Positions 1-49,997 of a DNA stretch of 49,997 bases are shown here, piece after piece. The DNA comes from Eubacteriales bacterium. Its GTDB lineage: Bacteria; Bacillota; Clostridia; Lachnospirales; Lachnospiraceae. Under the pieces are notes generated by a model, which was given only the letters and a program-made list of their open reading frames with translations, did no database searches and was not told where the DNA came from. How positions within the stretch are numbered: position 1 is the stretch's first letter; each line of letters begins with the position of its first letter. The DNA lies in NCBI GenBank assembly GCA_030526005.1, contig JAUNDP010000017.1, positions 1 through 49,997 on the forward strand, given 5' to 3'. The translations under genes and the position numbers were made by a program.

Positions 1-731
1 TTTATCTGATCTTTTATCTGATCTGTCACAATGTCTCTCCACCTCCTGTCCTGAGAGGTACAGCGAAAATACTTTTCCAGATACGTTCTTATCATATAAG
101 AGTCACAGATCTTTCCAGACAGAACAATCTTAAACCGTTTCCCTCTCACATCATCATACGGAATGTTATGCTGTTCCATGAAATGTATCATAAAATCCAG
201 TTTTTCTTTCAGATATTCTCCGATCATCTCCTGATATCTGCCTGCCATTTCCCCATAGGTGACCAAAACAGAGATTCCCTGATAAGAAAATTGAAAACCA
301 TTTTCCTTCAGATCTTCTAAATCCAACAGTATATTTTCCTCATAAAAATCTTTTATCCTTTCTCTCCTTAATTTCATCTGATGCCAAAATTGTTCTGCTG
401 TCTTATAAAATGCTTCATCCATCTGTATTTTTTTCTTTATGTCTTTTTCTATCGCATCCAGCACAATTTTTTCTGTACAGCTTCTCCATCTGTTTTCCTG
501 CATTTTCTCTTCGCTGATCTGCGTCTCCGTTTTCATCCAGATTATTCCGTTTATACATGAGACCTCACTGAGAACTATATTCCATTTCTCCTGATGATAA
601 GAGAAAAAAAGAATATGGCCGCTAAGATCTGGATCTGTTGTCTTTGTCATCTTCCATGCAGCATATGCCGCATCTGCTTCCGCCTCGCTTAGAATGGGAT
701 TTCTTTTTTCTTCAAATTGCCTTATTTCCAT
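1..731 (-). CDS. Hsp70/actin-fold-like protein, partial (runs off left edge)
   Basis: I read this frame directly. It starts at ATG 731 behind a GGAGAGGGAG-type ribosome binding site and stays open for 243 codons to the window edge, so the C-terminus is missing. It overlaps the stop of the upstream gene by 20 bp, which indicates translational coupling. Residues near 15-60 (an alanine-rich helix, then HILFFSY and NIVLSEV strands) and near 170-235 (a long amphipathic helix, then KIVLSGK and a helix ending EKYF) follow the order of the second half of an Hsp70 nucleotide-binding domain, where a helix precedes the LVGGSSR strand. The glycine-rich adenosine motif is not conserved and I see no N-terminal DLGTT phosphate loop. 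It may be a degenerate actin-fold protein. The fold assignment is weak inference; that the gene exists is firm. Confidence 0.6.
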   Translation of the reverse strand, partial: MEIRQFEEKRNPILSEAEADAAYAAWKMTKTTDPDLSGHILFFSYHQEKWNIVLSEVSCINGIIWMKTETQISEEKMQENRWRSCTEKIVLDAIEKDIKKKIQMDEAFYKTAEQFWHQMKLRRERIKDFYEENILLDLEDLKENGFQFSYQGISVLVTYGEMAGRYQEMIGEYLKEKLDFMIHFMEQHNIPYDDVRGKRFKIVLSGKICDSYMIRTYLEKYFRCTSQDRRWRDIVTDQIKDQI

Positions 732-2148
732 CTTTTTCTCCCTCTCCTTTCTCCATCTCTTCTACCAGAAATTCAAAAAAACAGATTCCATTTTCATACA
801 TCCATTTTTCATTCATCATCTTTTCTATTTTTTTTCGTTCTGGTTTCTCTCCCCGGCGCTGCGTCTCCCGCAGACAGAAAGCAATTTTTCTCTTTAAACT
901 TTCCTGAAAAAATGCTTTTTCTCCTGCCAGCTCTAAAAATGTACCGTTTCGTCTGCGCGCCTCTTCCTGAAACAGATAGGCTGCAATTCCTTTGCTGTAG
1001 GATAAAATTTTAGCGTGACAGCTGCCTTTGAATTTGAGCTCTCCATCATCTGTCCTTTCTGCCATCTCCCATTTCACACAAAAACTCTTTTCTTTTCTGC
1101 GAAGCAGAAGAATGCGCCGAACTTTTTCTGCATCCGATATCTTATATCGTCCTGGATAAAAAAAATTTTTCTTCTGACCATCTTCATACTGTATGACCAT
1201 CATATGATACAGAGGAACTTCCACGGTCTGCTCTGCCATGTTTATTCCCTCTCTCTGTATGATCTCATTGTCTTCCAGAGCGTATTCTCCCATCTTTTTC
1301 TTTTTTCTCTCTTCGGATATCCACTTTTTCTTCTCCTCAGCTACTTTTTCTTTCTGCTCTTTTAAAATCTGTATGAGTTTTTCTCTCGCTTCCTCCTTGA
1401 GAAGAACTTTTTCCATCATCGCAAGCGGCATTTTGCTGTTTTTCGGAAGCAGATTATCGAAATGTTGTCGAAATGTTGCACAGTGTAGATAAATAAAAAG
1501 GAAATCCGCCATTTCTTCTGTCTCTTTTCTGTCTGTTTTCCATCCCTCAATCACCTTATTGCGCATAATCATATTTTGGATCTCTTTCTTTGTGACATCA
1601 GAAAAAAAACACAGCCGGTCTCCTAATTCTTCTTTCAGACAGGTGCCTTTCTCTTCCCCACCTTCTTTCTGCTTTGTATCTTTTAAAAAGTTTGCTATCA
1701 AGCGGTAGGAAAGCCATCTTTCTGAACTCCAAAATATTTCCTCTTTCTCTTTTGGAATTGCAACTAAAAAAATCCCTTCTCTTTTGACATTTCCCTCCAT
1801 TTTTTCGCACCACTGCGCCATCTCCCGCTCAAAAAATGATAAAAATAAGTCCGATCGAATGAGAAAAACAGTTTTTTCTCTTTGGTCACATAAAAGTTGT
1901 TCCCCGTGTTCTTTTAAAAATTTTTGAAACGGTTCTGCCGTATTTCCATAAAATACGGTATTCTCCCTCCTGATCTGCCACTGACCCTTTTTTCCCCTGA
2001 TCCGGAGCACTCTGTCATATCCTTTCTCGCGCAGTATCCATTCCAGATTCTGCCATAGATTCAGCCTGCACAGACTGTCCGTATAATAAAATTCTTCTCT
2101 TACCGATATAAAATGAAGCAATCCCGTTTCTGCATTCAGCCATGCCAT
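712..2148 (-). CDS. Conserved hypothetical protein, 478 aa, in the divergent cluster beside the ESCRT-like operon
   Basis: I do not recognise a named family. The first ~150 residues alternate strands and helices (YDRVLRI, KTVFLIRSDLF, GIFLVAIPK), like a P-loop alpha/beta fold, but there is no Walker A glycine-lysine loop, so any such domain would be inactive. Residues ~250-300 are a strongly charged, lysine- and glutamate-rich coiled-coil-like segment. The C-terminal third has a predicted beta-rich stretch with Tyr-Phe-Tyr-Pro-Gly and ends in helices. No signal peptide or membrane segment is visible. The gene lies between a biotin-carrier-like gene (77 bp upstream) and an actin-fold-like gene that overlaps it by 20 bp, so the three are probably one transcript. 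Function is unknown. Confidence 0.75.
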   Translation of the reverse strand: MAWLNAETGLLHFISVREEFYYTDSLCRLNLWQNLEWILREKGYDRVLRIRGKKGQWQIRRENTVFYGNTAEPFQKFLKEHGEQLLCDQREKTVFLIRSDLFLSFFEREMAQWCEKMEGNVKREGIFLVAIPKEKEEIFWSSERWLSYRLIANFLKDTKQKEGGEEKGTCLKEELGDRLCFFSDVTKKEIQNMIMRNKVIEGWKTDRKETEEMADFLFIYLHCATFRQHFDNLLPKNSKMPLAMMEKVLLKEEAREKLIQILKEQKEKVAEEKKKWISEERKKKKMGEYALEDNEIIQREGINMAEQTVEVPLYHMMVIQYEDGQKKNFFYPGRYKISDAEKVRRILLLRRKEKSFCVKWEMAERTDDGELKFKGSCHAKILSYSKGIAAYLFQEEARRRNGTFLELAGEKAFFQESLKRKIAFCLRETQRRGEKPERKKIEKMMNEKWMYENGICFFEFLVEEMEKGEGEKDGNKAI

Positions 2149-2225
2149 CCCTTTTCTTCCTTTCTCTATTTTACATAGCTGTGACTGTCCTGTTATACAA
2201 CTCTCTTTTTTCTATCATATCCGAA

Positions 2226-2717
2226 TCAGAGAATTTCAATCTGCGTATCTCCTTTTTCAATTTTTGCCAGAAACAGCTCGTCTCCCTTTTTCACCCTCTG
2301 TCCATCCTGTACACAGATCTTTGTCACCTCTCCCAGGCATTTCACAGATAAATTATAGGGAATCCCATCATCTTCTTTTATACTGCCAACCTCCACACCT
2401 GATTCATCATTCAGCTCTTTTCCTATACGGAGCATCATACGGTCACCCTCACTGCAGCTGAAAATTCCATCCATCGGCGCCAGAAATGCTGCTTCCTGCA
2501 CCTGTTCTTCTCCGCCCTCTGTCTGATTTCGTCTCTGTGCCAGATCTTCGCCCTGCACGCCCATTTCATCTTCCATATCAGTCAAAGATGGAGCTGTTTT
2601 TCTCTCCTCCTTTTTCATATCAATCTGTATTCCATCTTTATTCTGGTTTAAAGAAAACACGCTCAGAGAGGATTGGGATACTTTTTCAATCAATGTCAAA
2701 ATCTCTTTTATTTCCAT
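2226..2717 (-). CDS. AccB-like biotinyl/lipoyl-domain protein lacking the biotin lysine
   Basis: The protein is 163 aa. The N-terminus (MEIKEILTLIEKV) matches the start of biotin carboxyl carrier proteins of acetyl-CoA carboxylase, and the last ~80 residues form a biotinyl-type half-barrel: APMDGIF at the first strand, then GEVTKI, DGQRVKKGDELF at the end. In functional carriers the hairpin between these carries E-A-M-K-M. Here the corresponding stretch reads KEDDGI and no lysine is in place, so covalent biotinylation is not expected. No accC, accA or accD genes are nearby. It is the first gene of the leftward transcript, divergent from the ESCRT-like operon across 163 bp, with a GGAGG ribosome binding site. 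It may be a structural or binding module rather than a carboxyl carrier. Confidence 0.75.
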   Translation of the reverse strand: MEIKEILTLIEKVSQSSLSVFSLNQNKDGIQIDMKKEERKTAPSLTDMEDEMGVQGEDLAQRRNQTEGGEEQVQEAAFLAPMDGIFSCSEGDRMMLRIGKELNDESGVEVGSIKEDDGIPYNLSVKCLGEVTKICVQDGQRVKKGDELFLAKIEKGDTQIEIL

Positions 2718-2880
2718 TTTTTTCCTCCTGTTTTTCCGCCTAATCGCTGCTTTTTACTGCATCACTACTCACGACGTAATAAAATAGCTCTGTTTTGTCT
2801 ATACTTTATTTAATCTTTCCGTGATATTGTGTGCGTTCATTCTAAATCCTATCAGCATTTAAAGGAGGATTTCAAAAAAT
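2718..2880. promoter_or_regulatory. Divergent promoter region between the two unusual gene clusters
   Basis: This 163-bp spacer serves both directions. On the plus strand a TATACT -10-like hexamer lies at 2800-2805 and an AGGAGG ribosome binding site lies just before the ATG at 2881. No good sigma-A -35 is at the usual distance, so the plus-strand promoter may need an activator or another sigma factor. On the minus strand I see an AGGAGG site but no convincing promoter hexamers. The assignment rests on divergent gene geometry. Confidence 0.4.
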
Positions 2881-3930
2881 ATGACAGACTTATTTCAATA
2901 TTTCAAACATAAATCACCGATACAAAATGAAAACCAGACATCTGAACAGGAGAGCTCTGATTCTCTTTCTGAGACACAGTATGAAAAAAATCGTGCGTCT
3001 GGAAATCATATTCTGGAGCAGCTCGACGATCTTGATAACGATCTGGCTTCTCTGAATTTTCCTGACACTTCTGAATACCGGGAATTTCAAAAAATTTCAA
3101 CGGACAAGCTTTCTGCCCTCAGTCAAAGTCTGATTGAATTTCCTGCTTCTGACCAGGATCTGTCGCAGACCGACAATCTGATTCAAGAAGCGCTCGATTT
3201 TTTAAATCAGGATTGTCTGGAAGAACTCAGGAAATCTTTGCTCTCTTTTGAGCACACAGATGCAGATATCCTCTCCTCTTTTATCCATTCTGCGACAAAT
3301 ACGATTTCAAAAATCTTAAATTCAGTTCTCGACTATGGCATTCATACGGCGCGCTGTGAACCTTCACAGGAACTGTATTCCGTTCGCCTCGCCAATCTGA
3401 GAAATCGTCTTCGTGCCGCAAAAGCAGAATTTGTATGCTCTCAGTGCGAAAAAAATATTATGATTCATACAAGAGAAAAAAGTCAGAAAAAACAGTGCGT
3501 GCGTGAAATCACAGATACTTCCTCCCTTGCAAAAAAGGCAGAACTGATTACCTTAAAGCAGACAATCCGAAATCTCGCCCTTGATATTGAAGATCTGCAG
3601 GCAAAATGGAATTCTCACTATGAGCTTTCTCTGATTTCCACAGATACCGATATCATCGGTCTTTCTGATTCCGAAAAATTAAAGATGCGCAAAGAGCAGG
3701 AAGAACGCCTGAAAGAAAAGGCAAAACAGATTGAAAAGAATTATGCACAGCTGCGCGACCATCTGAATGCCAGCAAAGCAGTTACCGACGAGGCAGAAAA
3801 AATCACGACCGACTTAAATCATATGTTTGGCGGAATGATGGAAAAAGAAAAGCAGGCAGAAACAGAAATTGCACGCCAGACGCAGCAGCAAAGACAGATG
3901 CAGGGACAAAAACAGCGCTCTACTGTTTAA
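2881..3930 (+). CDS. Long helical/coiled-coil protein, first gene of the ESCRT-like operon
   Basis: The protein is 349 aa, starting at ATG behind AAAGGAGG. It is almost entirely predicted helix. The first ~45 residues are polar and acidic and probably disordered. Helical segments span ~45-150. A middle section (~150-230) has several cysteines (Cys-Ser-Gln-Cys-Glu at ~195). A long charged coiled coil runs ~230-335, and the C-terminus is very rich in Gln, Lys and Arg. No transmembrane segment or signal peptide is seen. It lies 61 bp upstream of the ESCRT-III-like gene. I do not recognise the family. By position it could be a second filament-forming subunit, a membrane adaptor or a regulator of the ATPase, but sequence alone does not decide. 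Confidence 0.8.
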   Translation: MTDLFQYFKHKSPIQNENQTSEQESSDSLSETQYEKNRASGNHILEQLDDLDNDLASLNFPDTSEYREFQKISTDKLSALSQSLIEFPASDQDLSQTDNLIQEALDFLNQDCLEELRKSLLSFEHTDADILSSFIHSATNTISKILNSVLDYGIHTARCEPSQELYSVRLANLRNRLRAAKAEFVCSQCEKNIMIHTREKSQKKQCVREITDTSSLAKKAELITLKQTIRNLALDIEDLQAKWNSHYELSLISTDTDIIGLSDSEKLKMRKEQEERLKEKAKQIEKNYAQLRDHLNASKAVTDEAEKITTDLNHMFGGMMEKEKQAETEIARQTQQQRQMQGQKQRSTV

Positions 3931-3991
3931 AAATCAGATGTTTTTCAGACTTTATACCCTCAAAAAATCTCAAAAGAAAGGACAAAGTAAA

Positions 3992-4654
3992 ATGGTATTT
4001 AAAAGAAATGCTCTTTTTCAAACACGAAAAAACCATCAAAATGCAAAAAGTGTAAAACGGGATGAACTGATGGATCATATCTTTGACAGCTGTATTGCAA
4101 TTCAAACTTATATCCATGCCATGGATTCTCAGCTGGACTTATATGTCGAAAAAGCCAGACAGGCACAGAATTGTCAGAATAAAAGAGAACTCTCTTTCGC
4201 CTTCTCCAATATCCGCACTGCATGGACACAAAAGAATATTGCACAGATTATGTATGAAAACCTTTCTCAGATTCGCAGTCAGATAAAATTGACCTCTCTC
4301 ATACAGACCTTCTCATGCGATGTATCCGCAATGACAAAGCTTTGCAAAGATTTAAACAGAAATTTGAATATAAAAAAGGTAATGAAAGATTATAATGAAA
4401 TCATGCGCCCTTTGGAGACCTCCAAGCTGCAGTTTGACTATTTCAATGAAGAGCTTCTAAACTCTATGGATTCTTTTTCTCAGGGAAACATGGGGATTTC
4501 CGATGAGGAGATTGTATCTCTGATCAACGATCGCATTCCTTCTGATGCGCTTTTTTCAAAAGAGAACGATACGGTCTCCTCTCTTCCGGATTCATCCAAA
4601 AAGCAGCCCCTGAATTCTACCGATGCTCTCAGGGAACGATTGAATCAATTTTAG
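3992..4654 (+). CDS. ESCRT-III (Snf7/CHMP)-like helical protein with MIM1-like C-terminal tail
   Basis: The protein is 220 aa. ATG 3992 is chosen because AAAGGA precedes it at good spacing; an in-frame upstream start at 3869 would overlap the previous gene by 62 bp. The order of segments follows ESCRT-III: a basic N-terminus (residues 1-25), a long helical hairpin (~25-105), a helix containing LNRNLNIKKVMKDYNEIM (121-138) that resembles the CHMP segment just before the linker, an acidic region with DEEIVSLI (171-178), a disordered linker, and a final helix DALRERLNQF (211-220). That tail fits the MIM1 pattern LxxRLxxL, with Phe in the last position, which in eukaryotes and archaea binds the MIT domain of Vps4. 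The next gene encodes an MIT-like AAA ATPase, starting 12 bp after this stop. The family call is from motif and context, without a profile search. An alternative is an unrelated helical protein that converged on the tail. Confidence 0.7.
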   Translation: MVFKRNALFQTRKNHQNAKSVKRDELMDHIFDSCIAIQTYIHAMDSQLDLYVEKARQAQNCQNKRELSFAFSNIRTAWTQKNIAQIMYENLSQIRSQIKLTSLIQTFSCDVSAMTKLCKDLNRNLNIKKVMKDYNEIMRPLETSKLQFDYFNEELLNSMDSFSQGNMGISDEEIVSLINDRIPSDALFSKENDTVSSLPDSSKKQPLNSTDALRERLNQF

Positions 4655-4666
4655 GAGGTGAAAAAA

Positions 4667-5854
4667 TTGACAGAAAAGATAAACAGCAGTCACGTTTCAC
4701 AGTATCAGGCTGTCTATGATCGAGCTTACAAAAAGTATCTGCGTAGCCCCAACTCGGAAGAAGGCAAAAAATTTCTGAAACAGGCGATCGAGGCACAGAT
4801 TGCGATGGCTGATTTGTTTCCGGATTCTCCTGAAAAACCAAGCCTCGAACGGATCTATCATGCCAGACGCGCCGACGAACTGCTCTCTGTTCTGGAATCC
4901 TCCCGCACGCCCTCTGCTTCTTTTTCCAAAGAGCAGGGGCAGCAAGAACAGCCTGAACCGAATTGTTCTGAATCGGAAGAAGTAAAAAAAGCCATTGATT
5001 CCATCCGCATTATGGAAAAACCAGAGACTACGTTTCAAGATATCAAAGGTCTGGAGCATACAAAACAAAAATTGTCTGAACTGTGTATGCATGAAAATCC
5101 ACGTCAGGAAATCTATAAATATTATGGCGTCACACTGCCCCGCAAATTTTTATTTTACGGACCCCCTGGAACAGGAAAAACTATGCTGGCTCAGGCGTTC
5201 GCCAATGCCATGTTCAAAGAAGAGGAAGACTTTCCTTTTTTTCTTGTGGAAGGCAAAGATCTGATCAACTGCTATATCGGTGAGACAGCAAAGGCAATCA
5301 GCACACTGTTTCATGAAGCCAGAAAGTACCCACGCTCTGTCATCTTTATGGATGATGCCGATTCCTTTCTCCGTTCCAGAAAACTTCTGGAAAAATCAGA
5401 CGAAATCCGAAATATGACGACGCTTCTGACAGAATTGGACGGTTTCTGCAGCAAGACAGATCATGCCATTATCATCTGCGCGACAAATAATCCAGAAGCG
5501 ATTGACGATGCTGCTCTTGGACGATTTGATCAGATCATTGAGATTCCTCTCCCTGACGAGGAGGCGCGCCGGTGCATGATCTGCGATTCTTACCTGAACA
5601 CTCTGCTCCCCAATCTGTCTGACCGCATGATTGAGAAGCTTGTAACCGCTACCGAAAATTATAACGGACGTGATATTAAAAATCTGTGCCAGAAACTGAT
5701 CAAATCGTTTTGCGATACGCTGCCGGAAGGCTGCACGCTCCCATATCCAGGAAAAGTACCAGATCTGCTGCTTCAAAATACAATCTGTGATTCCAGCTCC
5801 AGCGTCGATCTAAGCCGTGTGGAAGAAATGCACCTGTGGGCGCACAGATCATGA
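4667..5854 (+). CDS. Vps4-like AAA ATPase with N-terminal MIT-like domain
   Basis: The protein is 395 aa from TTG 4667. The AGGAGG at 4653-4658 has correct spacing to this TTG, whereas a GTG at 4658 would sit inside it. Residues ~11-78 form a three-helix unit with the spacing of a Vps4 MIT domain. A linker follows, then one AAA module (~120-330) of the meiotic/Vps4-katanin type: TTFQDIKGLE, Walker A GPPGTGKT (165-172), pore loop CYIGET, Walker B VIFMDDAD (225-232), sensor 1 ATNN and a GRFD arginine finger. Two features stand out. The second Walker B acid is Asp instead of the catalytic Glu, and the first of the usual two arginine fingers is absent. No Vps4 beta-domain was recognised at the C-terminus. 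In a Vps4 system this enzyme would pull ESCRT-III subunits out of filaments on a membrane. The gene ends 44 bp from convergent carB. Confidence 0.85.
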   Translation: MTEKINSSHVSQYQAVYDRAYKKYLRSPNSEEGKKFLKQAIEAQIAMADLFPDSPEKPSLERIYHARRADELLSVLESSRTPSASFSKEQGQQEQPEPNCSESEEVKKAIDSIRIMEKPETTFQDIKGLEHTKQKLSELCMHENPRQEIYKYYGVTLPRKFLFYGPPGTGKTMLAQAFANAMFKEEEDFPFFLVEGKDLINCYIGETAKAISTLFHEARKYPRSVIFMDDADSFLRSRKLLEKSDEIRNMTTLLTELDGFCSKTDHAIIICATNNPEAIDDAALGRFDQIIEIPLPDEEARRCMICDSYLNTLLPNLSDRMIEKLVTATENYNGRDIKNLCQKLIKSFCDTLPEGCTLPYPGKVPDLLLQNTICDSSSSVDLSRVEEMHLWAHRS

Positions 5855-5888
5855 AAAAACAGCGGAGCATTCAAATTCTGCTCCGCTG
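5854..5888. terminator. Hairpin terminator between the AAA gene and carB
   Basis: A 10-bp perfect stem (CAGCGGAGCA and its complement, 5860-5869 and 5879-5888) has a 9-nt loop. On the minus strand it is followed by six T, so it terminates carB. On the plus strand the T tract is poor, but the hairpin sits just after the AAA stop and may act in both directions. Confidence 0.85.
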
Positions 5889-5898
5889 TAAAAATAAA

Positions 5899-8800
5899 TT
5901 ATTTAATTTTTTTATGCAGTTCCTGTAAGGAAGCTACATCTGATTTTCTGTTGTTGCTCTGGATTGTGAGGATACCTTTCGCTGCCGCTTTTGCTGCCGC
6001 CATCGTTGTGATATATGGCACTCTTGCCTTGATTGCAGCTTTTCTTACATAACTGTCATCTGTCACAGTTTCTTTTCCAGCTGGTGTATTGATTACAAGC
6101 TGAACTTCTTTGTTTGTGATCACGTCGTACAGATTTGGTCTTCCTTCGCACATCTTATTTACTTTTCTTGCTTCGTATCCGGCATCAACGATTGTTTTAT
6201 ATGTGTTTCCTGTTGCCATCAGTTTAAATCCGGCATTGATCAGATCTTTGGCTACTTCTGCCACTTCTGCCTTGTCTGCGTTATTTACACTGATCAGAAC
6301 AGTTCCTTCCATAGGAAGAGGTGTCTTTGTTGCTTCCTGCGCTTTGAAGTAAGCTTCACCGAATGTATCGGCAAGACCTAATACTTCTCCGGTAGAACGC
6401 ATTTCCGGTCCTAAAACAGGGTCTACTTCCGGGAACATATTGAATGGGAAGACTGCCTCTTTTACACCATAGTATGGAATTACTTTTTCTTTTAACTCCG
6501 GAACAGGAGATGGTTTTCCTGTCAGTTCTGAAGTGATGATCTCTGTTGCCAGAGGAACCATCTGAATACCGCATACTTTTGATACAAGCGGCACTGTTCT
6601 GGATGCTCTTGGGTTTGCCTCCAGTACATATACTTTTCCATTCTCAATCGCATACTGCATATTCATCAGACCGCGAACGTGCATTTCTTCTGCAATCTTT
6701 CTTGTATATTCCTTGATTGTCTCCAGGTTTTCTTTGGAAATGTTCAGAGAAGGAATAATACAAGCGGAGTCACCGGAGTGAACGCCTGCCAGCTCGATGT
6801 GTTCCATGACAGCCGGAACAAATGCGTGCTGTCCATCGCTGATTGCATCTGCTTCTGCTTCTGTCGCATGTTTCAGGAAACGGTCAATCAAAATCGGACG
6901 GTCTGGTGTCACGCCGACAGCAGCTTTCATATATCCTTCCATCTCTTCTTTTGTATAGACAACTTCCATTCCGCGGCCGCCTAATACATAAGAAGGACGA
7001 ACCATAACAGGATATCCGATTTTTTCTGCGATCTCAGTTGCTTCCTCTACATTTACAGCCATTCCTGATTCCGGCATCGGAATTTCCAGCTTGTCCATCA
7101 TCGCACGGAACTGATCACGGTCTTCTGCAAGGTCGATCACAGCAGGGGAAGTTCCAAGAATCTTAACTCCGTTTTTCTCCAGATCGCTTGCCAGATTCAG
7201 TGGTGTCTGACCTCCGAACTGTGCAATTACTCCTGCTGGTTTTTCTTTTTTGTAAATGCTTAATACATCTTCTAATGTCAGAGGCTCAAAATACAGCTTG
7301 TCAGATGTATCATAGTCTGTAGAAACCGTTTCCGGATTACAGTTTACAATGATCGTCTCAAATCCCAGTTTCTTTAATGCCAGTGCAGCATGAACGCAGC
7401 AGTAGTCGAACTCGATTCCCTGTCCGATTCTGTTTGGTCCGCCGCCCAAGATCATGATTTTTTCTTTTTTATCGCTTGCTTCTGTCTTATCTTCTGCATT
7501 GTATGTTGAGAAGTAATAAGCACTGTCCTCTGTTCCGCTTACATGAACGCCTTCCCATGCTTCTTCCACACCGATTGCGATTCTTGCATTTCGGATCTCA
7601 TCCTCTGGAACTTCCAGAATCTGACTCAGATATTTATCGGAGAAACCGTCTTTCTTTGCCTTTGTCAATGCTTCAGCAGACGGAACTTTTCCTTTTTCCT
7701 GCATCAGTGCTTCTTCTTCTTCCACTAACTCTTTCATCTGCTCAATAAAATAGCGTTTTACTTTTGTCAGTTCAAAGATTTCATCCACTGTTGCTCCTTT
7801 GCGCAGCGCTTCATACATCACAAAGTGACGTTCGCTTGACGCATTGTGCAGCATATTTAAAAGTTCCTCTTTTGATTTAGAATTGAAATCTTTTGCAAAT
7901 CCAAGACCATATCTTCCAATTTCAAGACTGCGGATTGCTTTCTGGAAAGCTTCTTTGTATGTCTTTCCAATGCTCATAACTTCGCCGACAGCTCTCATCT
8001 GTGTTCCCAGTTTGTCCTGCACACCTTTAAATTTCTCAAATGCCCAGCGTGCAAATTTGATTACGATATAATCTCCGCCCGGAACGTATTTATCCAGTGT
8101 TCCATATTTTCCGCAAGGGATCTCATCCAGTGTCAGTCCTGATGCAAGCATTGCAGACACAAGTGCGATCGGGAATCCTGTCGCTTTTGATGCCAGCGCT
8201 GAAGAACGGGATGTTCTTGGGTTGATCTCAATAACAACGATACGATCTGATACAGGATCATGTGCAAACTGTACGTTTGTTCCTCCGATTACTTCAATGG
8301 ATTCTACAATACGGTAAGCCTGCTCCTGAAGTCGTTTCTGTACGTCTTCTGAGATAGTCAGCATCGGCGCAGAACAGAAAGAATCTCCTGTGTGTACGCC
8401 CAGAGGATCGATATTTTCAATAAAGCATACAGTAATCATGTTATTTTTCGCATCTCTGACTACTTCCAGCTCTAACTCTTCCCATCCTAAAATGGATTCC
8501 TCTACAAGAACCTGACCAACAAGGCTTGCCTGAAGTCCTCTGGCACAGACTGTTTTCAGTTCTTCTACGTTATAGACGAGTCCGCCTCCTGCACCTCCCA
8601 TGGTATAGGCAGGACGCAATACGACCGGATATCCAAGTTTATCAGCAATTTTCAAAGCTTCATCCACAGAGTAAGCAACTTCGCTTCTTGCCATCTCAAT
8701 GCCCAGACGGTTCATGGTATTTTTAAACTCAACTCGGTCTTCACCGCGCTCGATTGCGTCTACCTGAACACCAATGACTTTTACATCATATTTATCCAAA

Positions 8801-9120
8801 ATACCTGCACTTGACAGCTCAGAGCAAAGATTTAAGCCTGACTGTCCTCCCAGGTTTGGAAGAATTGCATCTGGTCTTTCTTTTGCAATAATCTGCTCCA
8901 AACGCTCTACATTCAAAGGTTCGATGTATGTAACATCTGCGATTCCAGGATCTGTCATGATGGTCGCTGGGTTAGAGTTTACCAGGACGATTTCGTATCC
9001 CAGGTTTTTCAGAGCTTTGCAGGCCTGTGTACCAGAATAATCAAACTCACATGCCTGTCCGATAATGATCGGTCCCGAACCAATAATCAGTACTTTATGA
9101 ATGTCTGTTCTTTTACCCAT
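5899..9120 (-). CDS. carB: Carbamoyl-phosphate synthase large subunit
   Basis: At 1,073 aa this is the normal full length. It makes carbamoyl phosphate from bicarbonate, ATP and ammonia delivered by the small subunit, feeding pyrimidine and arginine synthesis. The two homologous ATP-grasp halves are intact: the first opens with [22 protein letters not shown], the second with [20 protein letters not shown], and both have PVVLRP/PVMVRP nucleotide-binding strands. The C-terminal MGS-like regulatory domain ([18 protein letters not shown]) is present. The start ATG 9120 has GGAG upstream. No carA is adjacent: the upstream neighbour is an unrelated gene with its own terminator. A sigma-A-type promoter lies at 9164-9191. 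Confidence 0.98.
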   Translation of the reverse strand: [1073 protein letters not shown]

Positions 9121-9163
9121 AGTTTTCTCCTATCGTCTATATTTTCTCAAATTTCCATTCTTT

Positions 9164-9191
9164 ATTATAACATAATCTTGTTCATTGTAAA
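9164..9191 (-). promoter_or_regulatory. Sigma-A-type promoter for carB
   Basis: Read on the minus strand, TTTACA and TATAAT are separated by 16 bp, giving a leader of roughly 35 nt before ATG 9120. No PyrR-type attenuator fits in so short a leader. Confidence 0.65.
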
Positions 9192-9250
9192 GTAGACATT
9201 CTGCGTCTGCCTTACAAAATACAGCGGCTTTTTTCCCGTTTTATTGTGCA

Positions 9251-9293
9251 AAAAAAGATCTGCGGGACAGATTGTCTTCTGCCCTGCAGATCT
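9251..9293 (-). terminator. Rho-independent terminator of the phospholipase C-like gene
   Basis: An inverted repeat with AGATCTGC arms (9257-9293) has an interrupted GGGAC/GCCC stem and is followed on the minus strand by a T tract. It lies directly after the stop at 9300 and separates that gene from carB. Confidence 0.8.
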
Positions 9294-9299
9294 GTATTT

Positions 9300-9893
9300 T
9301 TATACTGCAACTGCCATAATTGCCTTGGGTGTTCTCTTCACCTGCAAAAGCTGCACAATTCCTCCGACTACATTTCTGCAAAGCTGAATGATATAGCGGC
9401 AATCCTCTGCAACAGAGTGGAACGTCCGCAAATACTCTCTGTGTTCCTGACGTATAAAATCAATTAAAGATTCTACACTGCAGAAATCTCGAAGAGAACT
9501 CTGCTTTTCCATCGCTTCTTCGCTGTTGAGATATTCACGCAGATATAATTTTAATTCTTTTTCATACATGCAGTGATCTTTCAGATTTCCCGGATAACTC
9601 TCATTGTGCGGGAATGTAAAATAATCTGCAATGTAATGGATAACCTCACCTACTTTTCTCCAGTAACTGCTCTGGTCACGTTCTTCAGGCGCACAGTTTT
9701 CTGTCAGATCGCGGATATATCCCTGTACTTTTTCAAATGTTCCGTTGAACTGATGCTTCTCCGTCAGAAAAGACGGTTTGCAGTCCGGAAGGATCGATCC
9801 CAGATAAAATGCTTTTTTATACTGATTCAGCTCTAAACTGTCGCTGTTCTTCACAATAAACTGTGCCAGTGAAATATGTGATTTCTTTCTCAA
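9300..9893 (-). CDS. Zinc-dependent phospholipase C-like protein
   Basis: The protein is 197 aa. It shows the pattern of the clostridial zinc-dependent phospholipase C/S1-P1-like family: an early SLAQFIVKN helix, LGSILPDCKPSF with an aspartate ligand, a histidine after KH, and the HYIADYFTFPHN motif that places His, Asp and His as metal ligands. No signal peptide is visible, so it is probably cytoplasmic or its substrate is not extracellular lipid. Many clostridia carry such uncharacterised homologues. It is monocistronic, with its own promoter (10012-10040) and terminator (9251-9293). The 5' leader carries a small perfect hairpin. The actual substrate is unknown. Confidence 0.8.
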   Translation of the reverse strand: MRKKSHISLAQFIVKNSDSLELNQYKKAFYLGSILPDCKPSFLTEKHQFNGTFEKVQGYIRDLTENCAPEERDQSSYWRKVGEVIHYIADYFTFPHNESYPGNLKDHCMYEKELKLYLREYLNSEEAMEKQSSLRDFCSVESLIDFIRQEHREYLRTFHSVAEDCRYIIQLCRNVVGGIVQLLQVKRTPKAIMAVAV

Positions 9894-9934
9894 AACTTGC
9901 CTCCTGTGGCTCTTGCCAAATTTCCTAAAAAGAA

Positions 9935-9950
9935 TCTGTCTTTTCAGACA
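9935..9950 (-). promoter_or_regulatory. Small perfect hairpin in the leader of the phospholipase C-like gene
   Basis: On the minus strand CTGTCT-GAAA-AGACAG forms a six-base-pair stem with a GAAA tetraloop, followed four bases later by five T. It sits between the promoter at 10012-10040 and the start codon at 9893, so it could be an RNA stability or attenuation element. Confidence 0.4.
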
Positions 9951-10011
9951 GGTGTGATCAATTATTTACATTGAAGACTACGAACGCCATTTATCAGATG
10001 TCTCCATTTTC

Positions 10012-10040
10012 ATTCTATACTCAACCACGCAATTTGTAAA
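10012..10040 (-). promoter_or_regulatory. Sigma-A-type promoter for the phospholipase C-like gene
   Basis: TTTACA, a 17-bp spacer and TAGAAT are read on the minus strand. The predicted leader is about 110 nt and contains the hairpin at 9935-9950. Confidence 0.6.
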
Positions 10041-10102
10041 GTTACTTTCTTATGAATTTTATTCCAAATCGGGAATTTTATTATAAAAATTTCCTATATT
10101 TC

Positions 10103-11155
10103 CTATAGCTCTCCTGCCGTTGCCAGATCTGCATCCTCCATTTTCGGATCTATCTCTTTTTTATTGGCATTTTCTAACAGAAAATCTCCTAGTTTTTCTT
10201 TCAGAACAGCGGCATGGATTCCATCGCTTCCGTAGACTTTCTCCATTTCATCTGCCGTGTTAAATCCATAGTAATCCATATTATATGCAATATATGCGTC
10301 GCAATCCTCTTCTGTCACTTCAATTTCTTCTTCCTCTGCGATCGCCTCCATCACAATGCGTTCCTTCACCATATAGTCGATATCGGCTTCTATATCTTCT
10401 TCTGTCAGTCCCATATCTTCCTGCGTCATTCCAAATAACTCTTCTTCATACGCATTCTGTCGCTCTTTTTCTGCCTTGCATGACTCATATACTTCTTCTG
10501 GTATCTCTTTAAATTCTGCTTCGGAAATAATTTTCTGGAAAATCTCTTCAATGGCAAGACTTTTTATCGTCTCTTCTTTCATTTCCTGCATTTCTTTTCT
10601 GAGCTGCTCCTCAAATTCTTTTCTCGTCTCATGTCCCATATTTTCTGCCACAAACTCATCTGTATATTCCGGCACATCGACTTCTTGAATACTGTGCAGG
10701 GTGATATGATAGACAGCCTTCTTTCCGGCAAGCGATTCCTCATAATCTTCTGGGAAAATGACTTCAATGTCTTTCTCTTCCCCCGTCTTCATTCCCACAA
10801 TTCCTTTTTCAAAATCTTCAAGAAACATACCGTCCCCCAGCACAACAGAATATCCATATCCGCTTCCGCCCTCAAATTCTTTTCCGTCAATCGTGCCTTC
10901 AAAGTCAATCTGCACCGTGTCGCCTATCTTTGCCGGACGATCTGTGATCTCTCTTGATTGTGTGCTGATCTCAATTTGAAAGGCAATCTCATCTTCCAGT
11001 TCCTGATCTGAGACTTCTGCCTTTTCCATCTCCACTTCGATTCCTTTATATTCGCCAAGCTTTACATAGTCGTTTTCCACTGTTTTACTTCCGCATCCTG
11101 TCACAGCGAGAGCTGCTGTCAAAAAAATTGCTACCATTTTTGTCTTTCTCTTCAT
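10103..11155 (-). CDS. Lipoprotein FKBP-type peptidyl-prolyl isomerase, trigger-factor-like
   Basis: The protein is 350 aa. The N-terminus has a lipoprotein signal with lipobox LAVTGC, so it should be anchored on the outer face of the membrane. Residues ~35-80 (EYKGIEVEM, VSDQELEDEI) resemble the region preceding the PPIase domain in trigger factor. Residues ~80-165 are an FKBP fold: GDTVQIDFEGTIDGKEFEGG, then FEKGIVGMKTGEEKDIEVIFPEDY. The rest is a charged helical domain like the trigger-factor C-terminal arms. It is probably an extracytoplasmic folding factor. It is the last gene of a four-gene leftward run with VanW, YqeG and a TIM-barrel gene. A weak AT-rich hairpin follows the stop. Confidence 0.92.
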   Translation of the reverse strand: MKRKTKMVAIFLTAALAVTGCGSKTVENDYVKLGEYKGIEVEMEKAEVSDQELEDEIAFQIEISTQSREITDRPAKIGDTVQIDFEGTIDGKEFEGGSGYGYSVVLGDGMFLEDFEKGIVGMKTGEEKDIEVIFPEDYEESLAGKKAVYHITLHSIQEVDVPEYTDEFVAENMGHETRKEFEEQLRKEMQEMKEETIKSLAIEEIFQKIISEAEFKEIPEEVYESCKAEKERQNAYEEELFGMTQEDMGLTEEDIEADIDYMVKERIVMEAIAEEEEIEVTEEDCDAYIAYNMDYYGFNTADEMEKVYGSDGIHAAVLKEKLGDFLLENANKKEIDPKMEDADLATAGEL

Positions 11156-11205
11156 TTTTCCTCCTGTTGCTGACTGGCCCGTAAAATTTTTTCAAGATTT
11201 CTGCC

Positions 11206-12033
11206 TTATCTGATCAGATTTTGTGGTATCAAATCTTCGTCAAACATGACCATGGAATGATTGTCCCAGATCATTTTTTTATCAATCGTCTTTCCTGTGG
11301 TCTTTTCTGTGGTGATTCTGTAAATTTTAGAAATTCTGTAATACTTATCCCCTTCCTTGTGGAAATGATGATCCTCTTCCACAATTTCATAGTGATATGG
11401 TATTTCCTTCTCACTGCGAAGTTCTGCCTTCAGTTCTTCCTCCTCACACCAGATACAAAGCTGAAAATTCTGGTCGGTATTATTTTTAAACCGGTAATCA
11501 ATATAATTATAGCTGACAGATGTCCCGGCGCTCAAAGGAACTCTCACTCCGCCTGGATCTGGCGCCAGCGCATCGGAATGCGTATGAAACTCTGTGATCG
11601 TCAAAGGGCTATGCAGAATCAGAAGATTGATCGTATTTGCCAGATTGCACAGACCTCCTCCTTTTCCTGCTTTAATCTTATTTTGTGAGATCACACGTCC
11701 ATCCATATATCCCTTCTTTGCTGTGATCTTTCCCACTGTCTGCCAGAAGGAGAATGTCTCTCCCGGATGGATCACCATGCCGTTCATCGTACTTCCTGCG
11801 ATAGCAATGTTCACCGCCTTGTTCTGCTGCAACACAGGATCAATTCCCTTTCCCTTTTTTATCAGATGAGAACTGTGACTCTTTACAATGACAGGAAGCT
11901 TTTCTTTCTGTATCGTTTTCGCAAATTTATCATCACCTGTCAAATTCCTGATATGTCTCAAAAGAATACCTTTCTCAGAGGAAATCATATAAAAAAAAGG
12001 ATTCATATCACAAAAATTTTTCTTCTTAAACAT
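11206..12033 (-). CDS. VanW family protein
   Basis: The protein is 275 aa. Hallmarks of the VanW domain are present: HPGETFSFWQTVG, GYMDGRVI, the GGGLCNLANTI segment with its conserved cysteine, and HSDALAPDPGG. VanW was first seen in some vancomycin-resistance clusters, but most members are chromosomal and of unknown, probably cell-envelope, function. No van genes are nearby, so resistance should not be inferred. No signal peptide or membrane segment is clear. It is located 24 bp downstream of yqeG and 50 bp upstream of the PPIase gene. Confidence 0.93.
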   Translation of the reverse strand: MFKKKNFCDMNPFFYMISSEKGILLRHIRNLTGDDKFAKTIQKEKLPVIVKSHSSHLIKKGKGIDPVLQQNKAVNIAIAGSTMNGMVIHPGETFSFWQTVGKITAKKGYMDGRVISQNKIKAGKGGGLCNLANTINLLILHSPLTITEFHTHSDALAPDPGGVRVPLSAGTSVSYNYIDYRFKNNTDQNFQLCIWCEEEELKAELRSEKEIPYHYEIVEEDHHFHKEGDKYYRISKIYRITTEKTTGKTIDKKMIWDNHSMVMFDEDLIPQNLIR

Positions 12034-12057
12034 CGTCTCTCTCCTCAGGCGGATATC

Positions 12058-12585
12058 CTATACCGTAATATCGCCAAGTCTGTCTCTGTACTTTTTATTT
12101 CTTCTGTAAAATTTTAAAATTATATTTTCCACATGACGCCTCTTGCCGATCGGCGCATTTTCATCAATACGGATAAATTTTACAAGTATACTGGCAAGTC
12201 CGCACTGATTCGCTCCTAAAATATCCGTAAATACCTGGTCTCCCACAAACATAATTTTTTCTTTTTCAAGTCCAAGCATTTCTATCGCCTTATAGTAACC
12301 TGCCGTCTCCGGTTTTCTGGCATCATCAATATAAAGGGAATCAATATTTTTCAAAAAACTCTGGATTCTCTCCTCTGTGTTGTTGGAAAGAAGAAGCGTT
12401 TGAAATCCCATGTTCTGTATCCTGAAAAACAGATCGTCAATCTCCGGCGTTGAGTCATCGCCGTGATGGACGAGCGTGTTGTCAATATCAAAAATAAGTC
12501 CCCGATATCCCATATGATATAATTTCTGATAGTCAATCGCAAAGACACTGTCAACATACGCATATGGGTAAAATCTTTTAAACAT
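12058..12585 (-). CDS. yqeG: YqeG family HAD phosphatase
   Basis: The protein is 175 aa, the usual size. The HAD motif I, FDIDNTLVHH, supplies the two catalytic aspartates; motif II is LLSNNT; the lysine lies in ARKPETAGY; and motif IV is FVGDQVFTDILGA. This subfamily (IIIA) is related to phosphatidylglycerophosphate phosphatases. In many Firmicutes yqeG stands in a run with yqeH and aroE, which is not the case here. The start overlaps the end of the TIM-barrel gene by 8 bp, so the two are translationally coupled. Confidence 0.95.
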   Translation of the reverse strand: MFKRFYPYAYVDSVFAIDYQKLYHMGYRGLIFDIDNTLVHHGDDSTPEIDDLFFRIQNMGFQTLLLSNNTEERIQSFLKNIDSLYIDDARKPETAGYYKAIEMLGLEKEKIMFVGDQVFTDILGANQCGLASILVKFIRIDENAPIGKRRHVENIILKFYRRNKKYRDRLGDITV

Positions 12586-13264
12586 CTGTGCCTCCCAAAA
12601 TCTCTATATAATCACATACGCTGTCAATCTGTTTCTGAAACGTATCTCCGAATTTCTTTTCAAAAAAAGCGCCGCCAATCGTAAATCCCCATGGTTTCAC
12701 GCTTTTTAATTCATCCAGCCGCTCAAAGCTGTTGATACTTCCTGCAATACATACAGGCGCATCAATCTCCATGAGGAAACGGCGGTTTAATTCGTTCGCA
12801 TTTCCTGTATATCGGTATCCGAGCAGATCTATGCCATATGCACCTTTTTTCAGGCAATCTTTCGCCTCCTCAATCAGACTTTCAATGCTGCCCTCCAAAA
12901 CCGATGGCCGACCACTTACCGCTCCAACAAAAGGCATATATTTGATCCCTTTTTCACAGCAGAATACATTGACAGAATCAAAAAATTTTGTTCCCATCAA
13001 AAGGTCGCATCCGCACGCTGCAGCTGTTTCTGCGCCTCTCATACATTCCTCTTCCGTATAAGCCACAGTCTCCAGAACTGTAATTTTACCACAGTTTTTC
13101 ATCCCGTCAAAAAGCTGTTTCATCTCCTCAAACGGCAACGGACTTTCTTTCATCCCCCAAAATTTCGCTTTGGAATTCTTGCACTGCTCAAAAATTTCAG
13201 CCGCATTGTACACGGTCTTATCATTATGTGTCAGCATCACAATCAAATTTAGATTCTCTTTCAT
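12578..13264 (-). CDS. TIM-barrel protein of unknown function, 228 aa
   Basis: Repeated beta-alpha units are visible (LNLIVMLTH, GKITVLETVAY, CDLLMGTKFF, KYMPFVGA, GIDLLGYRYTG, VCIAGSINS, GFTIGGAFFEK). The last two strands, with Ala-Gly-Ser and Gly-Gly-Ala turns, look like the phosphate-binding end of a HisA/TrpC/NanE-like barrel. The enzyme therefore probably acts on a phosphorylated substrate. I cannot name the reaction. It is the first gene of the leftward run with yqeG, vanW and the PPIase gene. The start ATG 13264 is preceded by a GGGGG-type ribosome binding site. Confidence 0.75.
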   Translation of the reverse strand: MKENLNLIVMLTHNDKTVYNAAEIFEQCKNSKAKFWGMKESPLPFEEMKQLFDGMKNCGKITVLETVAYTEEECMRGAETAAACGCDLLMGTKFFDSVNVFCCEKGIKYMPFVGAVSGRPSVLEGSIESLIEEAKDCLKKGAYGIDLLGYRYTGNANELNRRFLMEIDAPVCIAGSINSFERLDELKSVKPWGFTIGGAFFEKKFGDTFQKQIDSVCDYIEILGGTDV

Positions 13265-13437
13265 CTTTTGCCCCCTTTTTTTACAGCTGCCCTATTGTGA
13301 AACAGCCGCAAAATTTCACTTATTATCACAAAAATAATTCTGTTTTTATATGATATAATCAGTATATCTGATTCTTAAAACTGATGCAATATTTGAGAAC
13401 AAATTACAGAAATCTTTTGATTTTCTTAATATTTAAG

Positions 13438-13500
13438 ACAAAATCAGAGAGAGGGCATCACCTGATCATCTTCTTTCATGACCAGACAATACCCTCTCTC
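13438..13500 (-). terminator. Long hairpin terminator of the PAP2 gene
   Basis: Nine-base GAGAGAGGG/CCCTCTCTC arms (13447-13455 and 13492-13500) extend inward through a mostly paired ATGATCAGG region. On the minus strand a TGATTTTG tract follows. The remaining 13265-13437 is AT-rich and should hold the promoter of the TIM-barrel gene; I see nothing else in it. Confidence 0.7.
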
Positions 13501-13529
13501 TCACTGTCAGGTTGTTCTTTATGCAAATT

Positions 13530-14189
13530 TTATTTCTGCCATACAAGGCGACGTTTCTTTTCACAATCACGATAGTCTTCGTAATGATATACGATCTCAT
13601 AAATGATTCTCGCCATCACCATAGCAGCCACAACATCAATCACAGAATGCTGTTTCAAAAGCATTGTAGCAAGAATAATAGAGACAGTCAGCACAAAGCT
13701 TCCGATCTGAATTCCTTTTTTATTTCTCAATTTTGGACATTTTCTGATTGCAATGTAGCAGCCCAGAGAATTATAGACGTGAATACTCGGCAGTACATTT
13801 GTATCTGTATCAATCTCATATAGCATCTTTACCAGATCTACAAAAATATTGTCTCGTGCAAAAGTCGTAGGACGGAGATGATGGCCATTTGGATAGATAT
13901 AGGATACCAGCAAAAAGATCGTCATTCCTGTAAATAAAAATGTAATCAGTTTATAGTAACCTTTTTTGTCCTGAAATAAAAAATAGACGATTGTTATCGC
14001 GACAAATCCAAACCACATCAGATATGGTACGATAAAATATTCACAAAATGGTATCTTATCATCCAGGCCAATATGGATCTCATGAAAATTTGTTGTCACC
14101 GTCTTTTCCAGAAATTGAAATGCAATCAAATATCCGATCATGTACAGCAGATATCCGGCATGTTTGTAGCGTTTCAAAAATTCTTTCAT
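13530..14189 (-). CDS. PAP2-superfamily membrane phosphatase
   Basis: The protein is 219 aa, with about six hydrophobic segments (first at ~12-28, others ~52-72, ~80-98, ~140-150, ~160-180, ~185-200). Two of the three PAP2 active-site motifs are readable: LPSIH (133-137) and the KQHSVID segment near 182-188 carrying the second histidine and aspartate. A RPTTFARD stretch near 106-113 is a poor version of the first motif. Such enzymes remove phosphate from lipid substrates such as phosphatidate, phosphatidylglycerophosphate or undecaprenyl pyrophosphate on the outer side of the membrane. Substrate is not predictable. Monocistronic. Confidence 0.88.
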   Translation of the reverse strand: MKEFLKRYKHAGYLLYMIGYLIAFQFLEKTVTTNFHEIHIGLDDKIPFCEYFIVPYLMWFGFVAITIVYFLFQDKKGYYKLITFLFTGMTIFLLVSYIYPNGHHLRPTTFARDNIFVDLVKMLYEIDTDTNVLPSIHVYNSLGCYIAIRKCPKLRNKKGIQIGSFVLTVSIILATMLLKQHSVIDVVAAMVMARIIYEIVYHYEDYRDCEKKRRLVWQK

Positions 14190-14352
14190 GATATCATTCC
14201 TTTTATTAATCTACTTCCCACCCTCTGTTGAGTTCCATCCTAGCATACTTTTTATCTCACGACAATACTTGTTATTCTTTTTTTACAATATTAAAGAAAA
14301 TTTAAGGTTACTACTTTAAAATTTGTTTAATTTTTATAAAGTCTTTTCTTTC

Positions 14353-15618
14353 TTAAACTAATTCCGCTATCCTTGATACGCCCACAAAAATCTCCTGAAT
14401 CTTATACCAGGTGCGGTAGTCTACGATTCCTGTCTGCGGCAGCCCAAAGACAGACTGAAAGACTTTTACTGCATTTTGGGTTTGTTCTCCATAAATACCA
14501 TCCGGCGTCACTTTTGGAATCAGAGGATAGCTCCCTGCAATCGTGTTCATCTGTTCCTGAATCTGCCGTACTTTCAGACCGGAAGCACCGATGTCAAGAC
14601 TGTATCCCGGCCATGATGACGGAATGCCTGAGATTTCCTCCGCTGTGTTGCGATACATCGTATCTCCATAATAATATCGAATGATTTCCATCGCTTCATA
14701 TCCCTGGTCACCAAGAGATTTGCTTCCCCACTGGCTCATCCAGTTCGGGCACGTCACCCTGTTTCCGTCACAGTACTGCGTCAAAATCGGCTGTTTGACA
14801 TTCGGTCTTGAAAGATAGCTGTCAAACAATTCATCGACGACTTCTGAGATGCTCTCAAACACGTTTCTTCCATAAATCCATTTTTGATCGAATGCTGTAG
14901 ATGAAGTGATTGTAAAATCAAATCCTTTATTTCGATACCACTCCGTATAGACACGGTTTAACGTAAAGGACATGATGGCAAGTACATTTGCCATAATCGA
15001 AGAGCGCGGCCACGTTGCATAGATCTCACTGGAAGCTACGTTTTTGATATAGTCCCGATACCGCACATAATAATTTTCTGCCGTTGTGTCTCTGGGAGAC
15101 CCGTCATGCACTACAACATACTCCGGAATCACAACACGACTCAGCACAATTTCCCCTGAAGTATCCATTGTTTTGATCTCTGCCTCAGCAATTTTCGGCG
15201 GATACACTCCATATAAAGTATGATCCGGAATGGCAATCACATCCGGTGTCTGCTCCTGCTGAAGCGGACGCAGATTCACTTCCTGAAGCGCTGTCTGGGC
15301 AGATAAAATTTCAGCACCTGTTATGGTAATACTCTCATAACCAGGTGCTGAAATCTGTAACGTATATTCTGAATAGGGCTGCATTTCCGAAGGTTCCAGA
15401 CTATATTCCAAAGGCGGTGTTTTTAAGGCAATTTTTTCTGTCTGCCCCGTCTCGTCCGTTGTGACTTCTTCCAAGGTATCGTCCGGATCTCCTGTATAAG
15501 AAATTTTGATATCTGCATCTGGAATCGGGATCTCTTTTCCCTGCGCCCTCACTCTTACTTTTAAATTTCCAGTATCAACGGCTTCCTGCTGCATCGCCCG
15601 CAAGCTCTTTCTCTCCAT
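14353..15618 (-). CDS. Peptidoglycan-binding protein with N-terminal carboxypeptidase-regulatory-like domain
   Basis: The protein is 421 aa. Residues ~15-115 are a beta-sandwich resembling the carboxypeptidase regulatory/PEGA type (LKVRVRAQG, TDETGQTEKIAL, YTLQISAPGYESI). The middle (~170-320) contains YRDYIKNVASSEIYATWP and ANVLAIMSFTLNRV, which resemble SpoIID/LytB-type domains. The C-terminus (~345-410) is a PG_binding_1 domain with SGLKVRQIQEQMN, DGIYGEQTQNAVKVFQ and the final GIVDYRTW. No N-terminal signal peptide is apparent, which is common for spore-coat or cortex proteins made in the mother cell; a sporulation role is therefore possible but inferred. About 160 bp of AT-rich DNA separates it from the PAP2 gene. 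Confidence 0.85.
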   Translation of the reverse strand: MERKSLRAMQQEAVDTGNLKVRVRAQGKEIPIPDADIKISYTGDPDDTLEEVTTDETGQTEKIALKTPPLEYSLEPSEMQPYSEYTLQISAPGYESITITGAEILSAQTALQEVNLRPLQQEQTPDVIAIPDHTLYGVYPPKIAEAEIKTMDTSGEIVLSRVVIPEYVVVHDGSPRDTTAENYYVRYRDYIKNVASSEIYATWPRSSIMANVLAIMSFTLNRVYTEWYRNKGFDFTITSSTAFDQKWIYGRNVFESISEVVDELFDSYLSRPNVKQPILTQYCDGNRVTCPNWMSQWGSKSLGDQGYEAMEIIRYYYGDTMYRNTAEEISGIPSSWPGYSLDIGASGLKVRQIQEQMNTIAGSYPLIPKVTPDGIYGEQTQNAVKVFQSVFGLPQTGIVDYRTWYKIQEIFVGVSRIAELV

Positions 15619-15689
15619 ATGGATTTACCTCGTTTTTCCATTTTCTTTATAAAATATGCAGCAAATCAAAACCGTATGAAAATTTTTAG

Positions 15690-16721
15690 CTAAAACAGCT
15701 TTCTCACGTCATTGAACATGACAACAATCATCAGAAGCATCAAAGCGGCAAGCCCAATCAGATGAATCATGCCCTCTTTCTCCGCATCCATCTTCTTGCC
15801 TCGAATCGCCTCAATGATCAAAAAGACCAGCCTTCCGCCATCCAGAGCCGGAATCGGCAAAAGGTTCATGACGCCTAAGTTTGCTGTCAGCAGAATTGCT
15901 ATGTTCAGCATATTCAGCCATACATAAAATCCGCCGTCTTTTGCACTCTCCTCATACGTCTCCCCAATGACATTCACCACTCCGACCGGTCCTGAGATAT
16001 CATCAAGACTAACCTGTCCTTTAAACATCATTCCAAGGCTTTCAATCGTCGTCTCTATCCAGTATTTCACCTCATAAAGACTGTATTTCAATGTCTCAAT
16101 CGGATTTGTCTTCTCACGGTAGCTGGAGCTTCCTGTAATTCCCAGAATTTTTCTGCCATCCTCTGATTCTTTCGGCACCAAGGTCGCCTGATATTCCTCT
16201 CCGTCTCTCTCATATGTCACGGTGACAGGCTCGCCCTGATGAAACATCGTATAATTAGAAACTTCCCGGTACAGACGGATATTTTTTCCATTCATCTTCG
16301 TGATGATATCCCCTTCTTGCATTCCTGCTTCCGCAGCCGGATATCCCTCCACGAGACCGAGAACTTTCGGAACATCGTATCCGATACTACCGATCACTAA
16401 AACGGCAAGAACAAATGCTAAAATAAAATTGAAGATTGGTCCTGCAGCAATCACAGATATTCGTGCCCACACGGACTTGCTTCCAAAAGAACCTTCTTCC
16501 TTGCTGTTTTCATCTTCCCCCAGCATCATGCAGGAACCGCCAAACGGCAAAAGTTTCCAGGAATATCTTGTTCCTCCTTTCACTGTTGAGACGATTCTTG
16601 GTCCCATTCCAAGGGAAAATTCTACAACTGTGATTCCATTTAATTTGGCCAGCAAAAAATGTCCCAGTTCGTGAATAATAATGATAATGCTGAATACCAG
16701 AAGTGCAATAACAATCTTCAA
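15690..16721 (-). CDS. rseP: RIP metalloprotease RseP (site-2 protease)
   Basis: The protein is 343 aa. The first membrane helix carries the zinc motif HELGH (residues 17-21) and the last part has PIPALDGGR with the third metal ligand. A PDZ domain lies between (VEGYPAAEAGMQEGDIITKMNG, ~125-195). It cleaves transmembrane segments of anti-sigma factors and signal peptide remnants within the membrane. The gene follows dxr by one base, and the order cdsA-dxr-rseP is classic for Firmicutes. Confidence 0.97.
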   Translation of the reverse strand: MKIVIALLVFSIIIIIHELGHFLLAKLNGITVVEFSLGMGPRIVSTVKGGTRYSWKLLPFGGSCMMLGEDENSKEEGSFGSKSVWARISVIAAGPIFNFILAFVLAVLVIGSIGYDVPKVLGLVEGYPAAEAGMQEGDIITKMNGKNIRLYREVSNYTMFHQGEPVTVTYERDGEEYQATLVPKESEDGRKILGITGSSSYREKTNPIETLKYSLYEVKYWIETTIESLGMMFKGQVSLDDISGPVGVVNVIGETYEESAKDGGFYVWLNMLNIAILLTANLGVMNLLPIPALDGGRLVFLIIEAIRGKKMDAEKEGMIHLIGLAALMLLMIVVMFNDVRKLF

Positions 16722-16722
16722 A

Positions 16723-17865
16723 TTACCACCTGCTTTCTATAAATTCATATACTTTCTGTTCCGTCTCCAGAATCTGCTCCAGATTCGGGTTCAGAATCAC
16801 CTTATGTGCGTTCATGCATTCAGAAATTATATCATAAATTTCTAAAAAGGAAACCTTTCGATTTAAAAACTTGCTGACAGCACGCTCATTTGCAGCATTA
16901 AACACGGTAGGCATGGAGCCTCCTTTTTTCGCTGCGTCAATCGCAAACGGAACTCCCAGAAACGTCTCTATATCTGGGTCCTCAAACGTAATCTGCCCCA
17001 ATTTTGCAAAATCTACTCTCTCTCCTCCCAGGAATCTGCGTTCCGGATAAAAAAGGGCATATTGAATCGGCAGTTTCATATCTGGCATTCCAAGCTGTGC
17101 AATGATTCCTCCATCTATAAATTCCACCATCGAATGAATGATGCTCTGCGGCTGTACGACAACCTGAATCTGATCGATGTCGACGTCAAACAGCCATTTT
17201 GCTTCGATCATCTCAAGTCCTTTATTGACCAGTGTGGCAGAATCAATCGTAATTTTTCTTCCCATACTCCAGTTCGGATGTTTCAATGCGTCCTCCACCT
17301 GAATCTGCTTCAGTTCTTCTCGCTTTCTGCCGCGGAAAGGGCCACCGGAAGCTGTCAGTAAAATTTTACTGATCTCTCTTTTTCTTTCTCCGTTTAAAGA
17401 CTGAAAAATAGCGCTGTGTTCACTGTCTACCGGAAGAATCTGTACCCCTTTCTCTTTTGCAAGCGGCATGATCAGATGCCCCGCTGTCACTAATGTCTCT
17501 TTATTTGCCAGCGCAATATCCTTTCCCGCTTCAATCGCGGCGATCGTAGGACGGATTCCAATCATCCCTACAACTGCTGTCACCACAATCTGCGCTTCTT
17601 CCACTGTGGCGGCCTCCACCAGTCCGTCCATTCCACTGACAACTCTGACATTCAGATCCTTTACTTTTTCTTTCAGTTCTTTTGCTTTCTCTTCATTCCA
17701 CACTGCTGCAAGCGCAGGGCGAAACTTGCGGATCTGCTTTTCCAGAAGTTCAATATTGCTTCCTGCTGCAAGCGCCGCTACTTTTATATCGTTTTGTTCC
17801 TCAGCCACTTCCAGTGTCTGTGTTCCGATGGAACCTGTCGATCCCAAAATTGATATCGTTTTCAT
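16723..17865 (-). CDS. dxr: 1-deoxy-D-xylulose 5-phosphate reductoisomerase
   Basis: At 380 aa this is the typical length. It converts DXP to MEP with NADPH in the non-mevalonate isoprenoid pathway, supplying precursors for the uppS product made two genes upstream. The NADPH loop GSTGSIGTQTLEV is at the start. The metal and substrate residues DSEHSAIFQ, SGGPFRG, HPNWSMG and NKGLEMIEA are intact. The C-terminus has the helical NAANERAVSKF region. The stop is one base from the rseP start. Confidence 0.98.
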   Translation of the reverse strand: MKTISILGSTGSIGTQTLEVAEEQNDIKVAALAAGSNIELLEKQIRKFRPALAAVWNEEKAKELKEKVKDLNVRVVSGMDGLVEAATVEEAQIVVTAVVGMIGIRPTIAAIEAGKDIALANKETLVTAGHLIMPLAKEKGVQILPVDSEHSAIFQSLNGERKREISKILLTASGGPFRGRKREELKQIQVEDALKHPNWSMGRKITIDSATLVNKGLEMIEAKWLFDVDIDQIQVVVQPQSIIHSMVEFIDGGIIAQLGMPDMKLPIQYALFYPERRFLGGERVDFAKLGQITFEDPDIETFLGVPFAIDAAKKGGSMPTVFNAANERAVSKFLNRKVSFLEIYDIISECMNAHKVILNPNLEQILETEQKVYEFIESRW

Positions 17866-17877
17866 CTTTTTACTCCT

Positions 17878-18687
17878 CTACATCAAAGCGGTTGCCAGAA
17901 AATAGATCATCGGCGCTGTAAAAATTACACTGTCAAAACGATCTAAAATTCCTCCATGTCCTGGAATTAATTTTCCATAATCCTTAATGTCATGATTTCT
18001 TTTGATCGCTGATGCAGCCAGATCTCCTACCATCGAGATCAGCGCACCGACAATGCAGATCACTGCATAGACCAGAATCGGATTTCCATGCGCCGTCAGA
18101 TGGCTCGATACAGCCGCTGCATAGACGGCGCCTAAAATACCAGCGCCAATCACACCTCCTACAGCGCCTTCCACTGATTTTTTCGGGCTGAGTTTCGGAG
18201 ACATCTTATGTTTCCCGAATAAAACGCCCACACAATATGCGCAAGTATCGCATCCCCAGGAACAGAAAAAAATCAGCCATACTAAAAATGCTCCGTCTTC
18301 CAGCATTCTTGTCTGGTAAATATACGAAAGCATCACAGCGACATACATCACGCCAAAAAAGGTACCCATCACCTGCTCGGAGCGGTATTTCGGAAAAGCA
18401 AACACATAGACAAACATCGTCAGAACCAGAATAAATACCATACTTATCATACTATATGTCTCTTTCTGGAAAAGTAAAATCAAATAATGTACTGCTGTTC
18501 CAACATATCCTGCCAAAGCAAGCATCTTGTTCTGCGGTGATTCAATTCCAACTGCACGGTAAAGTTCATGCAGACCAATCAGAGACAGAATCAGGCATGT
18601 TGCCCATAAAACCGTCCCTCCGCTGATAATTGTGACAAGCGCCAGAATCACCAGCACAATCCCGCTTAATAATCTTGTCTTAAACAA
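17878..18687 (-). CDS. cdsA: Phosphatidate cytidylyltransferase
   Basis: The protein is 269 aa with about seven or eight membrane segments. It makes CDP-diacylglycerol from phosphatidate and CTP, the branch point of phospholipid synthesis. The family signature is complete near the C-terminus: SAIKRNHDIKDYGKLIPGHGG then LDRFDS. It sits two bases after uppS and 12 bp before dxr. Confidence 0.97.
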   Translation of the reverse strand: MFKTRLLSGIVLVILALVTIISGGTVLWATCLILSLIGLHELYRAVGIESPQNKMLALAGYVGTAVHYLILLFQKETYSMISMVFILVLTMFVYVFAFPKYRSEQVMGTFFGVMYVAVMLSYIYQTRMLEDGAFLVWLIFFCSWGCDTCAYCVGVLFGKHKMSPKLSPKKSVEGAVGGVIGAGILGAVYAAAVSSHLTAHGNPILVYAVICIVGALISMVGDLAASAIKRNHDIKDYGKLIPGHGGILDRFDSVIFTAPMIYFLATALM

Positions 18688-18689
18688 AT

Positions 18690-19397
18690 TTATTCCTCCT
18701 TTACGCCTCCAAAACGTCTCTCACGGCTATTATATTTCTCAATCGCTTTTTTCAGATCTTCTTTTGTAAATGCAGGCCACGGCACATCGGTAAAATAAAA
18801 TTCTGTGTAAGCAAGCTGCCAGATCAGATAATTGGACAGTCTCTGTTCTCCACTCGTCCGAATCAAAAGATCAGGGTCTGGTATATCGTGCGTATCAAGA
18901 TATCCTGCAAATTTTTCCTCTGTAATCTCCTCCGGTGAAATATGACCAGCCACACAGTCTGCCGCTACTTTTCGTATAGCACGCACAATCTCATCCCGTC
19001 CGCCATAATTAATGGCAATCTGAAAATTCAGTCCTGTATTATTTTTGGATGTCTCTTCCAAAACTCTGAGACTCTCTCTTAAGTCTTCGTCCAGCACAGA
19101 TGGATCTCCTATTGTACGCACTTTCATATTATTTTTCATTGCCGTCTTTACACACGTTTTTGTGTAGCTGCGGAACAGCTTCATCAATGCATTTACTTCA
19201 TCCTCCGGACGTTTCCAGTTTTCTGTTGAGAACAGATACACGGTCAGATATTTAATTCCCATCTTATACGCATCCTCGCAGATTACTTCCAGATTTTGCG
19301 CTCCTCTTACATGTCCGTAATTTCTAGGCATCATTTTGCTCTTTGCCCATCTCCCGTTTCCATCTAAAATAATTGCCACATGCTGCGGTATTACCAT
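18690..19397 (-). CDS. uppS: Isoprenyl transferase (undecaprenyl pyrophosphate synthase)
   Basis: The protein is 235 aa. It elongates farnesyl diphosphate with IPP units to C55 undecaprenyl diphosphate, the lipid carrier for cell wall synthesis. The P-loop-like DGNGRWA motif follows HVAIIL, and RTSGEQRLSNYL and YTEFYF near the C-terminus complete the active site. ATG 19397 is preferred over one 36 bp upstream because AGGAGG lies seven bases before it. Confidence 0.97.
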   Translation of the reverse strand: MVIPQHVAIILDGNGRWAKSKMMPRNYGHVRGAQNLEVICEDAYKMGIKYLTVYLFSTENWKRPEDEVNALMKLFRSYTKTCVKTAMKNNMKVRTIGDPSVLDEDLRESLRVLEETSKNNTGLNFQIAINYGGRDEIVRAIRKVAADCVAGHISPEEITEEKFAGYLDTHDIPDPDLLIRTSGEQRLSNYLIWQLAYTEFYFTDVPWPAFTKEDLKKAIEKYNSRERRFGGVKEE

Positions 19398-19456
19398 CTC
19401 TTTTCCTCCTGTGTCTGAATGTTCTGCCTGCACACCTCATCGTCTGCATCAAAAAT

Positions 19457-19518
19457 TTTCTTAATGATTAAGAAAGTCCCAAAACATCGGCGCTTCGGGC
19501 ACGATGTCTTGAGACTTT
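19457..19518 (-). terminator. Double hairpin between frr and uppS
   Basis: A long stem (AAAGTC...CATCG arms, 19473-19489 and 19502-19518) is followed on the minus strand by a second small inverted repeat TTTCTTAA/TTAAGAAA and a run of five T. This should end most pyrH-frr transcripts, with uppS read through or started separately. Confidence 0.7.
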
Positions 19519-19526
19519 TTCTACTT

Positions 19527-20078
19527 TTATACAGTTAAGATTTCTTTTGACTTCTCTTCGATTGCCTTGTCGATTTCTTTCACATATTTATCAGTCATCT
19601 TCTGTACTTCTTCTTCCAGATCTTTGATCTCATCCTCAGAAACCTCTGTCCCCTTCAGCTTCTTGAATGCTTCATTTGCATCGCGACGGATATTGCGGAC
19701 TGCTACTTTCGCTCCCTCGCCTTTTTTCTTTACATCTTTGACGAGTTCTTTTCTTCTCTCCTCTGTAAGTTCAGGAAATACAAGACGTATTACTTTTCCG
19801 TCATCGCTCGGATTGATTCCCAGATCAGAAACCATAAGCGCCTTATTGATCGCTTTCACCATGCTGGATTCCCAAGGCTGAATCTGAATCATACGCGCTT
19901 CCGGAACTGTAATATTTGCCACCTGATTTAAAGGTGTCGGCATTCCGTAGTAGTCCACTGTGATGCGGTCCAGCACATGCGGATTTGCTCTTCCTGCTCG
20001 TATCGTTCCAAACTCTGACATTAAGCTCTCATATGATTTTGTCATCTTTTTATCATATACTTTAATTCTCTCATCCAT
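19527..20078 (-). CDS. frr: Ribosome recycling factor
   Basis: The protein is 183 aa, the standard length. With EF-G it splits the post-termination ribosome. Recognised by [16 protein letters not shown] near the N-terminus, [17 protein letters not shown] in the middle and [13 protein letters not shown] later. It starts 20 bp after pyrH, a common pairing. Confidence 0.98.
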
Positions 20079-20098
20079 GTTTTTATCCTCCCTGATTT

Positions 20099-20797
20099 CT
20101 ATTCTACTGTCACGGTCGTTCCTTTTAATTTTCCATTTACAGTATCTACGATACTGTTCTCTTCATTCAGCCCAAATACCAGCATCGGCATCTTATTTTC
20201 CATACACAGAATGGATGCTGCCATATCCACAACGCCAAGCTTCTGATCAATCACTTCCTGAATTGAAATCTTGTCATACTTCTTCGCATCTGGGTTGCTC
20301 TTCGGATCACTGTCATATACTCCATCGATTGATTTTGCCAGAAGAATGATATCTGCCTCAATTTCAATCGCACGCAGTACAGTCGCAGTATCTGTTGAAA
20401 AATAAGGATGGCCCGTTCCGCCTGCCAGGAAAGATACAACGCCTTTTTTGAATCCTGCAAGTACCTTATCTTTTGAAAATAATTCTGTAAATGCGCCGCA
20501 GGCAAATGGAGTGTAAACCTGTGTCTCCATTCCCACTGAGCGGAAAATTTCAGAGACATAGATACAGTTCATCACGGTAGCAAGCATACCGATCTGGTCT
20601 GCCTTTGTACGGTCAATATTTTCGCTGGAACGTCCTCTCCAGAAATTACCGCCTCCAATTACAATTCCAACCTCAATTCCCTGGTCAATCAGCTGTTTTA
20701 CCTGATATGCAACCTTTGTCACGGTTGGTTCATCAAATCCTGTCTTTTTGCTTCCGGCCAATGCCTCTCCGCTTAATTTCAGCAATACTCTCTTCAT
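20099..20797 (-). CDS. pyrH: UMP kinase
   Basis: The protein is 232 aa. It phosphorylates UMP to UDP with ATP. The amino-acid-kinase fold is marked by [40 protein letters not shown] and [12 protein letters not shown]. The usual upstream partners rpsB and tsf are not here; a C39-like peptidase gene precedes it. Confidence 0.98.
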
Positions 20798-20921
20798 ATG
20801 TCACCTCAGACTCTTTTTTTCTGCAACATTAGAAATCTGTCTTTCACAGTTTCTTGTGTTCAGTATACCATATTTGCTCGAAAAAGTAACTTCTTTTTTC
20901 TATAAATCACACAATTTCTTA

Positions 20922-21698
20922 TCACACAATCGCAAGCGCCTGAGAACCTAATTCTTCGTATCTTGTCTGGGCAAGTCCACGCTCCCACTGCACAACTTGT
21001 TCCGCACGGTATGGATCGTTAAAATAATAATAATTATCGTCATATCCGACAAGCACCATGCAATGTTCCTGTGCTTTCCAGGTAAACCAGCCTGTTCCGT
21101 TGTCCAGTATCCAGCTTGTCCCGTCATAAGAAGGATTCATATTGATCGTCGCCCAGCATAAAACAGGGATTCCCTGATCCAGATATTCCTGACAGATCTG
21201 ATCGAGCGTCATCCCCGTCAAATCTTTTACCTCATGATACCATTTCGTCGCTTTTTCCAAAATATCATAGATTACCGGCGCGTAACAGCCATATCCTGTT
21301 TCCAAATAAGGATTTCCAATAAATGCTTCTGATGGCGACGGTCCTGTCAGCTGTCCTGCACGGTTCACGGTCAGTTCTTCCATCGGTAAAAACTGTGTAA
21401 TCAGATCATCAATCGTATAATTATATCCCCAGAACTGAAGCAGCATCGCTGTGCTGGCACACTCACATCCTGTCGGATAGCCGTTTTGCTGCGACAAATA
21501 TGGCACCTCAATAAATATCTGTTCTTCTGATTTTGACTTTGCTGCTTCCACTGCATTCTGCGCCCACACGGACTGTATTCTTAAATCCTGTTTTCTGAAA
21601 AATCTGCCGCCTGCAAAAAGCACAGCCACCGCTGCTGCAACAGCTGCACTGATTTTTATTCTTTTTTTTAGCTGTTTTTTTCTTTCTTCCTGATTCAT
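20922..21698 (-). CDS. Membrane-anchored C39-like cysteine peptidase
   Basis: The protein is 258 aa. A basic N-terminus and one hydrophobic helix (~15-31) suggest a signal anchor, with the catalytic domain outside. The papain-like C39_2 domain has PYLSQQNGYPTGCECASTAM with the predicted nucleophile Cys78, and EHCMVLVGYDDNYYYFNDP carrying His and Asp. Such domains are widespread in Firmicutes as secreted peptidases or amidases; the substrate is unknown. It is 124 bp upstream of pyrH and probably separately transcribed. Confidence 0.9.
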   Translation of the reverse strand: MNQEERKKQLKKRIKISAAVAAAVAVLFAGGRFFRKQDLRIQSVWAQNAVEAAKSKSEEQIFIEVPYLSQQNGYPTGCECASTAMLLQFWGYNYTIDDLITQFLPMEELTVNRAGQLTGPSPSEAFIGNPYLETGYGCYAPVIYDILEKATKWYHEVKDLTGMTLDQICQEYLDQGIPVLCWATINMNPSYDGTSWILDNGTGWFTWKAQEHCMVLVGYDDNYYYFNDPYRAEQVVQWERGLAQTRYEELGSQALAIV

Positions 21699-21845
21699 TC
21701 TGTTTGCCCTCCCTCATCCAAAAATCCGCCTTATTTTCTTCTATGTATTAGACTCTTTGGAGCAGACAAAAGTTTCAAAACCAGAAATTTAAATTTTAAT
21801 TAAAGATCTTTTTTGCTTTATAGGGAACAAAATTTCCTGTAAAGT

Positions 21846-21884
21846 AAAAAAGACTGCCGCACAAATCACTTTGCACAACAGTCT
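21846..21884 (-). terminator. Terminator of the alarmone synthetase operon
   Basis: A stem of about 14 bp with AGACTG arms (21851-21884) is followed by six T on the minus strand. It is 42 bp after the stop of the last gene at 21926. Confidence 0.85.
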
Positions 21885-21925
21885 CCCATTCCTGCCGAGA
21901 ATATATAAAAAAACAGAGAGCGCTC

Positions 21926-22474
21926 CTAATTTGTTTTCAGATCCTCTGCAACCATAACTCCCGCTTTAAATCCCATAATCATAAGTTCCAGCATCTGAGC
22001 ATCCACATTGCGATATTTCAAAAAATAATAAAACGTATCGAGATAACTTAAAAATCCTTTTTTATTTTCCTCGCTGAGTGCGGCTCCTTTTCCGCTTCCC
22101 ACCAGAAAGTATGCGATTCTAGAAAAGGCAAATTTTTCATTTATAAATGCAAGCACCTCACTCTGATCTGGATTTTCCAGAGTCTGAAGCGGTTTCCTGC
22201 GCAAGAACCAAAATGTCTCATATGCTATAGCCTTTATATCATTGATATGTTCTACTTTGTGAAACTGCTTCTGTCTGGAGATATCACTGTAATAGTCCAG
22301 TACCGTGTGCATAAGAATCACTTCATCAATACGCACATTTTCTTCTATTCCCGCGCTTTTTAAAAACTCCTTGATCTCCTGGTATAAAACACGATACCGA
22401 TCCATCACCTGATTTTCTGTAAACTCATCTAAAATATTTCGATAATTGATATAAACATTTTCTATATTATTCAT
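21926..22474 (-). CDS. Helical protein of unknown function, third gene of the alarmone operon
   Basis: The protein is 182 aa. ATG 22474 is chosen because GGAAGTG precedes it and the start overlaps the upstream stop by 8 bp (ATGAATAA), a coupling arrangement. It is mostly predicted helix, with no signal peptide or long hydrophobic segment. I do not recognise the family. Tight linkage to a RelA/SpoT-domain gene suggests a partner or regulator, which is inference. Confidence 0.7.
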   Translation of the reverse strand: MNNIENVYINYRNILDEFTENQVMDRYRVLYQEIKEFLKSAGIEENVRIDEVILMHTVLDYYSDISRQKQFHKVEHINDIKAIAYETFWFLRRKPLQTLENPDQSEVLAFINEKFAFSRIAYFLVGSGKGAALSEENKKGFLSYLDTFYYFLKYRNVDAQMLELMIMGFKAGVMVAEDLKTN

Positions 22475-22694
22475 AAACATCACTTCCATTTAACTTTAAA
22501 ATATCAAAAGAAAATTTTGTTTTTACAAAATCACTGTATTCCGCAAACTCTTTTTCCTCTAAAGTTCCCTGCTGTACCTGATATGTATTGCGCAGCAGAT
22601 GCTGTTTGATTTTTCCTTCATAAACTGCCTGAGCCATCCGCTCTGCTGATAATTCTGCCTCCTCTGAGATACCCAGTTTTCTTGTCCCTGCCAT
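22467..22694 (-). CDS. Small protein of unknown function, second gene of the alarmone operon
   Basis: The protein is 75 aa, charged, with a predicted long helix at ~10-35 (EEAELSAERMAQAVYEGKIKQ) and an acidic middle. It starts nine bases after the synthetase stop and overlaps the next gene by 8 bp. The size and position would suit an antitoxin of a toxic small alarmone synthetase, but no family is recognised. Confidence 0.65.
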   Translation of the reverse strand: MAGTRKLGISEEAELSAERMAQAVYEGKIKQHLLRNTYQVQQGTLEEKEFAEYSDFVKTKFSFDILKLNGSDVYE

Positions 22695-22703
22695 TTCATC
22701 CTC

Positions 22704-23615
22704 CTACTCACTCAAAACGCTTTGGATCGCATCTTCCACTGTCAAAATTTTCTTTAAATCAACAGGATGAAGATCTCCGTCAAATTTATTTTCCATTATT
22801 TTATGGTTGACGACAGAATCTTTTCTCTGAAAGGCTTTATCCGGTACAACCTGAAGCCGTTTATAAAAAGATGCCATCTCATCTCCCATTCCGGAAAGTC
22901 TGTTCAGCAGCTCCGAAAATTCATTCAGCATCGGATCGTCTTTTTTATATGGATAGATGATGTGATGGTCGATTTCGCCCCATCCTTCCTCGAACAGAGT
23001 TCTGATCTGAATTTCAATATATACCCCTTCATATTTCACAATATAGTGTACAGAGCGATAGTGCTTCTGGTCTAAAATATTGTCTCTTGAAATCCAGTTG
23101 AAATAAATATCTGCATAATCTCCCAGCCTCATATGAACTTTGGGCGGTTCCACAATGCAGCCGTCCGTCTCATCGGAATAATCTTTGATGCAGTCTTTCA
23201 CATATTTTCTGGGATCATTCTGAAAATGACTAATTAAATATTTGTGAAAAATCACCCAGTCTTCACGATACAGAAGAAGCCCTCTGACTCCGATTAGATC
23301 CATCACAAATTTTGTATAGTTTTCCTTTGTGAGCGAACGGTATTTAATATAATTTTCCTTTCTTTTTCTGATGATTTTCTCCAGAAGATGCTCCGGATCT
23401 TTCATCCTGCTTCGATACGACTGAAGCCCTGTCTCTTTTTCCCGATACATAAAATATTCGGCGATAAACTGTCTTCGGATTTTATCATATTTTGGTATCT
23501 TGCTCTGATAATCTCGGGCAATCTCAAGCAGATCTTCCCATGACAGGCCGGCCTCTCGAAATTCCTCTTCCGAAATATTATATTTTTTTAAAAATTCTTC
23601 CCTTGTTAAATTCAA
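22704..23615 (-). CDS. RelA/SpoT-domain protein, probable (p)ppGpp synthetase
   Basis: The protein is 303 aa. A helical N-terminus (~1-75) is followed by a RelA_SpoT nucleotidyltransferase domain (~80-235): DLIGVRGLLL matches the DxxGxR strand, KHYRSVHYIVKY the YRSxH G-loop and YIEIQIRTLFEEGWGEIDHH the EIQIRT active-site strand. There is no HD hydrolase, TGS or ACT domain, so it belongs with small alarmone synthetases rather than the long bifunctional Rel. It is larger than RelP/RelQ (~200-260 aa). The first of three tightly packed genes. An active synthetase is likely from the motifs. Some relatives transfer pyrophosphate to tRNA instead, and sequence alone cannot exclude this. Confidence 0.88.
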   Translation of the reverse strand: MNLTREEFLKKYNISEEEFREAGLSWEDLLEIARDYQSKIPKYDKIRRQFIAEYFMYREKETGLQSYRSRMKDPEHLLEKIIRKRKENYIKYRSLTKENYTKFVMDLIGVRGLLLYREDWVIFHKYLISHFQNDPRKYVKDCIKDYSDETDGCIVEPPKVHMRLGDYADIYFNWISRDNILDQKHYRSVHYIVKYEGVYIEIQIRTLFEEGWGEIDHHIIYPYKKDDPMLNEFSELLNRLSGMGDEMASFYKRLQVVPDKAFQRKDSVVNHKIMENKFDGDLHPVDLKKILTVEDAIQSVLSE

Positions 23616-23865
23616 AATCTCACCCCAAAATCTTTTTACATTTTTTGCTGTCCCTTATCATTTAAATTATTTCCAATCCATCTTATGCTTGAAGAGTATA
23701 CCATATTTTCTCTTAATTGACCACCCAAATTTTGCTTCTCTCTCTGTATCCAACTGCATTTTTTCTTTGAATTTTTCTTTCCTTTCCGATCTTTTCATGA
23801 TATACTTTTATCGGATCTTGTCTGTTTTTTGATCCGCATGAATAAAAAAAGAAAAGAGGGTTTTT

Positions 23866-24900
23866 ATGGAAACTTCACAATATGTAGACTATATTTTAGA
23901 CCAGACCGTATCCATTCTGGCTATTGACAGCCCTTCTTCTTACTCCAAAGAAGTGACATCCTATCTCATTGATACTTACCGCGCTATGGGATACAATGCC
24001 GTCCATACGGTAAAAGGCGGCGTTCTTGTCGATCTGGGCGGCCGCGATGAAGACAACGCTCTTGTGATGGAAGCCCACGCAGATACGCTCGGCGCTATGG
24101 TTGCTGAAATTATGAATAATGGAAGACTTCGTCTGTCACGCATCGGCGGTATGAATCCAAACAATGCTGAGAGTGAAAACTGCCATGTCATCACACGTTC
24201 AGGCAAAAAATATGAAGGTACTTTCCAATTAAAAAACGCTTCCATCCATGTAAATCCTGACTATAATACAACAAGCAGAACGTATGATACAATGGAGCTT
24301 GTGCTGGATGAAAATGTAAAAAATAAGGAAGATGTACTTGCCCTTGGCATCCTGCCCGGCGACATCGTATGTTTTGAACCGCGCACTCGCATCACAGAAA
24401 GCGGATATATCAAAAGCCGTTTCCTTGACGATAAATTAAGTGTCGGAATTTTACTTGGATTTGCCAAGTATCTCAAGGAGGAACATATTGTTCCTGAGAG
24501 AAAAATCTATCAGCATATCACTGTCTTTGAAGAAGTCGGTCATGGCGGCTCCTGCATTCCTTCCTCCGCGAAAGAGGTTTTAGCGGTTGACATGGGATGT
24601 GTCGGCGAAGGTCTTGGATGCACAGAACATCAGGTTTCTATCTGTGCTGCTGACCGTCAGGGTCCATATCACTATGATGTTGTCAGCGCTCTGGTTGCGA
24701 CAGCCCAAAAACAGAATCTCGACTTTGCGGTTGATATCTATCCATTCTACGGCTCAGATGCAGAGACAGCGCTTACAGCCGGATATGACATTCGTCATGG
24801 GCTGATTGGTCCTGGCGTATATGCTTCCCATGGATACGAAAGAAGTCACAGGGACGGCGTTCGCAATACCTTTCTTCTGCTGACAGGATACCTTGCATAG
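23866..24900 (+). CDS. M42 family metallopeptidase (glutamyl/leucyl aminopeptidase type)
   Basis: The protein is 344 aa. The family's dinuclear metal site can be followed: EAHADTLG (His and Asp), SRFLDDKLSVG (bridging Asp), FEEVGHGG (catalytic Glu pair), VDMGCVGEG and the final histidine in GVYASHGYERSH. These enzymes form large tetrahedral complexes that trim peptides in the cytoplasm. No signal peptide is present. The ribosome binding site AGAGGG precedes ATG 23866. It stands alone on the plus strand and ends at a bidirectional terminator shared with the aldolase-like gene. Confidence 0.94.
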   Translation: METSQYVDYILDQTVSILAIDSPSSYSKEVTSYLIDTYRAMGYNAVHTVKGGVLVDLGGRDEDNALVMEAHADTLGAMVAEIMNNGRLRLSRIGGMNPNNAESENCHVITRSGKKYEGTFQLKNASIHVNPDYNTTSRTYDTMELVLDENVKNKEDVLALGILPGDIVCFEPRTRITESGYIKSRFLDDKLSVGILLGFAKYLKEEHIVPERKIYQHITVFEEVGHGGSCIPSSAKEVLAVDMGCVGEGLGCTEHQVSICAADRQGPYHYDVVSALVATAQKQNLDFAVDIYPFYGSDAETALTAGYDIRHGLIGPGVYASHGYERSHRDGVRNTFLLLTGYLA

Positions 24901-24942
24901 TTGTTCTCCTGTCCTCCGACTTTAAAAAAAGAAAAGCGATAC

Positions 24943-24996
24943 AAAAGACTGACAAAAGAAGTTTCTGTTTTATATTCCTTCTTTCGTCAGTCTTTT
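24943..24996. terminator. Bidirectional terminator between M42 peptidase and aldolase genes
   Basis: A nearly perfect 18-bp stem (AAAAGACTGAC arm at 24943 and its complement ending 24996) is flanked by A and T tracts so that it works on both strands. The aldolase-like gene ends at 25000, immediately beside it. Confidence 0.85.
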
Positions 24997-24999
24997 CTT

Positions 25000-26055
25000 T
25001 CAGACACATCTGTTCTTTCCCAAAATCCTTCTGAAATCCTGAATCAGACTGTCCACATCTTTCTCTTTTGTCGCCCAGCTTGTACAAAAACGAACCGCGC
25101 TGTGTTCTTCGTCAATCCGTTCCTGGTAAGAATAGCTGTAATTCTCTCCCAGTTCTTTTAAAACCCAGTCAGGTAAAATCGGAAACTGCTGATTTGTCGG
25201 ACTGTCAACCAGAAACGTACAGCCTGCTTCCTGAAAAGCTGCCTTTAGTTTCATCGCCATCTTATTGGCATGATCTCCGATCTGGAAGTACAGATCATTC
25301 TTTAAAAGTCCGATAAATTGAATTCCAAGAAGACGTCCCTTTGCAAGCATGGCGCCCTTCTGTTTCATAATATAGCGAAAGTCCTCTTTCAACGTATCAT
25401 TTGTGATGACAACTGCCTCCCCAAACAATGCGCCGACTTTCGTTCCCCCGATATAAAATACATCGCAGCACTGTGCGATCGCCGCCAGATCGAGATCATT
25501 TTCCTTTGCCGTCAAAGCATATGCCAGTCTTGCTCCGTCCATAAACAGATACAGTCCGCACTCTCTGCACGTTTTGCTCAGCTCTTCCAGTTCCTGTCTG
25601 CTGTAAATTGTTCCGATCTCTGTCGGATTTGAAATATAAACCATTTTAGGCTGAACCATATGTTCATAGCTCTCATTGACTGCATGGCTCTCCCAGGCAT
25701 CCCAGATCTGTTTTGCTGTCAATTTTCCGTCTTCTGTCGGAATCGGCCACACTTTATGGCCACAGGATTCTATCGCTCCCGTCTCATGAACATTGATATG
25801 TCCTGTCTCCGGTGCAATCACACATTGATGCGGACGCAGCGCTGATGAGATTACTGTCAGATTCGTCTGCGTTCCACCTACCAGAAACTGTACTTCCGCC
25901 TCCTGGTTTCTGCACCGTTCACGGATGAGATCTCTGGCCTGTTCCGAATAAGGATCTGCTCCATATCCCGGTGTCTGCTCCATATTTGTTTCCATCATTA
26001 ATTTTAATATTTCTTCATGCGCGCCTTCCGCATAATCACAGTTAAATCGTACCAT
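25000..26055 (-). CDS. Threonine aldolase-like PLP-dependent lyase
   Basis: The protein is 351 aa of the beta-eliminating lyase/low-specificity threonine aldolase family, which cleaves L-threonine or L-allo-threonine to glycine and acetaldehyde. Visible are DYAEGAHEEIL at the N-terminus, FLVGGTQTNLTVI for phosphate binding, FMDGARLAYAL with the PLP aspartate, and FYIGGTKVGALFG with the Schiff-base lysine. Some relatives act on other beta-hydroxy amino acids, so I give no gene symbol. It is monocistronic and divergent from the small membrane protein gene. Confidence 0.9.
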   Translation of the reverse strand: MVRFNCDYAEGAHEEILKLMMETNMEQTPGYGADPYSEQARDLIRERCRNQEAEVQFLVGGTQTNLTVISSALRPHQCVIAPETGHINVHETGAIESCGHKVWPIPTEDGKLTAKQIWDAWESHAVNESYEHMVQPKMVYISNPTEIGTIYSRQELEELSKTCRECGLYLFMDGARLAYALTAKENDLDLAAIAQCCDVFYIGGTKVGALFGEAVVITNDTLKEDFRYIMKQKGAMLAKGRLLGIQFIGLLKNDLYFQIGDHANKMAMKLKAAFQEAGCTFLVDSPTNQQFPILPDWVLKELGENYSYSYQERIDEEHSAVRFCTSWATKEKDVDSLIQDFRRILGKNRCV

Positions 26056-26230
26056 ATTTCACACTCCTGAATTTGCTCTCCTTGTGATTAGTCTATACTT
26101 CTCTCTGTTCCTTGTCAATCGCTTCTTGCAATTTCCAAAAATCTTCGTTATAATATTTCATATGCAAAATGATACTGTCTGCCGATATCCTTTCGGTATG
26201 ATGCAGAATACTGTCAGAGAGGAGTTTTTG

Positions 26231-26431
26231 ATGGAAAAGTTTAAACGCATCACTGCTCTGGTCGGCGTTGTCTTATTACTTTTACTGTATCTGGGTACTT
26301 TTATTTTTTCTTTGATGGGCAGTGAATCGGCTCATATGATGTTCCGTGCCTGTATCGCGGGCACAATCTTAATCCCAGTCGTTTTGTATGCTATGATGAT
26401 GGTTGCAAAACATTTAAAAAATCGCCGCTAA
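26231..26431 (+). CDS. Small two-helix membrane protein
   Basis: The protein is 66 aa. ATG 26231 is preferred over in-frame codons further upstream because GAGAGGAG lies directly before it. Two hydrophobic segments (~8-28 and ~38-58) are separated by a short loop, with basic residues at both ends (MEKFKR, KHLKNRR), so both termini should face the cytoplasm. The family is not recognised. It is followed at once by a strong terminator. Confidence 0.75.
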   Translation: MEKFKRITALVGVVLLLLLYLGTFIFSLMGSESAHMMFRACIAGTILIPVVLYAMMMVAKHLKNRR

Positions 26432-26433
26432 AA

Positions 26434-26479
26434 AACTCACCGTCCCGCGCTGTCTGCACGGAAAACGGTGAGTTTTTTT
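26434..26479. terminator. Bidirectional terminator
   Basis: Arms ACTCACCGT and ACGGTGAGT enclose a 20-nt loop, with A tracts before and seven T after. It ends the small membrane gene on the plus strand and the 26492-27133 gene on the minus strand. Confidence 0.9.
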
Positions 26480-26491
26480 GTCAGCTCTTTC

Positions 26492-27133
26492 TCAATAGGC
26501 AAATGCCTTCAATTCCATCGACTCTTCTGCATTCTGAAGCATGTCCCTCAATATCGTCGGGATTGTGATCATCTTCTTAGAGCTTACCATCACTCTGCCT
26601 TCATTCAGGCAGGAAATTCTGATATTCTCTTCATCAAATAAATCCGTCACGCCTCCGGCAATACGTCGGATATTCCGATTAAATGTAAGATACTCCCCAT
26701 GAATGTGAACCGCTGTTTCCCGGTCATATTCTGTAACGTGCCACGGTCTGATTTTGTTCAATGTATACTGAAAATAAAACTCTCGAAAAAGTGACTTTTT
26801 GTCTGTTTTCATCCACTCTACATTTCCGTTTAAAATATTTCTGCACTGTTCTTCTGTCATCTCTTCACAGTACTTGAAATAAATTCCATTCTGCTGATAT
26901 TTTTTCTCTATGTATAATTTATAGCCATCCTGCACAATCAGACACAGATAAAATTTAGGAATAGATTCTTCTTCTCTCCCCTCTTTACCAGCCTCTGAGG
27001 CAAATCTCAGTTTTTTCAAAACGTATCTATGCCATTTTACTTTTTCTTTCCCCTCAAGAATACTTTTTTTTACTCTTTCGCACTTTTCTTCATTTACAGT
27101 TACATTGTCTTCGCGATATGTAACGTATTTCAT
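26492..27133 (-). CDS. Conserved hypothetical protein, 213 aa
   Basis: ATG 27133 is chosen because GGGGGA lies five bases upstream; an ATG 36 bp earlier lacks such a site. The N-terminus MKYVTYREDNVTVNEEK and a middle rich in Tyr, Lys and Glu (YKLYIEKKYQQNGIYFKY) suggest a mixed alpha/beta soluble protein. The C-terminal part has alternating strands (HIHGEYLTFN, MVSSKKMITIP). No motif that I recognise, no signal peptide, no membrane segment. Monocistronic. Confidence 0.7.
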   Translation of the reverse strand: MKYVTYREDNVTVNEEKCERVKKSILEGKEKVKWHRYVLKKLRFASEAGKEGREEESIPKFYLCLIVQDGYKLYIEKKYQQNGIYFKYCEEMTEEQCRNILNGNVEWMKTDKKSLFREFYFQYTLNKIRPWHVTEYDRETAVHIHGEYLTFNRNIRRIAGGVTDLFDEENIRISCLNEGRVMVSSKKMITIPTILRDMLQNAEESMELKAFAY

Positions 27134-27327
27134 GAAAATCCCCCTTTTCCTTTCTACCTGAAATTCCAAATTTGTTCAATTATATTATATGATTCCTCTT
27201 ATTAAAATATTCCCGTCAATTTCCAATTTACATTTATATTATACCAACTATTTGTGAATTCCTCCTAATAAACTTCTGAAATCTTTCTTAAAATTATCTT
27301 TTCAATCAATACTGCCCCTGTTTTCTG

Positions 27328-27356
27328 TTGACTTTCCTTCTGCAATGTAATAAGAT
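27328..27356 (+). promoter_or_regulatory. Sigma-A-type promoter for the HAD gene
   Basis: TTGACT, 17 bp and TAAGAT lie just upstream of an AGGAGG site and ATG 27385. The predicted leader is only about 20 nt. Confidence 0.65.
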
Positions 27357-27384
27357 TGCCTCATGACAAAGGAGGAATATTTTT

Positions 27385-27987
27385 ATGATTCGCACTGTTA
27401 TTTTTGATATCGGCAGAGTATTGCTTGATTTTGACTGGAGAACCTATCTGTCATCCTATCACTTTGATCCGGAAACAGAAAAACGTATTGCTCACGCTGT
27501 CTTTCAAAATCCATCCTGGATTGAATTTGACCGCGGCATCTTATCCACAGAGCAAGTGATTGATCTCTTTGTAAAAGCAGATCCCAAACTGGAAGAGCAA
27601 ATCCGTCTTGTCTGCAAAACACTCTATAAAACTGTCACAAAACTGGATTATCCGATTCCATGGATTCGCCATCTGAAAGAGCAGGGACTGCGTGTGCTAT
27701 ATCTCTCCAATTACTCTGATTACTATTTCCGCACAACGCAATTTGCCCTCAATTTTCTTTCAGAAATGGATGGAGGAATTTTTTCCTATCGTGTCCATAT
27801 GGTTAAACCAGATCATGAAATCTATCATAAAATCATATCCGAATATCAGCTGAATCCAGAGGAAACTGTTTTTCTCGATGATATGCCCGCCAATATTGAG
27901 GCAGCCAGACAATGTGGTCTTCACGGAATTGTTTTTTCCAATCTGGAACAGGCAAAAAAAGAGCTGGAGCTTCTGGGCGTTCATTGA
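27385..27987 (+). CDS. HAD-family hydrolase (YihX-like)
   Basis: The protein is 200 aa. Motif I is FDIGRVLLDFDW, in which the usual second aspartate is replaced by Gly, as in the YihX-type subfamily. Motif II is YLSNYSDYY. The lysine lies in MVKPDHEIY and motif IV is FLDDMPANIEAA. Such enzymes dephosphorylate sugar phosphates and other small metabolites; the substrate is not predictable. Convergent with the secreted paralogue gene; only 25 bp separate the two stops. Confidence 0.9.
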   Translation: MIRTVIFDIGRVLLDFDWRTYLSSYHFDPETEKRIAHAVFQNPSWIEFDRGILSTEQVIDLFVKADPKLEEQIRLVCKTLYKTVTKLDYPIPWIRHLKEQGLRVLYLSNYSDYYFRTTQFALNFLSEMDGGIFSYRVHMVKPDHEIYHKIISEYQLNPEETVFLDDMPANIEAARQCGLHGIVFSNLEQAKKELELLGVH

Positions 27988-28012
27988 CGCCTCAGAGTCT
28001 CCGGCTCTTCTC

Positions 28013-29137
28013 TTATCGTTCAATCTGAATTTTCACTACCAATCCGGTCTCTTTTTCCACAAACACAGATGTCTCATTTAATTCGGTCTCGTCTGCCAGG
28101 ATTCCATAATAAATAAAATGATCTGATTCTTCTCTCATCACATCAGCATCATCCAGTTTTTCTTCCAGTTCTTCCTGTGTCATGCCAAGCTGAATTTCTC
28201 TCGGCAGAATAAGCTGGAATCCATCTGCATATTTGCTGCTCTCAAGCGAAGTCACAACACATTCCCGGACATCTCTTTTCTGTTTGGCTGTGTTTTCTAC
28301 ACGGACCTGCACGGATTTATTATCCTTTTGCATCACAGCAAATCCAGACTGCATCGCATCTAATTCCATATCAGACTCTTCAGGCAGGAGTACGAATCCA
28401 TTTTCCAGAAACTGACTGACAGGAGCTGGGAGTTCATAGATCTCTCCATCAAAAGAGAGCTGGCCTGATGTCAGGTCTGTGCCAAGCCCTTCCTCCAGGA
28501 TCACCGTCATATTCCCGACGGATTCCCCTCTCTCCTGTGCATTTACAATCTCAAATCCTCTCAGAATTTCGGTTTCTTTTTCAATATTAAGCTTCAGATA
28601 AGATTGCATTCCATATTGATAGGTGAGCTGAAGATAATGTTCTCCCTCATACAGCTGTGCCGCTGTTCCATAGGATTCCTCTATTTCATCCAAGCTGGAT
28701 GCTCCTACCACAATTTCTCCTGGAAGTTCCGCATGAATTTCATTTTCCTGAAATGAATCCATAGCCATTCCTACTACGCTGCTCTTTTCAATACTCCCTC
28801 GATTCGTTCCCTGATTTTCAACAAAGACTTGAATCTGTGCCTCTCCTTTTTGGAAAATACAGCTGTTTTTTCTTTTCTCCGGAGCTAAAAGCACTGCTTC
28901 TTCTGTCACATTCTCCCATCCTTTTTGCTTCCATTCCTCCACACTCGCCGGAAAGAGATACGTTTCTCCATCCAGCTTTATCTGAAAGCAAGAGAACTGC
29001 TGCGCCGTGCTGTCCGACTCCTGCTCATTTTCGTTCTGAATTTCAACAGGAGCTGTATTTTCTTCAGCATGTACATTTCCTATAAGTACAGCAAGGCAGA
29101 TACTTGCTGCTGCTGTTGCCTGATATATTTTCTTCAC
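28013..29137 (-). CDS. Secreted protein with duplicated domain, paralogue A
   Basis: The protein is 374 aa. A signal peptide with an AEEN cleavage region lies at the N-terminus (~1-25). Two related units follow. The first begins with FQIKLDGETYLFPASVEEW (~50) and KGWENV; the second begins with QLSFDGEIYELPAPVSQF (~222) and ENGFVL. Each continues with a valine-rich strand region, a CVVTS/SSVVG segment and a TQEELEEKL-type helix. No catalytic motif is visible. Its neighbour at 29164 has the same layout and probably arose by gene duplication. The family name is unknown to me; it resembles secreted lipoprotein-like proteins of Lachnospiraceae, but lacks a lipobox. Confidence 0.8.
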   Translation of the reverse strand: MKKIYQATAAASICLAVLIGNVHAEENTAPVEIQNENEQESDSTAQQFSCFQIKLDGETYLFPASVEEWKQKGWENVTEEAVLLAPEKRKNSCIFQKGEAQIQVFVENQGTNRGSIEKSSVVGMAMDSFQENEIHAELPGEIVVGASSLDEIEESYGTAAQLYEGEHYLQLTYQYGMQSYLKLNIEKETEILRGFEIVNAQERGESVGNMTVILEEGLGTDLTSGQLSFDGEIYELPAPVSQFLENGFVLLPEESDMELDAMQSGFAVMQKDNKSVQVRVENTAKQKRDVRECVVTSLESSKYADGFQLILPREIQLGMTQEELEEKLDDADVMREESDHFIYYGILADETELNETSVFVEKETGLVVKIQIER

Positions 29138-29163
29138 ATTTATCGTCTCCCGACAGTATGTAT

Positions 29164-30339
29164 TTAATCAAAAAGATTTTCCTCTTTTGGTCTGCGGTTC
29201 AGGGCAATTTTGATTACCTTGTCTTCCTCTTTATTGACAGTAATTGTCACTCCATAATATTTATCATCAAAGCTTGGAATAAAATAGGTATTCAGAGAAG
29301 ATCCTTCTTCTTTTTCATATGTTGTTCCTTCCAGCGCTGCTTCCAGATCTGCTGTATTCATGTCAAATGTAATACCTTTTTGCAGCTTCACCGGGATCAC
29401 TGTTGTAAAATCATCATTATAGATTTCGGTAACAAAGCAATTCTCCACAGCTGTTGCATTCTCTGCATAGTTTTGAACTGTGATGCGGAATTTCTGATTG
29501 TCCTTTGTCAGATAGTATCCATATACACTGTCTTTTCCTGCAACCACTTCGCTGTTGTCATTATATAAAATTTCCCATCCGTTTTCCAAGAATGCACTGA
29601 CAGGAGCCGGAATCTTATACAGATGTCCATCAATTTCCGCAATGCAGGAGGAGAGATCGTCTCCCAATTCTGTCGGCGCCTGATACTGTGTCACAATCTC
29701 CGGCACTTCTTCACTGACTGCATCCTCTTCCAGATCTTCCGGTACAGTCAGACATCTGACAGATACTTCATTTACTGTTTTAGATTCCGCGTCAATATAA
29801 ATTTCTACTCTGCTGTAATAATCATCCAGTTCATATGTCAGTTTTACATAGGAGTCTGATTCATATACATCTGAAGCCGGTCCATATGCCGCCTCCACAT
29901 CTTCTCTTGTGGAAACATGGTAAGTGATTCCTTTCGGCAACTCAAAACTGCTCTGATCTTCCATATAATATTCATCCAAAGAGATTCCTGCCACATAACA
30001 TTCATTTAAAGGCTTTGTGTTAATGCCAAAGTTTATAAATGTCACATTTGCCCGCACGCGTCCTAATTTCATTCCAACAGAACCATAGCTGTTCGGTTCT
30101 ATTTTTTCACTGCTGTCTACTCCGTCGAATTTCCATCCTTTTTCTTCAAATTCTTCATATTTCATAGGGAATTGATACAGCTGTCCATCGATCTTGATCT
30201 GGAAGCTATAAATATCATCAGACATTTCTTCAGCGGATGCCGCTGTGGCTGCTGCACTGTTTGTTTCCGGTTCTGCGGCAGATACTGGCATCACTGCAAG
30301 GCAAAATGCCGCTGCTAAAATAAGCGCTCTCTTTTTCAT
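29164..30339 (-). CDS. Secreted protein with duplicated domain, paralogue B
   Basis: The protein is 391 aa with a signal peptide ending near PVSAAEPE (~22). It repeats the design of the downstream gene: FQIKIDGQLYQFPMKYEEF (~46) and IAEIDGHLYKIPAPVSAFL (~237), each followed by a Gly-Trp turn (EKGWKF, ENGWEI). The first unit contains a segment rich in Tyr and Glu. The order B then A on the minus strand, 26 bp apart, indicates one transcript. The start ATG follows AGGAGG. Function is unknown; surface or envelope location is inferred from the signal peptide. Confidence 0.8.
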   Translation of the reverse strand: MKKRALILAAAFCLAVMPVSAAEPETNSAAATAASAEEMSDDIYSFQIKIDGQLYQFPMKYEEFEEKGWKFDGVDSSEKIEPNSYGSVGMKLGRVRANVTFINFGINTKPLNECYVAGISLDEYYMEDQSSFELPKGITYHVSTREDVEAAYGPASDVYESDSYVKLTYELDDYYSRVEIYIDAESKTVNEVSVRCLTVPEDLEEDAVSEEVPEIVTQYQAPTELGDDLSSCIAEIDGHLYKIPAPVSAFLENGWEILYNDNSEVVAGKDSVYGYYLTKDNQKFRITVQNYAENATAVENCFVTEIYNDDFTTVIPVKLQKGITFDMNTADLEAALEGTTYEKEEGSSLNTYFIPSFDDKYYGVTITVNKEEDKVIKIALNRRPKEENLFD

Positions 30340-30414
30340 AGTTTTTCCTCCTGCATCTTTTTGTTTCGCAATTTTTTCTTTATTATAGCAATCCCATATA
30401 GAAATGTAAAGCTG

Positions 30415-30464
30415 AAAAAAAGAACATTTGCCGATTGTTTCTCATCGGCAAATGTCCTTTTTTT
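30415..30464. terminator. Bidirectional terminator between purA and the secreted paralogue pair
   Basis: A perfect 12-bp stem (ACATTTGCCGAT, 30424-30435, and complement, 30444-30455) with an 8-nt loop is flanked by A and T tracts on both sides. It terminates purA, whose stop is at 30465. Confidence 0.9.
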
Positions 30465-31748
30465 CTATTTTGTACGATAGATAATATCGTCTCTTCCCGG
30501 TCCGTTTGAAATCAGAGTGATCGGGAATCCAATCTGTTCTTCCACAAATTCAATATATTTTCTGCAGTTTTCCGGCAGATCTTCATACTTTTTGATGCCT
30601 CGGATATCACATTTCCATCCAGGAAGTGTTTTCAGTACCGGTTTTGCTTTTTCCAGAAGAGAAGTTGTCGGGAATTCTGTCGTCACCTCTCCATTAATCT
30701 CATATCCAACGCATACCGGAATCTCGTCCAGATATCCCAGAACGTCCAGTACCGTAAATGCCACATCTGTTGTTCCCTGGATTCTGCATCCATATTTAGA
30801 AGCTACGCAGTCAAACCATCCCATTCTTCTCGGACGTCCTGTTGTAGCGCCGTACTCTCCGCCGTCGCCTCCGCGTCTTCTCAGCTCGTCTGCCTCTTCT
30901 CCAAAAATCTCGCTGACAAATGCGCCTGCTCCGACTGCGCTGGAGTATGCTTTGCAGACAGTAATAATCTTTTTGATTTCATATGGCGGAATTCCTGCTC
31001 CGATTGCGCCATATGCCGCCAGGGTAGAAGAAGAAGTTACCATTGGATAAATTCCGTGGTCCGGATCTTTCAAAGAGCCAAGCTGTCCTTCCAGAAGAAT
31101 CTCTTTTCCCTCTTTGATTGCATTCCACAGATAAGAAGAAACATCGCAGACATACGGAGCAATCATCTCTTTATATTTCATCAATTCTTCATAGATTTTT
31201 TCCGGATCAAGTACCGGTTTATGATACAGATGTTCCAGAATTACGCTCTTTGTCTCACATACTCTGCGCACTTTTGCCATCAGTTCCTCTTTTTCTTCAA
31301 ACAGCTCGCTGACCTGGAAACCGATTTTTGCATATTTGTCAGAATAGAATGGAGCAATTCCTGATTTTGTAGAACCGAATGAATTTTTTCCAAGTCTTTC
31401 TTCCTCATACTGATCAAACAGCACATGATAAGACATCACGATCTGCGCGCGATCGGAAACTTTAATCTTTGGCATCGGAACGCCACGATCCACAATACCC
31501 TGAATTTCGCTGAACAAAACAGGGATATTGAGCGCCACTCCGTTTCCAATTACGCTTGTTGTATGATCATAAAAGACTCCGGACGGCAAAGTATGCAAAG
31601 CAAATTTTCCATAATCGTTGATGATGGTATGTCCCGCATTTGCACCGCCCTGGAAACGAACAATGATATCGGCCTCTTTTCCGAGCATATCCGTAATTTT
31701 TCCTTTTCCTTCGTCTCCCCAGTTCGCTCCTACTACTGCTTTTACCAT
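30465..31748 (-). CDS. purA: Adenylosuccinate synthetase
   Basis: At 427 aa this is the normal length. It joins IMP and aspartate with GTP to make adenylosuccinate. The N-terminal GTP-binding signature GANWGDEGKGK, the QGGANAGHT segment, the GTTGRPRRMGWFD region and the C-terminal SNGPGRDD are intact. It lies downstream of purB, which catalyses the following step, across 102 bp. An inverted repeat in that spacer lacks a T tract, so read-through from purB is likely. Confidence 0.98.
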   Translation of the reverse strand: MVKAVVGANWGDEGKGKITDMLGKEADIIVRFQGGANAGHTIINDYGKFALHTLPSGVFYDHTTSVIGNGVALNIPVLFSEIQGIVDRGVPMPKIKVSDRAQIVMSYHVLFDQYEEERLGKNSFGSTKSGIAPFYSDKYAKIGFQVSELFEEKEELMAKVRRVCETKSVILEHLYHKPVLDPEKIYEELMKYKEMIAPYVCDVSSYLWNAIKEGKEILLEGQLGSLKDPDHGIYPMVTSSSTLAAYGAIGAGIPPYEIKKIITVCKAYSSAVGAGAFVSEIFGEEADELRRRGGDGGEYGATTGRPRRMGWFDCVASKYGCRIQGTTDVAFTVLDVLGYLDEIPVCVGYEINGEVTTEFPTTSLLEKAKPVLKTLPGWKCDIRGIKKYEDLPENCRKYIEFVEEQIGFPITLISNGPGRDDIIYRTK

Positions 31749-31817
31749 AAATTTTTCCTCCTGTTGTTATTTCACAACTTTTCCTACTTTTGCACAATCT
31801 CTTTTACAGAGACAATA

Positions 31818-31845
31818 AGGGATGCCGCAGCTGCGGCAGCCCTTT
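31818..31845 (-). repeat. Inverted repeat between purB and purA
   Basis: The palindromic core TGCCGCAGCTGCGGCA is extended by AAGGG/CCCTT arms with one mismatch. No T run follows on the minus strand, so it is more likely an mRNA-stabilising or pausing hairpin than a full terminator. Confidence 0.6.
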
Positions 31846-31850
31846 ATCTT

Positions 31851-33281
31851 TTATACATTGATTTCTGCTTTCATGCCAAGCACATCTTTGTGTGCCTCCA
31901 AAACTGGTTTTACCACTTTTGTCAGGAATGCGCTTACCTGTTCCTTCGCTCTTCCTGTATATTTCGCAGGATCCATTGTTTTTTGCAGATCTTCCAAAGA
32001 CATATTGAATGCTGGATCTGCTGCAATCAGTTCTAAGAGATTGTTGTCAAGACCTTTTTCTTTTACATTTCTTCCTGCTTCCATAGACAGAGTACGGATC
32101 TTCTCATGCAGCTCCTGTCTGTCTCCTCCTGCTTTTACGGCATCCATCATAATATTTTCAGTTGCCATAAATGGCAGTTCCGCGCGCAGACGTTTTTCAA
32201 TTACCTTTGGATAGACAACCAGACCGTCCACAACATTTAAGCACAGATCCAAGATACCGTCAATCGCAAGGAATCCTTCTGGGATGGAAAGACGTTTATT
32301 GGCAGAATCATCCAGTGTTCTCTCAAACCACTGTGTCGCAGATGTGATTGCCGGATTCATCGCATCCACCATCACAAATCTGGACAGAGAAGCGATTCGC
32401 TCACTTCTCATCGGATTTCTCTTATATGCCATCGCGGAAGATCCGATCTGCGTCTTTTCAAATGGCTCTTCCACTTCTTTTAAGTGCTGCAAAAGACGGA
32501 TATCATTTGAGAATTTATGTGCGCTTGCTGCAATTCCGGCAAGTACATTCAATACTCTTGTATCTACTTTTCTGGAATAAGTCTGTCCGGAAACAGGATA
32601 ACATTCTTTGAATCCCATTTTTTTTGCAATCATCGGATCAATCTTGTCGATCGTCTCATGGTCTCCGTCGAACAGTTCCAAAAAGCTTGCCTGTGTTCCT
32701 GTTGTTCCCTTGGATCCTAAAAGTTTCATTGTGCTAAGTACATAATTCAGATCTTCCAGATCCATCAAAAACTCCTGCATCCATAAGGTTGCGCGCTTTC
32801 CTACTGTTGTCGGCTGTGCCGGCTGGAAATGGGTAAATGCCAGTGTCGGCAGTTCTTTATATTCATCTGCGAATTTTGCAAGTTCTGCGATTACATTGAC
32901 CAGCTTCTTCTGAACCAGTTTCAATGCTTCTGTCATCACAATAATGTCCGTATTATCGCCCACATAGCATGACGTCGCCCCTAAATGAATGATTCCTTTT
33001 GCTTTCGGGCACTGCACGCCGTAAGCATAGACGTGAGACATCACATCGTGTCTTACGATCTTTTCTCTTTCTTTTGCCACGTCATAATTGATGTCATCTG
33101 CATGCGCTTTCAGCTCTTCAATCTGCTCTTCTGTGATGTTCAGCCCCAGCTCTTTCTCTGTCTCAGCCAGAGCAATCCACAGCTTTCTCCATGTGCGGAA
33201 TTTCATATCCGGTGAAAAAATATACTGCATTTCTTTGCTGGCATAACGCTCAGACAACGGGCTCTGATATCTGTCAGTCAT
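31851..33281 (-). CDS. purB: Adenylosuccinate lyase
   Basis: The protein is 476 aa. It releases fumarate from SAICAR and from adenylosuccinate. ATG 33281 is preferred because AGGAGA is seven bases upstream; an in-frame start 33 bp earlier has no such site. The fumarase-family signature SSAMAYKRNPMRSE is complete, and the active-site loops TSCYVGDN and GTQASFLELF are present. Promoter elements lie at 33367-33395, and purA follows on the same strand. Confidence 0.98.
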   Translation of the reverse strand: MTDRYQSPLSERYASKEMQYIFSPDMKFRTWRKLWIALAETEKELGLNITEEQIEELKAHADDINYDVAKEREKIVRHDVMSHVYAYGVQCPKAKGIIHLGATSCYVGDNTDIIVMTEALKLVQKKLVNVIAELAKFADEYKELPTLAFTHFQPAQPTTVGKRATLWMQEFLMDLEDLNYVLSTMKLLGSKGTTGTQASFLELFDGDHETIDKIDPMIAKKMGFKECYPVSGQTYSRKVDTRVLNVLAGIAASAHKFSNDIRLLQHLKEVEEPFEKTQIGSSAMAYKRNPMRSERIASLSRFVMVDAMNPAITSATQWFERTLDDSANKRLSIPEGFLAIDGILDLCLNVVDGLVVYPKVIEKRLRAELPFMATENIMMDAVKAGGDRQELHEKIRTLSMEAGRNVKEKGLDNNLLELIAADPAFNMSLEDLQKTMDPAKYTGRAKEQVSAFLTKVVKPVLEAHKDVLGMKAEINV

Positions 33282-33366
33282 AGTACGTTCTCCTTTTCTT
33301 ATAATCCAAGGCATTTAAAAATATTATTCAAATTTTCGGCTTTGGTTTTTGAATCGTTTCGGCTAC

Positions 33367-33395
33367 ATTATACCTTGCATTTTAGCAGAAAGCAA
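33367..33395 (-). promoter_or_regulatory. Promoter for purB-purA
   Basis: Read on the minus strand, a perfect TATAAT is 17 bp downstream of TTGCTT, a weak -35. The ~85-nt leader before the start is AT-rich; I see no purine riboswitch in it. Confidence 0.6.
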
Positions 33396-33414
33396 GTAAT
33401 TCTGTTCAAACGTT

Positions 33415-34182
33415 TTATACTTCATTAAATTTTCCTAAAAATTCTTTCATACGCGGATTATCAGAGTGAAAAAGTTCCTCCGGCGTTCCCTGCTCTGCAA
33501 TGACTCCCTGATCCATAAATATGATGTGATCAGCAACATTTCGTGCAAAGTTCATCTCATGTGTCACAATTACCATTGTCATATGCTCTGCCGCCAGATC
33601 TTTGATAACCTTTAAGATTTCCCCTGTCAGCTCCGGATCAAGCGCTGATGTCGGCTCATCAAAAAAAAGAACATTTGGGCGCAACGCCAGAGCGCGAGCG
33701 ATTGATACACGCTGCTGCTGACCGCCGGAGAGCTGAAATGGATAATAATTTTCTTTATCTGACAGTCCCATTTTTTTCAGCAGTTCTCTTGCCTCTTCCA
33801 CAACCTCTGCCTTTTTTCTTTTCTGCACGCGAATCGGGGCATCAATAATATTTTTCAGCACAGTATAATGAGGAAACAGATGAAAGCTCTGAAAGACAAG
33901 GCCAAAATTTCTCCGAATTCTCTTCAGATCTGCTGTCGAGGCGTAGATACTTTTTCCGTTTCCCCCCTCTTTGACTGCTTCCTCTCCCAGATAACTAAGA
34001 CTTCCGCAGTCCATTTTTTCAAGCAGCGTCGCACAGCGCAGCAGTGTGGACTTTCCAGAACCGGAAGGACCGATGATTGCAAGTACTTCGCCCTTTTTTA
34101 CTGTCAGAGAAATATCTTTGAGCACTTCAAGATCCCCGAAACTCTTTTTGATATGTCTGATCTCCACATAATTTGTACTCAT
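33415..34182 (-). CDS. Polar amino-acid ABC transporter ATP-binding protein
   Basis: The protein is 255 aa. Walker [10 protein letters not shown] (~38-46), Q-loop FQSFHLF, signature [15 protein letters not shown], Walker [15 protein letters not shown] and the switch histidine in VTHEMNF are all intact. It matches the GlnQ/ArtP type that energises import of polar amino acids. It sits 16 bp after the permease gene. No transcription terminator is obvious in the ~25 bp that I inspected after the stop. Confidence 0.96.
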
Positions 34183-34198
34183 CTCTTCTTCGTCCCCC

Positions 34199-34849
34199 TT
34201 ATCTATAATAATTCATCTTTTTTTCAATAAATTCCATCACAGCAGCTACCACGAAATTAAAGATATAGTAAAAAATACCTGCCGCAACATACGGCATGAT
34301 GCTTGTCTGTGAGGAAGCAAGCGCTTTTGCCACTGTAAACATCTCTGAGACAGAAATCACAAATGCCAAAGATGTGTCTTTTACGAGGGTAATCACTTCA
34401 TTTGTGACAGACGGCAAAATTCTTTTGATTACCTGCGGCAGAATAATCAGGAAAAATGTCTGTATCTTGTTATATCCAAGAAGCTGTGCCGCTTCATACT
34501 GTCCCACCGGCATCGATTCAATTCCGCTTCTGTAGATTTCTGCAAAATATGCTGCATAATTCAGCACAAATCCGATAATTACTGCGATATATCGGTATGA
34601 TCTTGAAATCTGCATTCCAAAGATATAATACGGTCCAAAATAAACGACCATCAGCTGCAGCATCAAAGGTGTTCCGCGCATGATGGAGATATATAATTTT
34701 GCCGCATTGCGCAGCAGACCATTTTTTGACATACGCAAAAATGTAATGCCCAGTCCCAGCGGCAGAGAGAACAGCAATGTCAGTCCGAAAATTGTGATTG
34801 TTGTTGCCATTCCGCTTCCAAGCTGAGAGCACATTGTTGAAAAGTCCAT
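34199..34849 (-). CDS. Polar amino-acid ABC transporter permease
   Basis: The protein is 216 aa with about five transmembrane helices. The HisM/GlnP-type signature is visible: RGTPLMLQL near 58, then [29 protein letters not shown] (the EAA loop that docks on the ATPase). One permease gene is present, so the transporter is expected to be a homodimer in the membrane. The gene is separated from the binding-protein gene by a hairpin. Confidence 0.95.
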
Positions 34850-34914
34850 CTCTTCTCCTCCTGTAATCTTTCTTTCCTGCTCTGCAGAGTACAGCCTGAT
34901 TGCTTCCTCCGCAC

Positions 34915-34949
34915 AAAAAGGGCTGCTGCTCTCTCTGCAACAGCCCTTT
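34915..34949 (-). terminator. Intra-operon hairpin between binding protein and permease
   Basis: AAAGGGCTG and CAGCCCTTT arms enclose a loop that is itself partly paired; five T follow on the minus strand. It should stop part of the transcripts, giving more binding protein than permease, a frequent arrangement in ABC importers. Confidence 0.8.
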
Positions 34950-34971
34950 CACTGTCTTTTTCTTTTCTGCT

Positions 34972-35742
34972 CTATTTTCCGATCGTTGTGATATCCTTGC
35001 CGAACCATTTTTCTGAAATTTCTGCAAGTGTTCCATCTTCTGCCATCTCTTCAAGCGCTTTCTGTACCTGGTCTCTCAATTCTTCGTTCCCTTTTTTGAA
35101 TCCGATTCCATATTCTTCTTCTGCCAGAGCCTCTTCCAAAACGACAAAATCTGCGTCTCTCTTCTCGATCTGATAGCTGGCAACGACATCGTCCATAGCA
35201 ATCGCATCGACTGCGCCGGCTTCCAGATCCATAAATGCAGTATTATAATCTGCTACTGTCAGAAGTGATCCAAAGCTTCCTGTCAGATCTGCATTTTCTT
35301 CTTCTTTTAAAGCTGCCTCCGCACTGGAATCAATCTGCACATCCACAGTCATTCCTGCCAGGTCTTCCAGCGTTGTGATTCCAGAATCTTTCTTCACAAC
35401 AAATACCTGTTTGTTCGCCATATAAGGTTCTGACCATGTATAATTGTCTTCTCTTCCCGTCATCGTAAATCCATTCCAGATGCAGTCAATCGTTCCGGAA
35501 TCCAGCTCCATATCTTTCGCATCCCATGCAATCGGCTGATAGACGATTTCTTTTCCAAGGCGATCTGCCACTTCTGCCGCAAGTTCCAGATCAAATCCCG
35601 TAAATTCTCCGTCGTCTCCCACAAATCCCATCGGCGGAAAATCCTGATCAAATCCAACTGTAAAAGTATCTGCTGCTACTACAGAAAGGGAAGAAGCAGC
35701 GATTGCTGCGATTGCCAATACACATATTATTTTTCTTTTCAT
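34972..35742 (-). CDS. Amino-acid ABC transporter substrate-binding protein
   Basis: The protein is 256 aa, SBP family 3. The mature part starts FTVGFDQDFPPMGFVGDDGEFTGFDLELA, the classical first-domain signature, followed by AMDDVVASY and the GFKKGNEELRDQV segment. The N-terminus MKRKIICVLAIAAIAASSL is a signal peptide, but there is no lipobox cysteine: the cleavage region reads VVAADT. In Gram-positive bacteria these proteins are normally lipoproteins, so this one either is released or held by another route. The promoter lies at 35855-35883. Confidence 0.95.
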   Translation of the reverse strand: MKRKIICVLAIAAIAASSLSVVAADTFTVGFDQDFPPMGFVGDDGEFTGFDLELAAEVADRLGKEIVYQPIAWDAKDMELDSGTIDCIWNGFTMTGREDNYTWSEPYMANKQVFVVKKDSGITTLEDLAGMTVDVQIDSSAEAALKEEENADLTGSFGSLLTVADYNTAFMDLEAGAVDAIAMDDVVASYQIEKRDADFVVLEEALAEEEYGIGFKKGNEELRDQVQKALEEMAEDGTLAEISEKWFGKDITTIGK

Positions 35743-35854
35743 AATTATACTCCTCCATATCTAAGTTATAGGGCTTCATATTTGCCATCATTTGCGCGCT
35801 CCGCATTTTTCACTTGATTGATTGACCACTCTACCTTGCTAAATTATGAAACCT

Positions 35855-35883
35855 ATCTTATCATGGAAATTTCATTTTGTCAA
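35855..35883 (-). promoter_or_regulatory. Sigma-A promoter for the amino-acid transporter operon
   Basis: A perfect TTGACA and TAAGAT with a 17-bp spacer are read on the minus strand. The leader of about 110 nt is AT-rich; I see no T-box or riboswitch. Confidence 0.75.
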
Positions 35884-35913
35884 CAGAAAGCTGTCTTTCT
35901 GAGACAGACATTT

Positions 35914-36711
35914 TTAAGAGCTTGTACTTTTATGGTACGTCTCTTTACACTCTTCAAAAAATTCTTCTGGCGTCAGATTCTTCAACCGTTCACTCAGCGC
36001 ATGGTCCTGTGCTTTTTCATAGATTTTTTTCTGTTCCTGTTTTAATTCTTCCCACTTCTCCTGCGGCTCTCCCAATTCTTCCAATCGTTCTTTCGTCTCT
36101 TCCTCACCCAGATACATAGGCAGAAGAAGCAGATATCTGCGATAGCTCTCTTTTGACTGCAAAATCTGAAATGACTGCCACAGACAGTCGGCAGCTTCCT
36201 CAAACAGAAACATTTTTGCATATGCGACAGCCATATTGTTTAAAACAGATGCGTAAAACTGCACGCCCAGCTTTCCTGGATTCCGTTCTTTTAAAATCTG
36301 ATAATATTCCTGAATGGCATTCATATACATTTCATATTCTACCAAATAATCTGCTTTTACTTTCTTTCTGATATCAGACGGCTGAATTTCGATCTTGGAG
36401 ATCTCTTCCTGCATCTTCCTGAATTCGCTGTGAGACAGATAACTGATCTCTTTAAAAATCGGAAGTATAAAATCTCCAATACTACCCCCTCTTTCCAGTT
36501 GATCCGAAAGACGTCGGTAAAGCCCTTCCAGTCCAAGTTCATCTCTGATCCAGTTGCACAATTTCTCATTTACAAGAGTCTGGTCAATCAGATAAATATT
36601 GTTCTGAAGATAAAAGCACAGTTCTTCAATCGAATAAATATTCGTGCTGATACTCTCAATGTAATACGGATTTTTTGCCAGGCGGATCTGACACAGTCGA
36701 CATCCACTCAT
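35914..36711 (-). CDS. TPR-like helical protein, third gene of the Hsp70-like operon
   Basis: The protein is 265 aa. ATG 36711 overlaps the TGA of the upstream gene (ATGA), and this coupling favours it over a start 39 bp upstream. The protein is nearly all helix. Residues ~145-200 (VEYEMYMNAIQEYYQIL, LNNMAVAYAKMFLFEEAADCLWQSF) form two tetratricopeptide-like repeats. An early Cys-X2-Cys pair is at residues 4-7 (CRLC). The C-terminal 60 residues are highly charged. It is probably a scaffold protein working with the Hsp70-like ATPase. Family not recognised beyond the repeat type. Confidence 0.75.
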   Translation of the reverse strand: MSGCRLCQIRLAKNPYYIESISTNIYSIEELCFYLQNNIYLIDQTLVNEKLCNWIRDELGLEGLYRRLSDQLERGGSIGDFILPIFKEISYLSHSEFRKMQEEISKIEIQPSDIRKKVKADYLVEYEMYMNAIQEYYQILKERNPGKLGVQFYASVLNNMAVAYAKMFLFEEAADCLWQSFQILQSKESYRRYLLLLPMYLGEEETKERLEELGEPQEKWEELKQEQKKIYEKAQDHALSERLKNLTPEEFFEECKETYHKSTSS

Positions 36712-38006
36712 ACGCTTTCCCCTTTCTTTAAGTCGATCCGTTTTTCCCATACTTTCCCTGATGAGCGATAAAGTCCTCCAAATCCCTGATCTTCCAGACG
36801 TACCTGACAGGTGTGCTGATCGAGAAAGCTCACCATCATGCGGATTCTCACTGTTCTGTCAGGACGATTTTTGATCGGCTCAATAAAAATCTTTTCCTGT
36901 CTGGTCTCCCCGGTCCGCATCTCTTTTATCAGCAGAATAATTTCATTTGTATGATCCAGTATAAAATCACACTCATGGTATGCTTCATACCAGTTTGCCC
37001 CTGCTGTAATGATTGGATAGTAATTTTCTTTTCCGCGCATCAGCATATTCATGCCGATATTAAAGTGAACCATATCCGGACTGTCATACAAAAATCCGTC
37101 TGTCTTTTTCTCTCCTGTTCTCTGAAGCGCTCCATAGCAGGCGCCTTTTGTGTAGAGATTTTTTCCTGCAAAGCCGTGACGGCGTTTGCTGCACAGAAAT
37201 TTTACGCACGGCTGCGCCCATTCTTCCAGAAACTCATCTCCCACCAGATATACAGAAGAATACGGTGTATTTTTAAAAAGATTTTCAATCATCTCCTGAA
37301 ATCTCCTCGCTTTTTCCTCTCCCCAGCGGCTCTCCCCCACTCTTCTGCGAAGCCGCTCATCCAGCGTTAAAAATCCCTTTTTTTCAATATGGACCATCGC
37401 CGGCTTTGTCTGATAATCTGTATGGAAATCGTATACGACAATCGTATCTTTTTCATATTCAAACAATCCTACATGGTACGTCCACAGCGTTTTCTTCTGA
37501 TTGATCATAAAATAGTAAAAGCTTTCCATATGATCCTGGAAAAAAATATTATTTTTGGAAATTCCAATTCCAGTCAGCGCCTTTTTCAATATGCTGATAA
37601 ACGGTTCTCTCATCTCGTCCATTGTCACTGCAATCGCCATCTGTTCAAGCGTTCCTGTTCCAGATAAAAGGCCCAGACATTCTTTGATAAAAATTCCGAT
37701 TAGATCCTCAATAGAGATCTTTTCTTTTTCTAATTCGATCGGCTGCTGCTGCTCCATCAGCCACACCAGATCATTTAAAAAATAACCGTCTGCTCGTTCT
37801 TCCTCCAATTTCAGAGCGTCTGCCCCAAAATACCACTCGCTTTCCCCTTTCAGCTGAAACAGACACGTCGGTATCAAATATTTTTCATTTCCTGCCACTG
37901 TGCTGACTGTCACCGGTTCATCTTTGCTTCGGTTATAAAATGTAATCTGGGAATATTCTCTGCCGAGATCAAACCCGACAATCGTTCTATGCTGTTCTCT
38001 TATCAC
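36708..38006 (-). CDS. Hsp70/actin-fold ATPase-like protein (DUF5716 type)
   Basis: The protein is 432 aa. The N-terminus IVGFDLGREYSQITFY matches the phosphate-1 loop of Hsp70 (GIDLGTTYS); IPTCLFQL with WYFGADALK matches the strand and helix that follow. Later VYLVGDEFLEEW corresponds to the LVGGSSRIP adenosine motif and YTKGACYGAL to the GAA-containing helix. The phosphate-2 motif DLGGGT is replaced by HVGLFEYE, so nucleotide hydrolysis may be weak or absent. After ~residue 320 a beta-rich region (FIEPIKNRPDRTVRIRM, CQVRLEDQGFGGLY) resembles a small Hsp70 substrate-binding domain. The middle gene of the three-gene run, 13 bp after the giant protein gene. I recall this pairing from Lachnospiraceae genomes; the DUF number is from memory. 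Confidence 0.78.
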   Translation of the reverse strand: MIREQHRTIVGFDLGREYSQITFYNRSKDEPVTVSTVAGNEKYLIPTCLFQLKGESEWYFGADALKLEEERADGYFLNDLVWLMEQQQPIELEKEKISIEDLIGIFIKECLGLLSGTGTLEQMAIAVTMDEMREPFISILKKALTGIGISKNNIFFQDHMESFYYFMINQKKTLWTYHVGLFEYEKDTIVVYDFHTDYQTKPAMVHIEKKGFLTLDERLRRRVGESRWGEEKARRFQEMIENLFKNTPYSSVYLVGDEFLEEWAQPCVKFLCSKRRHGFAGKNLYTKGACYGALQRTGEKKTDGFLYDSPDMVHFNIGMNMLMRGKENYYPIITAGANWYEAYHECDFILDHTNEIILLIKEMRTGETRQEKIFIEPIKNRPDRTVRIRMMVSFLDQHTCQVRLEDQGFGGLYRSSGKVWEKRIDLKKGESV

Positions 38007-38019
38007 GTCTGTTTCCCCC

Positions 38020-41000
38020 TCACATCATTTTTAATACTTCATCAGCAAATGTCTGCTGCTGTATATATTTCTGAATAGTCTGATTTAATTTGTCCGTCTG
38101 CTTTTTCTCCAAATTCTCCGCCATCTCATTCAGAAGATCATATTTGCTGGTTCCATTTTTCTTTCTTCTGTCATATTCCAGAACAGAAACCTTACTCTGT
38201 CTGATCTGCGATCCGCACTCTTCCACAATATAGTAGGTCAGTCGTTCTCCGTAGAACATCGTGAATTCCTTGCTGAAAATGCCTTCGTACATATTCAGCA
38301 TCGGCTCTGTTCTTTCTTCCTGTTCTTTTCCTCTATAATCCGTGATGTAATAATGCAGCATAACCGTTGCTTCCGGTCTCGCACGGTATTCAATGAAGGC
38401 TTTATCCTGAAGCTGATACGGTCTTGTATAGATCTCCGGAAACTCCTGAAAGAACTGGAAACGCATTCCCCGATGTGCATATTCCTCTAACAGAATGCTG
38501 ACTTGTATCTCCTGTTGTTCTGACAAAAGCTGCTTCTTAGAAAGAGCAGCATAATACCGTAAAAGTGCGAGACAGCATACTTCTTCTATTTCTTTTCCCA
38601 GCTGAAGCTGTCTTGAGAGCCTGTCAAAAATGATTTCCCCAACTGGTTTTTCCTGTACAAAATATTCATAAGAACGCAGAATCAGATAAGCGCGGCAGAT
38701 TTTCCGATCTCCCATTTCTTTGCTGTAATGTTCATAGATTGGTTCTGTCCCTTCTGTCCCGCTTCTTGTAAACAGCACCATCGCAAGGATTTTCTCTTCA
38801 ATTTTAAAACCATCCAGGTCAAAATTCTGACCTGCTGTCCATACCTCTTTCATCTTTTTGATCGGCCCTTCATAGTAGAACAGCAGATAATTCAAGATCC
38901 TTTTGTCATACTTTTTCTGTCTGAAACAGTCGCTGCACAGAGACAGAAGCAATTCATTCTCTTCATATTCCATCCGCTCAATCATATTGCTGCACAGCTT
39001 TGTCATTCTGGCAATGTCTGTTTCCTCCGCCCCATAAGTGCCAATCAGTTCAAATGTCTCCTGATAAAATCCGTGATCAATCAAAATCTCCAGTAATTCT
39101 TTTTTACCGGCCGGCACAAAGGCTTCATAATCCATATTTTTTAAATATTCATGGATTCCTTTATCATTCGGATGAAGCGTATAGAAATCCAGAATCTCTT
39201 TTCTGAGTACAAGGCGGTATTCTTCGCGGATCTCTTCCAGCTCCACAAGCCGCTCTGCTTCCTCAATCGTCTGTGGCATCTCTTGTTTCTTTCTCTTTTT
39301 CTCGCATTCCCATAGGAGCATTCCGGCATGATCCGGTGACAAATCTTTTACCCATTCCGTAAATTTTTCATTTGTCAGCAACTTTTCCAATTCATACATG
39401 GACGGAGAAGCATATCTGTTTCCCGCCGCATCCACCAAAACAATCGAATGATCGTCTGTATAAATCTGGATCTGTGCTTTTCCATGAATCACAGGCGACA
39501 CACTTTCTTCTTTGAGCTGTCTGTGAATCACAATCACAGAGGTGATTTCCGGCATCTGACACTTTAGCTCATATGTGAACAGCGCCCTGCCAAGACCGTC
39601 TGCCAGCCGCTTGCTCAAAATCTTTTTTGTCAGAAAAGTCTCATACAGAATAGCCAAATTATGATTGATTCTTCCAAATGCAAGCTGATCCATCATAAAT
39701 TTCTCTATAGAAGGACGATAACTGCGGTAACTCTGCGGATCTTCCTCCTGATTCTGCACGACACTGGCATAGACAAATGCCTTTTTCTGATAATTTAAAG
39801 TGTTATTATATGCAAAATACATCCGGATGATCTGAGGCAGTTTTCTGGTACTGTTTTCACTCATAGACTCTACATATGCCTCATACAGACCGGTCACTCT
39901 CAGATCCTCTTCCACTCCTTTTGCATACCAGATAAATGCTTCCTGCCCTGTCTTCTGTCCTTTCAGCAAAAGTTCGCAGATACTTCTGACAAGCTGTTTT
40001 GACGGAAACTGTTCATAACATTCTTTTAAGACAGAAAATGTTGTCTCATCATATTCTTTGCAGCGCAAAGCCAGATCTGCGGTCTCCTCGGCAATCTCTT
40101 TCGTCAGCAGGTTTTCTTTACATGCAAACTTTAAGATAGCGACTGTAAATTCGTCCAGGCGTTTCATCAGAACAGGTTCTCTCTCGAACAGCTGATATAC
40201 TTCCAAAAATAAGATCCTGCTGTGACATCCATACAAAAACTGTTCTCTTACTGCCTCCATTTTTTGCTGAGGAGAATTCAAATATTTTTCCTGAAGATGA
40301 AGCAGAATCCATTTTAATTTCCAGCTCTCTCTGTTCTGCATATACAAACTGACAATCTGTTCTTCAATCTCATCGACATACTTTCTTTCATTATGGTAAA
40401 ATGTCGTCAGATATAAGTAATATCCCTTCACTTCTGCCCGATCCAGCCGTCCTTTCTTCTCTTCGGCTTTCTCCAGCACCGCGCTCGCCTCTAAAAATTT
40501 TCCAAGCGTGAAATAGAGCTGCGCCTGAAACAATTCCAGAATCGGATGATTGCCGCCATACGCATAATAAGCGTCCAGCGCTTCCTGAGAACGAATCTGC
40601 CATTCTTCCACAGAAATCTGTCTTGTCTGTAAACTGATATACAGAGAAACGAGTTTTTCAATCTGACGCTGTGATTTTAAGACGGTTCTTTTTTTCTCTT
40701 TTGTTCCCTTTTTCGTCACTAAGATTTCATATCGCAGTTCCTGATTGTTTGTCTTAATTCGGATTGTACCGTAATTCCTTCCTGCATGTAACTTTTCTTC
40801 CTCGATAATATAGTCCAGCTGATACGAATTTCCTACAAATTCATCTGTTGTCACCATATTTCTCTCCAGATGAATAAAGTCCGCATCCGCAGAAAAATCC
40901 AGTTTTTGAAATCCCCAGCTGTTTTTTACAATCAAAATGCTCTCTTTGAAAGAGTCTTCTGGTTCTTCATATCTGGCATGAGCTTCTCTCACACGAAAAC

Positions 41001-41589
41001 AGATCGGCTCTTTTTTCTTACAGGCAACCAGAAATTCTTCCATGGAACGATAGCTGACAGAAAGTTCCCGAATCCCCTCATACAGTGTGATATATTCCGG
41101 AGCATCCCGCTCCAGCATCTGCATAAATTCAGATTTGATGAAAAACAGATATGCCTTTTGATAATCTTCTTTTGCAAGTTCTGCAAATGCGTCGAGACTT
41201 CTCTGATATGGTTTTTGTTCTTCTTCCTGCATTTCCAGCGCTCTCAAATGATATGGAAGTTCATATTCTCCCACGCTGGAACAGATCGTAAAGACTCCTT
41301 TTGCTTCCTCTCCCGGTTCCATTCCCGATGCGTCCGCCTCATATGTGATATAAATATTTCTCCCGCTGAAATTTTCCGGTTCACATACGACTCTTGTGCC
41401 GGAAGAATATAGAAATCCTCTGATTTTTCTTTCTTCTGTATTTTGTATGCGGAATCCTCCTCTGACTTTTGCTCCTGCTATCGCTTTTATTTCCAGTTTT
41501 TCCTCTGAAAATATCAGTTTTGGCATCTCATATTCAAATTTTTCGTTCCGCAACTGGTCAATTCTTCTTCTCAACTTGTTCACCTGCAC
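38020..41589 (-). CDS. Giant alpha-solenoid protein with N-terminal beta-sandwich domains (DUF5717 type)
   Basis: The protein is 1,189 aa. A TTG at 41574 with AGGTG before it is an alternative start that would remove five residues. Residues ~25-130 and ~225-310 each look like an Ig-like beta sandwich (GGFRIQNTEERKIRGFLYSS; HAGRNYGTIRIKTNNQELRY). From ~330 to ~1,050 the protein is helical repeats of the TPR/solenoid kind (LELFQAQLYFTLGKFLEASAVLEKAEE). The last ~120 residues return to strands (YRARPEATVMLHYYI, FTMFYGERLTYYIVE). No signal peptide or membrane helix. It is the first gene of the run with the Hsp70-like ATPase and is probably a cytoplasmic scaffold. Function unknown; the DUF number is from memory. 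Confidence 0.82.
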   Translation of the reverse strand: MQVNKLRRRIDQLRNEKFEYEMPKLIFSEEKLEIKAIAGAKVRGGFRIQNTEERKIRGFLYSSGTRVVCEPENFSGRNIYITYEADASGMEPGEEAKGVFTICSSVGEYELPYHLRALEMQEEEQKPYQRSLDAFAELAKEDYQKAYLFFIKSEFMQMLERDAPEYITLYEGIRELSVSYRSMEEFLVACKKKEPICFRVREAHARYEEPEDSFKESILIVKNSWGFQKLDFSADADFIHLERNMVTTDEFVGNSYQLDYIIEEEKLHAGRNYGTIRIKTNNQELRYEILVTKKGTKEKKRTVLKSQRQIEKLVSLYISLQTRQISVEEWQIRSQEALDAYYAYGGNHPILELFQAQLYFTLGKFLEASAVLEKAEEKKGRLDRAEVKGYYLYLTTFYHNERKYVDEIEEQIVSLYMQNRESWKLKWILLHLQEKYLNSPQQKMEAVREQFLYGCHSRILFLEVYQLFEREPVLMKRLDEFTVAILKFACKENLLTKEIAEETADLALRCKEYDETTFSVLKECYEQFPSKQLVRSICELLLKGQKTGQEAFIWYAKGVEEDLRVTGLYEAYVESMSENSTRKLPQIIRMYFAYNNTLNYQKKAFVYASVVQNQEEDPQSYRSYRPSIEKFMMDQLAFGRINHNLAILYETFLTKKILSKRLADGLGRALFTYELKCQMPEITSVIVIHRQLKEESVSPVIHGKAQIQIYTDDHSIVLVDAAGNRYASPSMYELEKLLTNEKFTEWVKDLSPDHAGMLLWECEKKRKKQEMPQTIEEAERLVELEEIREEYRLVLRKEILDFYTLHPNDKGIHEYLKNMDYEAFVPAGKKELLEILIDHGFYQETFELIGTYGAEETDIARMTKLCSNMIERMEYEENELLLSLCSDCFRQKKYDKRILNYLLFYYEGPIKKMKEVWTAGQNFDLDGFKIEEKILAMVLFTRSGTEGTEPIYEHYSKEMGDRKICRAYLILRSYEYFVQEKPVGEIIFDRLSRQLQLGKEIEEVCCLALLRYYAALSKKQLLSEQQEIQVSILLEEYAHRGMRFQFFQEFPEIYTRPYQLQDKAFIEYRARPEATVMLHYYITDYRGKEQEERTEPMLNMYEGIFSKEFTMFYGERLTYYIVEECGSQIRQSKVSVLEYDRRKKNGTSKYDLLNEMAENLEKKQTDKLNQTIQKYIQQQTFADEVLKMM

Positions 41590-41626
41590 TTTTTCTACTA
41601 TTTTCGACTAGTCTGAGTATATCATA

Positions 41627-41654
41627 GAAAAACAGCCGGGGAAACCCTCGGCCG
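41627..41654 (-). terminator. Terminator of nrdR
   Basis: A stem with GCCGAGGG/CCCCGGC arms is followed by five T on the minus strand. It lies six bases after the nrdR stop and directly upstream of the giant-protein gene. Confidence 0.8.
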
Positions 41655-41659
41655 CTCAT

Positions 41660-42109
41660 TCACTCCAAAATTTTCTTCAATTCATCCATAAAAGTATTGA
41701 CGTCTTTAAATTCCCGATATACCGATGCAAACCTTACATAGGCAACTGCATCCAACTGTTTTAACTTGTCCATCACAATCTCGCCAATCACTTTACTTTC
41801 AATTTCTCTCTCTTCTCTGTTGAAAATTTCTGTCTCAATGCAATCAATCGCGTGATTCATATCTTCCACAGAAATCGCTCTCTTGTAACACGCCCTCAGC
41901 ACTCCAGCTTCTATTTTGGAACGATCATACTGTTCTCTTGTGGAATCTTTCTTTATCACAATCAAAGGGATCGTCTCTACTTTTTCATAAGTAGTAAACC
42001 TTCTGCCACATTCATCACAAAGACGTCTTCTGCGGATTGATTGACCGTCGTCAGCCGGTCTGGAATCTACCACGCGCGTATTATCATGGCTGCAAAATGG
42101 ACATTTCAT
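41660..42109 (-). CDS. nrdR: Transcriptional repressor NrdR
   Basis: At 149 aa this is the expected length. It represses ribonucleotide reductase genes according to the dATP/ATP balance. The zinc ribbon has MKCPFC...VDSR and [17 protein letters not shown], giving two CxxC pairs. The ATP-cone domain begins [20 protein letters not shown] and includes [12 protein letters not shown] strong promoter lies upstream (42214-42242). The gene is divergent from ylmC. Confidence 0.98.
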
Positions 42110-42213
42110 ACGTTTTCCTCCTTGACAGACTTTTCTTGCGCACCAGACGAGTAATCGTCCGATTCTCCTGCCGATTCACCTCTGCATGATACAGCACAGG
42201 CTACGTTAGTCTG

Positions 42214-42242
42214 AGTATAGCGAATTCGACAATTACTGTCAA
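42214..42242 (-). promoter_or_regulatory. Consensus sigma-A promoter for nrdR
   Basis: TTGACA, a 17-bp spacer and TATACT are read on the minus strand, followed by a leader of about 100 nt that holds a small GACGA-TTAC-TCGTC hairpin and several ribosome-binding-like stretches. The -10 and the bases after it (TATACTCAGACTA) are repeated before the giant-protein gene at 41609-41621. Confidence 0.8.
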
Positions 42243-42332
42243 CTTTTTTTCAAAAGGAATCACATTTTTTTTTACTCTTCATACCATAATAAAAAGAGAT
42301 CTTTGCCTTAAAACAAGCAGAAAGGAACATGT

Positions 42333-42593
42333 ATGCGTATCTGTGAGCTGCGTCAAAAAGAAGTCATAAATATCTGCACCTGCCGTTCTCTTGGCTGTGT
42401 GACAGATGTGGATATCAATCCCAAAACAGGCTGTATTCTCTATTTAATTGTTCCGGGACCTGGTCGGCTTTTCTCCGTTTTCGGAAGGGAATGTGAGTTT
42501 ATTATTCCATGGAAAGATATCGTTCAGATCGGTGACGATATTATTTTAGTCAATGTCAGAGAAGAAGATGTGCGCTCTCCCCGTCCATCGTAA
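42333..42593 (+). CDS. ylmC: PRC-barrel sporulation protein YlmC/YmxH
   Basis: The protein is 86 aa. A PRC-barrel fold is recognised by MRICELRQKEVINICT, CVTDVDINPKTGCILYLIV and FIIPWKDIVQIGDDIILV. The YlmC/YmxH family is found across endospore formers. ATG 42333 follows AAAGGAA. It points toward sigG, and the two stop codons are only one base apart, leaving no room for a separate terminator. In many related genomes ylmC follows sigG on the same strand; the convergent layout here is different. Confidence 0.93.
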   Translation: MRICELRQKEVINICTCRSLGCVTDVDINPKTGCILYLIVPGPGRLFSVFGRECEFIIPWKDIVQIGDDIILVNVREEDVRSPRPS

Positions 42594-42594
42594 G

Positions 42595-43371
42595 CTATGA
42601 GAGATAATAACGCATATTTTTCAGTGCGCTTTTCTCCAGACGGCTGACCTGTGCCTGGGAAATTCCTATTTCCTGCGCCACCTCCATCTGTGTCTTTCCT
42701 TCATAGAAGCGCAGCTCCACAATATAGCGTTCCCTCTCCTCCAAATGCCTCATAGCTTCTTTAATGGCAATATCTTCGATCCAGTTTTCTTCTTTATTTT
42801 TTTTGTCGCTGATCTGATCCATCACATATAAGGTATCTCCTCCCTCTGTGTAGACTGGATCATACAAACTGACCGGACTTTGGATTGCATCCATCGCCAT
42901 CACAATGTCCTCTTTTGGAATGCCAATTTCATCTGAGATCTCTGAAATTGTCGGCTCTTTCAGATTATTTTTCATATACATTTCTCTGGCATAAATGGCT
43001 TTGTATGCGGTATCTCTCAATGATCTGGAGACGCGTATACTGTTATTGTCTCTGAGATAGCGGCGAATTTCTCCGATAATCATCGGCACTGCATACGTTG
43101 AAAATTTTACATTTAAAGAAGTATCAAAGTTGTCGATCGCCTTGATCAGTCCAATACATCCAATCTGAAACAAATCGTCCGGATTTTCATTGCTTCCTGA
43201 AAATCGTTTAATCACACTCAGTACAAGCCGCAGGTTTCCCTTAATATATTGTTCTCTCGCATCCGCATCTCCTTCCTTAATTCTGCGAAACAGTTCTTCT
43301 TTTTCTTCGTGATTTAAAACAGGCAGTTTCGCTGTATTCACTCCGCAAATTTCTACCTTATTCAGTCCCAT
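42595..43371 (-). CDS. sigG: Sporulation sigma factor SigG
   Basis: The protein is 258 aa. It directs late forespore gene expression. The N-terminus VEICGVNTAKLPVL is specific to SigG. Region 2 (RLVLSVIKRFSGSNENPDDLFQIGCIGLIKAIDNFD and FSTYAVPMIIGEI) and region 4 (RERYIVELRFYEGKTQMEVAQEIGISQAQVSRLEKSAL) are complete. A GGAGG ribosome binding site lies eight bases before ATG 43371. I found no convincing sigma-F/G promoter in the short upstream stretch, although a GTATA and a CATTCTA occur there at the wrong distance. Confidence 0.97.
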   Translation of the reverse strand: MGLNKVEICGVNTAKLPVLNHEEKEELFRRIKEGDADAREQYIKGNLRLVLSVIKRFSGSNENPDDLFQIGCIGLIKAIDNFDTSLNVKFSTYAVPMIIGEIRRYLRDNNSIRVSRSLRDTAYKAIYAREMYMKNNLKEPTISEISDEIGIPKEDIVMAMDAIQSPVSLYDPVYTEGGDTLYVMDQISDKKNKEENWIEDIAIKEAMRHLEERERYIVELRFYEGKTQMEVAQEIGISQAQVSRLEKSALKNMRYYLS

Positions 43372-43486
43372 TTCAAGAATCCTCCTATCTCGTTCTATCT
43401 GAAATTTCTTCTAAAACTCTTAATAGAATGATTCACATAATTGGAAACAAATATACGATTTACGCAAAAATATAAAAAATAAAAGC

Positions 43487-43507
43487 CCTTGACATGGTAT
43501 GTCAAAG
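43487..43507 (-). terminator. Terminator of the small 55-aa gene
   Basis: CTTTGACAT and ATGTCAAGG arms with a 3-nt loop are followed by TTTTATTTTTT on the minus strand, between the small gene and sigG. Confidence 0.75.
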
Positions 43508-43510
43508 ACT

Positions 43511-43678
43511 TCAAAAAACTTCTTTTGTGTCTTCTATGCAGATCTTATATTTCGTTCCGTCACGAAACTGAATCCAGATCTCCTGTTCCTTTTCCGGCAA
43601 AGCCAGAGTCACGATCTCATCATTTTCTTTTTCATTCAATACCTGAAACAGCATCGTCTGTACCTGTTTTTTCTCCAT
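43511..43678 (-). CDS. Small acidic protein of unknown function, 55 aa
   Basis: ATG 43678 is chosen because AAGGAGG lies five bases upstream; the ATG 21 bp earlier would place this site inside the gene. The product (NEKENDEIVTLALPEKEQ...WIQFRDGTKYKICIED) alternates strands and looks like one small beta-rich domain. Not recognised. It is divergent from the XRE regulator gene and upstream of sigG. Confidence 0.65.
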   Translation of the reverse strand: MEKKQVQTMLFQVLNEKENDEIVTLALPEKEQEIWIQFRDGTKYKICIEDTKEVF

Positions 43679-43771
43679 ATTTTCCTCCTTTTTAACCATT
43701 CTAGCCCATTATGTTCCGAATTGCAATAGCAGAATTTATCTAACATATAATTTTCGTACGGAGGAAATTGT

Positions 43772-43975
43772 ATGAAATACCAGCGCATCCAAAACTTACG
43801 CGAAGATCATGATCTCACTCAAAAAGAACTGAGTAATTATCTCCAGATCAGTCCGCGCGCATATTCCCATTATGAAAATGGAACGCGCACAATTCCAGTC
43901 GAGATGCTGGCGCGGCTTGCAACTTACTACAATACAACGATTGATTATCTTGTCGGCAGAACCGATATCCGATAA
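43772..43975 (+). CDS. XRE-family helix-turn-helix regulator
   Basis: The protein is 67 aa, a single DNA-binding domain. The five-helix XRE fold is visible: RIQNLREDHDLTQKELSNYL (helices 1-2), ISPRAYSHYENGTRTIP (recognition helix region) and MLARLATYYNTTIDYLVGRT. No sensor domain follows. A GGAGG site precedes ATG 43772. It may regulate the divergent 55-aa gene, which is inference from position. Confidence 0.93.
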   Translation: MKYQRIQNLREDHDLTQKELSNYLQISPRAYSHYENGTRTIPVEMLARLATYYNTTIDYLVGRTDIR

Positions 43976-43991
43976 TTCTTTTTTATACATC

Positions 43992-44027
43992 AAAAAACAG
44001 GACAGTTTTTAAGCTGTCCTGTTTTTC
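43992..44027. terminator. Bidirectional terminator between the regulator and the phosphotransferase
   Basis: A perfect 10-bp stem, AACAGGACAG (43997) and its complement (44014-44023), is flanked by A and T tracts on both sides. Confidence 0.9.
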
Positions 44028-44041
44028 TGTTTCTGATCCAT

Positions 44042-44788
44042 TTAATCAATATCGCAGATATTGATAAGAGACTCCAGAAGTTCTGCTTCCTTTCTTCTTT
44101 TCTTTGTCAGCTGTGCGGCTGCCACAAGAGGAAGCCAGCTCTGTACATAAGCTTTTTCCGTTCTCGTTCTGGCACAGAATAAGGAGAGATACGTCTCTGC
44201 CATCTCTTTATCTTCCAGTGCAAGCAGCAGATACGTTCTGGCTACATCTGCGCTGACATTTCCATTTGCCGCATGAATCCAGTCCAGCACATACCAGCCT
44301 TTTTCATTTACAATAATATTTTCCGGATATAGCTCGCCGTGGCACAGTTTTCTATGATCCGGCATACCGTTTAGTTTTGTCATAATCTCAAAGCGTGTGA
44401 TATCATCCAGTCCTTTCAGCTGCTTGATCTGAGCATCCATCTTTGCTTTTAACTCCGGAATGAGCGGACCTTCTTTTGAGGACAGTTCCACCTGCAGTTC
44501 CACCATCTTCTTTAGATATTCCTCTTTTTTATCTGGATTCTCTTTCATCAGCTGTGCAAGTGTTTTTCCTTCCACAAACTGACTGATCAGTCCAAGCTGT
44601 CCGTCTTCCAGCTCTGTCACTCCCAGCACTTTTGGGACAAGAATTCCCAGTTCCTCGGCAAGAGACTGATACATCGCTTCTCTTAAAACTTCTGATTTTG
44701 GAAATCCTTTGCAATAAACTTTTACTACTGTATCGCCATCTCTGTAAATTTCATGATTTTCAGATGATAATAATACTTTTTCTCCCAT
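44042..44788 (-). CDS. Aminoglycoside/choline phosphotransferase-family kinase
   Basis: The protein is 248 aa. ATG 44788 follows GGGGTG; a start 24 bp upstream lacks a site. The kinase fold shows YRDGDTVVKVYCKGFP with the ATP-binding lysine, then KLCHGELYPENIIVNEKGWYVLDWIHA, where the catalytic Brenner motif HGELYPEN replaces HGDLHPGN and the metal-binding Asp lies in VLDW. Substrate could be choline, a sugar or another small molecule. Chromosomal setting in a sporulation region argues against antibiotic resistance. Upstream sequence is AT-rich. Confidence 0.88.
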   Translation of the reverse strand: MGEKVLLSSENHEIYRDGDTVVKVYCKGFPKSEVLREAMYQSLAEELGILVPKVLGVTELEDGQLGLISQFVEGKTLAQLMKENPDKKEEYLKKMVELQVELSSKEGPLIPELKAKMDAQIKQLKGLDDITRFEIMTKLNGMPDHRKLCHGELYPENIIVNEKGWYVLDWIHAANGNVSADVARTYLLLALEDKEMAETYLSLFCARTRTEKAYVQSWLPLVAAAQLTKKRRKEAELLESLINICDID

Positions 44789-44909
44789 AAAAACACCCCG
44801 CTTCTGCTGCAAATCTTCTGTTGTCTTTGTTACAATTTTATCATACTCCTTTTTTTATGAAAAGTCACCTGTTTTTTTCATTTTTGTTCACTTTTTTTAT
44901 CTATTTTCA

Positions 44910-45650
44910 CTATTCAAAGCGTACAATTTCTCTTCTCAGACGCTTAATAATCTTTTTTTCCAGCCTTGATATATAAGATTGTGAAATTCCAAGAAGATCC
45001 GCCACTTCTTTTTGCGTTTTTTCTTCTCCGTCCCTTGTATTCAGTCCAAAGCGCAGCTGTACAATCGTTCTCTCCCGATCGGACAGTGTATCAATCGCTT
45101 TTCCAAGCAGATTTCTTTCCACTTCACTCTCCATATTTTTATAAATTACATCTTCATCCGTTCCCAGAATATCAGAGAGCAGCAATTCATTTCCATCCCA
45201 GTCCACATTCAGAGGCTCATCTATCGATACTTCCATCCGTGTCTTGCTGTTTCTCCTTAAATACATCAAAATTTCATTTTCTATGCACCGCGATGCATAC
45301 GTCGCCAGTTTAATATTTTTCTCTCTGTTAAATGTGTTGATCGCCTTGATCAAACCGATCGTCCCAATCGAAATTAAATCCTCCACCCCAACTCCTGTGT
45401 TGTCAAATTTTTTGGCTATGTACACGACCAGCCTCAGATTATGTTCGATTAATTCCGATTTTGCTTCACTGTCTCCTGTTGTTCCCAATTCCTGAATACA
45501 CGCTGCTTCTTGCTCCGGTTCCAAAGGCGCCGGGAGTACGTCGGAGCCTCCAATATAATGTACCTCTCTGGCATTCTTCATAAAAATATTTGACAGACCT
45601 GGTACCATTTTAAGCTGAAACCGTTCAGGCATCGCAACCTTAATTACCAT
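44910..45650 (-). CDS. sigE: Sporulation sigma factor SigE (pro-sigma-E)
   Basis: The protein is 246 aa. It governs early mother-cell transcription after asymmetric septation. The pro-sequence precedes the conserved [13 protein letters not shown], where SpoIIGA is expected to cleave. Regions 2 ([52 protein letters not shown]) and 4 ([32 protein letters not shown]) are complete. ATG 45650 follows AGGAGG. It lies ten bases after spoIIGA, its activator. Confidence 0.98.
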
Positions 45651-45660
45651 ACGTTTCCTC

Positions 45661-46512
45661 CTACTTTTTTATTTCATTCTCACTTTCCATAAACAGCGGC
45701 TGCAAAATCACTTCATAACTGTCACGTTTACTGACAGGCATTCTGCAAAGAGCTGCCGAAGGCTTTTGTATCCGAAAATTTCTCTTGTACCCCTTTATTA
45801 TTATTTCATCCAGAATCACACATGGGAGAAGTCCCCCTTCTTTTCCAATGCTGTGATAAGGAATGTAAAAAAAATGCTCCGCTGCTTTCTCTGGCGCTAA
45901 AAGCAGAAACATCTGCTCTAGCTGCCGCTGTTCCTGACAGGAAAAAAGAGTTCGCACCGCTTCATAATAAACCACCATAACCGGTCGGTGATTCCATGGA
46001 TTTTTCAGCCGATTGCCTGTGTCTAAAAGACCTCTGCATCGCTTTTCTTTTCCGTGCCAATACAAAGTCACTTCATATTCCTGTGCGGTTTGCTGCCGGA
46101 TTTCCCGGAAAGAATGAAAGATCCCCTGCAGCAAAAGCGCGCCAGGAACAAAGATTCGAAAAAAAGAAGCTGAAAAAGTGGTTCCTATCATCTGGAAAAT
46201 TCCTCCCGCACAGAACGTAACCAGATAGAATAGAAGCAGTTCCCGTCCCCATTCCACTTTTTCATTTTCTGTCCTGCTGATTTTCAGCATCAAGGCGCCT
46301 CCTGCCAGATTTTCCAAAATCATCCAGCCTTTTGTTTTTGGAAAAGGAGTAATCAGAATCACACATAACAGCGCCGATCCAAGGAAAGAAGCTAACAGCA
46401 GTTTTCTCTTTTTTATTTTTTTTCTCAGCAATCGTTTCACTGTAAAAAGAAGCAGGTAATCCATGATTATATTTTCCAGAAAAAACAGATCTATGTACAG
46501 TTCATAGTACAA
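45661..46512 (-). CDS. spoIIGA: Sigma-E processing peptidase SpoIIGA
   Basis: The protein is 283 aa from TTG 46512, which has GGGGGG five bases upstream. An ATG at 46554 would lie at the transcription start of the promoter at 46560-46592 and is rejected. Five hydrophobic helices occupy the first ~130 residues ([20 protein letters not shown] and later segments). The cytoplasmic protease domain contains [13 protein letters not shown], the aspartic protease motif that cleaves pro-sigma-E at the septum. It ends ten bases before sigE. Confidence 0.95.
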
Positions 46513-46559
46513 AAAATCCCCCCTGCCATCTATTTTTTCTGCCCTGTCAGGCACTTTCT

Positions 46560-46592
46560 ATTATAGAGCAAGGAGGATCATTATTTTGTCAA
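46560..46592 (-). promoter_or_regulatory. spoIIG promoter with long 21-bp spacer, candidate Spo0A target
   Basis: On the minus strand TTGACA (46587-46592) and TATAAT (46560-46565) are both consensus but 21 bp apart rather than 17. The Bacillus subtilis spoIIG promoter also has good hexamers with a 22-bp spacer and needs phosphorylated Spo0A to fire. TGACAAA overlapping the -35 differs at two positions from the Spo0A box TGTCGAA. Confidence 0.75.
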
Positions 46593-46655
46593 ATGTTCCC
46601 GGTAAATCCCAGAATTTTATCGACGCATTTCTCTTTATTTCTTCTTTTTTCTTTT

Positions 46656-47417
46656 TTATTTTTTCTTTTCATGCAGAATTTCCAAAATTTCCTGCAATTT
46701 TTTTGCCGGAATTTGTCCTGGCGCTGAGGCACAGACGCCGCTTGCAAATGTAACTGCTGATCCAAATGTCTCTCCAGCTATCCGGGTGATCATTCCGCCT
46801 TTTCCCATGGACATAGTAATAGCTGGAATGTCCGGAAAAGCAAGGTGAAATTCCCTCGTCGCTTCCAGCAAAGTCAGCACATCTGCGGCATTTTGGGGCA
46901 TCACTGCAATCTTCGGAATATCTGCGCCGTTCTGTCTCATCATATCCAGTCTCGATCGAATCTCTTCTTTTGAGGGAGTCTTTTCAAAGTCATGATTGGA
47001 ACCGATAATCACAATTTTAAAATCTTTTTTTATCTCCTTGAGCTGATCGCTCAGTTCAGGAGCACGGAACAACTCGACATCAAGCAAATCCAGCTTTCCT
47101 GTCTGTGCTGCCGCTCTTAGAAGCTGTATGTATTCTCCGTTGGAAATCTTTCTTTGCCCTCCCTCCCATTTTGTCCGGAAGGTAAATAAAAATGGCTTTT
47201 CTCCCAGATATTCCCGTATCTCGCCAATCATCTCTTTTCTTGCCTCTTCCTCTGAAATTTCTTCAAAAAAATCAGCTCTCCACTCTAAAAGGTCAAATGG
47301 CTCATCTTTTATCCGGGCAAGCTGCTCCCTGATTTCCTCTCTTGTTGTTCCTGTGACAGGAATACAGATTTTAGGGATTCCTTTTCCGATTTCGATCTCT
47401 CTGATTTTTATACTCAT
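46656..47417 (-). CDS. aroD: 3-dehydroquinate dehydratase, type I
   Basis: The protein is 253 aa. It dehydrates 3-dehydroquinate in the shikimate pathway through a Schiff base. The barrel strands show LLEWRADFFEE, VIIGSNHDFEKTP with the catalytic His, and PKIAVMPQNAADVL with the catalytic Lys; TISMGKGGMITRIAGETFGSAVTF closes the site. It is divergent from aroE, which acts two steps further in the same pathway. A T-rich stretch lies downstream before spoIIGA. Confidence 0.97.
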   Translation of the reverse strand: MSIKIREIEIGKGIPKICIPVTGTTREEIREQLARIKDEPFDLLEWRADFFEEISEEEARKEMIGEIREYLGEKPFLFTFRTKWEGGQRKISNGEYIQLLRAAAQTGKLDLLDVELFRAPELSDQLKEIKKDFKIVIIGSNHDFEKTPSKEEIRSRLDMMRQNGADIPKIAVMPQNAADVLTLLEATREFHLAFPDIPAITMSMGKGGMITRIAGETFGSAVTFASGVCASAPGQIPAKKLQEILEILHEKKK

Positions 47418-47646
47418 CTTATTTTCTCCACTTCTGCTGCAATATGTTTGCGTTTCCTATAATGTGATTTGCACATTGGTTCATCCATATTTCTGCCTCT
47501 GCGCAATCTGTTTATCTTTTCTATTTTACCACTCAGGTATTTTTTACTTTTACTGTCATTTTCATTTTCTGTTGTCCAGCTCTGTCTCTTGACAGATCGG
47601 CTGCTTTTCGCTAAGATGAAAAAAAGTATTGAAAGGAGTTAAAAAT

Positions 47647-48516
47647 TTGAACTACGAAATTACAGGTCACACACGGCTGACTGGTCTTTTAGGCCATCCA
47701 GTTTCCCACAGTATTTCCCCTATGATGCACAACGCATCTTTCCAGCGTCTTGGACTGGATTATGTATATCTGTGCTTTGATGTGACTGAAAAAGATTTAA
47801 AGACTGCTGTCGACGGCTTAAAGTTGCTGAATGTCCGCGGATTTAACTGTACTATGCCAGACAAGACAAAAATATGTGATCTTGTCGACAAATTGTCCCC
47901 GGCAGCACGCATGATTGGAGCAGTCAACACCGTTGTCAATGACGACGACATTCTCACAGGCCATAATACCGATGGAATCGGATATATGCAGGCTCTGGCG
48001 GAAACAGGATTTTCTATCGCCGGAAAGACGATGACATTGCTCGGCGCCGGAGGCGCTGCCACTGCGGTCTGCGTCCAAGCGGCGCTGGATGGAGCTGCCT
48101 CTATCCATCTTTTTAATCGCCAGGGGCGATCCTGGAATCATGCAAAAGAGCTCGCTGAGCGTATCACAAGGGAAACTTCCTGCCACGTTGAACTTTTTGA
48201 TCTGGCTGATGAATCTTCTCTAAAGTCCTCCCTCGATGTCAGCGATCTTCTGACAAATGCTACCCCGATCGGTATGTCTCCAAATGAAACTTATTCTCCT
48301 ATTCCTTCTAAAAATTTTCTGCATGAGTCGCTTCTTGTCTCCGACATCATTTATAATCCCCGTGAGACACTCCTGATGCGTCAGGCAAAGGAACAAGGGT
48401 GCAGAGCATTCAACGGTCTGTATATGCTTTTATATCAAGGCGCTGAAGCATTCCGTATCTGGACAGATCAGCAGATGCCTGTTGATTTTATCAAAAACAC
48501 TTATTTTTCAAAATAG
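47647..48516 (+). CDS. aroE: Shikimate dehydrogenase
   Basis: The protein is 289 aa from TTG 47647, which has GAAAGGAG eight bases upstream; a TTG at 47629 would overlap that site. It reduces 3-dehydroshikimate with NADPH. The substrate loop GHPVSHSISPMMHNASF, GFNCTMPDKTK (catalytic Lys), GAVNTVV, the Rossmann turn LLGAGGAATAV and DIIYNPRETLLMRQA are all present. It shares the intergenic region with divergent aroD. Confidence 0.96.
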   Translation: MNYEITGHTRLTGLLGHPVSHSISPMMHNASFQRLGLDYVYLCFDVTEKDLKTAVDGLKLLNVRGFNCTMPDKTKICDLVDKLSPAARMIGAVNTVVNDDDILTGHNTDGIGYMQALAETGFSIAGKTMTLLGAGGAATAVCVQAALDGAASIHLFNRQGRSWNHAKELAERITRETSCHVELFDLADESSLKSSLDVSDLLTNATPIGMSPNETYSPIPSKNFLHESLLVSDIIYNPRETLLMRQAKEQGCRAFNGLYMLLYQGAEAFRIWTDQQMPVDFIKNTYFSK

Positions 48517-48578
48517 CCTTGCTGCCGACAAAAAATTTTAATGCGGCATCAAAAAACCTTTTTAAACGGTTTAGCAAA

Positions 48579-48616
48579 AAGACTGCCGCAAAAATATGCG
48601 GCAGTCTTGCTTTTTT
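48579..48616. terminator. Bidirectional terminator between aroE and ftsZ
   Basis: A 12-bp perfect stem, AAGACTGCCGCA and its complement, with a 6-nt loop is flanked by five A and, after GC, six T. It ends both convergent genes. Confidence 0.9.
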
Positions 48617-48619
48617 ATT

Positions 48620-49804
48620 TTATCTTCTTTTTAAGAAATCTGGGATCTGTATCTCTTTTTCTGCCACTGTACTCTCAGGAGTTCTGTATTTTCCAAACGT
48701 TGAGGATGACGTTCTGCCTGTCTGAGAAGAGGCTGTATTATTTTTAGGGATTGTACTTGTTGTTCTCTGGAATGTAGTGGTTTTTTTCTCCTGTTTTCCG
48801 TAATTCGGGAATTCCGGAACGATTTTCTGATTTACAGACGGCTGTGTTGCTGTCGCTGTGTCAAGTCCTGTCGCAATCACTGTGATGCTTGCCTCATCTG
48901 CGTAAGTATCATCATACATAGCGCCAAAAATGATATTTGCTTCATCACCTGCAAGCTCCTGCACATAACTTGCTGCATCATTTGCATCCATAAGAGAAAT
49001 ATCGCCGGAAATGTTGATGATAACATGGGAAGCGCCGGAGATTGTTGTCTCCAGAAGCGGACTGGCAACTGCCATCTTGACTGCTTCCAGAGCTTTGTCG
49101 TCTCCTTTGGCATGTCCGATTCCGATATGTGCAATTCCTTTGTCTTTCATCACAGTCTGAACATCTGCAAAGTCAAGATTGATCAATGCCGGCAGATTAA
49201 TTAAGTCTGTAATTCCCTGGACTGCCTGCTGAAGCACTTCATCCGCTTTCTTCAATGCCTCCGGCATTGTTGTTCTGCGGTCCACAATCTCTAAAAGTTT
49301 GTCATTCGGGATTACAATCAATGTGTCTACATTGTCTTTTAATTTTTCAATTCCTGTAAGTGCATTGTTCATGCGTGTCTTCGCCTCAAAGCGGAAAGGC
49401 TTTGTGACAACGCCCACTGTAAGGATTCCCATCTCTTTTGCGATGCCTGCCACAACCGGTGCGCCTCCTGTACCTGTTCCGCCTCCCATACCGCAGGTGA
49501 CAAAGACCATATCTGCACCCTGCATTGCCTGGCGTAAATCTTCTGCGCTCTCTTCTGCTGCCTGCTCTCCGACTTCCGGACGTGCTCCGGCGCCCAATCC
49601 TTTTGTGACTTTTTCGCCAATCTGAATTGTAGTAGGAGCTTTGCATAACTGTAATGCCTGCTTATCCGTGTTTACTCCGATAAACTCTACTCCTGCAATT
49701 GTCTCTTCTACCATTCTATTTACTGCATTATTACCTGCACCGCCGACACCAATGACGATAATCTTTGCTGCAGATTCAGATTCATTTGTCATAATTTCTA
49801 ACAA
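48620..49804 (-). CDS. ftsZ: Cell division GTPase FtsZ
   Basis: The protein is 394 aa. It polymerises into the division ring. The nucleotide site has [18 protein letters not shown] and the tubulin signature GGGTGTG in [15 protein letters not shown]; the catalytic loop residues NLDFADV follow. After a variable Ser/Thr-rich linker (~320-380) the C-terminal peptide [10 protein letters not shown] binds partners. TTG 49804 is chosen because GGAGG lies nine bases upstream; an ATG 12 bases later is the alternative. FtsZ would serve both ordinary division and the sporulation septum. Confidence 0.97.
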
Positions 49805-49945
49805 GGTGTATTTCCTCCTTTTTGTATCCCTTACATCCTCAAATTCATTTACAGCTCCCTAAGACACATTTGCCCAGTATCAAACCGTATTTATTATATC
49901 ATATAGTTTTTTCCTGAATTAATCAAGCTAATTTTTCAAAACTGT

Positions 49946-49997
49946 TTAATATCCATAATACGTTCCATCTCCGTAATACGTTCCATCCCCATAATAT
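49946..49997 (-). CDS. C-terminus of an upstream gene with repeated GDGTYY tail, partial
   Basis: I read this frame directly at the right edge: YYGDGTYYGDGTYYGY then TAA. The DNA is an 18-bp tandem repeat (CGTTCCATCTCCGTAATA-type, slightly varied), and the reading frame is maintained through it. The gene upstream of ftsZ in many Firmicutes is ftsQ/divIB, so this may be its tail, but too little is visible to name it. Confidence 0.5.
   Translation of the reverse strand, partial: YYGDGTYYGDGTYYGY

Follow-up and report, generated by a model that had tools for sequence, protein, structure and literature searches.

An operon at positions 2881-5854 of the window (the whole 49,997-nucleotide stretch of Lachnospiraceae contig JAUNDP010000017.1 that was analysed) probably encodes a divergent bacterial ESCRT-III protein, B, and its MIT-AAA remodeller, C. 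The order of the genes and the C-terminal tail of B are conserved, B is ESCRT-III-like in profile alignment and in predicted fold, and C joins a predicted three-helix bundle to an AAA module. On these computational grounds, a small group of gut bacteria would share a partnership reported elsewhere from archaea and nucleated cells.

The three genes lie on the forward strand in the arrangement given by an earlier sequence-only reading of this DNA. Gene A (2881-3930, an ORF of 349 aa with orthologues in L013 and L014) is the first gene of the operon, followed by the ESCRT-III-like gene B (3992-4654, 220 aa) and by gene C (4667-5854, 395 aa), which encodes the MIT-like domain and a classic AAA ATPase. 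The best start of C is a TTG at 4667, 12 bp past the B stop, and a GTG at 4658 is also possible. An AGGAGG ribosome-binding site for C (4653-4658) overlaps the stop codon of B, suggesting that translation of B and C is coupled. The A-B-C order was conserved in all three species examined of one Lachnospiraceae genus, the only genus in which the searches of relatives and of class and phylum genomes located them. Reading frames and spacing were likewise kept in G001 (L013/L015) and G002 (L014/L016), whose proteins are 58-65% (B), 61-62% (C) and 49-62% (A) identical to those of the window. Divergence between the B genes of the window and L015 was 0.54 at third, 0.25 at first and 0.19 at second codon positions; the third position was the most divergent, with the same ranking, in nine of nine gene pairs, the pattern expected of selected proteins. 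A carB-like gene (named by eye) adjoins the locus in three assemblies from the three species, and a reading of the locus as contamination was dropped because this neighbour is common to them.

Curated families recognised B weakly. Four Pfam families matched the window's B, the best being Snf7 (E 0.0025, 17.9 bits against a cut-off of 27.3), so that no competing family emerged; the other two B orthologues gave no Snf7 match at E 1 or below. Among the controls, only the CdvB-bearing Sulfolobus acidocaldarius showed a Snf7 match, and this too fell below the cut-off; the low score of B is therefore weak counter-evidence. Weak Snf7 matches also arose from long unrelated frames (569-812 codons) in 8 of 295 genomes, none over the cut-off. 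Two proteins came up when PDB sequences were searched with the B profile to E 10; neither is related, the better having E 1.7.

Comparison of profiles was more informative. A profile of the three B orthologues aligned over its full length with one of seven eukaryotic ESCRT-III proteins (residues 1-220 to 1-216), scoring 23.8 globally (P 1.6e-4) and 27.7 locally (P 0.002). Column shuffles averaged 3.1 (sd 2.1) globally and 12.7 (2.1) locally, and heptad-block shuffles 4.8 (2.8) and 14.3 (2.6); none of the 250 of either kind, and hence 0 of 500 pooled, reached the real score. Reversal gave 4.8 globally and 14.0 locally, a neighbouring 478-aa protein 14.3 locally, and E. coli PspA, an accepted member of the superfamily, 17.5 locally and 9.1 globally. 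The segment LNRNLNIKKVMKDYNEIM, which had been said to line up with the CHMP2/CHMP1 helix, is present in B and was collinear with CHMP2A/Vps2 in the joint alignment. The signal was uneven. Taken singly, the B sequences scored (local/global) 25.3/23.8 for L016, 22.1/19.4 for the window and 15.9/12.7 for L015, the last with a local score under that of PspA, and FtsZ scored 13.2 globally; B also scored below PspA against the Vps46 sub-profile (local, 13.7 versus 17.1) and the Vps2/24 sub-profile (global, 0.8 versus 7.9). About half of the signal was carried by the tail: removal of the last 14 columns lowered the local score to 17.3, inside the block-shuffle range, and the global score to 13.6, next to a block-shuffle maximum of 13.4.

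These features bear on an alternative that we consider unlikely, in which C is an AAA unfoldase that remodels either B or a cargo, B being a helical adaptor or substrate of other origin with a docking helix at its C-terminus, and the likeness to ESCRT-III is convergent. A signal about half of which lies in the tail and curated profiles below their cut-offs would suit such a protein, but collinearity runs from end to end of the alignment, and all 500 shuffles score lower. The charge distribution also points to ESCRT-III, the N-terminal half being basic (pI 9.2-9.3) and the C-terminal half acidic (pI 4.8-5.3) in all three orthologues, though the split is milder than in the seven eukaryotic references.

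The AlphaFold2 model of B was consistent with the ESCRT-III layout and showed the hairpin on which the sequence-only reading depended. Residues 23-98 (4058-4285) were predicted to fold into a long helical hairpin (alpha1-alpha2; helices 23-60 and 64-98), with block pLDDT values of 63-91 over residues 21-100 and 78-91 over 31-90. Residues 111-143 (4322-4420), which include the CHMP2A-collinear segment, formed a putative alpha3-alpha4 region (helices 111-122 and 127-143; block pLDDT 49-63), followed by helices at 153-158 and 171-180 and a terminal helix. The predicted order, a long hairpin and then short helices, is that of ESCRT-III; mean pLDDT was 59.5, with mostly low confidence past residue 100. 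Foldseek comparison of the model with 350,542 PDB chains gave no match at E 0.001, yet CdvB and CdvB2 of archaea occupied ranks 1-8 (best E 0.061), and 21 of the best 50 matches listed were ESCRT-III or IST1 proteins. E-values of 0.06 or more leave room for an unrelated helical adaptor; that an unprompted search put ESCRT-III proteins at ranks 1-8 argues against one.

Residues 210-220 of B (4619-4651) form the conserved motif TDALRERLNQF, which was modelled as a terminal helix with little confidence (block pLDDT 42). All three orthologues end in TD(A/S)LRERLN(Q/R)F after a variable linker. The window, L013 and L014 together contain 174 stop-to-stop frames of 100 codons or more; the pattern L..RL..[LFIMV] occurred within the last 14 residues of three of them, exactly the B orthologues. 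The MIM1 consensus is D/ExxLxxRLxxLR/K (PMC6862464). The earlier identification of DALRERLNQF as a MIM1 tail stood for the core, LxxRLxx(L/F), which is present and conserved as LxxRLxxF, and not for the flanks: the acidic residue precedes the first Leu by two positions, where the consensus has three, and Phe replaces the last Leu with no Arg or Lys after it.

The N-terminus of C may supply the matching domain. Residues 7-78 (4685-4900) formed a MIT-like three-helix bundle in the AlphaFold2 model (helices 7-26, 31-49 and 60-78). The best of five models had a mean pLDDT of 70.3, with blocks at 68-91 between residues 11 and 80, and the remaining four had means of 54-56. In hhalign the region was collinear with the MIT domains of CdvC and VPS4 (local P 0.0011). 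None of 200 permutations scored as high, and of 200 block shuffles three did so locally and six globally, rising to as many as six and 18 when haloarchaeal rows were added. The motif LFPDS of the window's C aligned with LYPDS of the CdvC MIT domain (4lcb), both orthologues having LFPEE. The helix-3 Leu of VPS4A that faces MIM1 (L64) is Ala in the window's C and Leu in L015 and L016. Pfam MIT was found in none of the three C orthologues, a result in keeping with an AAA unfoldase of another kind; the MIT domain of Giardia Vps4 was also missed by databases and yet binds its partner (PMC12611102). Against that alternative, the helix order, charge split and tail motif of B coincide with a MIT-like bundle encoded next door.

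The remainder of C is a classic AAA module (Pfam AAA, 7.4e-35, scanned from the longer 4658 start). In an alignment of the three C orthologues with 16 other AAA domains, the motifs to which we assign the presumed roles of Walker A (GPPGTGKT, 5159-5182), Walker B (VIFMDD, 5339-5356), sensor 1, Arg finger and aromatic pore loop were all aligned, with two deviations: Asp stands for the usual catalytic Glu of Walker B in all three, and Gly precedes the finger Arg. Two residues found before the finger RF in CDC48, PAN and FtsH are absent from C, as from Vps4, CdvC, katanin, spastin and ATAD1. The AAA tree placed C in no branch. Grouping with Vps4, katanin and spastin plus the haloarchaeal rows was not rejected (p 0.39), nor was grouping with FtsH (0.40), CDC48/p97 D2 (0.33), CdvC (0.22) or ATAD1 (0.11), and p was 0.038 for PAN, one of seven groupings examined. 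Foldseek of C, which says nothing on the MIT part, returned mostly p97, with spastin giving the best TM by target among the best 50 listed (0.81). The proposed MIT-like domain joined to a Vps4/katanin-type module was thus borne out for the predicted bundle and the classic AAA domain but not for the subfamily, and a subfamily left unsettled by the tree also suits an unfoldase acting on an unrelated substrate.

NCBIfam models gave a similar picture. The CdvC model matched the window's C over residues 26-344 with 141 bits, the only one of the three orthologues in which the match extended into the N-terminal domain; all three (141-155 bits) fell short of the equivalog cut-off of 650, as did human VPS4A (typed) at 241. 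PAN models outscored CdvC in all three (156 bits for the window). Matches of the AAA domain to the PADLOC models IetA (8.9e-34) and TRIP13 (3.6e-23) raise the question of whether the operon serves defence, against phages or otherwise, with C an IetA- or TRIP13-type ATPase. However, the NCBIfam models of CdvC (141 bits) and PAN (156) both outscored the IteA anti-phage ATPase model (98) on the window's C, so the defence match seems to reflect general AAA likeness; no PADLOC model matched A or B up to E 0.01, and the position beside the carB-like gene in three species is unlike that of a mobile island. We regard a defence function as highly improbable.

The assignment of B and C as an ESCRT-III protein and its remodeller was further weighed against known systems. 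Like the Cdv system of Sulfolobales, the operon pairs an ESCRT-III-like protein with a MIT-AAA partner, and CdvB and CdvB2 are the best structural neighbours of B. CdvB carries a proline-rich MIM2 and no MIM1 (PMC5840170), whereas B has a MIM1-like tail; moreover, Pfam recognised no CdvA or winged-helix domain here, and the host has ftsZ. Resemblance to the eukaryotic Vps2/Did2 class and Vps4 lies in the MIM1 core and collinear helices of B and in the fusion of a MIT-like bundle to AAA in C. The differences are the flanks of the tail, the bacterial host, and the lack in C of the AAA insertion of VPS4A and yeast Vps4, presumably the beta domain.

PspA and Vipp1 are the known bacterial branch of the superfamily (PMC8281802), and a protein of this type is a further reading of B. 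Their likeness to B extends to membership in the wide sense, with no clear sequence similarity. PspA_IM30 was absent from the four families matching the window's B up to E 10, and the B profile scored 13.1 locally and 2.4 globally against E. coli PspA alone, about the means of the ESCRT-III shuffles, a single sequence being a weak target. We hold it to be extremely improbable that B is of PspA/Vipp1 type. To our knowledge, those proteins have neither a MIM tail nor a MIT-AAA partner. The sequence-only reading had extended this statement to bacterial members generally, which was slightly too strong for the AAA partner: Snf7-clade genes near AAA ATPase genes in bacterial operons are already in print, as is movement of Vps4-like AAA proteins to bacteria (PMC11237479). 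There, Snf7 carries a TM segment or gives way to a TPR-6TM protein, and the passages available describe no MIM1-MIT pair. A 2024 survey describes such ESCRT systems as confined to archaea and eukaryotes, and a literature search (without bioRxiv, and with subscription papers sparsely covered) found no bacterial MIM1-MIT ESCRT pair in the texts available.

The distribution is narrow. B was found in 3 of 145 relatives, 1 of 391 class genomes and 1 of 159 phylum genomes (partly overlapping samples), all members of the genus. Scanning for two peptide patterns recovered two loci among 44 stretches from close relatives, both on contigs already known, and a scan of viral contigs none among 326. Searches with C, scoring at most six or 12 candidates per genome, gave at least 1 of 295 order genomes at E 1e-42 and at least 4 of 140 relatives at E 1e-40, these being the three genus members and one 609-codon frame (8e-41).

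B monomers would join by way of the helical hairpin, forming a filament along the inside of the cell membrane. Sequence and predicted folds suggest that the MIM1-like helix would hang from it by a flexible linker and fit into the groove that helices 2 and 3 of the C bundle form between them. By analogy with Vps4 and CdvC, a ring of C could use ATP to draw B through its pore; the filament would be taken apart or reshaped, so that the membrane would be constricted, cut or resealed. Since ftsZ is present on the window's contig and PspA_IM30 exceeded its cut-off in none of the three genomes of the genus, a part in repairing membrane, in releasing vesicles or in a late step of division alongside FtsZ appears likelier than replacement of FtsZ. 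The chances seem about even that the predicted parts make up a complete, working MIM1-MIT-type ESCRT-III/Vps4 machine in a bacterium with ftsZ and without a recognised PspA. If so, a bacterial cell can harbour and retain the module, a two- or three-gene version would give a minimal system for filament-AAA cooperation, and the use of ESCRT in a cell with FtsZ would become a testable question. Because characterised archaeal CdvB uses MIM2, and MIM1 is of Vps2/Did2 type, the machine may have been acquired by gene transfer, the donor being either a eukaryote or a gut archaeon of eukaryote-like kind, and then diverged fast; alternatively, the MIM1-MIT pairing may have evolved independently.

Gene A had no Pfam family over the cut-off; NCBIfam, PHROGs and PADLOC likewise gave no function, and it showed no similarity to the ESCRT-III profile (local 16.3, global 2.4). 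Its place in the operon with B and C suggests that it is probably a recruiter or accessory subunit or adaptor.

A comparable arrangement occurs on haloarchaeal plasmids (L019 and L020), where one or two genes for 206-225 aa lie directly upstream of an AAA gene whose product has a helical-looking N-terminus. Identity to the window is confined to the AAA protein (28-30%). An ESCRT nature of these genes is a guess, as the small proteins P0001, P0003 and P0005 had no Snf7 match at E 0.01 and the AAA N-termini no Pfam MIT match. The two small genes of L020 ranked third and fourth by global score among 88 frames, directly behind two B orthologues.

The locus comprised three forward-strand genes read from left to right: A (2881-3930), encoding a 349-aa protein, B (3992-4654), encoding a 220-aa ESCRT-III-like protein, and C (4667-5854), encoding a 395-aa AAA ATPase with an MIT-like domain. 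C began with a TTG codon 12 bp past the stop of B, and its ribosome site overlapped that stop codon. The gene pair within 2881-5854 proposed in the sequence-only reading was confirmed, with A leading. The contig is C16 of a 2.5-Mb assembly, and a carB-like gene (named by eye) followed C on the opposite strand. The survey of relatives that the reading had suggested recovered the A-B-C order, with adjoining carB, in two other genomes of the genus (L013 and L014), making three in one genus. B was present in all three genomes of the genus. Wider searches, in partly overlapping samples, located it in 3 of 145 relatives, in 1 of 391 genomes of the class and in 1 of 159 of the phylum, every carrier belonging to this genus. 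Likewise restricted to this genus were A (3 of 135 relatives, 1 of 291 class genomes) and, at E <= 1e-42, C (1 of 295 order genomes).

B is placed in ESCRT-III, as a prediction, by its resemblance in fold and profile and not by passing a curated cut-off. Snf7 was the best Pfam match of B, at E 0.0025 and below cut-off, and was not found in the B orthologues up to E 1. Weak Snf7 matches of similar size occurred in long unrelated frames of 8 of 295 genomes. Of 14 controls, only Sulfolobus acidocaldarius, an organism with CdvB, gave a match, also below cut-off. Given a weak signal shared with unrelated frames, and a CdvB-bearing control that fell short as well, B was examined with further methods. 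The three B proteins, combined into a profile, were compared with seven eukaryotic ESCRT-III proteins; residues 1-220 paired with 1-216 in an alignment of 210 columns (global P 1.6e-4). The ESCRT-III assignment of the earlier reading, unsupported by Snf7 above cut-off, gained support here, as none of 250 column or 250 heptad-block shuffles scored as high: B reached 23.8 globally (shuffle maxima 10.0 and 13.4, respectively) and 27.7 locally (21.0 and 24.9).

Results were mixed when 88 single frames, each 150-400 residues long and drawn from one of six loci, were scored against the ESCRT-III profile. Globally, two B orthologues ranked first and second (23.8 and 18.9), followed by two haloarchaeal genes that precede an AAA gene (15.4 and 13.5), FtsZ (13.2) and the third B orthologue (12.7). 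Locally, an unrelated window frame scored 21.5, close to the 22.2 of the window's B; the third orthologue, at 15.9, lay outside the best eight. The B signal is thus strong as a family and uneven in single sequences. Without the last 14 columns it dropped to 17.3 local and 13.6 global, indicating that about half of it came from the tail. E. coli PspA scored below B on the whole profile (17.5 and 9.1), but sometimes above it on sub-profiles (Vps46, local, 17.1 against 13.7; Vps2/24, global, 7.9 against 0.8).

An AlphaFold2 model of B, built from three sequences, predicted helices at 23-60, 64-98, 111-122, 127-143, 153-158, 171-180 and 210-218. In this model the helix order is that of ESCRT-III. 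The hairpin was confident (block pLDDT 78-91, residues 31-90), as was the short helix 171-180 (83); mean pLDDT was 59.5, and the terminal helix lay in a block of 42. The Foldseek search proposed earlier, against 350,542 PDB chains, returned CdvB2 or CdvB at ranks 1 to 8, and ESCRT-III or IST1 made up 21 of the best 50 of 343 matches up to E 10. Since E-values started at 0.061, the evidence is the ranking rather than the E-value.

All three B proteins closed, behind a variable linker, with TD(A/S)LRERLN(Q/R)F. PMC6862464 gives the MIM1 consensus as D/ExxLxxRLxxLR/K. The MIM1-like tail of B agreed with it in its Leu-Arg-Leu core, in all three orthologues, but deviated at its flanks and end: the acidic residue is one place closer, the last position is Phe, and no residue follows it. 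The pattern L..RL..[LFIMV] occurred in the last 14 residues of the three B tails only, among 174 frames of the window, L013 and L014. The MIM1-like tail sets B apart from Sulfolobus CdvB, which uses a proline-rich MIM2 according to PMC5840170.

Residues 7-78 of C were predicted to form a three-helix bundle (best model mean pLDDT 70.3; other four 54-56). Compared with CdvC and Vps4 MIT domains, the bundle gave P 0.0011 local and 0.0039 global; scores as high arose in 0 of 200 (local) and 1 of 200 (global) permutations and in 3 and 6 of 200 block shuffles. Adding two haloarchaeal sequences to the reference weakened the match (17.0 local, 11.5 global), with up to 6 and up to 18 of 200 shuffles as high. 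The MIT-like domain read earlier from the sequence was collinear with MIT as a predicted bundle; Pfam MIT matched none of the three orthologues. Such silence is also reported for a Giardia Vps4 with an MIT that binds its partner (PMC12611102). The NCBIfam CdvC match entered the N-terminal domain in the window's C only.

The AAA module of C is classic AAA. Its alignment showed Walker A and sensor 1 as well as an aromatic residue in the pore loop and a C-terminal helix. Two departures matter: Walker B (5339-5356) read MDD in all three orthologues, Asp replacing the catalytic Glu, and Gly preceded the finger arginine. The two pre-finger residues of CDC48, PAN and FtsH were absent, a lack shared with Vps4, CdvC, katanin, spastin and ATAD1. 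NCBIfam PAN models outscored CdvC on all three proteins; in the AAA tree, placement with PAN gave p 0.038, one of seven groupings compared. C sat on a long branch, grouped with haloarchaeal AAA (support 48/86). The Vps4/katanin-type assignment made earlier was not rejected (p 0.39 with Vps4/katanin/spastin), but neither were FtsH (0.40), CDC48/p97 D2 (0.33), CdvC (0.22) and ATAD1 (0.11). The MIT-like domain and context favour C working like Vps4, while the tree, compatible with several branches, does not assign C to Vps4 itself.

Taken together, it is quite likely that one Lachnospiraceae genus carries a divergent ESCRT-III-like protein and an MIT-AAA predicted partner. A 2024 survey describes systems of this type as limited to archaea and eukaryotes, and no report of a bacterial MIM1-MIT pair was found in the open-licence PMC papers searched. 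A PSP survey (PMC11237479) mentions Vps4-like ATPases that were transferred into bacteria while snf7 was not, and also bacterial members of the Snf7 clade that carry a TM segment and lie close to AAA ATPases. B would polymerise on the membrane via its hairpin, and C would capture the tail and thread B, so that the polymer is dismantled or reshaped; A may recruit or cap. An ftsZ gene (48620-49792, -; by eye from translation) lies on the same contig. PspA_IM30 exceeded cut-off in none of the three genomes of the genus (one lower match, 27.3 bits, in a 1013-codon frame of G001, one of the other two genomes) and exceeded it in 9 of 14 controls. With ftsZ present and PspA_IM30 absent over cut-off, it is plausible that the system serves membrane repair, the release of vesicles or the last step of septum closure.

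Divergent from A-B-C, the upstream group encoded a BCCP-like protein, a 171-aa membrane-like protein, a 478-483-aa protein and an Hsp70-like protein. The BCCP-like gene (2226-2717, -; TIGR00531 1.4e-7, 32 bits, cut-off 115) was common to the three species; the window's protein did not show the usual biotinylated-lysine motif. Between it and the 482/483-aa gene, two species had the 171-aa gene (L013 3692-4207, -; L014 11693-12208, +), whose product looked membrane-embedded by eye; the window had just 77 bp at that place. Its Hsp70-like frame (1-710, -), starting directly after the 478-aa gene with the contig ending inside it, was by eye without about 185 N-terminal residues of the 549-aa L013 protein and without the glycine-rich phosphate motifs. 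A, B and C were open in this species, with the codon pattern of selected genes. Set against the missing membrane-like gene and the shortened Hsp70-like frame, this suggests that A-B-C may be the unit under selection.

Two species also had a gene between C and carB (L013 8081-8941, +; L014 6901-7818, -) for a protein that by eye resembled a secreted C-type lectin and ended in a hydrophobic segment; the window, lacking it, had a gap of 44 bp. On Halomicrobium plasmids (L019 5266-7245; L020 3555-6200), an AAA ATPase whose N-terminus looked helical was immediately preceded by one or two small genes, likewise helical in appearance; these may be ESCRT-like sets of haloarchaea.
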